Virus record (IMG/VR): IMGVR_UViG_3300043466_003517 | Coordinates: 1 to 38,634 of that record | Direction: 5' to 3' (one strand) | DNA: 38,634 bases | Origin: a virus | In this document: one piece after another, positions 1 to 38,634 of the stretch | How the letters are laid out: the number at the start of each line of letters is the position of its first letter | How positions within the stretch are numbered: position 1 is the first letter of the stretch | Program-made: the position numbers and the translations under genes | The notes under the pieces: model-generated | Seen by the model: only the letters and a program-made list of their open reading frames with translations | Databases searched by the model: none | Told to the model about the DNA's origin: nothing

Positions 1-60
1 CCACACAATAAAGCACCAACACAAAGATATAGCAAAAAATAATACCAACCAAATATATTT

Positions 61-246
61 ATGAACATGAGAAAGTTATTATTTATCTTAGGAGTTACAA
101 TCATTCTCACTTCATGTGAACACACAACTTATAATTACAATTGTAAGTGTGATGGCACTTGTTGTCAGCCCCAAGACTCAACATTAGTAGTACAGGGTTC
201 CGATGTTTCAGAAGAAGAAATGGTAACAGAAGAAGGGGGACAATAG
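61..246 (+). CDS. small lipoprotein
   Basis: A 61-aa protein with a lipoprotein signal peptide: a short basic start (MNMRK), a hydrophobic stretch and the lipobox LTSC, so Cys19 would be lipidated. The mature part is short, Cys-containing (NCKCDGTCC) and then acidic. Codon 3 (position 67, MRKLLF) is an alternative start. It is followed directly by a hairpin terminator. The role is unknown; small phage lipoproteins often act in superinfection exclusion or lysis, but nothing here shows which. Confidence 0.8.
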   Translation: MNMRKLLFILGVTIILTSCEHTTYNYNCKCDGTCCQPQDSTLVVQGSDVSEEEMVTEEGGQ

Positions 247-263
247 TCCCCTTTCTTTTTTTT
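235..263 (+). terminator. rho-independent terminator
   Basis: The stem GGGGA (236-240) / TCCCC (247-251) overlaps the stop codon of the lipoprotein gene and is followed by a T-rich tract. Confidence 0.8.
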
Positions 264-292
264 GGCCACATAGATATGTTGCCGTATATTTG
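261..292 (+). promoter_or_regulatory. Bacteroidota-type promoter
   Basis: TTTG at 261-264, 20 nt, then TATATTTG at 285-292 matches the Bacteroidota consensus TTTG-N19-21-TAnnTTTG. It lies 26 nt before the 27-aa ORF at 319. Confidence 0.7.
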
Positions 293-318
293 TACCACAA
301 TTAAAAACAATAACCCAT

Positions 319-402
319 ATGAGAAACCCCTTTAAAGCATTCATCGTATTTGTAGCACTAATACTCCTGATTGCAATGATAGGTAACGCAATGGGTCTAT
401 AA
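319..402 (+). CDS. 27-aa single-pass membrane peptide
   Basis: A very short ORF that starts MRNPFKAF and is otherwise one hydrophobic helix (FIVFVALILLIAMIG). It has its own host-type promoter just upstream (261-292) and a strong GC-rich hairpin just after it (416-451), so it looks like a real monocistronic unit. The function is unknown; a tiny membrane toxin or holin-like peptide is possible but unproven. Confidence 0.6.
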   Translation: MRNPFKAFIVFVALILLIAMIGNAMGL

Positions 403-415
403 CATAGTCAGTGAA

Positions 416-451
416 GGGGGAGGGTATATTATAATTGCCTTACCCTCCCCC
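416..451 (+). terminator. strong GC-rich hairpin, probable terminator
   Basis: GGGGGAGGGTA (416-426) pairs perfectly with TACCCTCCCCC (441-451), an 11-bp stem with a 14-nt loop. It lies 14 nt after the mini-ORF. There is no long T-tract after it, so it could also be a stable RNA structure. Confidence 0.55.
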
Positions 452-658
452 TAATATAATAATACACCCCCTGTGTACCCCCTATATAGGGTGGGTACCC
501 CCTCCCCCCTGCCGTATCCCCCCTTATATAGGGGTTTTTAAGGTCTAATAGGGGGGATAATCCCATCAATAAAATTTTCCATAAAAAATATATAGAACAT
601 GACCCCCTATATATAAAAATTCGTGGGAACTTAAAATAAAATTTTTAGAAAATTTTGA
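452..658. other. C/G-run intergenic region
   Basis: No gene is seen here. The stretch is packed with runs of four to six C or G (CCCCCTGTGTACCCCC, GGGTGGGTACCCCC and others) in an otherwise AT-rich genome. It includes a terminator-like hairpin, CCCC (520-523) / GGGG (531-534) followed by TTTTT. The tail (about 600-658) carries a block, GACCCCCTAT followed by AAAATTTT-rich sequence, that recurs upstream of the genes at 1673 and 2611. Confidence 0.6.
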
Positions 659-665
659 TATTTAT
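659..665 (+). promoter_or_regulatory. candidate late-promoter motif TATTTAT
   Basis: TATTTAT lies 15 nt before the ATG at 681. The same motif precedes most tagged genes in the window, so it may be the -10 element of a phage late promoter. Confidence 0.45.
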
Positions 666-680
666 TTGTAAATTTACATT

Positions 681-1109
681 ATGAAAAAAGTTATAAGATT
701 GACCGAGGATGATTTAACAAAGATTGTTAAACAAGTTATAAATGAGTCCTCAAATGAAGAGGATGTTAAAGGTAAGAAGTGTGAATCGTGTGGTAAGGGT
801 ACCTATAAAGAAACTGAACCTATGGATGATTTAAGGGGAACTCTTCATTGTTCCAAATGTGATAAAATGGTTGACAGATATAAGAAGTACACCCCATTTA
901 AAAAAAAGAGTAATAAACTAACAGAATCAGATTTAACAAGACTTGTTATAAAAGAAGAACTAGAAGATAATGACACTCCTAAACAAAGATGGGATAATTT
1001 AGTTAAAAATGTTAATAGTGGTTTTTGTAGAATAGGTGATAGAGAACAAAATCAAATACAAATAGTATGTAACGATGAAACCTACTATCATGTACAAGGT
1101 TATAGATAA
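681..1109 (+). CDS. tagged zinc-ribbon protein with two tag copies
   Basis: A 142-aa protein. Residues 4-22 are the class A tag (RLTEDDLTKIVKQVINE, then S). The middle has a four-Cys zinc ribbon (C34, C37, C57, C60). A second copy of the tag motif (KLTESDLTRLVIKEE) lies at residues 79-93, which is unusual. The tag ends VINE/S, a possible T4 gp21-type (L/I)xE cleavage site. It is followed by the TTAACCCCTCCGATGATAG element and a terminator. The function of the mature part is unknown. Confidence 0.85.
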   Translation: MKKVIRLTEDDLTKIVKQVINESSNEEDVKGKKCESCGKGTYKETEPMDDLRGTLHCSKCDKMVDRYKKYTPFKKKSNKLTESDLTRLVIKEELEDNDTPKQRWDNLVKNVNSGFCRIGDREQNQIQIVCNDETYYHVQGYR

Positions 1110-1132
1110 TTAACCCCTCCGATGATAGTATT
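1110..1132 (+). repeat. intergenic repeat TTAACCCCTCCGATGATAG, copy 1
   Basis: The 23-bp core is shared with copies at 2060 and 2459, each directly after a tagged gene and before a C-run terminator. In this copy the downstream half (TCGGACCGACCCC) is replaced. Confidence 0.75.
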
Positions 1133-1136
1133 TTAT

Positions 1137-1166
1137 AACCCCCAAAATTATGGGGGTTTTTTATTT
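1137..1166 (+). terminator. rho-independent terminator
   Basis: AACCCCCA (1137-1144) pairs with TGGGGGTT (1151-1158) and is followed by TTTT. Confidence 0.85.
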
Positions 1167-1173
1167 TACGATA

Positions 1174-1180
1174 TATTTAT
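1174..1180 (+). promoter_or_regulatory. candidate late-promoter motif TATTTAT
   Basis: TATTTAT lies 16 nt before the ATG at 1197 of a class A tagged gene. Confidence 0.45.
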
Positions 1181-1196
1181 ATATAAATTAAAAAAT

Positions 1197-1529
1197 ATGA
1201 AAAAGATAGTAAGGTTAACGGAATCAGATTTAATAAGACTTGTTAAAAGAGTGATTAACGAGGAGAACGATGGAAAAGATAATATGATAAAAATCCCAAA
1301 GAGATTTAGAGCATTGAGAGATGAACTCGGGGCTGAGGCAACTCCAAGTGATATTAAAAAGTTTTGGAATAAGTATGTTCTACCTGACACTGTGGGAGAC
1401 ACTCCAAAGTTAACTTCATTTGAGGATGGTAAGTTTGTAAATGCTAAGGGTAAATCATTACCTGTTAGTGCAATTCTTGATGAACTCAATTATGCCTTTT
1501 CTGATGAAGAGGAAGAAGATGATATGTAA
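1197..1529 (+). CDS. class A tagged small protein
   Basis: A 110-aa protein. The start at 1197 is chosen because it gives the tag MKKIVRLTESDLIRLVKR, ending VINE/E; an upstream in-frame start at 1122 would lie inside the terminator. The mature part is charged, has the segment SDIKKFWNKYVLPDTVG, and ends in an acidic tail (SDEEEEDDM). No known domain is recognised. It is probably prohead-targeted cargo, judged from the tag alone. Confidence 0.85.
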   Translation: MKKIVRLTESDLIRLVKRVINEENDGKDNMIKIPKRFRALRDELGAEATPSDIKKFWNKYVLPDTVGDTPKLTSFEDGKFVNAKGKSLPVSAILDELNYAFSDEEEEDDM

Positions 1530-1550
1530 AAATTATATATGATATTTTAT

Positions 1551-1580
1551 AACCCCTCCAATGTGAGGGGTTTTTTATTT
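1551..1580 (+). terminator. rho-independent terminator
   Basis: AACCCCTC (1551-1558) pairs with GAGGGGTT (1565-1572) and is followed by TTTTAT. Confidence 0.85.
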
Positions 1581-1650
1581 CCCCATATATTGACCCCCAT
1601 TTTTAAAATGACCCCCCTATTTGGAAATAAAAATTTTTGGAAAATTTTGG

Positions 1651-1657
1651 TATTTAT
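1651..1657 (+). promoter_or_regulatory. candidate late-promoter motif TATTTAT
   Basis: TATTTAT lies 15 nt before the ATG at 1673. Confidence 0.45.
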
Positions 1658-1672
1658 TGTAAAATATATACT

Positions 1673-2041
1673 ATGGGAAAATTTATAATTACTGAAGAAG
1701 AGAAAAACAGAATTAAGGGGTTGTATGAACAATTTAATCAGGAACTTGATTTTGAGACAACAAATAACGACCAAGTGGAAACTCCTCACAAAGAAGAACT
1801 TATAAGTAAGTTAAATCACATTGATACAAAAATGGAAAGTTTATATAATGATTTAAAAAATTCGGGAACTACCATAGATAAAAAAAGATTTATGTATCAG
1901 TTAAGAAACAGTGTTGAGGGTATTATACATGATATGATGGAAGACCCAAACATTGATAGAAACCAATTTAATGAGTTAAACAATTTGTTCTCAGAAAAAT
2001 ATAACGAAATGTTTAATAAGTATCGGAATATGATACGTTAA
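1673..2041 (+). CDS. tagged coiled-coil protein
   Basis: A 122-aa protein. The start at 1673 gives MGKFIITEEEKNRIKGLYEQ, a tag related to the INESEKQRILEM class, with a possible cleavage point after LYE. The rest is almost all helical and charged (KLNHIDTKMESLYNDLKN and the C-terminal SEKYNEMFNKYRNMIR), which suggests a coiled coil. No enzyme motif is seen. Inferred internal or scaffold-associated phage protein. Confidence 0.82.
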   Translation: MGKFIITEEEKNRIKGLYEQFNQELDFETTNNDQVETPHKEELISKLNHIDTKMESLYNDLKNSGTTIDKKRFMYQLRNSVEGIIHDMMEDPNIDRNQFNELNNLFSEKYNEMFNKYRNMIR

Positions 2042-2059
2042 AATAATATATATTTTTAA

Positions 2060-2097
2060 TTAACCCCTCCGATGATAGTATTGTCGGACCGACCCCA
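2060..2097 (+). repeat. intergenic repeat TTAACCCCTCCGATGATAG, copy 2
   Basis: 38 bp identical to copy 3 at 2459-2496. It contains the inverted repeat TCCGA...TCGGA, and its final ACCCCA forms the left arm of the terminator that follows. Confidence 0.8.
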
Positions 2098-2122
2098 TCT
2101 CTAATAAAGGTTGGGGTTTTTT
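2092..2122 (+). terminator. rho-independent terminator
   Basis: ACCCCA (2092-2097) pairs with TGGGGT (2112-2117) and is followed by TTTTT. Confidence 0.8.
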
Positions 2123-2133
2123 ATTCTATGATA

Positions 2134-2140
2134 TATTTAT
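2134..2140 (+). promoter_or_regulatory. candidate late-promoter motif TATTTAT
   Basis: TATTTAT lies 14 nt before the ATG at 2155. Confidence 0.45.
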
Positions 2141-2154
2141 GATAAAACAATAAT

Positions 2155-2448
2155 ATGAAAAAGATAGTAAGACTTACAGAATCAGATTTAATAAGACTTG
2201 TTAAAAGAGTTATTTCAGAACAAAATGAAATTCTTGTTAATAAAGGATATGTGTTGGGTGATGTTAATAAATTATCAGGAAAACAAAAAGATGTGGTAGA
2301 GAAATTAATGGGAAAATATCCAAATCATCAATATTATACAAAGGGGGATGTTTCATTAATCTCTGATGGTAAAAAGGTTATGTTCATTGTCGCTCCAAAA
2401 GGATGGGATAAGGGTTTGGGTCCCCACGATATCACCCTATTTAAATAA
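2155..2448 (+). CDS. class A tagged small protein
   Basis: A 97-aa protein. Residues 1-18 are MKKIVRLTESDLIRLVKR, and the tag ends VISE/Q. The mature part of about 75 aa (starting NEILVNKGYVLGDVNKL) has a compact alpha/beta look with KDVVEKLMGKYPNHQYY and a C-terminal GWDKGLGPHD. It is not recognised. The gene stands alone between the TATTTAT motif and its own repeat-plus-terminator unit, like its two upstream neighbours. Confidence 0.85.
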   Translation: MKKIVRLTESDLIRLVKRVISEQNEILVNKGYVLGDVNKLSGKQKDVVEKLMGKYPNHQYYTKGDVSLISDGKKVMFIVAPKGWDKGLGPHDITLFK

Positions 2449-2458
2449 TTAATATATA

Positions 2459-2496
2459 TTAACCCCTCCGATGATAGTATTGTCGGACCGACCCCA
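2459..2496 (+). repeat. intergenic repeat TTAACCCCTCCGATGATAG, copy 3
   Basis: Identical over 38 bp to copy 2. It overlaps the left arm of the terminator at 2491. Confidence 0.8.
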
Positions 2497-2516
2497 CCTA
2501 ATGAGTGGGGTTTTTT
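2491..2516 (+). terminator. rho-independent terminator
   Basis: ACCCCAC (2491-2497) pairs with GTGGGGT (2505-2511) and is followed by TTTTT. Confidence 0.85.
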
Positions 2517-2573
2517 GTTTCCATATATATTGACCCCCTATTCTAAAATGTCCCCCAATGTAGAAAAAAAATT

Positions 2574-2606
2574 TTTGGAAAAATTTAAGAAATTTGATTA
2601 TCTTTG
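2574..2606 (+). promoter_or_regulatory. Bacteroidota-type promoter, near-leaderless
   Basis: TTTG at 2574-2577, 21 nt, then TATCTTTG at 2599-2606. The ATG at 2611 begins only 4 nt after the -7 box, so transcription should start at or next to the start codon. Confidence 0.65.
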
Positions 2607-2610
2607 TATC

Positions 2611-3096
2611 ATGAATAAATCATATGTTTTTGTTGGTCAGCAATATGGTAAATTAACAGTAATCTCATTTTCACATCGTAAAAAATATAAAAGTGGTAGT
2701 GTAAAAAAATTTTGGAAGTGTTCTTGTGAATGCGGAGGGGAAGTTATTACCGACTCTTCAGGTTTAACAAGTTCAAGGACTAAATCTTGCGGGTGTAACA
2801 GGAATAAGGGAGGTAAGATAAACAAGGATGGATATAGATTGGTTTATGATAGGGAAGATAGAATATATAAATTCCAACATAGATATGTTTATGAAAAAGA
2901 ATATAATATCAAATTAAAACCTCATCATAATATACATCATATAAATGGAGATAGATTAGATAACAGGATTGTGAATTTGGAATTGTGGGACACATCACAA
3001 CCTAAAGGACAGAGAGTTGAAGATAAGATAATTTTCTATAAAAAATTGGTAGAAGATTATAAAGACAATCCGTTGTATAAACATTTATTTACCTAA
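2611..3096 (+). CDS. HNH homing-type endonuclease
   Basis: A 161-aa protein. The N-terminal part is a Cys-rich module (C37, C39, C41, C60, C62; FWKCSCECGG and SCGCNR) of the kind found in phage HNH nucleases. The C-terminal part has HHNIHHINGDRLDNRIVNLELW (split here: HHNIHHINGD, then RLDNRIVNLELW), an HNH_3-type core with H109/H110, N118 and N122. This start is chosen because the promoter at 2574-2606 abuts it; an upstream ATG-frame extension lacks homology-like features. Free-standing mobile nucleases of this type nick DNA and spread between phages. It stands alone among the C-rich intergenic elements. Confidence 0.85.
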   Translation: MNKSYVFVGQQYGKLTVISFSHRKKYKSGSVKKFWKCSCECGGEVITDSSGLTSSRTKSCGCNRNKGGKINKDGYRLVYDREDRIYKFQHRYVYEKEYNIKLKPHHNIHHINGDRLDNRIVNLELWDTSQPKGQRVEDKIIFYKKLVEDYKDNPLYKHLFT

Positions 3097-3136
3097 AATT
3101 TTTTTCGTCGTTCAATTCCCCCTACCCCCTTTTTTA
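3095..3136 (+). repeat. C-rich intergenic element, copy 1
   Basis: AAAATTTTTTTCGTCG, then TTCAATTC, then the core CCCCCTACCCCC (3118-3129) and a T-run. It begins in the stop codon of the HNH gene. Five copies are spread over 3.1-5.9 kb. Confidence 0.8.
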
Positions 3137-3158
3137 TTTTGAGTATATTTATTGTTAT

Positions 3159-3518
3159 ATGAAGTACGTTATAACTGAAAACCAATCCTCCGAGGTATTT
3201 TTAAAACTTATTAAAAAACTTAATATCAAATTTGATATTGTGTATTGGAGTGATAACGGACGCGATAGAATAACAGGTACGGTATATCTTTATAAAGATG
3301 GGGAAATACTTGGATATAGACACGGGTATGAATTCTTTTTTAAATATGATTCCAGATTTAATAGTTTAACACCTGACGAACATTTCCCGAACATTGAGAA
3401 TGTGGATGTTTTTAAATTTATGCCACCGAAAATGGTTATTGGATTTTTTACAGATAAGGTTGAAACTTATTTGAAGAATTATATTGATAAAGGGTATAGC
3501 GGACTTAGGAGAAAATAA
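3159..3518 (+). CDS. hypothetical protein with tag-like N-terminus
   Basis: A 119-aa protein. The N-terminus MKYVITENQSSEVFLKLIKK resembles the (I/L)TESQL tag class but lacks a clear final (I/L)xE. The rest is aromatic-rich alpha/beta (GTVYLYKDGEILGYRHGYEF, FKFMPPKMVIGFF). No domain is recognised. TATTTAT at 3146-3152 lies only 6 nt before the ATG. Confidence 0.8.
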   Translation: MKYVITENQSSEVFLKLIKKLNIKFDIVYWSDNGRDRITGTVYLYKDGEILGYRHGYEFFFKYDSRFNSLTPDEHFPNIENVDVFKFMPPKMVIGFFTDKVETYLKNYIDKGYSGLRRK

Positions 3519-3555
3519 TTTTTTCTTCGTTGTCAATCCCCCTACCCCCTTTTTT
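3517..3555 (+). repeat. C-rich intergenic element, copy 2
   Basis: Core CCCCCTACCCCC at 3538-3549, preceded by a T-run with TTCGTTGTCAAT and followed by TTTTTT and a TAnnTTTG box. Confidence 0.8.
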
Positions 3556-3557
3556 AT

Positions 3558-3565
3558 TATCTTTG
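3558..3565 (+). promoter_or_regulatory. TAnnTTTG box 4 nt before the start codon
   Basis: TATCTTTG ends 4 nt before the ATG at 3570. No good TTTG is seen at -33; the C-rich element occupies that position. Confidence 0.5.
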
Positions 3566-3569
3566 TACT

Positions 3570-4070
3570 ATGAATTTAAGTAACTATACAATATCGGAAC
3601 TCGTTAATCTTAAAAACGAAATTGAAAATAGAATCTATTCTTTTGAAGATGGGTTCTTTTATATCTGTAATGTTCGTTCTTATGGTAGGAATTGGAAAGA
3701 AAGAATGAAAAATCCTTATACTCTTCAGGTACTTTGTTATAAGTATAATGGTGATGATGGTATTGTTGATGTTTATACAAACAACCCTGATTTAAGTATT
3801 GATAATTATGGGGATGTTATGTATGTCCCCACCGAAGATGATTATCTTAATTGGAGGGAATATTCTTATCTTAAATTTAATATTCCCCAGTTTGAGAAAG
3901 AACTTATTGAGTGGGATAACCGTGAGAATCTCCCATTTGTTAGTCGACCAAGGTTTGTCCCCATATATACTCAGGAGAATATTGACGTATATAAACAAGA
4001 GATGTTAAATCTTGAAGGTACGTTTGTGGAACCTGTTAGTCTAAAGAAATATTCTGAGGAAGAAATCTAA
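3570..4070 (+). CDS. hypothetical protein
   Basis: A 166-aa acidic, aromatic-rich protein starting MNLSNYTISELVNLKNEIEN, a short helical lead-in. It then has alternating strands (GFFYICNVRSYGRNW, TLQVLCYKYNGDDGIVDVY) and a C-terminal region of charged helices. No tag ending in (I/L)xE, signal peptide or membrane segment is seen. It sits between C-rich elements 2 and 3 and is probably transcribed from the box at 3558. The function is unknown. Confidence 0.8.
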   Translation: MNLSNYTISELVNLKNEIENRIYSFEDGFFYICNVRSYGRNWKERMKNPYTLQVLCYKYNGDDGIVDVYTNNPDLSIDNYGDVMYVPTEDDYLNWREYSYLKFNIPQFEKELIEWDNRENLPFVSRPRFVPIYTQENIDVYKQEMLNLEGTFVEPVSLKKYSEEEI

Positions 4071-4112
4071 AATTTTTCCCTTCGGGTTGTCAATCCCCCT
4101 ACCCCCTTTTTT
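4069..4112 (+). repeat. C-rich intergenic element, copy 3
   Basis: Core CCCCCTACCCCC at 4095-4106. This copy has an extra small hairpin CCCTTCGGG in front of the core. Confidence 0.8.
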
Positions 4113-4129
4113 ATTTGAATCATTTGTTA

Positions 4130-4137
4130 TATCTTTG
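4130..4137 (+). promoter_or_regulatory. TAnnTTTG box 4 nt before the start codon
   Basis: TATCTTTG-like box (TATCTTTG with T4130) ends 4 nt before the ATG at 4142. It would drive the gene that carries the repeat-spacer array. Confidence 0.5.
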
Positions 4138-4141
4138 CTCT

Positions 4142-4672
4142 ATGGAAATTTCAGATAAATTTAAGAAGTTTATATTTAAAAAACTATACAAGGATTTGTC
4201 CAATGTGGAGATAATTCCATATAAGGACTCCATTTGGTTTATTGATAGAGAAAATGAGCATTGGTATTTTGAATATGAAAAATCAGGTACATTGTGGTGG
4301 AGATATTATTTCTTTGAAGATTTTTTTAAGATATTTTCACTTGAATCTAATGTTTACCAATCAATTATCTCTGAATGGGTGGAAGAGGTATTAAATTGCA
4401 AGGTGGAAACAACTAAAAACTTTAAGCTTCATTTCTTTAAAGAGGTGGAAGAGGTATTAAATTGCAAGGTGGAAACAACGCTCCCTGTGTCAAGATTCCA
4501 AATCGAGCTGGTGGAAGAGGTATTGAATTGCAAGGTAGAAACAACTAAGCGTTTACATTTGGTAACGCGCAAAAGGGTGGAAGAGGTATTGAATTGCAAG
4601 GTAAAAACATCTTACCATGCAAATCAGTCACAATCCATTTTGGTGGAAGAGGTGTTAAAGGGTGATAATTAA
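4142..4672 (+). CDS. phage protein whose C-terminus is a repeat-spacer array
   Basis: A 176-aa ORF. Residues 1-78 look like an ordinary compact phage protein: MEISDKFKKFIFKKLYKDLS, IIPYKDSIWFIDRENEHWYF, and SGTLWWRYYFFEDFF. From about residue 79 the peptide VEEVLNCKVETT is repeated four times, plus a fifth VEEVL, each separated by ten unrelated residues. At the DNA level this is a 36-bp repeat / 30-bp spacer array (4378-4659). The start at 4142 is preferred over 4115 because a TAnnTTTG box ends 4 nt before it. Whether the array is translated, acts as RNA, or both cannot be decided from sequence; two of the four repeat substitutions are synonymous. The function of the N-terminal part is unknown. 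Confidence 0.75.
   Translation: MEISDKFKKFIFKKLYKDLSNVEIIPYKDSIWFIDRENEHWYFEYEKSGTLWWRYYFFEDFFKIFSLESNVYQSIISEWVEEVLNCKVETTKNFKLHFFKEVEEVLNCKVETTLPVSRFQIELVEEVLNCKVETTKRLHLVTRKRVEEVLNCKVKTSYHANQSQSILVEEVLKGDN
4378..4659 (+). CRISPR. CRISPR-like array: four 36-bp repeats, four 30-bp spacers, truncated terminal repeat
   Basis: Repeats start at 4378, 4444, 4510, 4576 and 4642, exactly 66 bp apart. Each repeat begins GGTGGAAGAGGTATT and ends AAACAAC (36 bp). Spacers at 4414-4443, 4480-4509, 4546-4575 and 4612-4641 are each 30 bp and share no visible similarity; their G+C is about 20, 50, 40 and 33 percent. Repeats 1 and 2 are identical, repeat 3 has 2 changes, repeat 4 has 4 (including both of those in repeat 3), and the last is cut off after about 18 bp. 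This is classic CRISPR geometry and decay toward the distal end, with 36/30 dimensions as in type II-C and VI-B systems. No cas gene, leader or anti-repeat is visible, and the array is in frame with the host gene. A diversified protein repeat is the alternative. Confidence 0.6.
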
Positions 4673-4676
4673 TTTC

Positions 4677-4718
4677 TAAAATTTTTTTCGTCGTTCAATT
4701 CCCCCTACCCCCTTTTTT
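4677..4718 (+). repeat. C-rich intergenic element, copy 4
   Basis: Core CCCCCTACCCCC at 4701-4712, nearly identical to copy 1. It starts a few bases after the array gene. Confidence 0.8.
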
Positions 4719-4721
4719 GAT

Positions 4722-4729
4722 TATCTTTG
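4722..4729 (+). promoter_or_regulatory. TAnnTTTG box 4 nt before the start codon
   Basis: TATCTTTG ends 4 nt before the ATG at 4734, the same spacing as at 2611, 3570 and 4142. Confidence 0.5.
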
Positions 4730-4733
4730 TGGT

Positions 4734-5198
4734 ATGAAATTATCTATTGAACAAAGAGTTAGAGTTGAAGAGACATTAAAGGATTTCTTGTGTCTTGTTT
4801 CCAGATATCTTGAGGTTAAGGATAATGCTAAACTTTATGATATGTTTCTGTCTCGAAATAGAAACCCACTTTTTGATATGACAAATACTAAGTTCTGGGA
4901 AACAGGATTAAAGTCTAATGGTGTAAAGTATGGTAAGGGTAAAAAGGTTAAGGACCATTATATCCCCCGTAAGATAGCTATGGGTTTCATTATGGATGAA
5001 CTTGTTGTAAATCCTAATATATCTTTGGATGATTTTATTTTGTTGTGTAAGAAATATGCATCCACCGTTACATTGACCGAGGAGGAACATAACCTTGTTA
5101 CAGTTATGGCAAAGAATACAGGTCGACCTAACTATGAGTTCTATTCTTCTTGTGGAATTATTATTGAAGGACTTGAAAATTTAATTACTAACATTTAA
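4734..5198 (+). CDS. hypothetical protein
   Basis: A 154-aa mostly helical protein. Noticeable motifs are KVKDHYIPRKIAMGFIMDEL (residues about 69-88) and TLTEEEHNLVTVMAKNTGRP. The DHYxPR ... TxEEHNxL pattern recalls phage proteins with a DH-type metal or nucleic-acid site, but I cannot name the family. It is the direct downstream neighbour of the array gene and has the same promoter arrangement, so it is a candidate partner only by position. Confidence 0.8.
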   Translation: MKLSIEQRVRVEETLKDFLCLVSRYLEVKDNAKLYDMFLSRNRNPLFDMTNTKFWETGLKSNGVKYGKGKKVKDHYIPRKIAMGFIMDELVVNPNISLDDFILLCKKYASTVTLTEEEHNLVTVMAKNTGRPNYEFYSSCGIIIEGLENLITNI

Positions 5199-5200
5199 TA

Positions 5201-5207
5201 TATTTAT
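5201..5207 (+). promoter_or_regulatory. candidate late-promoter motif TATTTAT
   Basis: TATTTAT lies 11 nt before the ATG at 5219. Confidence 0.4.
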
Positions 5208-5218
5208 TTTAAAAAAAT

Positions 5219-5791
5219 ATGGATATTAGAAAATTTATTGATAAGGTTAAAAACTTTGGTTCTTTAAATGAAACCTATGAGCAAATTGGTGCCAATAGTT
5301 TAATGGAGGCCATTAAATTAAATGGGTTCTCTATTAATAGGGACAACGACTCTAGCGCAAAAACACTATACATTAAATCTAATGTTGACAATGAGTTAAC
5401 TGAAGAAATTGATTCTGAGTTTAAAGATAAGGGTGGAATTATTGTTTTCTCCGTGGATGTTAATGCCGTTGAATTAACTAAGAACAAACTTGTCAGATTT
5501 ATTAAAAATAAAATTGAGACCACAAAAAATATTTTGTTTAAGTCAAGTAAAATAAATAAGGTAATCAAAAAAAACCCTGAGGTTTATGGCGTAACAATTG
5601 GAAATTTTGTTAAGGGTAGATATAAGGCGAAAGATGGTTCATTGTATGATGAGACTTCATTGTCTATTGAAATAATTGGAATTAGTTCTGATGTTCTTAA
5701 TAAGGTTGCTGAAGAACTTGCAAAGGAATTTAAACAAGAAACGGTATTAGTTAAAAACTATGACGAGAACAAAATATATTTGGTGAAATAA
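5219..5791 (+). CDS. hypothetical protein with tag-like N-terminus
   Basis: A 190-aa protein. MDIRKFIDKVKNFGSLNE followed by T has the form of a capsid-targeting helix with a final LNE site (class D here). The rest is alpha/beta, rich in Lys and Asn, with RFIKNKIETTKNILFKSSK in the middle and a C-terminal LNKVAEELAKEFKQETVLVK. No known domain is recognised. Confidence 0.8.
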   Translation: MDIRKFIDKVKNFGSLNETYEQIGANSLMEAIKLNGFSINRDNDSSAKTLYIKSNVDNELTEEIDSEFKDKGGIIVFSVDVNAVELTKNKLVRFIKNKIETTKNILFKSSKINKVIKKNPEVYGVTIGNFVKGRYKAKDGSLYDETSLSIEIIGISSDVLNKVAEELAKEFKQETVLVKNYDENKIYLVK

Positions 5792-5796
5792 TTTCC

Positions 5797-5842
5797 TAAA
5801 ATTTTTTTCCGTCGTTCCGATTCCCCCTACCCCCTTTTTTTT
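5797..5842 (+). repeat. C-rich intergenic element, copy 5
   Basis: Core CCCCCTACCCCC at 5823-5834, last of the five copies. It is not followed by a TAnnTTTG box. Confidence 0.8.
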
Positions 5843-5869
5843 CTGAAAATTATTTAGTATATTTCTTTT

Positions 5870-6310
5870 ATGGATGAAGAATATATTTTAAATTATGATG
5901 GTGATTTAACTGCTGGTGTTACTATAACCACAAATACAACTACTAGTGATTACATAGTTTATGGAAGTGATATTACATATAATTCATATAGTACTCGATA
6001 TGATATGGATTTTAAATTACCTGATAGTTTTTTAAAGGTTATTAAACTAATGGTTCCTGAAATTAAGAATGTCATTGTGTCTAGTTCTTCTTTGGAAGTA
6101 GGTTCTTTGGGTAGTATTGGAGATTTAACAATTAACTTGTTCATTGTTTTGGATGAAACATCTCCTGGTGGTAAGTTCTACGAAGAAATAATTCGTGATT
6201 TATTTAGAATGACGTTCCCCAACATTGAATATGTTACGTTAAATGTAAAACAATTTGATTCTGATAGTAATAAAAAATTTGACGAACTTCTTACACTTTT
6301 TGGTAAATAA
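5870..6310 (+). CDS. hypothetical protein
   Basis: A 146-aa protein with a Thr/Ser/Tyr-rich N-terminal third (GVTITTNTTTSDYIVYGS). It is followed by an alpha/beta part (FKLPDSFLKVIKLMVPEIKN, LTINLFIVLDETSPGGKFYE). It shares only a general strand-helix pattern with the small proteins at 19.6-20.9 kb. No tag, signal peptide or known motif is seen. Confidence 0.78.
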   Translation: MDEEYILNYDGDLTAGVTITTNTTTSDYIVYGSDITYNSYSTRYDMDFKLPDSFLKVIKLMVPEIKNVIVSSSSLEVGSLGSIGDLTINLFIVLDETSPGGKFYEEIIRDLFRMTFPNIEYVTLNVKQFDSDSNKKFDELLTLFGK

Positions 6311-6333
6311 TTTTTAATATGAATATAGATTTT

Positions 6334-6364
6334 AAAACCCCACAAATTTGATGGGGTTTTTTAT
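6334..6364 (+). terminator. rho-independent terminator
   Basis: AAAACCCCA (6334-6342) pairs with TGGGGTTTT (6352-6360) and is followed by TT-rich sequence. Confidence 0.85.
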
Positions 6365-6372
6365 TTATCATA

Positions 6373-6379
6373 TATTTAT
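6373..6379 (+). promoter_or_regulatory. candidate late-promoter motif TATTTAT
   Basis: TATTTAT lies 6 nt before the ATG at 6386. Confidence 0.35.
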
Positions 6380-6385
6380 TACCAT

Positions 6386-6868
6386 ATGGAACGTTCCCAA
6401 CTTGAAGGATTACCTGATAAGGCTTTATTTCTTTTTATAAAAAAAATTGAAAGTGAAGTTGAGATTGATTTAAATGAAATTTTTTTTGTTAAAACTTGCA
6501 AATCAGTAGGAAAATTATTTAATTTAAAAAATTTAGATTATATTGATTTTAATTATATTGTTGCAACATATAATTTAAATGTTCCATCTGTTTGGGAAAG
6601 TGAAAGATTAACTGGTGAGTTAAATAGACCTCAGGTTAAACTTTATTCATTCCAATTCTATGAAAGAAGAACTGAATTAGTTGAAACCACTTATAAATTA
6701 TATCAAGAAAGTTATAGCGAAAAATTGGTTGAGGATATTATAAGAATACGAGAAAATGATGGAAATCTTGAATATTGGGATGGTAAAGAGGTTGACCGAG
6801 ATTATCTTGATGGGGAGACCACCGATACAGGATTTGTTGATGATTCAATAGAAGAAGTAGAAGAATAA
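6386..6868 (+). CDS. hypothetical acidic protein
   Basis: A 160-aa protein that begins MERSQLEGLPDKALFLFIKK. It is helical in the middle (TTYKLYQESYSEKLVEDIIR) and ends in a strongly acidic tail (DSIEEVEE). No domain is recognised. The gene is followed 24 nt later by a tagged gene with its own TATTTAT motif. Confidence 0.8.
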   Translation: MERSQLEGLPDKALFLFIKKIESEVEIDLNEIFFVKTCKSVGKLFNLKNLDYIDFNYIVATYNLNVPSVWESERLTGELNRPQVKLYSFQFYERRTELVETTYKLYQESYSEKLVEDIIRIRENDGNLEYWDGKEVDRDYLDGETTDTGFVDDSIEEVEE

Positions 6869-6870
6869 TA

Positions 6871-6882
6871 TATTTATAAATA
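6871..6882 (+). promoter_or_regulatory. candidate late-promoter motif TATTTATAAATA
   Basis: TATTTAT (6871-6877) overlaps TATAAATA (6875-6882), which is the T4 late-promoter consensus. It lies 10-15 nt before the ATG at 6893. Confidence 0.5.
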
Positions 6883-6892
6883 AAAAATACTG

Positions 6893-7906
6893 ATGAAAAA
6901 TAAAATAACTGAGGAGATAAAAAGGTCATTACTATTAATGAATTATGATTGTAAAAAAACTTTAACTGAACAAGGTGGAATAAACCCACCACCAGGTGAT
7001 GATAGTGTTGATGTCCCTAAAGTACCCAATTGGGATGTTGCAAAGGAATGGGTTATGACAAAAATCGACAATGAACCTGTTGAGGGTTATTACCCTGAAG
7101 GTGAACCTGAATATGAATATGCAAAATATAAAAATGACCAAGGAAATTATATGGAAATTAAAAGTAATGGACTTGCTCAAGAGGCGGATTCAAAATTTAA
7201 ACTTGTTCATAATGGAAGTTGGAAATGGAATGGTTCAGAGGTCATATTTAGCTGGCTTGGAACAAAACGAGCTGGTGAGGTTTGGGAAAAGGCGAAAGGC
7301 CGACTTAAAACAAATGGAGTTGAAGATTATAAATTAGTTAGTCCAAAAACTGGATTTGACCAAGCAAGTGTGGAGTATAGTGATGGTGAATGGACTCAAG
7401 GAGGGTATAATTATGCAAAACTTTCACAAGATTTTGATGGTAATGTATACGAACTTGAAATCAGAGATAATTTTACTTGGAGATTATATTATAGAACTGG
7501 AAACGATGTGCGTAGTTCAGGTAAATGGTCTTGGGGCGGGTCAAAAATTGTTTTTTCAAGAGGTGTTACAAAAAAATCTTCAGGACCACTTTCAGAAGAG
7601 GATACCGATTTGAACACGGCAATTATGGTTAAAAACAAAATTGGAAAAATTGGAGCCGAAGGACCGGCGGTTAAATATATACAATATCTAGTAACACCTA
7701 CAGATTCACCTGATATTGGAACAGGTGAGGGATGTGGAAATGATAAAGAAAACTGTAATGGTAAGTATAATGCCAAAACAAAAGAACTTGTTAAAGTATG
7801 GCAAGAAGAAAATGGACTCAAAGCTGATGGCCTTTGGGGTAAAGAAACTCAAAGATTCTACAACGACAACCCTGATGAAAAAGAAGATGAATTAGACATT
7901 GATTAA
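6893..7906 (+). CDS. tagged peptidoglycan-binding protein
   Basis: A 337-aa protein. Residues 1-24 form the class C tag (KITEEIKRSLLLMNYDCKK) ending TLTE/Q. Two related beta-rich units follow, recognisable by YEYAKYKNDQGNYMEI...GSWKWNGSEVIFS and YNYAKLSQDFDGNVYELE...GKWSWGGSKIVFS. The C-terminal part (about residues 275-325) resembles PG_binding_1: GKYNAKTKELVKVWQEENG, then LKADGLWGKETQ. It probably binds cell wall and, if the tag works as proposed, is packaged in the head. No catalytic domain is seen. Confidence 0.85.
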   Translation: MKNKITEEIKRSLLLMNYDCKKTLTEQGGINPPPGDDSVDVPKVPNWDVAKEWVMTKIDNEPVEGYYPEGEPEYEYAKYKNDQGNYMEIKSNGLAQEADSKFKLVHNGSWKWNGSEVIFSWLGTKRAGEVWEKAKGRLKTNGVEDYKLVSPKTGFDQASVEYSDGEWTQGGYNYAKLSQDFDGNVYELEIRDNFTWRLYYRTGNDVRSSGKWSWGGSKIVFSRGVTKKSSGPLSEEDTDLNTAIMVKNKIGKIGAEGPAVKYIQYLVTPTDSPDIGTGEGCGNDKENCNGKYNAKTKELVKVWQEENGLKADGLWGKETQRFYNDNPDEKEDELDID

Positions 7907-7929
7907 TTTTTAAATATATGAACAAAAAA

Positions 7930-8280
7930 ATGAAAAAAATTGTAAGACTAACAGAATCAGATTTAACTAAAATAGTTAAAATACTTGTCGAAGAGAGTAA
8001 GTATAAAAGAGAGTTAAAATTAAAACAAAAACTTGATAATATTTTTTTTGGTAAGGATGAATATAATGTTACAAGTGACGAAGGACAAAGAGGTTACCTA
8101 TCACAAGAATACCGTTTGAGTAAGGAAATTAGCCCAAGACAAAGAATGGATAGAATCCAACAAGTAATTGATGAATTGGAAAACTATATTGAAGACCTCA
8201 AATATTCTTTAAGAAGTGAAGAAAGTTTCACACAAAATCCTGAATATGGAAAACAGTGGGGCGATATTGAAAAAATGTAA
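7930..8280 (+). CDS. class A tagged helical protein
   Basis: A 116-aa protein. The start at 7930 fits the tag MKKIVRLTESDLTKIVK, which ends ILVE/E; an ATG four codons upstream (7918) is also possible. The rest is highly charged and helical (RQRMDRIQQVIDELENYIED). No domain is recognised. It begins 24 nt after the previous gene and ends at a terminator. Confidence 0.82.
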   Translation: MKKIVRLTESDLTKIVKILVEESKYKRELKLKQKLDNIFFGKDEYNVTSDEGQRGYLSQEYRLSKEISPRQRMDRIQQVIDELENYIEDLKYSLRSEESFTQNPEYGKQWGDIEKM

Positions 8281-8303
8281 GTACCATTAAAAATAATTAA
8301 TTC

Positions 8304-8332
8304 ACCCCATTGAACCCCAATGGGGTTTTTAT
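8304..8332 (+). terminator. rho-independent terminator
   Basis: CCCCATTG (8305-8312) pairs with CAATGGGG (8318-8325) and is followed by TTTTT. Confidence 0.85.
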
Positions 8333-8368
8333 TATGAAATACATTGTAACAAACTTAACTATATATGA

Positions 8369-8375
8369 TATTTAT
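8369..8375 (+). promoter_or_regulatory. candidate late-promoter motif TATTTAT
   Basis: TATTTAT lies 5 nt before the ATG at 8381. Confidence 0.35.
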
Positions 8376-8380
8376 TTAGT

Positions 8381-9262
8381 ATGAGGAATTTGATTTTTAA
8401 AGTTTTGAGAGAGGAAGCTGAAATGTCTGAAATGGGCATAAAGGTTAGCCGTTTAAAATCCTTACAACCAAAACAATATCTTGTTAAAACAACAAAGAAA
8501 GAAGAAAAGGCAACCGAAGAAAAAAAAAGGTTAAAAACAATAACCGAAAAAGTTAATACATTGTTCTCTCAAATTTCAGATGACCTTAAAAACTTAGGAT
8601 GGGAAGATATCTATCTTCACCCAAAAAATGAGTTCTTTTATATTATTCTTCCATCAAAAATTAAAACAAAGATGAGAAGACTTGCTGACCTGTATGGTGA
8701 GCTTGTTGAAAACGATTATACAACATTAGTTTCACCTAAAGAAAAGATTGAACAGTTCTATAATGATTATTTTGACTTTTTGGAAAAAGATTTTATATAC
8801 GCATATGTTGATAAACCAAGAAATAGAACTCACTTCCCGAAAGGACTCCCAAAGAGTTTATTAGGTTATAATATTGGTATTAAGATTTATAAGCAAATGC
8901 TTAATACCTTGAATTTCATTCAGTCTGAGCCAAATGCAACCAAAGAAGTTCAAGCAATATATCGAAAATTAATTGAATCTCCTGATGTAAATTGTGTTAT
9001 TTACAAAGACCTTGTTCTATTAATTAAAAAAAGTATTACAAAGGATGAAAAGATTAAGATTGTTGGGGAAAGTATATACGAAAGATACCAAACAAAACCA
9101 AACAGTAGAAAACTTGTAATTAATCAATCAATTGTCCTTGATTCAAATCTTATGAGAGAAATCGGTGAGAAAAGATTACAATCTATGGTTGACGATATCT
9201 ATTATTACTCAAAAGAAAATTTTAGGGTTCCGTTTGAAGACATGGATTTTGATTTTTATTAA
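8381..9262 (+). CDS. hypothetical protein with short tag-like N-terminus
   Basis: A 293-aa protein. MRNLIFKVLREE is a short class D tag with a VLRE/E site. A Lys/Glu-rich linker follows (KTTKKEEKATEEKKRLK), then a helical and mixed domain with GWEDIYLHPKNEFFYIILPS, VDKPRNRTHFPKGLPKSLLG and a C-terminal VDDIYYYSKENFRVPFEDMD. No catalytic motif is recognised. It may be packaged cargo. Confidence 0.82.
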   Translation: MRNLIFKVLREEAEMSEMGIKVSRLKSLQPKQYLVKTTKKEEKATEEKKRLKTITEKVNTLFSQISDDLKNLGWEDIYLHPKNEFFYIILPSKIKTKMRRLADLYGELVENDYTTLVSPKEKIEQFYNDYFDFLEKDFIYAYVDKPRNRTHFPKGLPKSLLGYNIGIKIYKQMLNTLNFIQSEPNATKEVQAIYRKLIESPDVNCVIYKDLVLLIKKSITKDEKIKIVGESIYERYQTKPNSRKLVINQSIVLDSNLMREIGEKRLQSMVDDIYYYSKENFRVPFEDMDFDFY

Positions 9263-9272
9263 AAAAAATAAT

Positions 9273-9608
9273 ATGAAAACACTATTTGCAATTTTAATGT
9301 TTTTTATTTCTTTTACATGTAGTTCCCAAGTTAATTTAAAAATTAATTATAACAAAATTATTGATTATGACGGGAAAATTAGAAAAGAGTATAAATCAAA
9401 AGGGTCTTGGTACGTAACACAAGACTCAGTATTGGTTCAAAAGTATGGTAACGATTCTTTAATTTACAACACTACTGAAGTCAAAGGTAGACATGTGTAT
9501 TACAAAAACAACTTCGACGAAATTGTTGATGTTGTATTTATGATTAACGGACTCACAATTAGAAATTCGACTAGACCAAATGAATATTTAATATTTAAAG
9601 AAGATTAA
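9273..9608 (+). CDS. secreted/periplasmic small protein
   Basis: A 111-aa protein. The start at 9273 gives a clear signal peptide (MKTLFAILMFFISFTCSSQ) with a Flavobacteria-style cut after SSQ. The Cys at 16 could instead be a weak lipobox. The mature part is beta-rich (YVTQDSVLVQKYGNDSLIYN). Its ending overlaps nothing and the next gene follows after 1 nt, so it is in an operon with 9610 and 9906. Confidence 0.8.
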   Translation: MKTLFAILMFFISFTCSSQVNLKINYNKIIDYDGKIRKEYKSKGSWYVTQDSVLVQKYGNDSLIYNTTEVKGRHVYYKNNFDEIVDVVFMINGLTIRNSTRPNEYLIFKED

Positions 9609-9609
9609 T

Positions 9610-9909
9610 ATGAAACAAAAAACAAAAAAGAAAGAACCGTCATTTCTCATTAAGATGTTTATGGATGAGAATGATATTAATGAAAAATCAATTGTTGGTT
9701 TTGGGTCATTTATTATGATGGTAATTTGTCTGGGTATTGACATATATACAGGATTCTTTGGAATGAAGTTTCCGATTAATGAATTTGTATTTGATGGGTT
9801 CCTTTATATTACTCTTGGAGCGTTTGGTATTGCGTCAATTGACAAGTATGTAACGGCTAAGAATAAAATAAATGAAATTACTGAAGAGGAAGAAACCACA
9901 GAAGGATGA
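9610..9909 (+). CDS. two-helix membrane protein, holin-like
   Basis: A 99-aa protein with a basic N-terminus (MKQKTKKKEP), two membrane helices (about residues 26-46, GFGSFIMMVICLGIDIY, and 59-80, FDGFLYITLGAFGIASI) and a charged C-terminus. The layout matches the protein at 21923-22189 (-), including the P-x-x-x-F-x-F/M-D pattern before helix 2, so the two are probably paralogs. Size and topology suit a holin, but that is inferred. Confidence 0.8.
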   Translation: MKQKTKKKEPSFLIKMFMDENDINEKSIVGFGSFIMMVICLGIDIYTGFFGMKFPINEFVFDGFLYITLGAFGIASIDKYVTAKNKINEITEEEETTEG

Positions 9910-10289
9910 GATTAATTATAACCGAATCACAACTTAAAAAAATTATTTTAGAACAAGAATCATCCGATTTTCAGGATTATTTTAATAAGTTGAAAGGGAA
10001 AGAAATTAAAATGGATACAAATATACCTGAGATTAATTTGTATAAGGGGAGCATATCTGTGGATGATTTCATATCAAAAATAAATAAATCACCATTTAAA
10101 GTGACATCATTTTATATTAATAGTGAGGGTTATAATTTTCCTATTGTTTCTGTATCTTTTACTTTGGAGCGTGGTAATAACTCAATCAGTTTAAGTACAG
10201 AACCTTTTAATACTGATAAAGGTTTTACTATGTTAAAATTAACAAAATCTTTGGGTGGAGTTAAGAAAGAAAAACCAAAAGAAATTTAA
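9906..10289 (+). CDS. tagged small protein
   Basis: A 127-aa protein whose ATG overlaps the previous stop (ATGA). MRLIITESQLKKIILEQ is a class A variant tag with an ILE/Q site. The mature part is beta-rich (FKVTSFYINSEGYNFPIVSV) and ends Lys-rich. It is translationally coupled to 9610 and to 10289. Function unknown. Confidence 0.82.
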   Translation: MRLIITESQLKKIILEQESSDFQDYFNKLKGKEIKMDTNIPEINLYKGSISVDDFISKINKSPFKVTSFYINSEGYNFPIVSVSFTLERGNNSISLSTEPFNTDKGFTMLKLTKSLGGVKKEKPKEI

Positions 10290-10636
10290 TGGAATTTGAA
10301 AGAGAAGACATAGAACAAGAATTTAACAGAGTTGAGAACGCCATTAAAAGGTTTATGAAAAAACAATATTGGTGGATTGATGACGTTAACTTGAGTAAAA
10401 GTTCTTTTCAAAAAAATAAAATGTCATCAAGTACATTAAAATCTTATGATTTAGATGTGGTAATTGATAAAAAAAATATGGATTGGCTTAAAGATAATTT
10501 TGACGAAATCAATAAAAGTGAAGAACAATTTAATTTATTATTTAATACTGTATTAAGTTCTTTAACTACCTTTGACTTTAATAACCCAACTCACGTTAGA
10601 GTTGATATGACACCAGTAATACAAGATTCCATATAA
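10289..10636 (+). CDS. hypothetical protein
   Basis: A 115-aa protein overlapping the preceding stop by one base (TAATG). It starts with charged helices (FEREDIEQEFNRVENAIKRF), then has SYDLDVVIDKKNMDWLKDNF. No tag or known motif. It is the middle gene of a tight three-gene unit. Confidence 0.8.
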   Translation: MEFEREDIEQEFNRVENAIKRFMKKQYWWIDDVNLSKSSFQKNKMSSSTLKSYDLDVVIDKKNMDWLKDNFDEINKSEEQFNLLFNTVLSSLTTFDFNNPTHVRVDMTPVIQDSI

Positions 10637-10637
10637 T

Positions 10638-11183
10638 ATGTTACAAAACGAAAAAAAAATAGCTGTTGAAAAATATATTAATACAATGTCTAAAAAAACA
10701 GGTATTGAATATAAATACAGCCAAGAACATGGTAACAATTGGGTTGGAATAGTAGTTGACCTGTCAAAATATGATAAGAATTCAAAAAACTATGACGAAG
10801 AATATTTTAATAAAATATATTCTGAGCCAAAAGGATTTTTTAAGTCAAGAACTTGGAGGCTCGGTGAATTTATTAACACAATGAAAAAATTATTATCAAT
10901 TGATAGTAATATTAAAATATTTTTTGATTTTAAAAATTACGATTATACAAATAAAGTATCTGACGATATTAAAAAAGCAATTAAAAAAACCAAATTCCCA
11001 CAAACACAATTTAGATTTGAAACTGAATTTAATGAACCAGGTATAAACATGAGATTTGGTAATTTTCCAGTTATGGAAAGAGGTACATTTTCAGAATTTC
11101 TTGATGAATTAAAACAACTTGTTGATTACGATTTAGATGTTTATCGTTGGGTCTATAGTACTGGCCCGATAAATGAAGATTAA
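10638..11183 (+). CDS. hypothetical protein
   Basis: A 181-aa alpha/beta protein starting 1 nt after the previous stop. Segments such as NWVGIVVDLSKYDKNSKNYD and NIKIFFDFKNYDYTNKVSDD, and a C-terminal LKQLVDYDLDVYRWVYS, do not match a family I know. Its end overlaps the convergent gene by 4 nt. Confidence 0.8.
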   Translation: MLQNEKKIAVEKYINTMSKKTGIEYKYSQEHGNNWVGIVVDLSKYDKNSKNYDEEYFNKIYSEPKGFFKSRTWRLGEFINTMKKLLSIDSNIKIFFDFKNYDYTNKVSDDIKKAIKKTKFPQTQFRFETEFNEPGINMRFGNFPVMERGTFSEFLDELKQLVDYDLDVYRWVYSTGPINED

Positions 11184-11635
11184 TTATTTTTCTTAATTTT
11201 TTCCTCTAAATCACAAAGAGTTTTATAACTATTATCTTGAAATATTACTTTGGGAGTTGATTCCAATAAAACAGAATCTCTTATTCTAATTGTCTGACTT
11301 TGGTATTTCAAAGTATTTTTCATTCCTTCTATTATTATCATTATTTCTTTCTCTCTCTCAACAATTCTGTTTGTACATTCTTGTTCATTGAAAATGATTT
11401 GCCGATTTAAATCAACCAATTTTCTATTTTGAAATAATAAATTATTACTTAATGTATCAATTTGAGTTTGTTGGAATGAAATAGTTTTCTTCAGCTCTTC
11501 AGTTTCAGGAGAAATTGACTTAAAATATGATGGTAAAACAAATATTATAATTGTCGCCAATACAAGAATTATAAGACCTGTCATTCTTTGTCTTCTTGTT
11601 AGTGTCGTTAGTATTTGCTGAACATCAAACTTCAT
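11180..11635 (-). CDS. membrane-anchored coiled-coil protein, spanin-like
   Basis: A 151-aa protein. The start at 11635 is preferred to 11659 because a TATTTAT motif (11640-11646, minus strand) sits in front of it. A basic 17-aa N-terminus is followed by one membrane helix (TGLIILVLATIIIFVLPSY) and a long coiled coil (SPETEELKKTISFQQTQIDT and onwards). This is the topology of an inner-membrane spanin or similar envelope protein. No outer-membrane partner is encoded next to it. Confidence 0.75.
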   Translation of the reverse strand: MKFDVQQILTTLTRRQRMTGLIILVLATIIIFVLPSYFKSISPETEELKKTISFQQTQIDTLSNNLLFQNRKLVDLNRQIIFNEQECTNRIVEREKEIMIIIEGMKNTLKYQSQTIRIRDSVLLESTPKVIFQDNSYKTLCDLEEKIKKNN

Positions 11636-11639
11636 ATTT

Positions 11640-11646
11640 ATAAATA
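11640..11646 (-). promoter_or_regulatory. candidate late-promoter motif TATTTAT
   Basis: TATTTAT on the minus strand, 4 nt before the ATG at 11635, inside the palindromic ATATTTATAAATAT. Confidence 0.35.
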
Positions 11647-11660
11647 TAAAAAAAAACATT

Positions 11661-11846
11661 ATGACACAAGAAGAAAAATCAAAAGTTTATCAGAGTCTAT
11701 TACATGAACACGATAAGATTTCAAATCAAATCTCAGCAGTTAAAGGTGAGTCAATAGACCTCAATGAAGAGCAAAACATGCGTATTTCAAAATTGCAAAA
11801 CCAACTTAGAAATATATCAATTCAAATGATGTCTTTGATGAAATAA
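11661..11846 (+). CDS. small coiled-coil protein
   Basis: A 61-aa fully helical protein (MTQEEKSKVYQSLLHEHDK, then NLNEE-like charged heptads and LQNQLRNISIQMMSLMK). It diverges from the membrane protein at 11635, the two ATGs being about 25 nt apart with the palindromic TATTTATAAATA between. Function unknown. Confidence 0.72.
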   Translation: MTQEEKSKVYQSLLHEHDKISNQISAVKGESIDLNEEQNMRISKLQNQLRNISIQMMSLMK

Positions 11847-11849
11847 AAA

Positions 11850-11876
11850 AACCCCCAAGTTTGGGGGTTTTTATTT
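11850..11876. terminator. bidirectional terminator
   Basis: AAAAACCCCCAA / TTGGGGGTTTTT (CCCCCAA 11852-11858, TTGGGGG 11861-11867) separates the convergent genes at 11661 (+) and 11893 (-). Confidence 0.9.
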
Positions 11877-11892
11877 TAAAGGGTAGTTAAAA

Positions 11893-12318
11893 TTAATTAA
11901 CTGAAACTACCTCTAAATCAAAGATTAGTTTCTTACCTGCAAGTGGGTGGTTCATATCCAACACTGCGGTTGATTCTTTAACTTCTTTCACTGTGACCTG
12001 AACTGGTCCGTATTGATTCTGACCTTGCAACATGTCACCAACTTTTACGTTTTCGGGAACTTGATTTAGATTTACTTCTTGAATCATCATCTCATTCACT
12101 TCACCATAAGCATCCTGAGGTTCAATTTCAATTGTCTTTTTTTCACCAATTAACATACCAATTAACCCATTTTCAAAACCTGGAATTAATTGACCTTCAC
12201 CGAGTTTTGCTGTAAGTGGGGTACGTCCTTCTTGAATTGAAGTGTCGAAAATTGTGCCGTCTTCGAGTCGGCCAGTGTAATTTACGGAAACACTGTCACC
12301 ATTTTTAATTTGCTCCAT
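11893..12318 (-). CDS. slyD: SlyD-like FKBP peptidyl-prolyl isomerase
   Basis: A 141-aa protein. It catalyses cis-trans isomerisation of X-Pro bonds and acts as a cytoplasmic folding helper. The FKBP core is clear: VNYTGRLEDGTIFDTS, GEGQLIPGFENGLIGM, then the insert-in-flap domain (EPQDAYGEVNEMMIQEV), and the closing NHPLAGKKLIFDLEVVSV. There is no C-terminal His-rich metal tail. The length is normal for short SlyD proteins. It lies 23 nt downstream of the gene ending at 12342 and probably shares its promoter. The gene is uncommon in phages and likely host-derived. Confidence 0.93.
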   Translation of the reverse strand: MEQIKNGDSVSVNYTGRLEDGTIFDTSIQEGRTPLTAKLGEGQLIPGFENGLIGMLIGEKKTIEIEPQDAYGEVNEMMIQEVNLNQVPENVKVGDMLQGQNQYGPVQVTVKEVKESTAVLDMNHPLAGKKLIFDLEVVSVN

Positions 12319-12341
12319 TTTTGTAATTTTTATTAATGATA

Positions 12342-12830
12342 TTAAACTTTTTCTAAGATATCAATAAGCCATTCAGGTTTATGTCCATTTTTCCATACCG
12401 CAAAATCCATTTTTTCCCCACGGTAGTAGTTTCTATATGATTCAACAACATCGGTTACTTTATATTCATCGGGCATTGCCTTCGGTGGTTCAGTAAAACC
12501 TATGTCTTGAATTTTTGGTTTATTAATTAGACACCACTCAATAACATCCTGTGATTTATGACGTTTTCCGTACCTCTGGGTGTATTCTTTAGACAATGAT
12601 AGACCAAGTTCACAAAGATAAAGATAGTTGCTTAATGAGGACCTGGTCCATATAGAACAGGGGTGATTCTTATGGGATAACTTGTACGGTACTTGGTCGG
12701 TCGGTTGGTCGGTAGTATGATGAGCTCCACACAACAATTGAGCGGTTTCAAGTATCATTTTAACCACGTGCTTATCGCAGTGGTCTTTTGCACATTTGTT
12801 CACGTCCCAATCTAAAAAGAAAATATTCAT
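12342..12830 (-). CDS. conserved HVVKM protein
   Basis: A 162-aa protein of a conserved phage/bacterial family starting MNIFFLDWDVNKCAKDHCDK, then HVVKMILETAQLLCGAHH, THKNHPCSIW-like (SHKNHPCSIWTRSS) and YTQRYGKRHKS. The invariant-looking His and Lys residues suggest a DNA- or nucleotide-directed enzyme. Annotations of relatives as pyrimidine-dimer glycosylase-like exist in my memory, but I cannot confirm this. It has a host-type -7 box (12836-12843) 5 nt before its ATG. Confidence 0.82.
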   Translation of the reverse strand: MNIFFLDWDVNKCAKDHCDKHVVKMILETAQLLCGAHHTTDQPTDQVPYKLSHKNHPCSIWTRSSLSNYLYLCELGLSLSKEYTQRYGKRHKSQDVIEWCLINKPKIQDIGFTEPPKAMPDEYKVTDVVESYRNYYRGEKMDFAVWKNGHKPEWLIDILEKV

Positions 12831-12835
12831 AGATA

Positions 12836-12843
12836 CAAAATTA
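12836..12843 (-). promoter_or_regulatory. TAnnTTTG box 5 nt before the start codon
   Basis: TAATTTTG on the minus strand, 5 nt before the ATG at 12830. It would drive the HVVKM gene and slyD. Confidence 0.45.
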
Positions 12844-12856
12844 CTAAATAATGGGG

Positions 12857-12863
12857 TATTTAT
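12857..12863 (+). promoter_or_regulatory. candidate late-promoter motif TATTTAT
   Basis: TATTTAT lies 17 nt before the ATG at 12881. The surrounding sequence is very similar to that at 13774. Confidence 0.5.
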
Positions 12864-12880
12864 ATAAAAAAATTAAAAGT

Positions 12881-13438
12881 ATGAGACAATTATTTAATAT
12901 TAATGAATCTGAAAAACAAAGGATTCTTGAGATGCATGAAAATGCAACTAAGAAACATTATCTAATAGAACAATCTTCTACCTCCTATGAGTTTTCGACA
13001 GAGTCGGTGCCCGCTAGACAATTTATATATAAAGAATTCAATTTGTTTAAATCCAATCCTAATTTCGCAACTATGACACCTCAACAAAAAATTGATGATT
13101 TAAATACTGCAAGAGAAAAATTAAAAACTACGGATATGAACGCTTTAGTAAAAAGGGCACAAGAAGCGGGGGTAACATCAGGCTCCACCACGGCTTTACA
13201 AACTGATTTACAAACAGTTTCAGGTAACGCCAATTTAAAATTTGTCGGGACAGATGGTACTGAAAAAGCATTCGTTGATGGTAAGTTAGGTACAAACACT
13301 GTGGACGCTCTACTTAGATACCAAATTTATTTATTAGGTCTACCACAACAGACTAAACCTGTGACTAACCAATCATATGTTCAGCCAGGGTCCGCAAAAG
13401 TTGTTGGGCAAGGAACTTATAATGTTGGGAAAAAATAA
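12881..13438 (+). CDS. class B tagged protein with PG-binding-like end
   Basis: A 185-aa protein. The start at 12881 is fixed by the near-identical gene start at 13799. Residues 1-32 are the class B tag (MRQLFNINESEKQRILEMHE, then NATKKHYL) ending YLIE/Q. The middle is helical. The C-terminal FVDGKLGTNTVDALLRYQ is like the second half of a PG_binding_1 repeat. It is probably packaged, and a cell-wall role is possible. Confidence 0.82.
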   Translation: MRQLFNINESEKQRILEMHENATKKHYLIEQSSTSYEFSTESVPARQFIYKEFNLFKSNPNFATMTPQQKIDDLNTAREKLKTTDMNALVKRAQEAGVTSGSTTALQTDLQTVSGNANLKFVGTDGTEKAFVDGKLGTNTVDALLRYQIYLLGLPQQTKPVTNQSYVQPGSAKVVGQGTYNVGKK

Positions 13439-13660
13439 TTAAATTGTTTTTCCGGGAACGTATTCATAACCTTTGATGGTGTCACAAGTTACCTCCATAA
13501 TTAGGTAGTATTCACCGGTTTCCTCATCAATACCTCTGTAATATGTCGTATCACATTTAATAGTTTTTGTGATTTGTTTGTTAACTGTTTTAGTATTAAT
13601 GGTTGAAGAACATCCGAATACCATTAGAACTACTAAGATTAAAAAAGTGATGTGTTTCAT
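13439..13660 (-). CDS. small lipoprotein
   Basis: A 73-aa lipoprotein: MKHITFLILVVLMVFGCSS has a signal peptide with the lipobox VFGC (Cys17). The mature part is Thr/Lys-rich with two Cys (KCDTTYYRG, EVTCDT). It has a full host-type promoter (13681-13713) and converges on the class B tagged gene, the two stops being adjacent. Confidence 0.8.
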   Translation of the reverse strand: MKHITFLILVVLMVFGCSSTINTKTVNKQITKTIKCDTTYYRGIDEETGEYYLIMEVTCDTIKGYEYVPGKTI

Positions 13661-13680
13661 TTGTTATTTGATTTATTCTA

Positions 13681-13713
13681 CAAATATACGGTAATTTACT
13701 GTTCCGCTCCAAA
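13681..13713 (-). promoter_or_regulatory. Bacteroidota-type promoter
   Basis: Minus strand: TTTG (13710-13713), 21 nt, TATATTTG (13681-13688). It serves the lipoprotein gene and is duplicated at 14789-14821. Confidence 0.7.
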
Positions 13714-13720
13714 TTTTTAT

Positions 13721-13771
13721 AAAAAAAGTAGTTATAAAAAAGTTTATAACCATAAAATTAGTCATTTTTGA
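13721..13771. repeat. 51-bp duplicated intergenic block, copy 1
   Basis: Identical to 14831-14881 over 51 bp. It contains the perfect palindrome GTTATAAA-AAAG-TTTATAAC at 13731-13750, a likely operator, between a minus-strand host-type promoter and a plus-strand TATTTAT motif. Confidence 0.85.
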
Positions 13772-13773
13772 AG

Positions 13774-13780
13774 TATTTAT
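13774..13780 (+). promoter_or_regulatory. candidate late-promoter motif TATTTAT
   Basis: TATTTAT lies 18 nt before the ATG at 13799. Confidence 0.5.
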
Positions 13781-13798
13781 ATAAAAAAAATAAAAAGT

Positions 13799-14293
13799 AT
13801 GAGACAATTATTTAAGATAGACGAATCCGAAAAGAAAAGAATCCTTGAAATGCATGAAAATGCAACCAAGAAAAATTATTTAAATGAACAAGGAGTTCCT
13901 GAAACTGCGGCATCTAGTGGAACTAAACTAAATGGAAAAACTTATAAAATGGAAAAAATAATTGATGATACTAGTTTACGTCAATTTTTGAATTGGGGTA
14001 TAAACAGTGCCGAATTAGCCAAAGGACCTCATACCATAAATGTTGGTATGGTTAACACGGCGACTGGTCGTAATTATACCGTAGCTCCCGAGAGAACTGC
14101 TGAACCTGGCCCAGGTGACCCTTATTTTTTAGTAGATATAATTACTAAAGATTTAGATTTAATTGCTCAAAATTACACTATTGATGAATTATGTAAAGGT
14201 GTTGATAAAAAATTACCACTAAAAAGCATAAAATCATTAGAAATTGCTAAAACTAGAGTTCAATCACGTCTAGGTTGGTGTAGAAAAGCGTAA
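13799..14293 (+). CDS. class B tagged protein
   Basis: A 164-aa protein whose first 30 residues are almost the same as those of the gene at 12881 (MRQLFKIDESEKKRILEMHE, NATKKNYL), ending YLNE/Q. The remainder is unrelated: LRQFLNWGINSAELAKGPHT, GPGDPYFLVDIITKDLDLIA, ELCKGVDKK. This is a clear case of one tag on two different bodies. Function unknown. Confidence 0.85.
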   Translation: MRQLFKIDESEKKRILEMHENATKKNYLNEQGVPETAASSGTKLNGKTYKMEKIIDDTSLRQFLNWGINSAELAKGPHTINVGMVNTATGRNYTVAPERTAEPGPGDPYFLVDIITKDLDLIAQNYTIDELCKGVDKKLPLKSIKSLEIAKTRVQSRLGWCRKA

Positions 14294-14310
14294 AATTAAT
14301 TAAAAATAAA

Positions 14311-14336
14311 AAAAGGAGAGGTTACTCTCCTTTTTT
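14311..14336. terminator. bidirectional terminator
   Basis: AGGAGAG (14314-14320) / CTCTCCT (14325-14331), flanked by A and T runs, between convergent genes. Confidence 0.88.
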
Positions 14337-14348
14337 GTTTATATTAAT

Positions 14349-14768
14349 TTAATTGTAGATAATTTCAGGATTTTTAGTAAAAAACCCTTTAATTAAATCA
14401 CCCTCACGGTATTCAATAATATAGATAATACTACCTTCATCAGTTTTACCCAAGACTACCAATGATTCTTGACTATCCTCTTGTACTACAACATCAATAA
14501 TATTAGTACTTTGATTAATTTTAATAATTTTGTATTGACTACCTTCACAGGATTCAATTTTTTTACCCAAATCGTAAGTTACAACTAACTTATTTTTGTG
14601 TTCGTATAAATCAGTGTAAACCAATTTTCCTAGTTCAAGAGCCCGTGTGGTACTAATCAACGACGAATGTTCAAAAAATTGAGTGGTGTCCAACTTAACA
14701 GTAATAACTTGAGAATTAGAAATAAAACTCAAAATGATAAATGTGATTGTGAGAATGGTATTTTTCAT
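14349..14768 (-). CDS. secreted/periplasmic protein
   Basis: A 139-aa protein with a signal peptide (MKNTILTITFIILSFISNSQ, cut after NSQ). The mature part is beta-rich (KLVVTYDLGKKIESCEGSQY, NIIDVVVQEDSQESLVV). It has its own host-type promoter (14789-14821), arranged exactly as for the lipoprotein gene at 13660. Function unknown; the exported location suggests envelope modification during infection. Confidence 0.8.
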   Translation of the reverse strand: MKNTILTITFIILSFISNSQVITVKLDTTQFFEHSSLISTTRALELGKLVYTDLYEHKNKLVVTYDLGKKIESCEGSQYKIIKINQSTNIIDVVVQEDSQESLVVLGKTDEGSIIYIIEYREGDLIKGFFTKNPEIIYN

Positions 14769-14788
14769 AGTGTTTGTTATTTAGAATA

Positions 14789-14821
14789 CAAATATATGGC
14801 AATCTGTCCTGTTACTCCAAA
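14789..14821 (-). promoter_or_regulatory. Bacteroidota-type promoter
   Basis: Minus strand: TTTG (14818-14821), 21 nt, TATATTTG (14789-14796). Confidence 0.7.
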
Positions 14822-14830
14822 CTTTTTATA

Positions 14831-14881
14831 AAAAAAAGTAGTTATAAAAAAGTTTATAACCATAAAATTAGTCATTTTTGA
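14831..14881. repeat. 51-bp duplicated intergenic block, copy 2
   Basis: Identical to 13721-13771. The palindrome GTTATAAA-AAAG-TTTATAAC lies at 14841-14860, again between divergent promoters. Confidence 0.85.
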
Positions 14882-14883
14882 TG

Positions 14884-14890
14884 TATTTAT
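14884..14890 (+). promoter_or_regulatory. candidate late-promoter motif TATTTAT
   Basis: TATTTAT lies 17 nt before the ATG at 14908. Confidence 0.5.
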
Positions 14891-14907
14891 AAAAAAAGTT
14901 TATTTTT

Positions 14908-15906
14908 ATGAAAAATATTTTGAACGAAGAATTGGACAGAATGCAATATCTCTTTGGTTATAAGAAAGGGATTGTTATTTCAGAACAGACTGAAATAAAA
15001 CAAGGTTCTAAAGGTGACCCATACCAATACAAACAAGATGGTGATAAATATTATTACGCAAAGAAAACAGAAGGTACAAACGCTAACTGGATTGAGCAAA
15101 AAAGTCAAAAAGGAATTGACGCAATTAAAACAAAAATATTTAATAATTCATCTACTACCCCAACTAAAACTACCACAACAGATACTGCAACAACCCCAAT
15201 TGAAAAGGTAACAGCAACAGGTATAAACGTTCAATCGGTTTATGACCAACTTGCGGCAGGAAAGGAAAAAATGAATAATCAAACCTTTAACACGTTTGCA
15301 TATCTAGTAAAAGTTATTCCAGGTGCTGACTCAAGATTACCCGGTACAGGTAAAGTAGACGGAGTGGCTTCAACTTTAAAGGTAGAAGATTTTAAAGCTA
15401 AATTTCCTGATTATTCGTCATATAGATATGTACCAACACCTGAAGGTGGATTTAAACCGGGTATGGATGTTGAGTCGGGTGCGGTTTATGGAAAGGAACC
15501 TATAATTAAAGATACTCAAATATCTGCTGAAGACCAAATGAATCGAACGAAAAAAGACAATGAGGAGAAGGAAAATCTTGAAAACGAAAACATGATTCAA
15601 GAATGGTGTGATTCAAACGAAATATTGGTCGATGAAGAATGTTATCCTGTTGAGGGTATGGATTACAATCAAGCTAGAAGACAATCATCTATTGATGCTA
15701 GAGCAGATAAACATCCTTATAAAAGAGATGAATACTGGAATGAGGAAAATATGATTTATATTGCAATATATGGATTTAAAAGTAGAAATAGAAAAGAATT
15801 GAAACAAAGAGAAGCTCAAAAGAACGAAAAAGAGACTCCATCAGAAAATCCAAACCCATCTAATCTACCTAAACAAGATTTTGATTCTGGTGAATATATT
15901 GCGTAA
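14908..15906 (+). CDS. class C tagged protein
   Basis: A 332-aa protein. The tag is ILNEELDRMQYLFGYKKG, ending VISE/Q. Then come a small beta unit (GDPYQYKQDGDKYYYAKKTE, NWIEQKSQKG), a Thr-rich linker (residues about 88-105), a mixed domain and a charged C-terminal region with many Glu/Asn/Lys. No catalytic motif is recognised. It heads a four-gene run (14908-18306) of tagged proteins with gaps of 6-11 nt or overlaps. Confidence 0.82.
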   Translation: MKNILNEELDRMQYLFGYKKGIVISEQTEIKQGSKGDPYQYKQDGDKYYYAKKTEGTNANWIEQKSQKGIDAIKTKIFNNSSTTPTKTTTTDTATTPIEKVTATGINVQSVYDQLAAGKEKMNNQTFNTFAYLVKVIPGADSRLPGTGKVDGVASTLKVEDFKAKFPDYSSYRYVPTPEGGFKPGMDVESGAVYGKEPIIKDTQISAEDQMNRTKKDNEEKENLENENMIQEWCDSNEILVDEECYPVEGMDYNQARRQSSIDARADKHPYKRDEYWNEENMIYIAIYGFKSRNRKELKQREAQKNEKETPSENPNPSNLPKQDFDSGEYIA

Positions 15907-15912
15907 AAAGTT

Positions 15913-16305
15913 ATGAAAAATTATTTAAACGAAGAATTAGGTAGAATGAAATTTCTTTTTTCTTATGATAAAGGAAAAGTTATTTCAGAACAAGAGTCTG
16001 ATACTACTACCCCATCATTACCAAAGGCAGAACCGACAACTGAATTAGGGAATGTACCAAAATCAACTTGGGAGGAAATGCAAGAAACTGCAAATACTAA
16101 ACCGAATTATTATACAGGTGTAGGAGAAAGTATGGACAGAAAATCTGCAAAATCAAAATCCCTGACAAATGCTCAATTGAATGCTTCAAAAAAATTAAAT
16201 AAAACAGAAACTAATTTAACAACAAAAGAAATAAATGGATTACTGTCACAAAAAGGTGATGGTAATTACGTATATCGTGCTTTATATTATATCACCCAAG
16301 TGTAA
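15913..16305 (+). CDS. class C tagged small protein
   Basis: A 130-aa protein starting 6 nt after the previous stop. The tag YLNEELGRMKFLFSYDKGK ends VISE/Q and is close to that of 14908. The body is short and Lys/Ser/Thr-rich (SAKSKSLTNAQLNASKKLNK, LTTKEINGLLSQKGDGNYVY). Function unknown. Confidence 0.82.
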   Translation: MKNYLNEELGRMKFLFSYDKGKVISEQESDTTTPSLPKAEPTTELGNVPKSTWEEMQETANTKPNYYTGVGESMDRKSAKSKSLTNAQLNASKKLNKTETNLTTKEINGLLSQKGDGNYVYRALYYITQV

Positions 16306-16316
16306 AAAAAATTTAT

Positions 16317-17429
16317 ATGAGAAACCTGTTAACTGAGGTACAAAGAATTAAACAAATGATTGGTGTTCCATTGAATGAGATGGCAAAACCATCTGAACAC
16401 CATATTAAATCTATACAGACAATTTTAAGTGTTAATGGTCTTTTAAAAAAAGAGTCCGAATCACTTTTTAACCAAATTGTGGAACTCGCTGATGACCAAG
16501 TTATAAATTTTGATTTATTAGAACATGGTGTTAAAAACACATTACTCAAAAAAGGTGACAAGTATGTGTCGATTGTTAAATATTTTGAAAAAGTTCTTGG
16601 TTCTTTAAAGGACAGAGAACCTGATTCATATGAAATTGAGCCAGAACAAGATGACTATAGTTTTGAACCTGAGGAACCATCAATATTAAAGAAAAAAGTC
16701 TTTAGAAAAGAATTATATTACTTACAAGTAGAACTTCTTAAACTTCAAGAATGGTTAATGGAAACAGGTAAAACAGTTATAATTGTTTTTGAAGGAAGAG
16801 ATTCTGCAGGTAAAGGTTCAACTATCAAAAAATTTACTGAGAATTTAAATCCAAGATATTTTAATATTATCGCTCTTGGTATCCCATCTCCTGAGGAAAG
16901 ACAAGATTGGTTTGGAAGATATAAAAAACATATTAAACCTGGTATGATTAATTTCTTTGACAGAAGTTGGTATAACAGAGGTCTTGTTGAACCTGTAATG
17001 GGATATGGTTCTGAAGAAGAATATGAACATTTTATGGAAAATGTTGAGAGTTTTGAAAATGAATTAGTTGAGAAAGGAGACTATCTCTTTAAATTATGGT
17101 TCTCAATTGATAAGGAAACTCAAGCAAGACGATTTGATATGAGACAAAAATCACCACTCAAATATTGGAAGTATTCTCCAAATGATTCCAAGATGCAAGA
17201 TATGTGGGAAAGGTTTACTGAATTTAAACAAAGACTATTTGATAAGACATCTACAATAAACCATCCTTGGATTGTTTTAGACGCAAATGATAAAAAAGTA
17301 TCGGGATTGAATGCAATTAGATATGTGTTACAAAACATCCCTTATGAAAATAAAAATGAAGAATTATTGGGTAAGGATTTTCCTGAAGCAATGGCCGTTT
17401 TAAAACCTGAAACAAATGAAAATAATTGA
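16317..17429 (+). CDS. ppk2: polyphosphate kinase 2 with N-terminal tag
   Basis: A 370-aa protein. PPK2 enzymes transfer phosphate between polyphosphate and nucleotides. The kinase domain (about residues 125-350) shows Walker A FEGRDSAGKGSTIKKF (159-173), the Walker B region INFFDRSWYNRG (211-222), and WFSIDKETQARRFDMR and SPLKYWKYSPND of the lid and C-terminal part. The first 125 residues are extra compared with normal PPK2: a tag-like helix (LLTEVQRIKQMIGVPLNE, then M), a helical part and an acidic linker (EIEPEQDDYSFEPEE). It overlaps the lysozyme gene by 14 nt. If packaged, it could supply NTPs or drain host polyP early in infection. The enzyme call is firm; packaging is inference. Confidence 0.93.
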   Translation: MRNLLTEVQRIKQMIGVPLNEMAKPSEHHIKSIQTILSVNGLLKKESESLFNQIVELADDQVINFDLLEHGVKNTLLKKGDKYVSIVKYFEKVLGSLKDREPDSYEIEPEQDDYSFEPEEPSILKKKVFRKELYYLQVELLKLQEWLMETGKTVIIVFEGRDSAGKGSTIKKFTENLNPRYFNIIALGIPSPEERQDWFGRYKKHIKPGMINFFDRSWYNRGLVEPVMGYGSEEEYEHFMENVESFENELVEKGDYLFKLWFSIDKETQARRFDMRQKSPLKYWKYSPNDSKMQDMWERFTEFKQRLFDKTSTINHPWIVLDANDKKVSGLNAIRYVLQNIPYENKNEELLGKDFPEAMAVLKPETNENN

Positions 17430-18306
17430 TATTTTACAAAAAATAATATTAAAAGAGCAGGAAGGTTCAGACCCTAAAAATGCTGATGCATACCCTGACC
17501 AAGATGAGTGGGGATTTGATGACGCTTGGACTTGGGGTGAATGGAAAATTTACTATGACGCTCTTGTTAAAAAAAATGGAGAAACTTCTGCAAAAAAGAG
17601 GTTTTTAAAATATTGGGAGGTAGTCCAAGAAGGGACTGGAGTTGTAGGTGATGATGGGATGGACCCAAATTGGTTTAAAAAGAAAGAAATGTGGAACGGT
17701 AAAAAAAATAGACCTTACACAAGACAAGAATTTGAAGATACTTTAAAATATAATGAGAAATACAGTAAATCTTCTTCATCAAATTCAGAGTTAGTAACAG
17801 GAGTTTCAAACAAACTTGTAGAATATGTTAAAAAAGAAGAATTTTTTGTTAAGTGTGTATATGATGACGCAAATGGAACTCCTTGTATAAGAAAGGATTT
17901 TAATGCTTGTTGTCTAAAGGGTAGAAAACCAAAAGGAATTGCAACTATTGGGTATGGTACCGTATATTATCCTGATGGGACCAAGGTTACCCCATCCGAT
18001 AAAGATGTTTCAATTGAAACTGCAACCAAATATCTAAAAGTAACTTTAGATACGATAGCTAAAAAATTACTTAAAATATACCCAAATCTAAACCAACAAC
18101 AACTTGATGGTATGGCCTCTTTATGTTATAATGTCGGATTTGCTGGATGTACATCAAAGGCCCCTAATTTGTCTGCGGCAATTAAGAAGAACCCAAATTC
18201 CAAAACTAACCCTAAAATAAAACCAAATTTTTTAGATTTTGCAAATGCTAAAAGAAGAACTGATGAGTTTGGGATATATCATAGTGGAAATTATCCAACT
18301 GCATAA
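17416..18306 (+). CDS. GH24 (T4-type) lysozyme with N-terminal extension
   Basis: A 296-aa protein. The C-terminal half is a GH24 muramidase that cuts MurNAc-GlcNAc bonds: likely catalytic Glu at 141/142 (VKKEEFF), YDD (149-151), an unusual insertion of about 20 residues, then IATIGYGTVYYPDG (175-188), the helix LNQQQLDGMASLCYNVGFAG, and a C-terminal RRTDEFGIYHSG. The first 15 residues (MKIIDILQKIILKEQ) are a short class D tag ending ILKE/Q; an acidic, Trp-rich domain (EWGFDDAWTWGEWKIYYDAL) follows. No export signal is seen. It may be a virion lysin rather than the timed endolysin. Confidence 0.88.
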   Translation: MKIIDILQKIILKEQEGSDPKNADAYPDQDEWGFDDAWTWGEWKIYYDALVKKNGETSAKKRFLKYWEVVQEGTGVVGDDGMDPNWFKKKEMWNGKKNRPYTRQEFEDTLKYNEKYSKSSSSNSELVTGVSNKLVEYVKKEEFFVKCVYDDANGTPCIRKDFNACCLKGRKPKGIATIGYGTVYYPDGTKVTPSDKDVSIETATKYLKVTLDTIAKKLLKIYPNLNQQQLDGMASLCYNVGFAGCTSKAPNLSAAIKKNPNSKTNPKIKPNFLDFANAKRRTDEFGIYHSGNYPTA

Positions 18307-18313
18307 TATTTAT
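18307..18313 (+). promoter_or_regulatory. candidate late-promoter motif TATTTAT
   Basis: TATTTAT lies 5 nt before the ATG at 18319. Confidence 0.35.
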
Positions 18314-18318
18314 ATAAT

Positions 18319-18639
18319 ATGGGAAAGCAAATTAAATTAACAGAAAGTCAATTAGATAAGATAGTTAATCATCTAATGAACGAAAATGCAAGATATGTGA
18401 TGTCTTTTGATGAATTTATGAGACATAAGAATAAAGACCAGCAATATACTTGTGGGTATGAAAACTTATGTTTCTTAGTTCACGATGGAAATTACCAAAT
18501 AGATTTGGGTGAAAAATTCCATGAAAAACACAAAATTCCAAATGGAGTGGGAGGGACTATCTATCACGATGGAAATAATGTTTATTTCTGCCCTGATTTT
18601 GGTGACGATAGACCAAAAAGAACAATTCAGGTTGCTTAA
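18319..18639 (+). CDS. tagged small protein
   Basis: A 106-aa protein. GKQIKLTESQLDKIVNHLMN, then ENA, is a class A tag with a LMNE-type end. The body has CGYENLCFLVHDGNYQIDLG and GGTIYHDGNNVYFCPDFGDD, a compact beta-rich domain with three Cys. Function unknown. Its 3' end is part of a convergent hairpin. Confidence 0.82.
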   Translation: MGKQIKLTESQLDKIVNHLMNENARYVMSFDEFMRHKNKDQQYTCGYENLCFLVHDGNYQIDLGEKFHEKHKIPNGVGGTIYHDGNNVYFCPDFGDDRPKRTIQVA

Positions 18640-18650
18640 ACCTGAATTGT
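18622..18650. terminator. convergent hairpin
   Basis: ACAATTCAGGTT (18622-18633) pairs perfectly with AACCTGAATTGT (18639-18650). It covers the overlapping 3' ends of convergent genes. It has no T-tract. Confidence 0.6.
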
Positions 18651-19304
18651 CAATATACTAAAATTACGAAGCTCTTCGGTATTCCATTGGTGGTCAATTG
18701 AATATTCTTTACTTTTTAAGTTAAATGTTATGTTTCCTTGAGAGCCCTCGTTGATTTCCCAACCACCAAAGTCTTCAAGAACAGTATAACAATAATCTTC
18801 AATTTCTGATGGTGTTGGAACAGTATCTCCACCAAGTTCCATATCACTTTCAATATAACCACTATCCCCACCACCAGTATATGTACAAACTATTTTAGTT
18901 ACAGAATATTCTTTAAAGATTTTATCAAAAACTTCTTCAGGAATTTCTCCACTACTTCCAGCATCATCATAATTACGAACAGAGAAATTACAATTAACGT
19001 CAATTGTTTTACTTAAACAATCAAAATCAAAATCTATTGAGAAATAATCAAGGTCATCTTGGTCGTGAAATTCATCATTCTCAAAATTATCTGTGTCAAT
19101 ATTATCTAATATTCTTTCCATTAGTAACTCAACTGGTTTGAATTTTTCAATTCTTCTTCCATTTGTATAAACATCACCTCCATAAGTGAAGCTACCGTAT
19201 TCAAAATAACAAGTTGCATTTGCGGTGGTTGACCCAAAACTTCTAATATATATAAAATATTGTGATAAGGATTTCTTGTCCTCAGGTGTTAATTGTATTT
19301 CCAT
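18636..19304 (-). CDS. conserved protein, DUF6878-like
   Basis: A 222-aa acidic protein. The start at 19304 (MEIQLTPEDKKSLSQYF) is chosen because a TATTTAT motif precedes it. The second half has TYTGGGDSGYIESDMELGGD and a Trp/Gly region (EDFGGWEINEGSQGNITFNL), which resemble the GGGDSG...GWExNxG pattern of DUF6878-type proteins. The function is unknown. It is the last gene of a minus-strand cluster. Confidence 0.78.
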   Translation of the reverse strand: MEIQLTPEDKKSLSQYFIYIRSFGSTTANATCYFEYGSFTYGGDVYTNGRRIEKFKPVELLMERILDNIDTDNFENDEFHDQDDLDYFSIDFDFDCLSKTIDVNCNFSVRNYDDAGSSGEIPEEVFDKIFKEYSVTKIVCTYTGGGDSGYIESDMELGGDTVPTPSEIEDYCYTVLEDFGGWEINEGSQGNITFNLKSKEYSIDHQWNTEELRNFSILTIQV

Positions 19305-19308
19305 ATCT

Positions 19309-19315
19309 ATAAATA
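19309..19315 (-). promoter_or_regulatory. candidate late-promoter motif TATTTAT
   Basis: TATTTAT on the minus strand, 4 nt before the ATG at 19304. Confidence 0.35.
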
Positions 19316-19669
19316 TTATTTGTCTCTGTTTAGTTTCGCAGACTTCATCATCCACTTAGGTCTTTCTTTATTTTCCAAAGACTCAATCCACTCTTTTGCA
19401 GTTGGGACATACCCATCGCAGTCCTCTCTTACGTGCATTTCCCCAACATATCTTGTGTATACTATTTTACCATCAGAATTAATGAATGATTGACCAAAAA
19501 TCTTTTCCATTTCAAATATACCTTCAGAGTGGTGACGAAACATTCTATGGATTGAATGACAAATCCATCCCTTTGTTTCATCCATCCAATTATGCATTGG
19601 TAAATAATCTTCAACTTTTCCACCCCATATTTTAACTGAGGATTCTGCGTGTTCAATTGGGTGAGCCAT
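19316..19669 (-). CDS. conserved protein, DUF6915-like
   Basis: A 117-aa protein with a very characteristic sequence: MAHPIEHAESSVKIWGGKVE, DYLPMHNWMDETKGW, HRMFRHHSEGIFEMEKIFG, VGEMHVREDCDGYVPTAKEW and PKWM. It matches what I know as the DUF6915 family, found in phages and plasmids. The many His and Asp residues suggest metal binding, but no function is known. It overlaps the upstream gene by 17 nt. Confidence 0.83.
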   Translation of the reverse strand: MAHPIEHAESSVKIWGGKVEDYLPMHNWMDETKGWICHSIHRMFRHHSEGIFEMEKIFGQSFINSDGKIVYTRYVGEMHVREDCDGYVPTAKEWIESLENKERPKWMMKSAKLNRDK

Positions 19670-19940
19670 TTTCTATTTGTTTTATTGATGATGTTATTTG
19701 TAGTTCTTTACCTATTGCAAATAATCTAAAGGAATCCATTACAAGTTGCTCAAGAGCAAAGGGAAATAAATCAAGATACTTATCAACATCCTCAACATAT
19801 AATGTGACGGAACAAGATAAGAATTTCCCAGTAGTGGAATATGTGAAATTTTCAACAATAACTTTCGCATCTTTTCCAAATAACTCATTTAATTCTCTCT
19901 TATGTACTTTATTTATTGTGGTTTGAATATGTGTTTTCAA
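19653..19940 (-). CDS. hypothetical protein
   Basis: A 95-aa alpha/beta protein (KRELNELFGKDAKVIVENFT, LSCSVTLYVEDVDKYLDLFP). It overlaps its neighbours on both sides (32 and 17 nt), which indicates translational coupling in a minus-strand unit running 20289 to 18636. The function is unknown. Confidence 0.75.
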   Translation of the reverse strand: MKTHIQTTINKVHKRELNELFGKDAKVIVENFTYSTTGKFLSCSVTLYVEDVDKYLDLFPFALEQLVMDSFRLFAIGKELQITSSIKQIENGSPN

Positions 19941-20289
19941 GTTTCAATTCCATTTTAAATACTTGTATTCTTTTATTAACTATAATTTTAATGTAGTGTT
20001 TTATTTCTTTTTTTATTTTATCAAAATTTATTTCCGAACTTTCTTTGAAAATTGGGGATTGTAAAAAAGTTTGGGGTATCTTATCCTCAAAAATAAAAAG
20101 TTCTTGTAATGATTCAGTTAAATTAAATTTTAACTTAAAAGATTCTGAATCCGTTACAATTTGAATATCAACATCAATTCTATTATCTTTTACTTCTTGT
20201 AAATTAACAACCTCAATTCTTTTTATTAAAAGATAGTCAGGTATGACATATTTATTTAAATAATACTCAAGTAAAATTTTTCTATCCAT
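19909..20289 (-). CDS. hypothetical protein
   Basis: A 126-aa protein. It starts MDRKILLEYYLNKYVIPDYL; later strands (RIDVDIQIVTDSESFKLKFN) and Lys-rich helices follow. Its ATG is only 5 nt from the divergent gene at 20295, so each gene's promoter must lie inside the other. Function unknown. Confidence 0.75.
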   Translation of the reverse strand: MDRKILLEYYLNKYVIPDYLLIKRIEVVNLQEVKDNRIDVDIQIVTDSESFKLKFNLTESLQELFIFEDKIPQTFLQSPIFKESSEINFDKIKKEIKHYIKIIVNKRIQVFKMELKLENTYSNHNK

Positions 20290-20294
20290 TTGTA

Positions 20295-20597
20295 ATGAAT
20301 TATAGTAAAGAAAAAGAACAATTTCAAAAAGTTTTTGGGGGAATTCTAAAAAGAAGGTATAAAAGCATTGTTGAAGTTGAAGTTAATCCTGAAGATTTTG
20401 AGGAGATAATGGAGTATGGAAAAGATTATCCTTTCAGAACATTGGGAGTTACTGTTAACTGGAAAGTTCAAGTTTCAATTAAGAATAATGAAACTTTTGG
20501 TAATCTTTCATCTCTTGGTCAAGATATATTTCATGCAATGTTTAAAATAAAAGGCGTTGTGCCGTGGATTCATTTGGAAACAAATTATGAAAGTTAA
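20295..20597 (+). CDS. hypothetical protein
   Basis: A 100-aa protein, MNYSKEKEQFQKVFGGILKR, then a strand-rich part (RTLGVTVNWKVQVSIKNNET). It is first of three overlapping plus-strand genes. Not recognised. Confidence 0.75.
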   Translation: MNYSKEKEQFQKVFGGILKRRYKSIVEVEVNPEDFEEIMEYGKDYPFRTLGVTVNWKVQVSIKNNETFGNLSSLGQDIFHAMFKIKGVVPWIHLETNYES

Positions 20598-20919
20598 TAT
20601 TAAAAATAGTAGTACAGTTGATTCTAATAAATTAGAAATTATTACGAATTTTATTGGGTTCTGTCACCAAAATTCTCCAATCAAAAAAATTGTTGAGGTT
20701 GTCTTAGTAGATTTTACATCTGATGAATTATTTAACGGAAAATTTTATTTTATTGTCCAAAATAAAAGTGTTAAAGAAATTTTAGATTACATAGCATCAA
20801 TTTGGATTGATGAATTTTCATTTCAAAAAAAAATATCGGTTTCAGGACCTGAAAAAGAATTAATGGTTAAATTCTTTTTAGAAAAATTTCCTAATTATGA
20901 GAATTTTCTTTACATTTGA
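20587..20919 (+). CDS. hypothetical protein
   Basis: A 110-aa protein. The start at 20587 (MKVNIKNSSTVDSNKLEII) is chosen because it overlaps the previous gene by only 11 nt; a longer frame opens at 20557. The alpha/beta pattern (KKIVEVVLVDFTSDELFNGK) resembles its neighbours at 19909 and 20295 only in general form. Function unknown. Confidence 0.72.
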   Translation: MKVNIKNSSTVDSNKLEIITNFIGFCHQNSPIKKIVEVVLVDFTSDELFNGKFYFIVQNKSVKEILDYIASIWIDEFSFQKKISVSGPEKELMVKFFLEKFPNYENFLYI

Positions 20920-21115
20920 CATTATTAATGACCATTATATCAAGATAAACAAGTGTATTCACTCGTCAAAAACAACTGCTCAGTTTGAATCCTGTGAAAA
21001 ACTTATTTCTAATTTTGAAAATCTATTTTTAACTAAAAAAGGTAAATATACCAAAAAATTAGTAAAAAATTTGATTCATGATTTATCATTCGCTAAAGAA
21101 AAACTTCTCAAATAA
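20897..21115 (+). CDS. small basic protein
   Basis: A 72-aa Lys-rich helical protein (MRIFFTFDIINDHYIKINK, LTKKGKYTKKLVKNLIHDLS). It overlaps the preceding gene by 23 nt and ends 3 nt before the convergent lysis-region gene. Not recognised. Confidence 0.68.
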   Translation: MRIFFTFDIINDHYIKINKCIHSSKTTAQFESCEKLISNFENLFLTKKGKYTKKLVKNLIHDLSFAKEKLLK

Positions 21116-21118
21116 CCA

Positions 21119-21679
21119 TTACTCAGGTTTAAAAAATAGATTCTTCATTGAAAATTTTGGTGGCTTCATATCCATTATAATTGCCGCTTCAGCAACAATA
21201 ACAAGTGTTGCAACAGGAACCCAAGCACCAGTGACTACACCGACAACAACACCCGTAATTAAAATACCTTCACCAATTGCGGCCTTTCTCCAACTTTTCT
21301 TTTTGACTTTTTCTTGGGCTAAACTATCTTGAGCCATTTCTTTTAATTCTTCTTCTTTATTTGCCCTATTTGTTTGTTCAACTGCGACCGAATCTAAAAC
21401 TGTGTAGATATCATATAACTTAAAAAATGAATTTCTTGATAACTCTAATGCTTCAGTACAATTTAAAGAGTATTCATACATTGAATCCAAATTACTTTTG
21501 AAAATCTCCTTGTATTCCAAGTTCTTTAGGATTTCTACCTCCTGTTTTCTCGTAAAGAACACTCCAGTATCTCCCTGATATATTATCCTCTTGGGAATAA
21601 GATTTGCTTGCCCAAACACTGTCACGCTGAGCATCAGAATAGAAAATAATATTGTTAACTTTTTTAGTGTCTGTTTCAT
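21119..21679 (-). CDS. exported protein of lysis region, spanin-like partner
   Basis: A 186-aa protein with a signal peptide (MKQTLKKLTILFSILMLSV, cut near VFGQ). Then comes a helical periplasmic part (DTGVFFTRKQEVEILKNLEY) and two C-terminal hydrophobic segments (AAIGEGILITGVVVGVVTGA, VPVATLVIVAEAAIIMDM). Its start lies 188 nt inside the upstream gene in another frame, as in Rz/Rz1 pairs. It lacks a lipobox Cys, so it is not a classical outer-membrane lipoprotein spanin. Confidence 0.75.
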   Translation of the reverse strand: MKQTLKKLTILFSILMLSVTVFGQANLIPKRIIYQGDTGVFFTRKQEVEILKNLEYKEIFKSNLDSMYEYSLNCTEALELSRNSFFKLYDIYTVLDSVAVEQTNRANKEEELKEMAQDSLAQEKVKKKSWRKAAIGEGILITGVVVGVVTGAWVPVATLVIVAEAAIIMDMKPPKFSMKNLFFKPE

Positions 21680-21923
21680 TTTTTTTGATTATGTTATTTA
21701 TTATAGTAGTTTGCTTATTGTCATAGGCATTTTGTAGTTCTACGGTTTCATCGACTAATTTTTCCACAGAGTCTCTTAACTCTTTAATTTTTTCTAAAGT
21801 TTTGTTTGGTTGTTTAGGAGGATGATTCTCAACTTCAATAATTCTTTTGTGTTGTACATACATTAGAACTGCTAAAATTAAAATTACCAACACATACCAA
21901 TATTTTTTTAATATGTCAATCAT
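21492..21923 (-). CDS. inner-membrane spanin-like protein
   Basis: A 143-aa protein: short N-terminus, one membrane helix (YWYVLVILILAVLMYVQHKR), then a long coiled coil (LEKIKELRDSVEKLVDETVE and onwards). This is i-spanin topology. It overlaps the start of the exported gene by 188 nt and shares a base with the holin-like gene upstream (stop/start at 21923). Spanins fuse inner and outer membranes in the last step of lysis of Gram-negative hosts. Confidence 0.75.
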   Translation of the reverse strand: MIDILKKYWYVLVILILAVLMYVQHKRIIEVENHPPKQPNKTLEKIKELRDSVEKLVDETVELQNAYDNKQTTIINNIIKKNETDTKKVNNIIFYSDAQRDSVWASKSYSQEDNISGRYWSVLYEKTGGRNPKELGIQGDFQK

Positions 21924-22189
21924 TACATTGGAGATTGTTCGTTTATTGTTTGTTCTTTTGATGGCTTTTTAAATATTGATTCAACTACCGTTAACCCAAG
22001 TCCTCCACCTGAAATTAATGCTAATGCATCAAACATATATTCAGGTAATTCATAGTCGGTAAATGCCCCAATATAACAAAATGTAATCAAATTTAATAAA
22101 GTGAAAATACTTACGACTCTTTTTGATGAAACTGCTGAATTTGATGATAATAGTTTCCCAAACCAATTAGTGTTTTTTTCCTTGGACAT
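21923..22189 (-). CDS. two-helix membrane protein, holin-like
   Basis: An 88-aa protein with two membrane helices (about residues 24-44, VVSIFTLLNLITFCYIGAFT, and 50-68, YMFDALALISGGGLGLTVVE) and a charged end. It is probably a paralog of 9610-9909. Its position directly before the spanin-like pair supports a holin role; this is inference from context. Confidence 0.78.
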   Translation of the reverse strand: MSKEKNTNWFGKLLSSNSAVSSKRVVSIFTLLNLITFCYIGAFTDYELPEYMFDALALISGGGLGLTVVESIFKKPSKEQTINEQSPM

Positions 22190-22209
22190 AGTATGTTATT
22201 TTAAATATT

Positions 22210-22341
22210 TTATCGGCCTTGACCGCGATATGGTTTTTTGTAGTTTTTTGACCTTTTGTTAGCTGTAAACTTTTTTGTTGACTTATTTGATTTCTTTACT
22301 CCAAAAGTTACTTTTTGAGCCCCTGCTGATTTTGTTGCCAT
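22210..22341 (-). CDS. 43-aa very basic protein
   Basis: A short ORF starting MATKSAGAQKVTFGVKKSNK and ending YKKPYRGQGR, with about a third Lys/Arg and no acidic residues. A TATTTAT motif lies at 22359-22365 on the minus strand, 17 nt before the ATG, as for longer genes. The conserved-looking end (KKPYRGQGR) resembles small basic phage proteins. It may bind DNA or RNA. Confidence 0.75.
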   Translation of the reverse strand: MATKSAGAQKVTFGVKKSNKSTKKFTANKRSKNYKKPYRGQGR

Positions 22342-22358
22342 AATATTTTAGTTTACTT

Positions 22359-22365
22359 ATAAATA
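22359..22365 (-). promoter_or_regulatory. candidate late-promoter motif TATTTAT
   Basis: Minus-strand TATTTAT, 17 nt before the ATG of the 43-aa gene. Confidence 0.5.
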
Positions 22366-22432
22366 TTATAGTATTTATAAATTGATATCCGTCCTTAAAT
22401 GGGCATAAAATGTAAATCCAAATAAATGGATA

Positions 22433-22639
22433 ATGACAACTTGGAAACAGACGCTTCACAAGAATTTGGCGACAGTATCTTTAGTAATCGCAACTTTCTT
22501 AAACCCTCTTGGGTTCGACGTGCTGTTCAAAATGGTAATGGACTCGACAGGTTCATACTGGAGTACTACAATTATATTTTATTGCGTCTCAGCATTATTT
22601 TTTGGATTGTATTTTTTGTTGAAAAAATTAATTAAATGA
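22433..22639 (+). CDS. small two-helix membrane protein
   Basis: A 68-aa protein (MTTWKQTLHKNLATVSLVIA) with two hydrophobic segments; the second is IIFYCVSALFFGLYFLLKK. This frame is preferred over the overlapping frame at 22426 because its stop overlaps the next ATG (ATGA at 22636) and its topology is sensible. A plus-strand TATTTAT lies at 22372-22378. Function unknown, perhaps a holin or antiholin. Confidence 0.7.
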   Translation: MTTWKQTLHKNLATVSLVIATFLNPLGFDVLFKMVMDSTGSYWSTTIIFYCVSALFFGLYFLLKKLIK

Positions 22640-23265
22640 CAAAAATTAATTTACTTGTAAAGAAAATTTTAAAAGAGGCTGCAAAAGTCAGAGAATCTAT
22701 GGTTATAACAGAAAATGTTGATGTAACCGATAATTTAAGATATCACATTGAAAATCAAATTCCACTTTCTGAGAATGTATTTAGAAGTCATTCTGATTCA
22801 TTTTTTAATCTAATTAATGAAGTTAGATTTCTTTATGAAAATGGTATGATTGAATTAAGTGAAAAGGATATTGAAATAGTTGAAAGTGACTTAGGTAAAA
22901 AAGTAGTGTTGTCCAATGGACAAGAAATTTATTTAGATATTCCTATAATTGAAGAGGAATTAAATGAGGCTGAATATAAAGGTAGAAAAGTACAAGTTGG
23001 AAGGCCAATGAGAAATTCTGGTGGTGGAAAAAAATATGTTGTTTATGTTAAGAATCCATCTACAGGAAAAATAAAAAAGATTTCTTTTGGTGATGTTCAC
23101 GGAGGATTGACCGCAAAAGTTTCAAACCCAAAGGCAAGGAAAGCATTTGCGTCTCGTCACCAATGTGCAAAAAAGAAAGATAGAATGACTGCTGGTTATT
23201 GGGCATGTCGTATAAACCGTTATGGTCACCTATGGGGTGGCAAAACCTATGGGGGTTATTGGTAA
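22636..23265 (+). CDS. tagged protein with DUF5872-like C-terminus
   Basis: A 209-aa protein. KINLLVKKILKEAAKV is a short class D tag with an ILKE/A site. The middle is acidic with several further (I/L)xE sites (PLSEN, IIEEELNEAE). The C-terminal part, VYVKNPSTGKIKKISFGDVH, then KARKAFASRHQCAKKK and AGYWACRINRYGHLWGG, is a conserved phage domain I know as DUF5872-like (RKxFxxRHxC...GYWxCR). The multiple cleavage-like sites suggest processing during head maturation. It is coupled to the cupin gene (1-nt gap). Confidence 0.82.
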   Translation: MTKINLLVKKILKEAAKVRESMVITENVDVTDNLRYHIENQIPLSENVFRSHSDSFFNLINEVRFLYENGMIELSEKDIEIVESDLGKKVVLSNGQEIYLDIPIIEEELNEAEYKGRKVQVGRPMRNSGGGKKYVVYVKNPSTGKIKKISFGDVHGGLTAKVSNPKARKAFASRHQCAKKKDRMTAGYWACRINRYGHLWGGKTYGGYW

Positions 23266-23266
23266 A

Positions 23267-23542
23267 ATGAATCTTCCATTTGAACAAAATGATTTATCAG
23301 AAAATGTAAAAATTAGGACATTTAGTTCTAATACTGATATTGGTGAATTCACTTGGCACAGAGACAGAGAAGACAGAGTTGTTGAACTTATCGAAGGAGA
23401 AAACTGGTACGTTCAACTTGACAATGAATTACCAAAAAAATTAGTTAAAGAAAATAAAGTATTTATTCCAAAGGGTGTTTATCATAGAGTAATAAAAGGA
23501 GAAGGAGACCTTACAGTAAAAATTCAATTTGTAAATGTATAA
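23267..23542 (+). CDS. cupin-fold protein
   Basis: A 91-aa protein. The start at 23267 (MNLPFEQNDLSENVKIRTF) follows the previous stop by 1 nt. The cupin features are FTWHRDREDRVVELIEGENW and FIPKGVYHRVIKGEGDLTV: the two His-containing beta motifs (WHRD, YHRV) could hold a metal. Similar single-cupin proteins occur in T4-like phages. The substrate is unknown. Its end overlaps the metalloprotease gene by 8 nt. Confidence 0.83.
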   Translation: MNLPFEQNDLSENVKIRTFSSNTDIGEFTWHRDREDRVVELIEGENWYVQLDNELPKKLVKENKVFIPKGVYHRVIKGEGDLTVKIQFVNV

Positions 23543-24533
23543 CGAATCACAACTAAAAGTTGCTAGTTTAATTCTTAAAGATAAGGTCTTCAAATACAAA
23601 AAGACCATCGGAACCTTTGGAGGGTTTACATTTTATTTTACTGCAAAAATTACAGGTCAAAGAATCATGCGCTCTATGGGAGAGCCGTTTCCTGTTATTC
23701 AAGTTGATGTTAAAATAGTTAGAATTGAGGGATTAGGTGCCGGTATATTTAAAATAGCTAATCATCTAAGAAAAACATTTAATAGAGTAGAAATGTTAAC
23801 TTCATACAACTATAACAATGGTATGGACTATATTATGAGAGATATTGGAAATGAACTGGACCAAACGTTCAAAGTTTTAGATAGTAATGTTTCAGTTCAA
23901 GTTGAAAATATGACAATACCTGATGACGTTGAGATTCTTGATGGTTTTGACTTATCTAAGAAAAAAATTACAGAATCAAAAATTCCAAGAACTATGGTTA
24001 GAGGAATAGTTCAAAAAATTGTTAATATTCTTAAAAAGAAAGAACAAGGAGAATATTACCTACCATTTATGTCAGGTGGGGAAGAATACAACGTAATTGT
24101 TGATGTTAGGTTTAATAATCAGATTGAATCTGCAAGAGATTTTGATTTACAACCATATTTTAACGAAGATACTGGTGATGTTGAAATTATAATACAGATT
24201 GACCCCGAAAGACTTGAAAAAAATCTATATGCAATTATAAGTGAGTTGAATGATGATATAACTCATGAAATGCAACACTCAAGACAATCTGAAGAAGGTA
24301 GACTTTCAACCGATGAGTTTGAGGGGAGTAATTTTGAATATTTTATGCAACCTGATGAAATAGAAGCTCAGTATTTTGGTTTAAAACAAAAAGCAAAGTC
24401 TATGGGATTACCTCTTGAAGATGTAATTGATGATTGGTTTATGTTTAGACAAGATAAATTTGGGTTGACCGACAACGATGTTGCAAAAATTAAGAATGAG
24501 ATTCTTCACTTCCGTCCGTCTCAACTCTCTTAA
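23535..24533 (+). CDS. HExxH zinc metalloprotease-like protein with internal tag motif
   Basis: A 332-aa protein. Residues 240-250 carry DDITHEMQHSR, the zinc-binding HExxH (H244, E245, H248), and E275/E277 in QPDEIEAQY is a plausible third ligand, so it looks like a gluzincin-type peptidase. Residues 143-171 (KKITESKIPRTMVRG, then IVQKIVNILKKKEQ) look like a class A tag in the middle of the chain, just before the protease domain; the N-terminus MYNESQLKVASLILKD is also tag-like. It might be a cargo protease activated by cleavage. Prohead proteases of T4 type are serine enzymes, so it is not the obvious maturation protease. Confidence 0.8.
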   Translation: MYNESQLKVASLILKDKVFKYKKTIGTFGGFTFYFTAKITGQRIMRSMGEPFPVIQVDVKIVRIEGLGAGIFKIANHLRKTFNRVEMLTSYNYNNGMDYIMRDIGNELDQTFKVLDSNVSVQVENMTIPDDVEILDGFDLSKKKITESKIPRTMVRGIVQKIVNILKKKEQGEYYLPFMSGGEEYNVIVDVRFNNQIESARDFDLQPYFNEDTGDVEIIIQIDPERLEKNLYAIISELNDDITHEMQHSRQSEEGRLSTDEFEGSNFEYFMQPDEIEAQYFGLKQKAKSMGLPLEDVIDDWFMFRQDKFGLTDNDVAKIKNEILHFRPSQLS

Positions 24534-25140
24534 AAAACTTCTTTAAAAAATTTCTTATTGTTGTTGCACTTAACGCTGTAACACCGGACATTGCAATTCT
24601 TTCAGCAATTTCTTGAATACTTTCGGATGTTATTTCACCTCCTTGAGCATATCCATTTAAAATACCAAGAATTGGAATTAAGAAAGTAAAACTTGCAATT
24701 GCAAATAAATTACCTATAGTAAGACCAATTGACTCTAAAAATCCAACAAGAGCACTTTTTAATTCTTTACCTTTTTCAAGTGCTAATTCAAATGTTTCAA
24801 TTAGTCCTTTTTCTTTAATCTTAGAAATTAATTCTGATGTTAGTTTTTCATTATTATAAAATAACAGTGAACAAACTCCAAGAACGATTAGATTTAAATT
24901 TGCATCAGTTATCTCAACATTTTGGTCTTTGATGTATTGATTTAATGGACCCATAAATCCACCAATCGTCCCACTCCAAGTCAGAAGAAATTTTAAATCA
25001 AATTTCATCATTTTTTGGGTGTCTTTAATATTCTCTTTTCCAATAGAAGTTAAATTTGACAAAACTTTTGACAAATCACCCATAAGTGATTCTGTAATTA
25101 ATTTTCTCTGTACCTCTTCAGAAATTGTAATTTCCATCAT
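24490..25140 (-). CDS. tagged hydrophobic helical protein
   Basis: A 216-aa protein. MEITISEEVQRKLITES is a tag of the SEE...R class with an LITE/S site; the second ATG (25137) may be used. Several hydrophobic helices follow (LTWSGTIGGFMGPLNQYIK, LTIGNLFAIASFTFLIPILG), perhaps membrane-active. It overlaps the convergent protease gene by 44 nt. Function unknown. Confidence 0.78.
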   Translation of the reverse strand: MMEITISEEVQRKLITESLMGDLSKVLSNLTSIGKENIKDTQKMMKFDLKFLLTWSGTIGGFMGPLNQYIKDQNVEITDANLNLIVLGVCSLLFYNNEKLTSELISKIKEKGLIETFELALEKGKELKSALVGFLESIGLTIGNLFAIASFTFLIPILGILNGYAQGGEITSESIQEIAERIAMSGVTALSATTIRNFLKKFFKRVETDGSEESHS

Positions 25141-25151
25141 ATTTATAAATA
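25140..25151. promoter_or_regulatory. palindromic divergent late-promoter candidate
   Basis: TATTTATAAATA serves both strands: TATTTAT (25140-25146) 6 nt before the plus-strand ATG at 25153, and its complement (25145-25151) 4 nt before the minus-strand ATG at 25140. Confidence 0.45.
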
Positions 25152-25152
25152 C

Positions 25153-25800
25153 ATGAAAGATAAGATTAATCCAAAGTTAGAAGAAGGAGATAGAATTGTT
25201 TTAATTATGATGCCAGGTGAAACTGGCGTATCTTATGGTGATAAGGGAACTGTTAGTAAAGTTAACCATGTACTTTCATTTATACAATATTTTGTAAATT
25301 GGGATAATGGTAGTACATTAGCACTTATTCAAGATTTGGGTGATGAATCGAGCACCGTCGATAAGTGGATGAAGGAAGATAGTTTTGACAATTTAATGAA
25401 ATTAAAACAAAAAAAGAACTTGGGAGAATCAGAACAAAGAAAAAAAATGGAACATATAATGTCAAATGTTGAAGTTTTTAGAACATTTGATAGAGAATTT
25501 TTATTTTCATTTTTAGAAAAACTTAGAGAGACAGGGATTATCAATATGTTTAGTGCTGCTCCATATCTTTATATGGGTTCAGACAGAATTTATAGTGAGA
25601 ATAAGTATAACGAAAATAAAGATGATGACGCCTTTGATGAACTTGTTGAAATGGCAGATGAGGCTAAAGACAAAATGATTCAGGGGGCGGTTAAAGTCCT
25701 TGAAAAAGAAGGTAAGGAAATTACTGTTGAAAGTGTTTCTCGAGTTATTAGAAGATATTCATCTAAAGTATTAGATATGTGGATGACTACTTATCACTAA
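25153..25800 (+). CDS. DUF4314-like protein
   Basis: A 215-aa protein. The N-terminal 60 residues resemble the DUF4314 small beta-barrel: LEEGDRIVLIMMPGETGVSY, GDKGTVSKV and VNWDNGSTLALIQDLGD. The rest is helical (FDELVEMADEAKDKMIQGAV, VSRVIRRYSSKVLDMWMTTY). It may bind nucleic acid or act as a structural adaptor. The 3' end overlaps the convergent gene by 30 nt. Confidence 0.8.
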   Translation: MKDKINPKLEEGDRIVLIMMPGETGVSYGDKGTVSKVNHVLSFIQYFVNWDNGSTLALIQDLGDESSTVDKWMKEDSFDNLMKLKQKKNLGESEQRKKMEHIMSNVEVFRTFDREFLFSFLEKLRETGIINMFSAAPYLYMGSDRIYSENKYNENKDDDAFDELVEMADEAKDKMIQGAVKVLEKEGKEITVESVSRVIRRYSSKVLDMWMTTYH

Positions 25801-26037
25801 GAATATCGGGGTTTGCTCACCGAAGTATCCACCCAAGATATTGTAGTCATAATACTCCAAAGATTCTTCTTCAGACATTTCCTCAGATAATTTTTTAATT
25901 ATCATATCTTTTGAATAGACAATTCTATTACCTTCTCCAAATTGCTCAGAAATTCCAACAATACAATCATCAAAATTATCAAGGATTATTGCTCCTTCGG
26001 CATATTCATCCAACATACTTCTTTCCATATTCTTCAA
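25771..26037 (-). CDS. conserved small protein
   Basis: An 88-aa protein (start 26037 or 26028). The sequence AIILDNFDDCIVGISEQFGE, NRIVYSKDMIIKKLSEEM, SEEESLEYYDYNILGGYFG and EQTPIFL is typical of a widespread phage/bacterial small protein with IVYS and YDYNIxGxYxGExTP motifs. No function is known. It overlaps the end of the epimerase gene by 32 nt and is probably cotranscribed. Confidence 0.82.
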   Translation of the reverse strand: MKNMERSMLDEYAEGAIILDNFDDCIVGISEQFGEGNRIVYSKDMIIKKLSEEMSEEESLEYYDYNILGGYFGEQTPIFLVISSHPHI

Positions 26038-26521
26038 GTGTTATAGCTTCTTCGTCTTTACCATTAATAACCATTTTCAAATCCCAACCTGTCATATATT
26101 TTGTTATTGTTTCCTTAACATCTGGAACGGAATTCCAGTTAATTGAAACTTCGCTATCTTTATTATAATCTTTATCTACAAGATAATTTACAACGGTTCC
26201 TGATTTTAAAGTTAGAAATCCGTGGGCAAAATAATTTGGAACAAAGACAGCTTGACCTGGAGCTAGTATAAACTGGTAAGTGTCACCAAAAGTTTCTTTT
26301 CTTAAATCAACACAAAAATCAACAATCTTACCTCTTATAACTGATAGTTTCTTAGTTTGAGCATGTTCCCCTTGTTGAAGGTGGAGTCCTCTAAATGTGA
26401 ATAGATTATCACTAATACTAATGTTTGATTGGCACCAATCACCAAAAAGTTTAACTGGTGCAAAACATCCCCGATTGTCCTCAAATACGGGAGATTCAAT
26501 TTGAAAAGGTTCTAAACTCAT
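26006..26521 (-). CDS. rfbC: dTDP-4-dehydrorhamnose 3,5-epimerase-like protein (RmlC/RfbC)
   Basis: A 171-aa cupin-type sugar epimerase. In the classical pathway it turns dTDP-4-keto-6-deoxyglucose into dTDP-4-keto-rhamnose. Visible features are FEDNRGCF (13-20), WCQSNISIS, FRGLHLQ with catalytic His47, GKIVDFCVDLRK, TFGDTYQF, VPNYFAHGFLTL and VNYLVDKDYNKDSE with a candidate catalytic Tyr (113 or 119). ATG 26521 is chosen over TTG 26527. The length is slightly short for the family. No other sugar genes are nearby, so it may alter a host pathway or act on another dTDP-keto sugar. Confidence 0.92.
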   Translation of the reverse strand: MSLEPFQIESPVFEDNRGCFAPVKLFGDWCQSNISISDNLFTFRGLHLQQGEHAQTKKLSVIRGKIVDFCVDLRKETFGDTYQFILAPGQAVFVPNYFAHGFLTLKSGTVVNYLVDKDYNKDSEVSINWNSVPDVKETITKYMTGWDLKMVINGKDEEAITLEEYGKKYVG

Positions 26522-26563
26522 AAACAATTATAAATCAATTTTTGTAAAATGAAAATACCAACA

Positions 26564-26570
26564 TATTTAT
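26564..26570 (+). promoter_or_regulatory. candidate late-promoter motif TATTTAT
   Basis: TATTTAT lies 16 nt before the ATG at 26587. Confidence 0.45.
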
Positions 26571-26586
26571 AGCAAAACATTTTATA

Positions 26587-27069
26587 ATGAGAGCATACTT
26601 TTTAAACATATCTGAAGAAGAAAGAAAATCAATCCAAGAAAAGCAAAGAAGTCTTTATGACGGATATAAAACAATGGCACCTAAAATTGCAAGTGAAACT
26701 CCATTAACTGTGGAAGATTTGGCATTGGATAAAGAAGGAATTACAGTTAATAACAAAGGTGAAGTCACCAAATATAAACACATGGGCATTAACAAACCTA
26801 TGAAAAAGAACTGTAAGGAATGTGGTGAAATGTATGAAGGTGAAGTTTGTGAATGTGGAACAAAAATGTATGAAAACAAATCTGAAGTATGTGAAGTATG
26901 TGGTGGAGAAATGAATGAAGGGAAGATGTGCGAATGCGGTGGGGCAGGTATGAAATATTCTATGGAAGAAATAGAAGAAAGTATAAAAGTGAAATCTAAA
27001 AAAGGTCAAGTACATGACCAAATTAATGAGTCACTTGATTGGTTTAGAAAGTTCAACAAATATCTATGA
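26587..27069 (+). CDS. double zinc-ribbon protein
   Basis: A 160-aa protein. The N-terminus MRAYFLNISEEERKSIQEK is tag-like (SEEERKSI), and LYDGYKTMAPKI and KEGITVNNKGEVTKY look conserved. Two four-Cys clusters follow: C76, C79, C88, C90 and C102, C105, C115, C117 (CKECG...CECG and CEVCGG...CECG), probably two zinc ribbons. The C-terminal helix is SLDWFRKFNKYL. It overlaps the next gene by 4 nt. It may bind nucleic acid or protein. Confidence 0.83.
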   Translation: MRAYFLNISEEERKSIQEKQRSLYDGYKTMAPKIASETPLTVEDLALDKEGITVNNKGEVTKYKHMGINKPMKKNCKECGEMYEGEVCECGTKMYENKSEVCEVCGGEMNEGKMCECGGAGMKYSMEEIEESIKVKSKKGQVHDQINESLDWFRKFNKYL

Positions 27070-27398
27070 AGGTAAAAGAAATAATTGATTACTACTATAG
27101 TCCAGTAACTGAGACTATTGAAGTGAGCTTTAGAATGAAGGGAGACCCCGAGACTCAAATGAGAGAAGCTGAGTTTGATTTATTGGTTACAAAAGATTAT
27201 GGATATACAATTTTAGATTCTGATTATCCTGAGTCTAAAGAGTTTTTATATGAGTATGAAGAAGAAACAGATGAATTAGTATTAGGTGACGAACCTGATT
27301 TTAATGAGATAAGAATTGATAAAATAGAACTCAAAAATTTTCTAACCGAATACTATAATGAAAATGTTGAGGAACTACCTGAACTTATTCCATTTTAA
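27066..27398 (+). CDS. hypothetical acidic protein
   Basis: A 110-aa strongly acidic protein (MKVKEIIDYYYSPVTETIEV, EYEEETDELVLGDEPDFNEI), overlapping the zinc-ribbon gene by 4 nt. No motif is recognised. Confidence 0.8.
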   Translation: MKVKEIIDYYYSPVTETIEVSFRMKGDPETQMREAEFDLLVTKDYGYTILDSDYPESKEFLYEYEEETDELVLGDEPDFNEIRIDKIELKNFLTEYYNENVEELPELIPF

Positions 27399-27402
27399 TA
27401 AT

Positions 27403-27645
27403 ATGAAATTTGACATTGATTTATATATTGATATTTTAAACAACCTTTCAGGTGATTCTGAAAAAGTTGAAATGGGTGAACAAGATGCTGCCTCATCAGG
27501 TGGAGGAAGCTCTAACACTAATAAAAGAGGCTCAAATTGGAATGAACTCTATAAAGTAAATCGTGGAAAGGCGAATATGCTTGGTCTTAAAGGAGAAAAA
27601 TGGCAAACAGGATTAACCCGAGGAGTTGCCAACCAAGTATGGTAA
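27403..27645 (+). CDS. small Gly/Ser-rich conserved protein
   Basis: An 80-aa protein. The start at 27403 (MKFDIDLYIDILNNLSGDSE) is 4 nt after the previous stop. A Gly/Ser linker (SSGGGSSNTNKRGSNW) leads to EKWQTGLTRGVANQVW, an end that looks conserved in phage proteins (sGltRGpaNq). Possibly a small virion protein. Confidence 0.78.
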   Translation: MKFDIDLYIDILNNLSGDSEKVEMGEQDAASSGGGSSNTNKRGSNWNELYKVNRGKANMLGLKGEKWQTGLTRGVANQVW

Positions 27646-27969
27646 TTAACCAAAAATTTTATTTTTAATTCTTTTAATCAAACTAAGTTTTTTCTCATTC
27701 TGTGGTTTACATTCACTAACCATTTTATTTAAGTTTTCCGCAAACATTAAATTAATTTTTTTAGAATTTTCTAAAATATGTTTTGATGCGGTCTTTGAAA
27801 CTACCTCCACTTTTTCTTTAATGGATGCAACTCTCTCAATTTGGTGCTCTGCAACAGAAATTCCACCATTTAAATAATAGATGGTAACATCCAAAATTGT
27901 TTCATAATCTAAAATTGTAAAAATAGAATTAGAATTCTTGAGTTTTACTATTTCGTTTTTATGGTACAT
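27646..27969 (-). CDS. hypothetical protein
   Basis: A 107-aa protein with an SH3-like beta start (YHKNEIVKLKNSNSIFTILD, YYLNGGISVAEHQIERV). A Lys-rich helical tail follows (NEKKLSLIKRIKNKIFG). A host-type -7 box (TATATTTG, 27986-27993) lies 16 nt before the ATG. It converges on 27645 with stops adjacent. Function unknown. Confidence 0.78.
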   Translation of the reverse strand: MYHKNEIVKLKNSNSIFTILDYETILDVTIYYLNGGISVAEHQIERVASIKEKVEVVSKTASKHILENSKKINLMFAENLNKMVSECKPQNEKKLSLIKRIKNKIFG

Positions 27970-27985
27970 ATTGTTTAATTTTAAA

Positions 27986-27993
27986 CAAATATA
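27986..27993 (-). promoter_or_regulatory. host-type -7 box
   Basis: TATATTTG on the minus strand, 16 nt before the ATG at 27969. No clear TTTG at -33. Confidence 0.45.
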
Positions 27994-28017
27994 CTGTTTT
28001 TTTTCTCATCTGAACAA

Positions 28018-28024
28018 TATTTAT
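28018..28024 (+). promoter_or_regulatory. candidate late-promoter motif TATTTAT
   Basis: TATTTAT lies 8 nt before the ATG at 28033. Confidence 0.4.
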
Positions 28025-28032
28025 AAAAAAAA

Positions 28033-29976
28033 ATGCAAACAAAAATTTCAGAAGAAATACTTAGGTCTAAGTTACTAATGAATTACAATTCATCTAAAAC
28101 TTTAGATGAGAATTATTCTTTTATAATAGAACAAGTAACAGGATACGAACAATACTTAATGGACCGAGGAGGTGATATTGAGTATCAAAAAGAGCAAGAA
28201 AGGAAAAGACAAGAAGAGATAGCAAATCAATATCCTAATTATTGTGTTAGGCCTGAATTTGCCGTTTCCCCACCAAAAAATAAATTAGGTGCTGAAGGAG
28301 TTGAAGCGTTACCTGAAGCACATTGTTATTATATGACTCCCGCCGGAGGAGTTTATTTACATCAACCAAATCTCAAGATTGAAACGTTACAATATGATTT
28401 AGTTGAGTCTTTGGTCGATACTTTTATGAAGTATAAATATAATGATGAAAAAATAATAAAGAAAGGAATTAAGACTATCGGGGGGCTTCCAGCATCAGTA
28501 GAGAAAGTAAAAGAAACAATACAAGAAAAAATCGAAGAAAGTTTATTAAAATATGTTGGTATGATATGTGAATTTACTGTTACTGATAAAAGCGGAGTAA
28601 CTAGTAAATATACTCTTAAATGGAACTCATCTAAACCATCTAACGCACCAATGGACGCTAAATATATATATGCATACCCTGTGGGGTTTTCAAATTACGA
28701 ATGCCCTGATGGTAATTGTGGAGATATACCCGAGAGTGCAAATTGGGCTAATCCTGTTGAGGTTGATAATAGAAATGAATTTGATAAGTGGATGGATAAA
28801 TATGGAACTTGGGTAGAATTAGGTGCAAATGCTCTTTTAATATTAGCTCAATTTATTCCTGGTGTAGGACAAGTTGTTGGTTTATCAAGATTGCTTTTAT
28901 ATACCGAGGTAGCAGTAGACGTTGGATTTGGAGTCGCAAACACTATTAGGGAAATAAATAGAGAGGATGAAGTCTCAGCAGGACTATCAGCATTTTTCGC
29001 TTTATTGCCAATAGCGTTCCTTAGAAAAGGAGGAAAAACACTAATCGGAAAAATATTTTCAAGGGGAATTGATTTGTCAACGTATGATTCAATTGCAAAA
29101 AAATTAATAGAAGCCCGTTTGGGCAAAAATGCAACAACTGCAGATTTATACAAATTTTACAAAACACTTTCTCCTGAAGAAAAGGTAGTGTGGAAACAAT
29201 TTATGATACATGATGAGGCCACAAAACTTGGATTTGTTAGGGATGTTGCCAAATTACTTAATGACCCTTCATCTGCCAATGACATTTTAAAATCACTTGA
29301 TGAATTTTGGGAAGAAACAACAAAAATTTGGGCTAAATATGGTAAAAAAAGTTTAGAATCAATAGATTACATGAAAAGATTATGGGTAAGACAAATGTCT
29401 ATGGTTGGAATTGGTACAGCATTAGAAGCTATAGGACAATTTGTTGGCTCATTAATGAACACTGAAACAAAAAAAGAATTTGAATGGATTGGTAAGACTA
29501 TTCCATTAAGTCAACAAGAAATGTTATTTGTTAATTTTGCAACTAATCCTGAAAGTATAAATCAAACTATTGAATCTGTAAAAAATCAACCAGGATATCA
29601 AGATTTTAAAAACACAATAGACTCTTTAAATACTGGAAGTGCTAATGATAAAGTTAATATAAATTTTGCCGAGTATTTGAATTCTCAGGTTGACTCAATA
29701 TCAAATTCTACCTCAATACCATCTGAAAAAGACGTGAAAGAAGAAACACTTAATGAAACTGAACTTGGAAAAATAGAGTTAGAAGGATGGGTTTGGCAAG
29801 GTGATGAGAGGGTAAGTGATTTTATAAAAAAATCCCCACCTGAGTTTAATAATACAAACTATAGGATGATAAATAATAGATTCTATATTAAGGTACCATT
29901 AAATTTAATAAAAAAAGAGGAACCTAAAAAAAAGGAAGAGACTCCTAAATCTAATATTTTGCCAACAATAAAATAA
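28033..29976 (+). CDS. large class C tagged protein with pre-toxin-like membrane segment
   Basis: A 647-aa protein. The tag KISEEILRSKLLMNYNSSK is the same type as at 6893; possible cleavage at FIIE/Q. The centre (about residues 255-335) is hydrophobic and Gly-rich: ELGANALLILAQFIPGVGQV, VAVDVGFGVANTIREINRED, GLSAFFALLPIAFLRKGGK. This pattern (two hydrophobic helices, a charged turn, then a PxxG/LLP segment) recalls the pre-toxin hydrophobic region of polymorphic toxins and the protein at 34504. The rest is helical, and the C-terminus is Lys/Pro-rich. It could be an injected pore or translocation protein; no enzyme motif is seen. Confidence 0.82.
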   Translation: MQTKISEEILRSKLLMNYNSSKTLDENYSFIIEQVTGYEQYLMDRGGDIEYQKEQERKRQEEIANQYPNYCVRPEFAVSPPKNKLGAEGVEALPEAHCYYMTPAGGVYLHQPNLKIETLQYDLVESLVDTFMKYKYNDEKIIKKGIKTIGGLPASVEKVKETIQEKIEESLLKYVGMICEFTVTDKSGVTSKYTLKWNSSKPSNAPMDAKYIYAYPVGFSNYECPDGNCGDIPESANWANPVEVDNRNEFDKWMDKYGTWVELGANALLILAQFIPGVGQVVGLSRLLLYTEVAVDVGFGVANTIREINREDEVSAGLSAFFALLPIAFLRKGGKTLIGKIFSRGIDLSTYDSIAKKLIEARLGKNATTADLYKFYKTLSPEEKVVWKQFMIHDEATKLGFVRDVAKLLNDPSSANDILKSLDEFWEETTKIWAKYGKKSLESIDYMKRLWVRQMSMVGIGTALEAIGQFVGSLMNTETKKEFEWIGKTIPLSQQEMLFVNFATNPESINQTIESVKNQPGYQDFKNTIDSLNTGSANDKVNINFAEYLNSQVDSISNSTSIPSEKDVKEETLNETELGKIELEGWVWQGDERVSDFIKKSPPEFNNTNYRMINNRFYIKVPLNLIKKEEPKKKEETPKSNILPTIK

Positions 29977-29992
29977 TTTTAAAAAAAAAGAT

Positions 29993-32977
29993 ATGAATAA
30001 AATTTTAGTTAACGAAGATATCATTAGAATACAGGAACTAATGAATGTGTCAAAAAAATTAAATTTAATCGGGGATAAATTAAATACAAATTTAGTCTTA
30101 GAGTCCAACGTCATAATTAAACCTTTTAGAAAAGGTATTCAGCATTTAACAGATATTTTTGACAATAAAATGAGTTATTTTGATAATAAGATTGGCAAAT
30201 ATATTGTAAATGGTTTATCAATTGGTCAAGATATTTTTGATGATATGGTTAATAAATTAAATGTTGATAAAAATTTAGATAATTTTACGGACATACAAAG
30301 AAAAATTGTTGGAAAAATTTTAAAATCTGAGACACTTTATGATGAATTATTTGCGGATGAATTGGCTGCTGATTTACTATCATTACCTGAATATATTGGA
30401 AAAACTAAAGAAGAAGTATTAGAAGATTTAGCCATTAAATTATTTGCGGCAAGTGATGAAGGAAAGGGGGGTAAAAAACTTGATGACGTATTAGTAGATG
30501 CATATACTGATAAATCTGAAACTCCGCCAAAAACATATTGGGAATATGTTGAATTAATGAAAGAATATTGGAGAAAAAAAATAGACGGATTACCGGATTA
30601 TAAAAAAGCCCCTTATAAAAAAGGTGCTAATGTAACAGGACTTGAAAAAGCTGCGGACTATGAAATGCGTTTAGTTTCGTGGGTTAGAGAAAATGTTGGA
30701 AATTTGTTTAAATCAAGACAAAAAATTGAAAAGGAATGTGTTGAATTAATTGACAGAATTAAAAGAAAAAACGAGGGGGGAGAAAATATCGGAGACGACC
30801 TAAATAAACTTTTCGACAAAATTATAACCTTAAAGGGGTCCCCAACAGAAGATATTAAAAAACTATTCCAACAATATCTAACAGAAAATCCTGATTTAAA
30901 AGATATTCCAGCATATATAGAGTGGGCTAAAAAAAATGACCTAGAAGGTTTCATATCTCAAGTTGCTGCAAGTACTTCTGATGCTACTACAAATGTTATC
31001 ATTTATAGGTTATTATCTGAAATTGAAGGGATTATACCTGTCTATTTTGAAAGATTAAGAAAACCTGACGCTGACTATTTCGATATAAAACTTAGTGGTA
31101 GAAATTGGATTAGAAGAAAAACTTGGGGTTTGATTTGGAAAGATGGTTTAACTCCTAGAGAAATTAGACTGTTAAGAGCTCAACAAGGATGGAAAGGGTG
31201 GTTAGTTGATGATTTTCTTGTAAAGGCGGTACTTGGTTTGGTAATATACCCCATGGTTGGAGATACGATTATAGACGCAGTTCTAAACGACCCTATTTTA
31301 GAATCAAAAGATAGATTAACTGATGTTTTTAAAAAAATTTGTAATTCAAGTAAAGACACAGAAGTTTCTGGTAATACCATTTTTTGTACATCAATATTTA
31401 CAGAGCTCAATAATTTGCAAGCACAAACAGAGGATAGTTTAATAAAAAGGATTAAAAATATTATACCTGATATAATCTCACAATTTGACGGGTACGATTT
31501 AGTACCATCAGATATTGATGATACTATTGGTAAGTTTTTTGAGTTTTTAGATAACAGAGGACGCACTCTAGACCAAAAAAGTATTGTGACAGTTGTAAAT
31601 GAATGGTTAGATAGAGAAAAAGTTGACCCAAATAATCCCGTGTATGCCAGATTAAAAGAATTGGGTATTGACGTTGATGACAGCAATTATCAAGAACAAG
31701 TAGATAAGGCAATTGAAAGACTTAAAGGAGAAGCCGAAGGGATGACATTAAATAAGACTGAGGAAGACTTAATGAAACAATTTCCTAACCTTAACCGTTG
31801 GATTTGGAGTGATGAAACAGGAATGGAGCTAATTGGTGACGGCTCAAAACAATTTACAGTTAAAGAATATCCTAGTGGAAAAATATATAACGCAAACAAA
31901 ACTCCAGAAGGTACTTGGGTTTGGGTATTAGATGATGGTCGAGAGTTCGATATTGGCGACGGCTCTAAACCTCAATTACTACAACAAAGGCCTACCGACC
32001 CAAACATTTCGGCAGGCGGAGAAGAATCTACAGGTATATTAACAAACAGTGAGGCTGAAAGAATTGGATTTGATTTAAATAAAGTTTTAAATGCTTTAAG
32101 GTACCAATATAATGACCGTAGTGCTCAGATTTACGACACAAATAACGACAATAAAGTAATTATTTTTTATAATGGTTATTATCTATTTGCCGAAAAAATA
32201 AATAATAAATGGTATTGGAATGGTGACAGTTCTAACCTAGTATATGGTGGTGAAGGAAGTACTGGAGAAGAAAATCAAGGGGAAACGGCACCAAGAGAGT
32301 CCTACATAAATAAAAAAAGAATGATTAATCAAGTGAATACAAAAACATTAAAAGAAAGTATTAGAAATAAAGTACTTCTTAAACACGAAGAAAAGAAATA
32401 TAAAATTAAAAAAATTAACGAAAACCTTAGAAAGTTTGAAGAAAATTTTTATTACGGCGACTATAACAAGTTCTTTGATAAAATGTTCAAACTTGCAGAA
32501 TCTTACAAGAAATCTAAACTTTATTTGAACGAAGATGATAATGTTACTTTTGACAGTGCGTTAATTCAATCAGGTTTATTTAAGGGACAAGAAGACAGAA
32601 TGAAACAAGAGTTTAGCAATTATGTTTCTAAAAATTTAGGATTAAAAGGTGAGGTTAGAAGAAATTTTGAAGATAAAGTTTCAAATTACCCATTCAATGA
32701 TATTGGACAGTTATTTACTGATACGGATAAAATGATTGACATGATTTATAAATCATTCTCCGATTCTATTTCAAATGACTCAAGTACACCTGATAATTTT
32801 ATTTCGGTATTACAATCAACAATAAAACCTTATTTAAAAACTGCAGATTTTGAAAGAAACGTCAAATCAAATTTGGCAAGCGTATCTGAACCTATAATGA
32901 ATAAAGCTAGAAAAAAGGTTGATAATTTGGTTATGAAAATTAAAGAACTTCTTGCAAAAGAAGAATCAAAAAGTTGA
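29993..32977 (+). CDS. very large class C tagged internal protein
   Basis: A 994-aa protein, the largest here. Its start, ILVNEDIIRIQELMNVSKK, is a class C variant; LVLE/S near residue 38 is a possible cleavage site. Residues about 1-390 are helical and charged. A hydrophobic segment follows near 400-430 (DDFLVKAVLGLVIYPMVGDT). Then come beta-rich units with WIWSDETGMELIGDGSK, TWVWVLDDGREFDIGDGSK and NKWYWNGDSSNLVYGG. The C-terminal 200 residues are helical (KTLKESIRNKVLLKHEEKKY) with an internal LYLNE/D site. Size, tag and lack of enzyme motifs suit an injected internal virion protein. Confidence 0.82.
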   Translation: MNKILVNEDIIRIQELMNVSKKLNLIGDKLNTNLVLESNVIIKPFRKGIQHLTDIFDNKMSYFDNKIGKYIVNGLSIGQDIFDDMVNKLNVDKNLDNFTDIQRKIVGKILKSETLYDELFADELAADLLSLPEYIGKTKEEVLEDLAIKLFAASDEGKGGKKLDDVLVDAYTDKSETPPKTYWEYVELMKEYWRKKIDGLPDYKKAPYKKGANVTGLEKAADYEMRLVSWVRENVGNLFKSRQKIEKECVELIDRIKRKNEGGENIGDDLNKLFDKIITLKGSPTEDIKKLFQQYLTENPDLKDIPAYIEWAKKNDLEGFISQVAASTSDATTNVIIYRLLSEIEGIIPVYFERLRKPDADYFDIKLSGRNWIRRKTWGLIWKDGLTPREIRLLRAQQGWKGWLVDDFLVKAVLGLVIYPMVGDTIIDAVLNDPILESKDRLTDVFKKICNSSKDTEVSGNTIFCTSIFTELNNLQAQTEDSLIKRIKNIIPDIISQFDGYDLVPSDIDDTIGKFFEFLDNRGRTLDQKSIVTVVNEWLDREKVDPNNPVYARLKELGIDVDDSNYQEQVDKAIERLKGEAEGMTLNKTEEDLMKQFPNLNRWIWSDETGMELIGDGSKQFTVKEYPSGKIYNANKTPEGTWVWVLDDGREFDIGDGSKPQLLQQRPTDPNISAGGEESTGILTNSEAERIGFDLNKVLNALRYQYNDRSAQIYDTNNDNKVIIFYNGYYLFAEKINNKWYWNGDSSNLVYGGEGSTGEENQGETAPRESYINKKRMINQVNTKTLKESIRNKVLLKHEEKKYKIKKINENLRKFEENFYYGDYNKFFDKMFKLAESYKKSKLYLNEDDNVTFDSALIQSGLFKGQEDRMKQEFSNYVSKNLGLKGEVRRNFEDKVSNYPFNDIGQLFTDTDKMIDMIYKSFSDSISNDSSTPDNFISVLQSTIKPYLKTADFERNVKSNLASVSEPIMNKARKKVDNLVMKIKELLAKEESKS

Positions 32978-33454
32978 TTTAAATAATTCCCAAGCCTGAA
33001 GGAGCTCACTACTGATAACATCTTGAAACATGGTGGGCTCCTTTGGGTAAACGGACTTTAGTCCGGCTTCTTCAGGGGTTCTATCCCCTTTTTTACTGTT
33101 ACATTTTGAACAACACGTAACCATATTGGACCAAGTATTTTGTCCTCCCTTTGATTTTGGAATAACGTGGTCAATAGTCAGATGTCTTTGACTTCCGCAA
33201 TACACACATCTAAACTTATCCCTTTTCATAATTCTATTCTTAGAGACACTTATTTTTTTGGGTCTATAATGAATATAATCAAGTAAGCGAATAATGATGG
33301 GTCTTAGAAACTCTCCAAGATAAGTTGTTATTGGTTCACCTGTAGATTGCACAACTTCGGCTTTACCCTTAAAAACAAGGTTAAATCCCCTTTTAAAGCT
33401 TGTGACATTAATGGGGGAATAATCTGAATTTAAAACTAAAACTCCTACGTTCAT
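32966..33454 (-). CDS. HNH endonuclease
   Basis: A 162-aa protein of the common bacterial/phage HNH family. The N-terminal part VGVLVLNSDYSPINVTSFKR and FNLVFKGKAEVVQ leads to the zinc-binding HNH core FRCVYCGSQRHLTIDHVIPK, SKGGQNTWSNMVTCCSKCNS, KKGDRTPEEAG (C-x2-C ... DH ... N ... C-x2-C). It cuts DNA; its role here could be genome mobility or packaging-linked cutting. A host-type promoter (33460-33491) lies 5 nt before the ATG. The 3' end overlaps the 994-aa gene by 12 nt. Confidence 0.93.
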   Translation of the reverse strand: MNVGVLVLNSDYSPINVTSFKRGFNLVFKGKAEVVQSTGEPITTYLGEFLRPIIIRLLDYIHYRPKKISVSKNRIMKRDKFRCVYCGSQRHLTIDHVIPKSKGGQNTWSNMVTCCSKCNSKKGDRTPEEAGLKSVYPKEPTMFQDVISSELLQAWELFKSTF

Positions 33455-33459
33455 TTATA

Positions 33460-33491
33460 CAAATGTAAAAAACAGTTTTATAAAATTCAAA
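33460..33491 (-). promoter_or_regulatory. Bacteroidota-type promoter, near-leaderless
   Basis: Minus strand: TTTG (33488-33491), 20 nt, TACATTTG (33460-33467), ending 5 nt before the ATG at 33454. Confidence 0.6.
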
Positions 33492-33527
33492 TTTTTTTTA
33501 ATGTGGAAGAATATTTATAAATAAAAA
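33492..33527 (+). repeat. 36-bp duplicated late-promoter block, copy 1
   Basis: Identical to 35520-35555. It contains GTGGAAGAATATTTATAAAT with TATTTAT at 33512-33518 and overlapping TATAAATA, and precedes a class A tagged gene. Confidence 0.85.
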
Positions 33528-33530
33528 ATA

Positions 33531-34502
33531 TTGAAAAATATAATAAGATTAACCGAATCAGATTTAACAAAAATTGTTAAAAGAATCTTGAAGGAACAAG
33601 GAGCGGTTGGTATAATTAGGAAAATTATTGCTCCTTCTTCTGATGATTTGGTTAAAGTTTTTGGCGACGATGTGGCTAAAAGTGTAGAATTGGCATTAGC
33701 AAAGGCTATTAATAAACAAGGCATAAATATCGTCGAAAAACAAGGTAGTTTATATTTAAAATCCCTCAGAGGAGGTGAGTATTCTCTCAAATCGATAAAA
33801 AGTGCTTTAGATGCAGTATCAAGGGGAGACTTAACTATTGACCAAGTATTAACTACATTTCCAAGAAATCTTGCGGATGGCTCTGAATTTAGAAGTTTGT
33901 TTCAAAATATTAAACCTAAAGCATCGTCACAAGTTGCTGGACAAAAAATTTTACAATCATCTTTTACACCATTATCTCAAATACCTCAAAAGGAACAAGA
34001 AAGACTTTTGGGTATTTTAAACAATTCAAGTATTTCTAAAACATGGTTACCATTTGGCCCCTCACCTGAAAAAATGAGTGGTTGGAAATTTCACGTATAT
34101 GGTGAAGATTTATACGATTCAGCTTATTTGTATGATAAATTATTACCAGTAACTCAAAAGTGGGGAGCACATGCAAAGGTAGGAGTTGGGGTTGAGTTTT
34201 TACCAGGTACAGTACAATGGGGTAAAAAAGGGGCAACTATTTACATTCCACCTGAAGTTATAAAAAATGGAAAACAAACAGAATTATTATCAGACATACA
34301 AAGTGCGATAGGTGGATATAATAAAAAAGGTACTATACAGGGTGATAAATCCATAACTGATAATATAACATATAGGTATGAACTTAGTGGTGAAATTCCA
34401 TATGGTGAGGGTATAAATATGAGTCAGTATAGACAAATGTATCAATCAAACACTGGAGGTTCCTATAAACCCAATAATGTAACTGATTTATTTGGCCAAT
34501 AA
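33531..34502 (+). CDS. class A tagged protein, possible lyase-like domain
   Basis: A 323-aa protein with a TTG start, fixed by the tag KNIIRLTESDLTKIVKRILK, then EQ (ILKE/Q). The C-terminal half has GWKFHVYGEDLYDSAYLYDK, AHAKVGVGVEFLPG and WGKKGATIYIPPEV. The order KxH...K...GK-x-x-TIY-x-P weakly resembles the phosphothreonine-lyase-like domains of class III/IV lanthipeptide synthetases and the OspF group. I regard this as a hint only. If right, it would be an injected effector. Confidence 0.8.
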   Translation: MKNIIRLTESDLTKIVKRILKEQGAVGIIRKIIAPSSDDLVKVFGDDVAKSVELALAKAINKQGINIVEKQGSLYLKSLRGGEYSLKSIKSALDAVSRGDLTIDQVLTTFPRNLADGSEFRSLFQNIKPKASSQVAGQKILQSSFTPLSQIPQKEQERLLGILNNSSISKTWLPFGPSPEKMSGWKFHVYGEDLYDSAYLYDKLLPVTQKWGAHAKVGVGVEFLPGTVQWGKKGATIYIPPEVIKNGKQTELLSDIQSAIGGYNKKGTIQGDKSITDNITYRYELSGEIPYGEGINMSQYRQMYQSNTGGSYKPNNVTDLFGQ

Positions 34503-34503
34503 T

Positions 34504-35502
34504 ATGAATAAAGAACATATAAAAAATAGGTTTAATAATCTTCTTGAATCTAAACTTGGAGATGTTAAACCTTTATTAAGTGAACAAAGAATTTCTGATT
34601 TACCTCAGAATCAACAGACAGGTCCAAAACCTAATTTGGGGCCATCCCCAAAGACCAATGATTTATTTTCCACTTTAACTCCGCAACAACAACAACAGTA
34701 TAAAGACGCACGAAAGGGTCAACCGGATATGGCAAAACAATATAACAGTAAAAAAACAGATAATAACAAAGTAGATGACCATACCGCTGCTACAATTTTA
34801 TCAATAGCGACTGCTTTTATTCCTGTTGTAGGTCCGTTTATTTCTGCAGGTATTTCATTGTATGATGCCGCTAAGTATTATGAAGAAGGAGATTTAAAAA
34901 GCGCGGGAATGCAGGCAATGTTTGCGTTTTTACCAGGTGCTGGCGCGGTTATTTCTAAAATTCCTGGTGTAAAAGAATTAGGTACTAATGGGATGAAAAT
35001 TCTTGCGACTAAATTATCGACCAAAGCTCCATTAACAAAATTGGAGAGTGAGGTTGCTTCCGGACTATCAGCTAATAAATCTTTGGTACAACAAGAATTA
35101 TCTCAAATAACAAAGAATACCGCAAATAAAGCCGCCAAAGCAACAACAGATGTGGTTAAACAAAAATTAACTAAAATAGCAAAAACTGGTTTAAAATTTA
35201 CTACAACTGCTGCAACTTATGGGGCTGCAGGAATAGCTTACGAAAAATCTTACGACAAAATACAAAAAGATACCCCAAAAACTATGTCTGAAACTGAAGG
35301 TTATGAATGGTCTTTTGTTAAAGAGGCATTTGGTAGTTCAGGTAGTAAAGAGGATAATGAACTACTTAAAAAAGCATGGTCAGAAGGTTGGAGACCAGGA
35401 ACTGTTGTCCCTGAAAAATATCAAACTACTGTTTATAAAACAGAATATGAAGAAGAATTGGCAAATATTGCCGAACTAGAAAGTTTGGTTATGGGTTTGT
35501 AA
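34504..35502 (+). CDS. tagged protein with pre-toxin-like hydrophobic segment
   Basis: A 332-aa protein. ATG 34504 is chosen over TTG 34492. The tag region HIKNRFNNLLESKLGDVKPL ends LLSE/Q, then comes a Pro/Gln-rich linker. Residues about 92-160 read AATILSIATAFIPVVGPFIS, AGISLYDAAKYYEEGDLKSA, GMQAMFAFLPGAGAVISKI. This is close to the hydrophobic pre-toxin (TG-type) segment of polymorphic toxins: two hydrophobic helices around a YEEGD turn and LPGAG. The C-terminal third is Ala/Lys-rich then acidic. No known toxin domain is seen. Confidence 0.82.
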   Translation: MNKEHIKNRFNNLLESKLGDVKPLLSEQRISDLPQNQQTGPKPNLGPSPKTNDLFSTLTPQQQQQYKDARKGQPDMAKQYNSKKTDNNKVDDHTAATILSIATAFIPVVGPFISAGISLYDAAKYYEEGDLKSAGMQAMFAFLPGAGAVISKIPGVKELGTNGMKILATKLSTKAPLTKLESEVASGLSANKSLVQQELSQITKNTANKAAKATTDVVKQKLTKIAKTGLKFTTTAATYGAAGIAYEKSYDKIQKDTPKTMSETEGYEWSFVKEAFGSSGSKEDNELLKKAWSEGWRPGTVVPEKYQTTVYKTEYEEELANIAELESLVMGL

Positions 35503-35519
35503 TTTCATTTAATAAATAG

Positions 35520-35555
35520 TTTTTTTTAATGTGGAAGAATATTTATAAATAAAAA
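35520..35555 (+). repeat. 36-bp duplicated late-promoter block, copy 2
   Basis: Identical to 33492-33527; TATTTAT at 35540-35546, 13 nt before the ATG at 35560. A shorter version recurs at 35886-35905. Confidence 0.85.
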
Positions 35556-35559
35556 TAAT

Positions 35560-35826
35560 ATGAAAAAAATAGTTAGATTAACAGAATCAGATTTAACAAG
35601 AATTGTTGTAAAAATTTTAAATGAGCAACCAACCGCGGATACTACAAACACAAAATTACCTCCTTCTTGTGGAAGTCAGGGGATTCAACGTGTAAAATCC
35701 GCTTTGAGTGGAGGTGGGTTGGAAAAAATTGAATTCGACTATCAAAACGGGGCCGCCTTTTTCAGTTTAAAGGGGGAAGGTAAAGTTTGTGGAGTTAAGA
35801 TACAAGATTTTATGGGAATGTTTTAA
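35560..35826 (+). CDS. class A tagged small protein
   Basis: An 88-aa protein. Tag MKKIVRLTESDLTRIVVK, ending ILNE/Q. The mature part of about 65 aa has two Cys (PPSCGSQGIQRVKSALSGGG, GEGKVCGVKIQDFMGMF) and a beta character. Not recognised. It ends in front of a terminator. Confidence 0.83.
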   Translation: MKKIVRLTESDLTRIVVKILNEQPTADTTNTKLPPSCGSQGIQRVKSALSGGGLEKIEFDYQNGAAFFSLKGEGKVCGVKIQDFMGMF

Positions 35827-35850
35827 AATTAAAAAATTAATAGTTAAATT

Positions 35851-35880
35851 CCATCTTCAAGAGAGATGGGGTTTTTTATT
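35851..35880 (+). terminator. rho-independent terminator
   Basis: CCATCT (35851-35856) pairs with AGATGG (35864-35869) and is followed by GGTTTTTT. Confidence 0.75.
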
Positions 35881-35888
35881 TGATAGAA

Positions 35889-35895
35889 TATTTAT
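35889..35895 (+). promoter_or_regulatory. candidate late-promoter motif TATTTAT
   Basis: TATTTAT, overlapping TATAAATA, lies 13 nt before the ATG at 35909. Confidence 0.5.
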
Positions 35896-35908
35896 AAATA
35901 AAAATAAT

Positions 35909-36214
35909 ATGAAAAAAATAGTTAGACTTACAGAATCAGATTTATCAAGAATTGTTAAAAGAACAATTATGGAAATGGATATGGATATGGATATGGATTC
36001 AGAAACAATAAATGGTTTAAAACGACAAATGGACATGGAAGTTGAAGAAACAGATAGTGTGGATGCATCATCAGTAATTGAAGATTTTATGCAATCAATT
36101 GCTGATATGAGACCTGAAAAACAACTAGAAGCTATAGAGGATATGATGTTCCAATTAAAAATGTATAAAACAAATTTAGGTTTTGCCGGTAAGGGAAACC
36201 CAAATGCTAGATAA
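35909..36214 (+). CDS. class A tagged acidic protein
   Basis: A 101-aa protein. The start at 35909 gives the tag MKKIVRLTESDLSRIVKR, with a TIME/M end. A run of four Met-Asp units (MDMDMDMDSE) encoded by a GGATAT microsatellite follows directly. The rest is acidic and helical (VIEDFMQSIADMRPEKQLEA). Function unknown. Confidence 0.83.
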   Translation: MKKIVRLTESDLSRIVKRTIMEMDMDMDMDSETINGLKRQMDMEVEETDSVDASSVIEDFMQSIADMRPEKQLEAIEDMMFQLKMYKTNLGFAGKGNPNAR

Positions 36215-36235
36215 TTAAAAATCCTACATAAAATA

Positions 36236-36268
36236 ACCCCCATTCCAAAAGAGTGGGGTTTTTTATTT
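36236..36268 (+). terminator. rho-independent terminator
   Basis: CCCCATTC (36238-36245) pairs with GAGTGGGG (36251-36258), with one G-T pair, followed by TTTTTT. Confidence 0.82.
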
Positions 36269-36296
36269 GATTAATATTTTTTTTGTCCTATATTTG
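36266..36296 (+). promoter_or_regulatory. Bacteroidota-type promoter, near-leaderless
   Basis: TTTG (36266-36269), 19 nt, TATATTTG (36289-36296), 5 nt before the GTG at 36302. Confidence 0.65.
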
Positions 36297-36301
36297 TACT
36301 T

Positions 36302-36514
36302 GTGACGGAAGAGATTAAAGATAAAATTAAAAAGGCTCACTACCTTAAACTTCTCGGGAATATTCCTGAAGGTTTTGTTATGGTTCACGAAAAAGTTATC
36401 GAGGACCTAAAAGATTTTGACAATTGGAAAGATTTCAAGTATAATTCAAATTACATCGAAGAAAAAAACATCGAAAAAGTTTTGTCAAAAGATTTTGAAG
36501 ATGGAAAAATCTAA
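36302..36514 (+). CDS. small charged protein
   Basis: A 70-aa protein with a GTG start placed by the promoter 5 nt upstream. It is rich in Lys, Glu and Asp (EEIKDKIKKAHYLKLLGNIP, EGFVMVHEKVIEDLKDFDNW). Not recognised. It is the first gene of the tRNA region. Confidence 0.75.
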   Translation: MTEEIKDKIKKAHYLKLLGNIPEGFVMVHEKVIEDLKDFDNWKDFKYNSNYIEEKNIEKVLSKDFEDGKI

Positions 36515-36524
36515 AGTATCTTTG
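36494..36524 (+). promoter_or_regulatory. Bacteroidota-type promoter for tRNA region
   Basis: TTTG (36494-36497), 19 nt, TATCTTTG (36517-36524), 16 nt before tRNA-Met. Confidence 0.7.
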
Positions 36525-36540
36525 TAAAAGAATTAAACCA

Positions 36541-36614
36541 GCATCTTTAGCTCAGTTGGTCAGAGCGAAGCCCTCATAAGGCTTGGGTCGCAGGTTCGAG
36601 CCCTGCAAGATGCA
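36541..36614 (+). tRNA. tRNA-CAU (Met or Ile2)
   Basis: A full cloverleaf: acceptor GCATCTT / AAGATGC with discriminator A, D-arm with AGCTCAGTTGGT, anticodon stem AAGCC / GGCTT with loop CTCATAA (anticodon CAT), T-arm GCAGG-TTCGAGC-CCTGC. No CCA is encoded. Elongator Met and lysidine-modified Ile2 cannot be told apart safely by eye. Confidence 0.95.
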
Positions 36615-36618
36615 CTAA

Positions 36619-36630
36619 AACAGGCGTTCT
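36619..36630 (+). repeat. 12-bp inverted repeat, left arm
   Basis: AACAGGCGTTCT is the exact reverse complement of AGAACGCCTGTT at 37026-37037. The two arms flank the gene at 36657. Confidence 0.8.
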
Positions 36631-36656
36631 TTGACATAAATAAAGGAGATAATAAA

Positions 36657-37013
36657 ATGAATGAACAAGTTTATTTCGTTTTGGGTATGCTCTCGATAGT
36701 TGCGGCGGCTTTTGTTGTCATAGTTATTTGGGGTTTGCTTAAGATTAAAAACCAACAAAAGAGTATCGAGATACTTCAACAGAGATTAGATGAAATGCCA
36801 AGGCAGTTCTATGATGATACAAGACACATCACTCAAACCTTTGACAGACGAGTTGAAGATGTTTGGGGAGGTTTTAGAGACATAAGAAATGAGGTGGTTG
36901 AACTCAGTAAGAGTAATGTGGAACTATCAAAATCTTATACCGACTCAAGAATAGATAAATTAATAGACACTTACTTTGATGTGGTAGGTGCTAAAAAACA
37001 AATCATAAAATAA
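36657..37013 (+). CDS. membrane-anchored coiled-coil protein
   Basis: A 118-aa protein between the two tRNAs. An N-terminal membrane helix (YFVLGMLSIVAAAFVVIVIW) is followed by a coiled coil (QKSIEILQQRLDEMPRQFYD, RNEVVELSKSNVELSKSYTD). It has an unusually good Shine-Dalgarno for a Bacteroidota-type genome (AAAGGAG, 9 nt before the ATG). It is enclosed by a 12-bp inverted repeat. Function unknown. Confidence 0.8.
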   Translation: MNEQVYFVLGMLSIVAAAFVVIVIWGLLKIKNQQKSIEILQQRLDEMPRQFYDDTRHITQTFDRRVEDVWGGFRDIRNEVVELSKSNVELSKSYTDSRIDKLIDTYFDVVGAKKQIIK

Positions 37014-37025
37014 ATATATAAACAT

Positions 37026-37037
37026 AGAACGCCTGTT
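37026..37037 (+). repeat. 12-bp inverted repeat, right arm
   Basis: AGAACGCCTGTT, the reverse complement of 36619-36630, lies 9 nt before tRNA-Arg. Confidence 0.8.
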
Positions 37038-37046
37038 CTAATATAT

Positions 37047-37118
37047 GCCTCTATAGTTAAAGGGATATAACTAGGGATTTCTAATCCCTCATTCCAGGTT
37101 CGAATCCTGGTAGAGGTA
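37047..37118 (+). tRNA. tRNA-Arg (UCU)
   Basis: Acceptor GCCTCTA / TAGAGGT with one G-T pair and discriminator A; D-arm GTTA...TAAC; anticodon stem AGGGA / TCCCT with loop TTTCTAA (anticodon TCT); T-arm CCAGG-TTCGAAT-CCTGG. It reads AGA/AGG, codons used heavily in the phage genes here. Confidence 0.95.
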
Positions 37119-37646
37119 CTTTGGGTTCGATTGCTCACCGTGGATTTCACGGTGGCAATTTGAACATAGTAACATACATTTATCGAGTTCGTCAATTATA
37201 ATTTGGTCAAATTTATATCTCTTTAAATGTGACAAACTAAAATCTTTTTTAGTCGGGTCAATGTGGTGAAATTCTAAGGCTCCGTAATATTTGTCATATC
37301 CACATCTTTCACATTTACCCCCTTTATATTCAATCATTTGTTTTTTTAAGTTTCTTTGCCTAACAACAGTTTGATGATTAGTACATTGTTTACAATATGA
37401 AGAAGAATTAGATTTATCCCTTCTATTATAAAATTCAGATGTACTACATTCTTTCTCACATTTAGGGCAAAATCTAGTTTCCCCATAATTTTTTTTGTTA
37501 ATATCCTTAAAAGGTTTATTAGGTAAATTTATTTGATGTTTTTTAGCCCAATATCTTACTGTTGTAAGTCCTTTACCTGTTTCTTTACTTATTTGGTTTA
37601 GAGATAAACCACTATTAATTTTCTCAATTAAAAATTCTTTAGTCAT
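37089..37646 (-). CDS. HNH endonuclease with N-terminal HTH, overlapping a tRNA
   Basis: A 185-aa protein. The start at 37646 (MTKEFLIEKINSGLSLNQIS) is preferred; a longer frame opens at 37673. Residues 1-35 form a helix-turn-helix (LNQISKETGKGLTTVRYWAK). Then comes a Cys4 region (FCPKCEKECSTSEFYNRRDK, YCKQCTN), then the HNH part GGKCERCGYDKYYGALEFHH, IDPTKKDFS and MLLCSNCHREIHGE. The last 10 codons run into the 3' half of tRNA-Arg on the other strand, as expected for a mobile nuclease inserted at a tRNA end. A TATTTAT motif (37662-37668) lies 15 nt upstream. Confidence 0.88.
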   Translation of the reverse strand: MTKEFLIEKINSGLSLNQISKETGKGLTTVRYWAKKHQINLPNKPFKDINKKNYGETRFCPKCEKECSTSEFYNRRDKSNSSSYCKQCTNHQTVVRQRNLKKQMIEYKGGKCERCGYDKYYGALEFHHIDPTKKDFSLSHLKRYKFDQIIIDELDKCMLLCSNCHREIHGEQSNPKYLYQDSNLE

Positions 37647-37661
37647 ATGGATAGTTTTTAT

Positions 37662-37668
37662 ATAAATA
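37662..37668 (-). promoter_or_regulatory. candidate late-promoter motif TATTTAT
   Basis: Minus-strand TATTTAT, 15 nt before the ATG at 37646. Confidence 0.4.
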
Positions 37669-37703
37669 TCCATTAAGTTATTTTTTTATTGTAAATTATT
37701 AAT

Positions 37704-37711
37704 TATATTTG
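37704..37711 (+). promoter_or_regulatory. TAnnTTTG box 4 nt before the start codon
   Basis: TATATTTG ends 4 nt before the ATG at 37716, the same spacing as in the 2.6-4.7 kb block. Confidence 0.5.
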
Positions 37712-37715
37712 TTTA

Positions 37716-38084
37716 ATGAAAAAAACAATCCTCACGCTAGTTTTAGCGTTACTAACAACAGTTACATTTTCTCAGTACGCATTTTCTTTAACTATTGGTT
37801 TTAGGGAAAATTCCGATGAACGATTTACGTTTGGAAAAACTAAAATAATGGAATCCAATATTCCAATTAAGTTTGATGGAAAAGACATTACCATCTACAC
37901 CGAGGACATTCAATATTATCAGACATTAATGCCCGAATATGAAACTGAAAATGGTACATATTGGTTAGCATATGATGTTAATATGAAAAAGTGTAAGTTT
38001 TATATGGTTAACTCTGATGAACAAAATTTCATAATGATTGAGTACGACGATGTTTGTATCATATATGGAGTAAATTACGAATAA
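37716..38084 (+). CDS. secreted/periplasmic protein
   Basis: A 122-aa protein with a signal peptide MKKTILTLVLALLTTVTFSQ (cut after FSQ, Flavobacteria style). The mature part is beta-rich (NIPIKFDGKDITIYTEDIQY, TYWLAYDVNMKKCKFYMVNS). Function unknown. Confidence 0.82.
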   Translation: MKKTILTLVLALLTTVTFSQYAFSLTIGFRENSDERFTFGKTKIMESNIPIKFDGKDITIYTEDIQYYQTLMPEYETENGTYWLAYDVNMKKCKFYMVNSDEQNFIMIEYDDVCIIYGVNYE

Positions 38085-38104
38085 TTTTCTTATATAAAAA
38101 AAGT

Positions 38105-38130
38105 AAAGGGACAATTGTCCCTTTTTTTAT
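38105..38130 (+). terminator. rho-independent terminator
   Basis: The 20-bp perfect palindrome AAAGGGACAATTGTCCCTTT (38105-38124) is followed by TTTT. Confidence 0.88.
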
Positions 38131-38180
38131 GAGGTTTATTATATTTATTTATTAGTTCTTAAACTTTAAACTTAATAGAT

Positions 38181-38634
38181 GTGATTGAAAATATTTTTGT
38201 AGCAGTAATCAGCTCCGTAACATCAATTGTTGTGGCACTTATATCAGCAGGTTTCTTCAAAAGATATATGGAAAAGAAGGGAGATGCTTCGTCTAAGAAA
38301 AAACTAATTAAACAAATTGAGAAAGACGAACTTGTTCATTTTACTTTAAAAGAAATTAGGAGAAAATATAACGCAGATAGAATCTACATTATTCAGTTTC
38401 ATAACGGTGGAATATTCTACACAAATTCACCAATGCAAAAAGCTTCCGTTACATTTGAAAGATGTTCTGATGGACTTGAGAGAGTATCTGACCACTTGCA
38501 ACACATATTTGTTAGTCACTATACTTGGTTTATAAAACACTCTTTAGGTAATACAATGTATTATACTGATTGTGAAAATATTGAGGATGTTGCAACAAAG
38601 GCATTACTTAGAAAGTTTGGGACCCAAGGAACTG
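38181..38634 (+). CDS. membrane-anchored GAF-like protein, partial
   Basis: An open frame from GTG 38181 to the end of the window (151 codons). It begins with a membrane helix (FVAVISSVTSIVVALISAGF). A charged linker (EKKGDASSKKKLIKQIEKDE) leads to a domain with IRRKYNADRIYIIQFHNGGI and FVSHYTWFIKHS, which resembles the start of a GAF-like sensor domain (ADRxYIxQFHNG). The gene continues beyond the window. It may sense a small molecule at the membrane. Confidence 0.75.
   Translation, partial: MIENIFVAVISSVTSIVVALISAGFFKRYMEKKGDASSKKKLIKQIEKDELVHFTLKEIRRKYNADRIYIIQFHNGGIFYTNSPMQKASVTFERCSDGLERVSDHLQHIFVSHYTWFIKHSLGNTMYYTDCENIEDVATKALLRKFGTQGT

Follow-up and report, generated by a model that had tools for sequence, protein, structure and literature searches.

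Phage genes that end in in-frame CRISPR-like repeat-spacer arrays and gain units of unrelated DNA

We found that the 3′ end of a phage gene is laid out as a CRISPR-like repeat-spacer array, and comparison within its family showed that such arrays acquire units of unrelated DNA with a length ruler and a polarity like those of CRISPR arrays, while the reading frame is kept open by selection. The gene lies in a stretch of viral DNA of 38,634 nt (positions 1 to 38,634 of IMG/VR record IMGVR_UViG_3300043466_003517), here called the window. We propose, with confidence slightly above even, that the gene end acts as a CRISPR-array-like integration site, which would be fed by a Cas1-Cas2-like machine in trans and kept in frame.

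An in-frame repeat-spacer array at the end of a phage gene

The array occupies 4378-4659 and lies in frame within a plus-strand ORF of 176 aa (P0001, 4142..4672, from ATG 4142 to TAA 4672), homologues of which were found in about 40 viral contigs. Repeats start at 4378, 4444, 4510, 4576 and 4642, exactly 66 bp apart, each unit consisting of a 36-nt repeat and a 30-nt spacer, so that five repeat starts enclose four spacers. The first full repeat, on the 'leader' side (4378..4413, +; 36 nt), reads G + VEEVLNCKVET + AC, and repeat 2 (4444..4479, +) is identical to it. A few changes were seen in the next two copies, with 2 differences in repeat 3 (4510..4545, +) and more divergence in repeat 4 (4576..4611, +). 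Repeat 5 (4642..4659, +) is a truncated terminal copy with 18 nt matched, after which come the final codons and the stop, so that the protein ends in VEEVLKGDN. The spacers, also on the plus strand, encode KNFKLHFFKE (spacer 1, 4414..4443, 30 nt), LPVSRFQIEL (spacer 2, 4480..4509), KRLHLVTRKR (spacer 3, 4546..4575) and YHANQSQSIL (spacer 4, 4612..4641). At the DNA level the repeat is out of register with the codons, its first base being the third of the preceding codon and its last base the second of a Thr codon.

The 26-nt repeat core occurred four times, against none expected from 100 shuffles, and the four spacers had 3-11 of 30 bases in common in pairwise comparison, which is about the chance level. 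Tandem Repeats Finder did not report the array, as expected because the spacers are unrelated. Coordinates, shuffles and spacer comparison therefore agree with an earlier note on this DNA, which had described five 36-bp repeats 66 bp apart, separated by unrelated 30-bp spacers and lying in frame.

The array gene belongs to a phage gene family

Array ORFs were gathered by profile searches of viral contigs and of fetched related phage contigs, giving 51 homologous array ORFs with 304 repeat intervals and 208 distinct spacers. Array genes in alignment A2 share 36-63% identity with P0001. Unit spacing was exactly 22 codons in 287 of 302 cases, arrays carried up to 16 spacers, and two to four array genes stood side by side in several genomes. 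Identical arrays were recovered from independent metagenomes (for example L027, L028 and L029), so an assembly artefact is unlikely. Moreover, each genome carries many genes with the same N-terminal domain, and at the ends of some of these stand CRISPR-like repeats that have taken up a single insertion without regard to frame. The bacterial genomes searched contained no homologue of the array gene, and a guess at the host by way of a host-like gene gave only a distant Gracilibacteria match.

We also noticed a non-coding CRISPR-like array in G022 (L179:9489-9780), with four repeats (GTTGTATATACCTTTCAAATTGTGATGTCAAACAAC) and a truncated one, and spacers of 30, 22, 29 and 30 nt. It lies directly 3′ of an unrelated small gene, indicating that CRISPR-like arrays of this sort are not confined to one gene family.

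Spacers turn over as whole units and with polarity

Pairwise comparison of the 208 unique spacers gave 33 pairs with at most 6 differences, representing the same spacer across strains, while the rest lay near chance (mean about 22/30) and only two pairs were intermediate. This bimodal distribution indicates that spacers do not diverge gradually. Adjacent repeats were 86% identical, compared with 28% for adjacent spacers, which equals chance. Arrays differed by whole units between strains whose upstream DNA was 93-100% identical; the N-domain DNA of L027 and L033, for instance, is identical over 224 nt, and their arrays, of 8 and 7 spacers, have only 4 in common. The earlier claim that new DNA of fixed length had been gained between the repeats is thus borne out by turnover at upstream identity of up to 100% with almost no intermediates. 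We also looked for the contrary case, conserved spacers that behave as ordinary linkers without turnover, and the outcome spoke against it.

Among 53 pairs of related arrays, the 3′-most spacer was common to both in 34 and the 5′-most in 6, and mismatches to the first repeat increased from 1.9 to 6.7 along the arrays, towards the 3′ end. Shared spacers kept the same order in every pair of arrays compared. Judged from the sequences, mostly shared spacers at the 3′ end, mostly new ones at the 5′ end and repeat decay towards 3′ are the polarity of a CRISPR array, and polarised spacer gain with a degenerate trailer end here accompanies near-identical repeats and unrelated spacers of near-constant length, as in CRISPR arrays. 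Some units were gained or lost inside arrays, away from the 5′ end, which occurs in CRISPR arrays too.

We then considered the origin of the spacers. Their dinucleotides carry a natural-DNA signature (TA 0.66, AA 1.18, CA 1.15), which argues against untemplated synthesis, and their G+C content is 39%, compared with 31% for these phages. By composition, the spacers look like fragments of other genomes rather than untemplated DNA. Their codon-position composition is coding-like, and a mixture model for the frame of the spacer source fitted in-frame coding DNA and stop-free random DNA without separating them. The third spacer base was A in 49% (about 30% at other positions), possibly a trace of inserted-DNA trimming or a residue preference.

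Insertions have a fixed length and are selected for an open frame

In the array subfamily to which the window belongs, all 300 of 300 insertions were multiples of three and 286 were exactly 30 nt long. All 181 spacer clusters were stop-free in the coding frame, compared with 37-66% in the other frames. Since arrays were collected as open frames, regions beyond the stops were inspected, and only two arrays continued past the stop. An array in G026 (L047/L011) runs on past its stop codon with a near-perfect repeat (35/36) 66 nt further and a degenerate one 65 nt beyond that, and is the clearest case of untranslated units in the array subfamily.

A sister subfamily with the same domain, VENTLQ, has WVENTLQMKVTNT at its end, and after its repeat, GTTGAGAATACCCTNCAAATGAAGGTCACAAACACC, come one or a few insertions and then a truncated last repeat. 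The 14 insertions measured in 12 such genes were all 29, 30 or 31 nt long (6, 3 and 5 cases), lengths like those of CRISPR arrays, and 11 of the 14 were not multiples of 3. The second repeat is usually read in another frame, and a stop follows. Out-of-frame units of 29-31 nt were located in sister N-domain genes at L102:1022-1258 (minus), L089:15611-15720 (minus) and L013:5190-5330, and the motif W(L/V)(E/D)E(T/A)(L/Y)(K/N)LxG(Y/V)TT at G007:48300, G016:40176 and G019:12837. On closer inspection, the apparent non-coding mini-arrays of G003 and G009 belong to the ends of sister N-domain genes, where they are read out of frame.

Both subfamilies are accounted for by insertion that measures length but is blind to frame, with strong selection for open frames acting afterwards, and the comparison between them shows, at the sequence level, in-frame selection of the array. 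Furthermore, changes within shared spacers comprised 14 synonymous and 11 other substitutions, an excess of synonymous changes over expectation (p about 0.001-0.01) that, on only 25 changes, suggests that the peptides are under selection.

The repeat is conserved as DNA and resembles CRISPR repeats

The base before the Val codon, in which the final spacer codon ends, was G in 228 of 237 internal cases, compared with 28% expected from the amino acids. Six repeat codons had no synonymous variation across 23 lineages when only sequences with the commonest residue at that position were counted: GTG (23/23), GAA (23/23), GAG (19/19), AAT (23/23), AAG (20/20) and ACA (16/16). GTG, invariant in the repeat, has a genome usage of 9%, and the 75 codons upstream of the repeat show ordinary codon choice at all but a few isolated positions. 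This comparison indicates that the repeat is conserved at the DNA level and that the constraint is confined to it. In sister genes that have no long array, the first-position codon is mostly GTT (21/28).

The conserved repeat bases form two ends and a central stretch, and positions 1 and 36 are G and C at 95%. Type II Cas1-Cas2 depends on a guanine at each of positions 1 and 36 and on a ruler close to the far end (PMC6895254). The published Flavobacterium repeats GTTGGGAAAGCCCTTATTTTGAAGGGTATCTACAAC and GTTGTAACTGCCCTTATTTTGAAGGGTAAACACAAC have spacers of 29-30 nt (PMC5395568); their form, together with PMC8092290, leads us to assign them to the VI-B type. On average, 30 distinct first repeats matched one of these Flavobacterium VI-B repeats at 22.9/36 positions (range 19-27), compared with 18.6 for synonymous recodings and 12.9 (sd 2.2) for random 36-mers. 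Other 36-mers in the window reach 22-24/36 by chance, and the array lineages are related, so that the comparisons with CRISPR repeats are not independent; we therefore regard the VI-B likeness of the sequence as supporting rather than decisive. The dimensions, too, resemble those of VI-B arrays, as the earlier note had said. As a potential handle for RNA processing, the repeat differs from VI-B repeats, as its RNA lacks the VI-B stem (-0.7 vs -10.9 kcal/mol).

Searches for protospacers, Cas1 and reverse transcriptase

A search of 2.7 Mb of related phage DNA with the 208 spacers yielded no protospacer, and matches outside arrays were mostly chance-like short stretches. The longest exact non-array stretch was 19 nt, and one extra-array match proved to be a unit of a separate array-like ORF. 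Likewise, 65 spacers had no protospacer in GenBank phages. In IMG/VR, the 20-nt cores of window spacers 2, 3 and 4 had no match whatever, and two multi-strain spacers matched only contigs already known as array carriers; the recovery of these contigs shows that the IMG/VR search works. The earlier note had proposed a search for outside matches to the spacers, and no targets emerged from the related phages, IMG/VR (5 spacers) or GenBank phages (65 spacers).

Cas1 (PF01867) was not detected in 12 related records, which include contigs of 195-326 kb and are possibly incomplete, while control genomes were positive. Reverse transcriptase (PF00078) was not detected in the same 12 records, and no template copy was present in the 2.7 Mb of related phage DNA. 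We saw no cassette store and no conserved neighbouring integrase in the related phages.

A model for array growth and its alternatives

In the proposed model, about 30 bp of natural DNA would be inserted at a repeat, mostly the first, by a length-measuring Cas1-Cas2-like complex, and the 36-bp repeat would be duplicated with each insertion. New units would thus mostly enter at the 5′ end as old units decay at the 3′ end. The complex would act in trans and would most likely belong to the host, as the adaptation complex of its type II-C/VI-B CRISPR system. Because Cas1 was absent from the 12 related records, the complex would be the host's, which is plausible by analogy with Flavobacteria: in F. 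columnare the II-C Cas1 also serves the VI-B array, acting in trans, and each of the two arrays has 36-bp repeats (PMC8092290). In the array subfamily, an insertion would be retained only if it preserves the frame, its length being nearly always exactly 30 bp, and brings in no in-frame stop; each would add 22 residues to a hypervariable C-terminal tail of 10-residue peptides.

Acquisition of units of unrelated DNA, its polarity and its length ruler are shown by comparison of the family's sequences, while we infer which enzyme acts, where the spacers come from and that the peptide tail, rather than translation as such, is the selected trait. The strict translation is most simply read as serving a changing set of displayed peptides, although an open frame would also be favoured if translating ribosomes protect the mRNA. 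We tentatively suggest, at a little less than even confidence, that CRISPR adaptation has become a means of diversifying protein, in which host Cas1-Cas2 writes foreign DNA into the gene ends as translated peptides, which would make the tail a heritable and continually renewed repertoire. Counting against a Cas1-Cas2-like machine are the failure of every tested spacer to yield a protospacer, the gain and loss of units inside arrays and not solely at the 5′ end, the repeat that lacks a CRISPR-type stem, and the absence of Cas1 from the 12 related records and of the array from every bacterial genome searched.

We weighed these results against four other explanations. A recombinase unrelated to Cas1, of phage or host, might insert or swap the 66-bp units, for example through gene conversion, with a co-infecting phage's arrays or an unseen cassette store as donor, and the resemblance to CRISPR would then be convergent. 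The absence of Cas1 from the relatives would fit, internal gains and losses with shared spacer order suggest recombination between arrays, and several array genes adjoin in one genome. However, recombination between arrays makes no new 30-nt sequences, neither a cassette store nor a conserved neighbouring integrase was seen, and a 29-31 nt ruler combined with a 36-nt duplication is what CRISPR adaptation produces; we judge this explanation unlikely, though a serious one. The reading raised in the earlier note, a mini-CRISPR directed at rival viruses, would have the mRNA cut into guide RNAs for use by host Cas13b or Cas9 against rival phages, with translation incidental. Virus-borne mini-arrays are known (PMC6858448), and the dimensions, polarity and VI-B-like repeat would suit one. 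This use fared poorly: protospacers were found neither in the 2.7 Mb of related phages nor in IMG/VR (5 spacers) or GenBank phages (65 spacers), the VI-B stem is missing, Cas1 was not detected in the 12 related records, and the strict keeping of frame and the synonymous bias of changes indicate an array selected for translation, of which a guide-RNA array has no need. We consider it improbable.

The gene ends might instead be decoys that imitate the CRISPR repeats of the host and so draw off its adaptation complex or its Cas proteins, with spacers as by-products of such hits. Mimicry of CRISPR repeats by phages is known (PMC10651486), and the many N-domain genes per genome, some with CRISPR-like repeat ends and a single frame-blind insertion, would be in line with it. 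Against decoys, the RNA anti-CRISPRs (Racrs) do not code for protein, spacers that arise as by-products would be expected to match the infecting phage often and none do in the 2.7 Mb of related phages, and selection for frame in the long arrays would be left without explanation; the odds of this being correct seem to us slim. Protein-coding repeats, finally, are a known and common source of false CRISPR calls (PMC5294841), and the in-frame position of the array within a gene is as expected of an ordinary tandem-repeat protein with fast-evolving linkers. Intervening sequence that is copied and gradually diverges was not what we found: spacer distances are bimodal, turnover proceeds by units at 93-100% gene identity, the repeat is constrained as DNA, and sister genes carry insertions of 29-31 nt. 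A false call of this kind is very hard to credit.

If the growth proposed in our preferred model, insertion by a Cas1-Cas2-like complex, is CRISPR adaptation, the machinery would have a second use beyond immunity, recruited by the phage that it normally attacks; if another enzyme is at work, it would be an integrase not yet described, with a ruler like that of CRISPR systems. In both cases, the family offers a direct test bed with defined target sites and many natural arrays, and its sister genes display insertions unfiltered by reading frame. To our knowledge, there is no known case in which new protein sequence arises because outside DNA is inserted into a reading frame regularly and at a measured length.

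Relation to known systems

We found no published precedent for in-frame CRISPR-like arrays in the literature covered, which excludes preprints and most subscription journals. The mini-CRISPR arrays of the archaeal SPV viruses (PMC6858448; reviewed in PMC11656645) are likewise Cas-less repeat-spacer units in a virus genome that differ in spacers among close relatives, with host machinery presumed. However, they carry 1-2 spacers, leaders, host-identical repeats and spacers against related viruses (PMC6858448, PMC11656645), whereas the phage arrays are in frame, hold up to 16 spacers, have repeats that belong to the coding 3′ end of the gene itself and had no targets in the related phages. Flavobacterium VI-B and II-C arrays share the 36-nt repeat, spacers of about 30 nt and polarised growth, the VI-B repeats have similar ends (GNTG...CAAC), and VI-B adaptation in trans has been shown (PMC5395568, PMC8092290). 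In contrast to these, the phage arrays are coding, lack cas genes and a stem-forming repeat, and have a gene upstream instead of an AT-rich leader.

Racrs and solitary repeat units are also phage sequences like CRISPR repeats, but Racrs are small non-coding RNAs from solitary repeats, with no type VI example reported there and no spacer growth (PMC10651486). The array differs from a Racr, as it appears from its sequence to be coding, multi-copy and frame-selected. Cas1-Cas2 can integrate spacers at non-CRISPR sites (Nivala et al. 2018, cited in PMC11788318), and its off-target sites in vitro resemble the leader-repeat junction (PMC6895254). Such integration is experimental and off-target, whereas in the phage arrays it would be recurrent, conserved and frame-selected. 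Diversity-generating retroelements similarly give phages hypervariable C-terminal protein parts; the array differs in that it gains whole new units rather than adenine substitutions, and neither a reverse transcriptase (PF00078, 12 records) nor a template copy accompanies it.

The array protein and its genomic surroundings

The N-terminal domain (4142..4377, +; about residues 1-79) is predicted by AlphaFold2 to adopt a confident alpha/beta fold (pLDDT >90) and has no relative of known function: no convincing fold match was obtained in the PDB, and its structural relatives were only uncharacterised phage proteins. The array tail has no confident predicted structure, and a second model, with a longer array, was also of low confidence. 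Pfam gave no significant match for the array gene and Rfam nothing at the array. The PHROG profile phrog_2294 (E 3.5e-4) was rejected as an identity for the domain, since the match covered only the second half of the profile and was seen in 1 of 40 relatives.

Directly 5′ of the start codon, TATCTTTG (4130..4137, +) is presumably a Bacteroidota-type -7 promoter element (motif TAnnTTTG). An identical 19-nt sequence, TCCCCCTACCCCCTTTTTT, occurs at 4094-4112 and 4700-4718, after the upstream gene and after the array gene, and the two copies are possibly terminators. Many otherwise different proteins of the window carry a common tag, M(K)KIVRLTESDLxxIVKRxIxE, at or near the N-terminus (681-1109, 1122-1529, 2155-2448, 7918-8280, 33531-34502 and 35789-36214), as if it were a common targeting sequence or a cleaved leader. 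Others share MRQLFxIxESEKxRILEMHENATKK or MKNxLNEELxRMxxLFxYxKGxVISEQ. The window also encodes a polyphosphate kinase 2 (16317-17429; PF03976, E 8e-73), a dTDP-4-dehydrorhamnose 3,5-epimerase (26006-26527), HNH nucleases (2614-3096 and 32966-33454) and tRNA genes (36541-36614 and 37047-37118).
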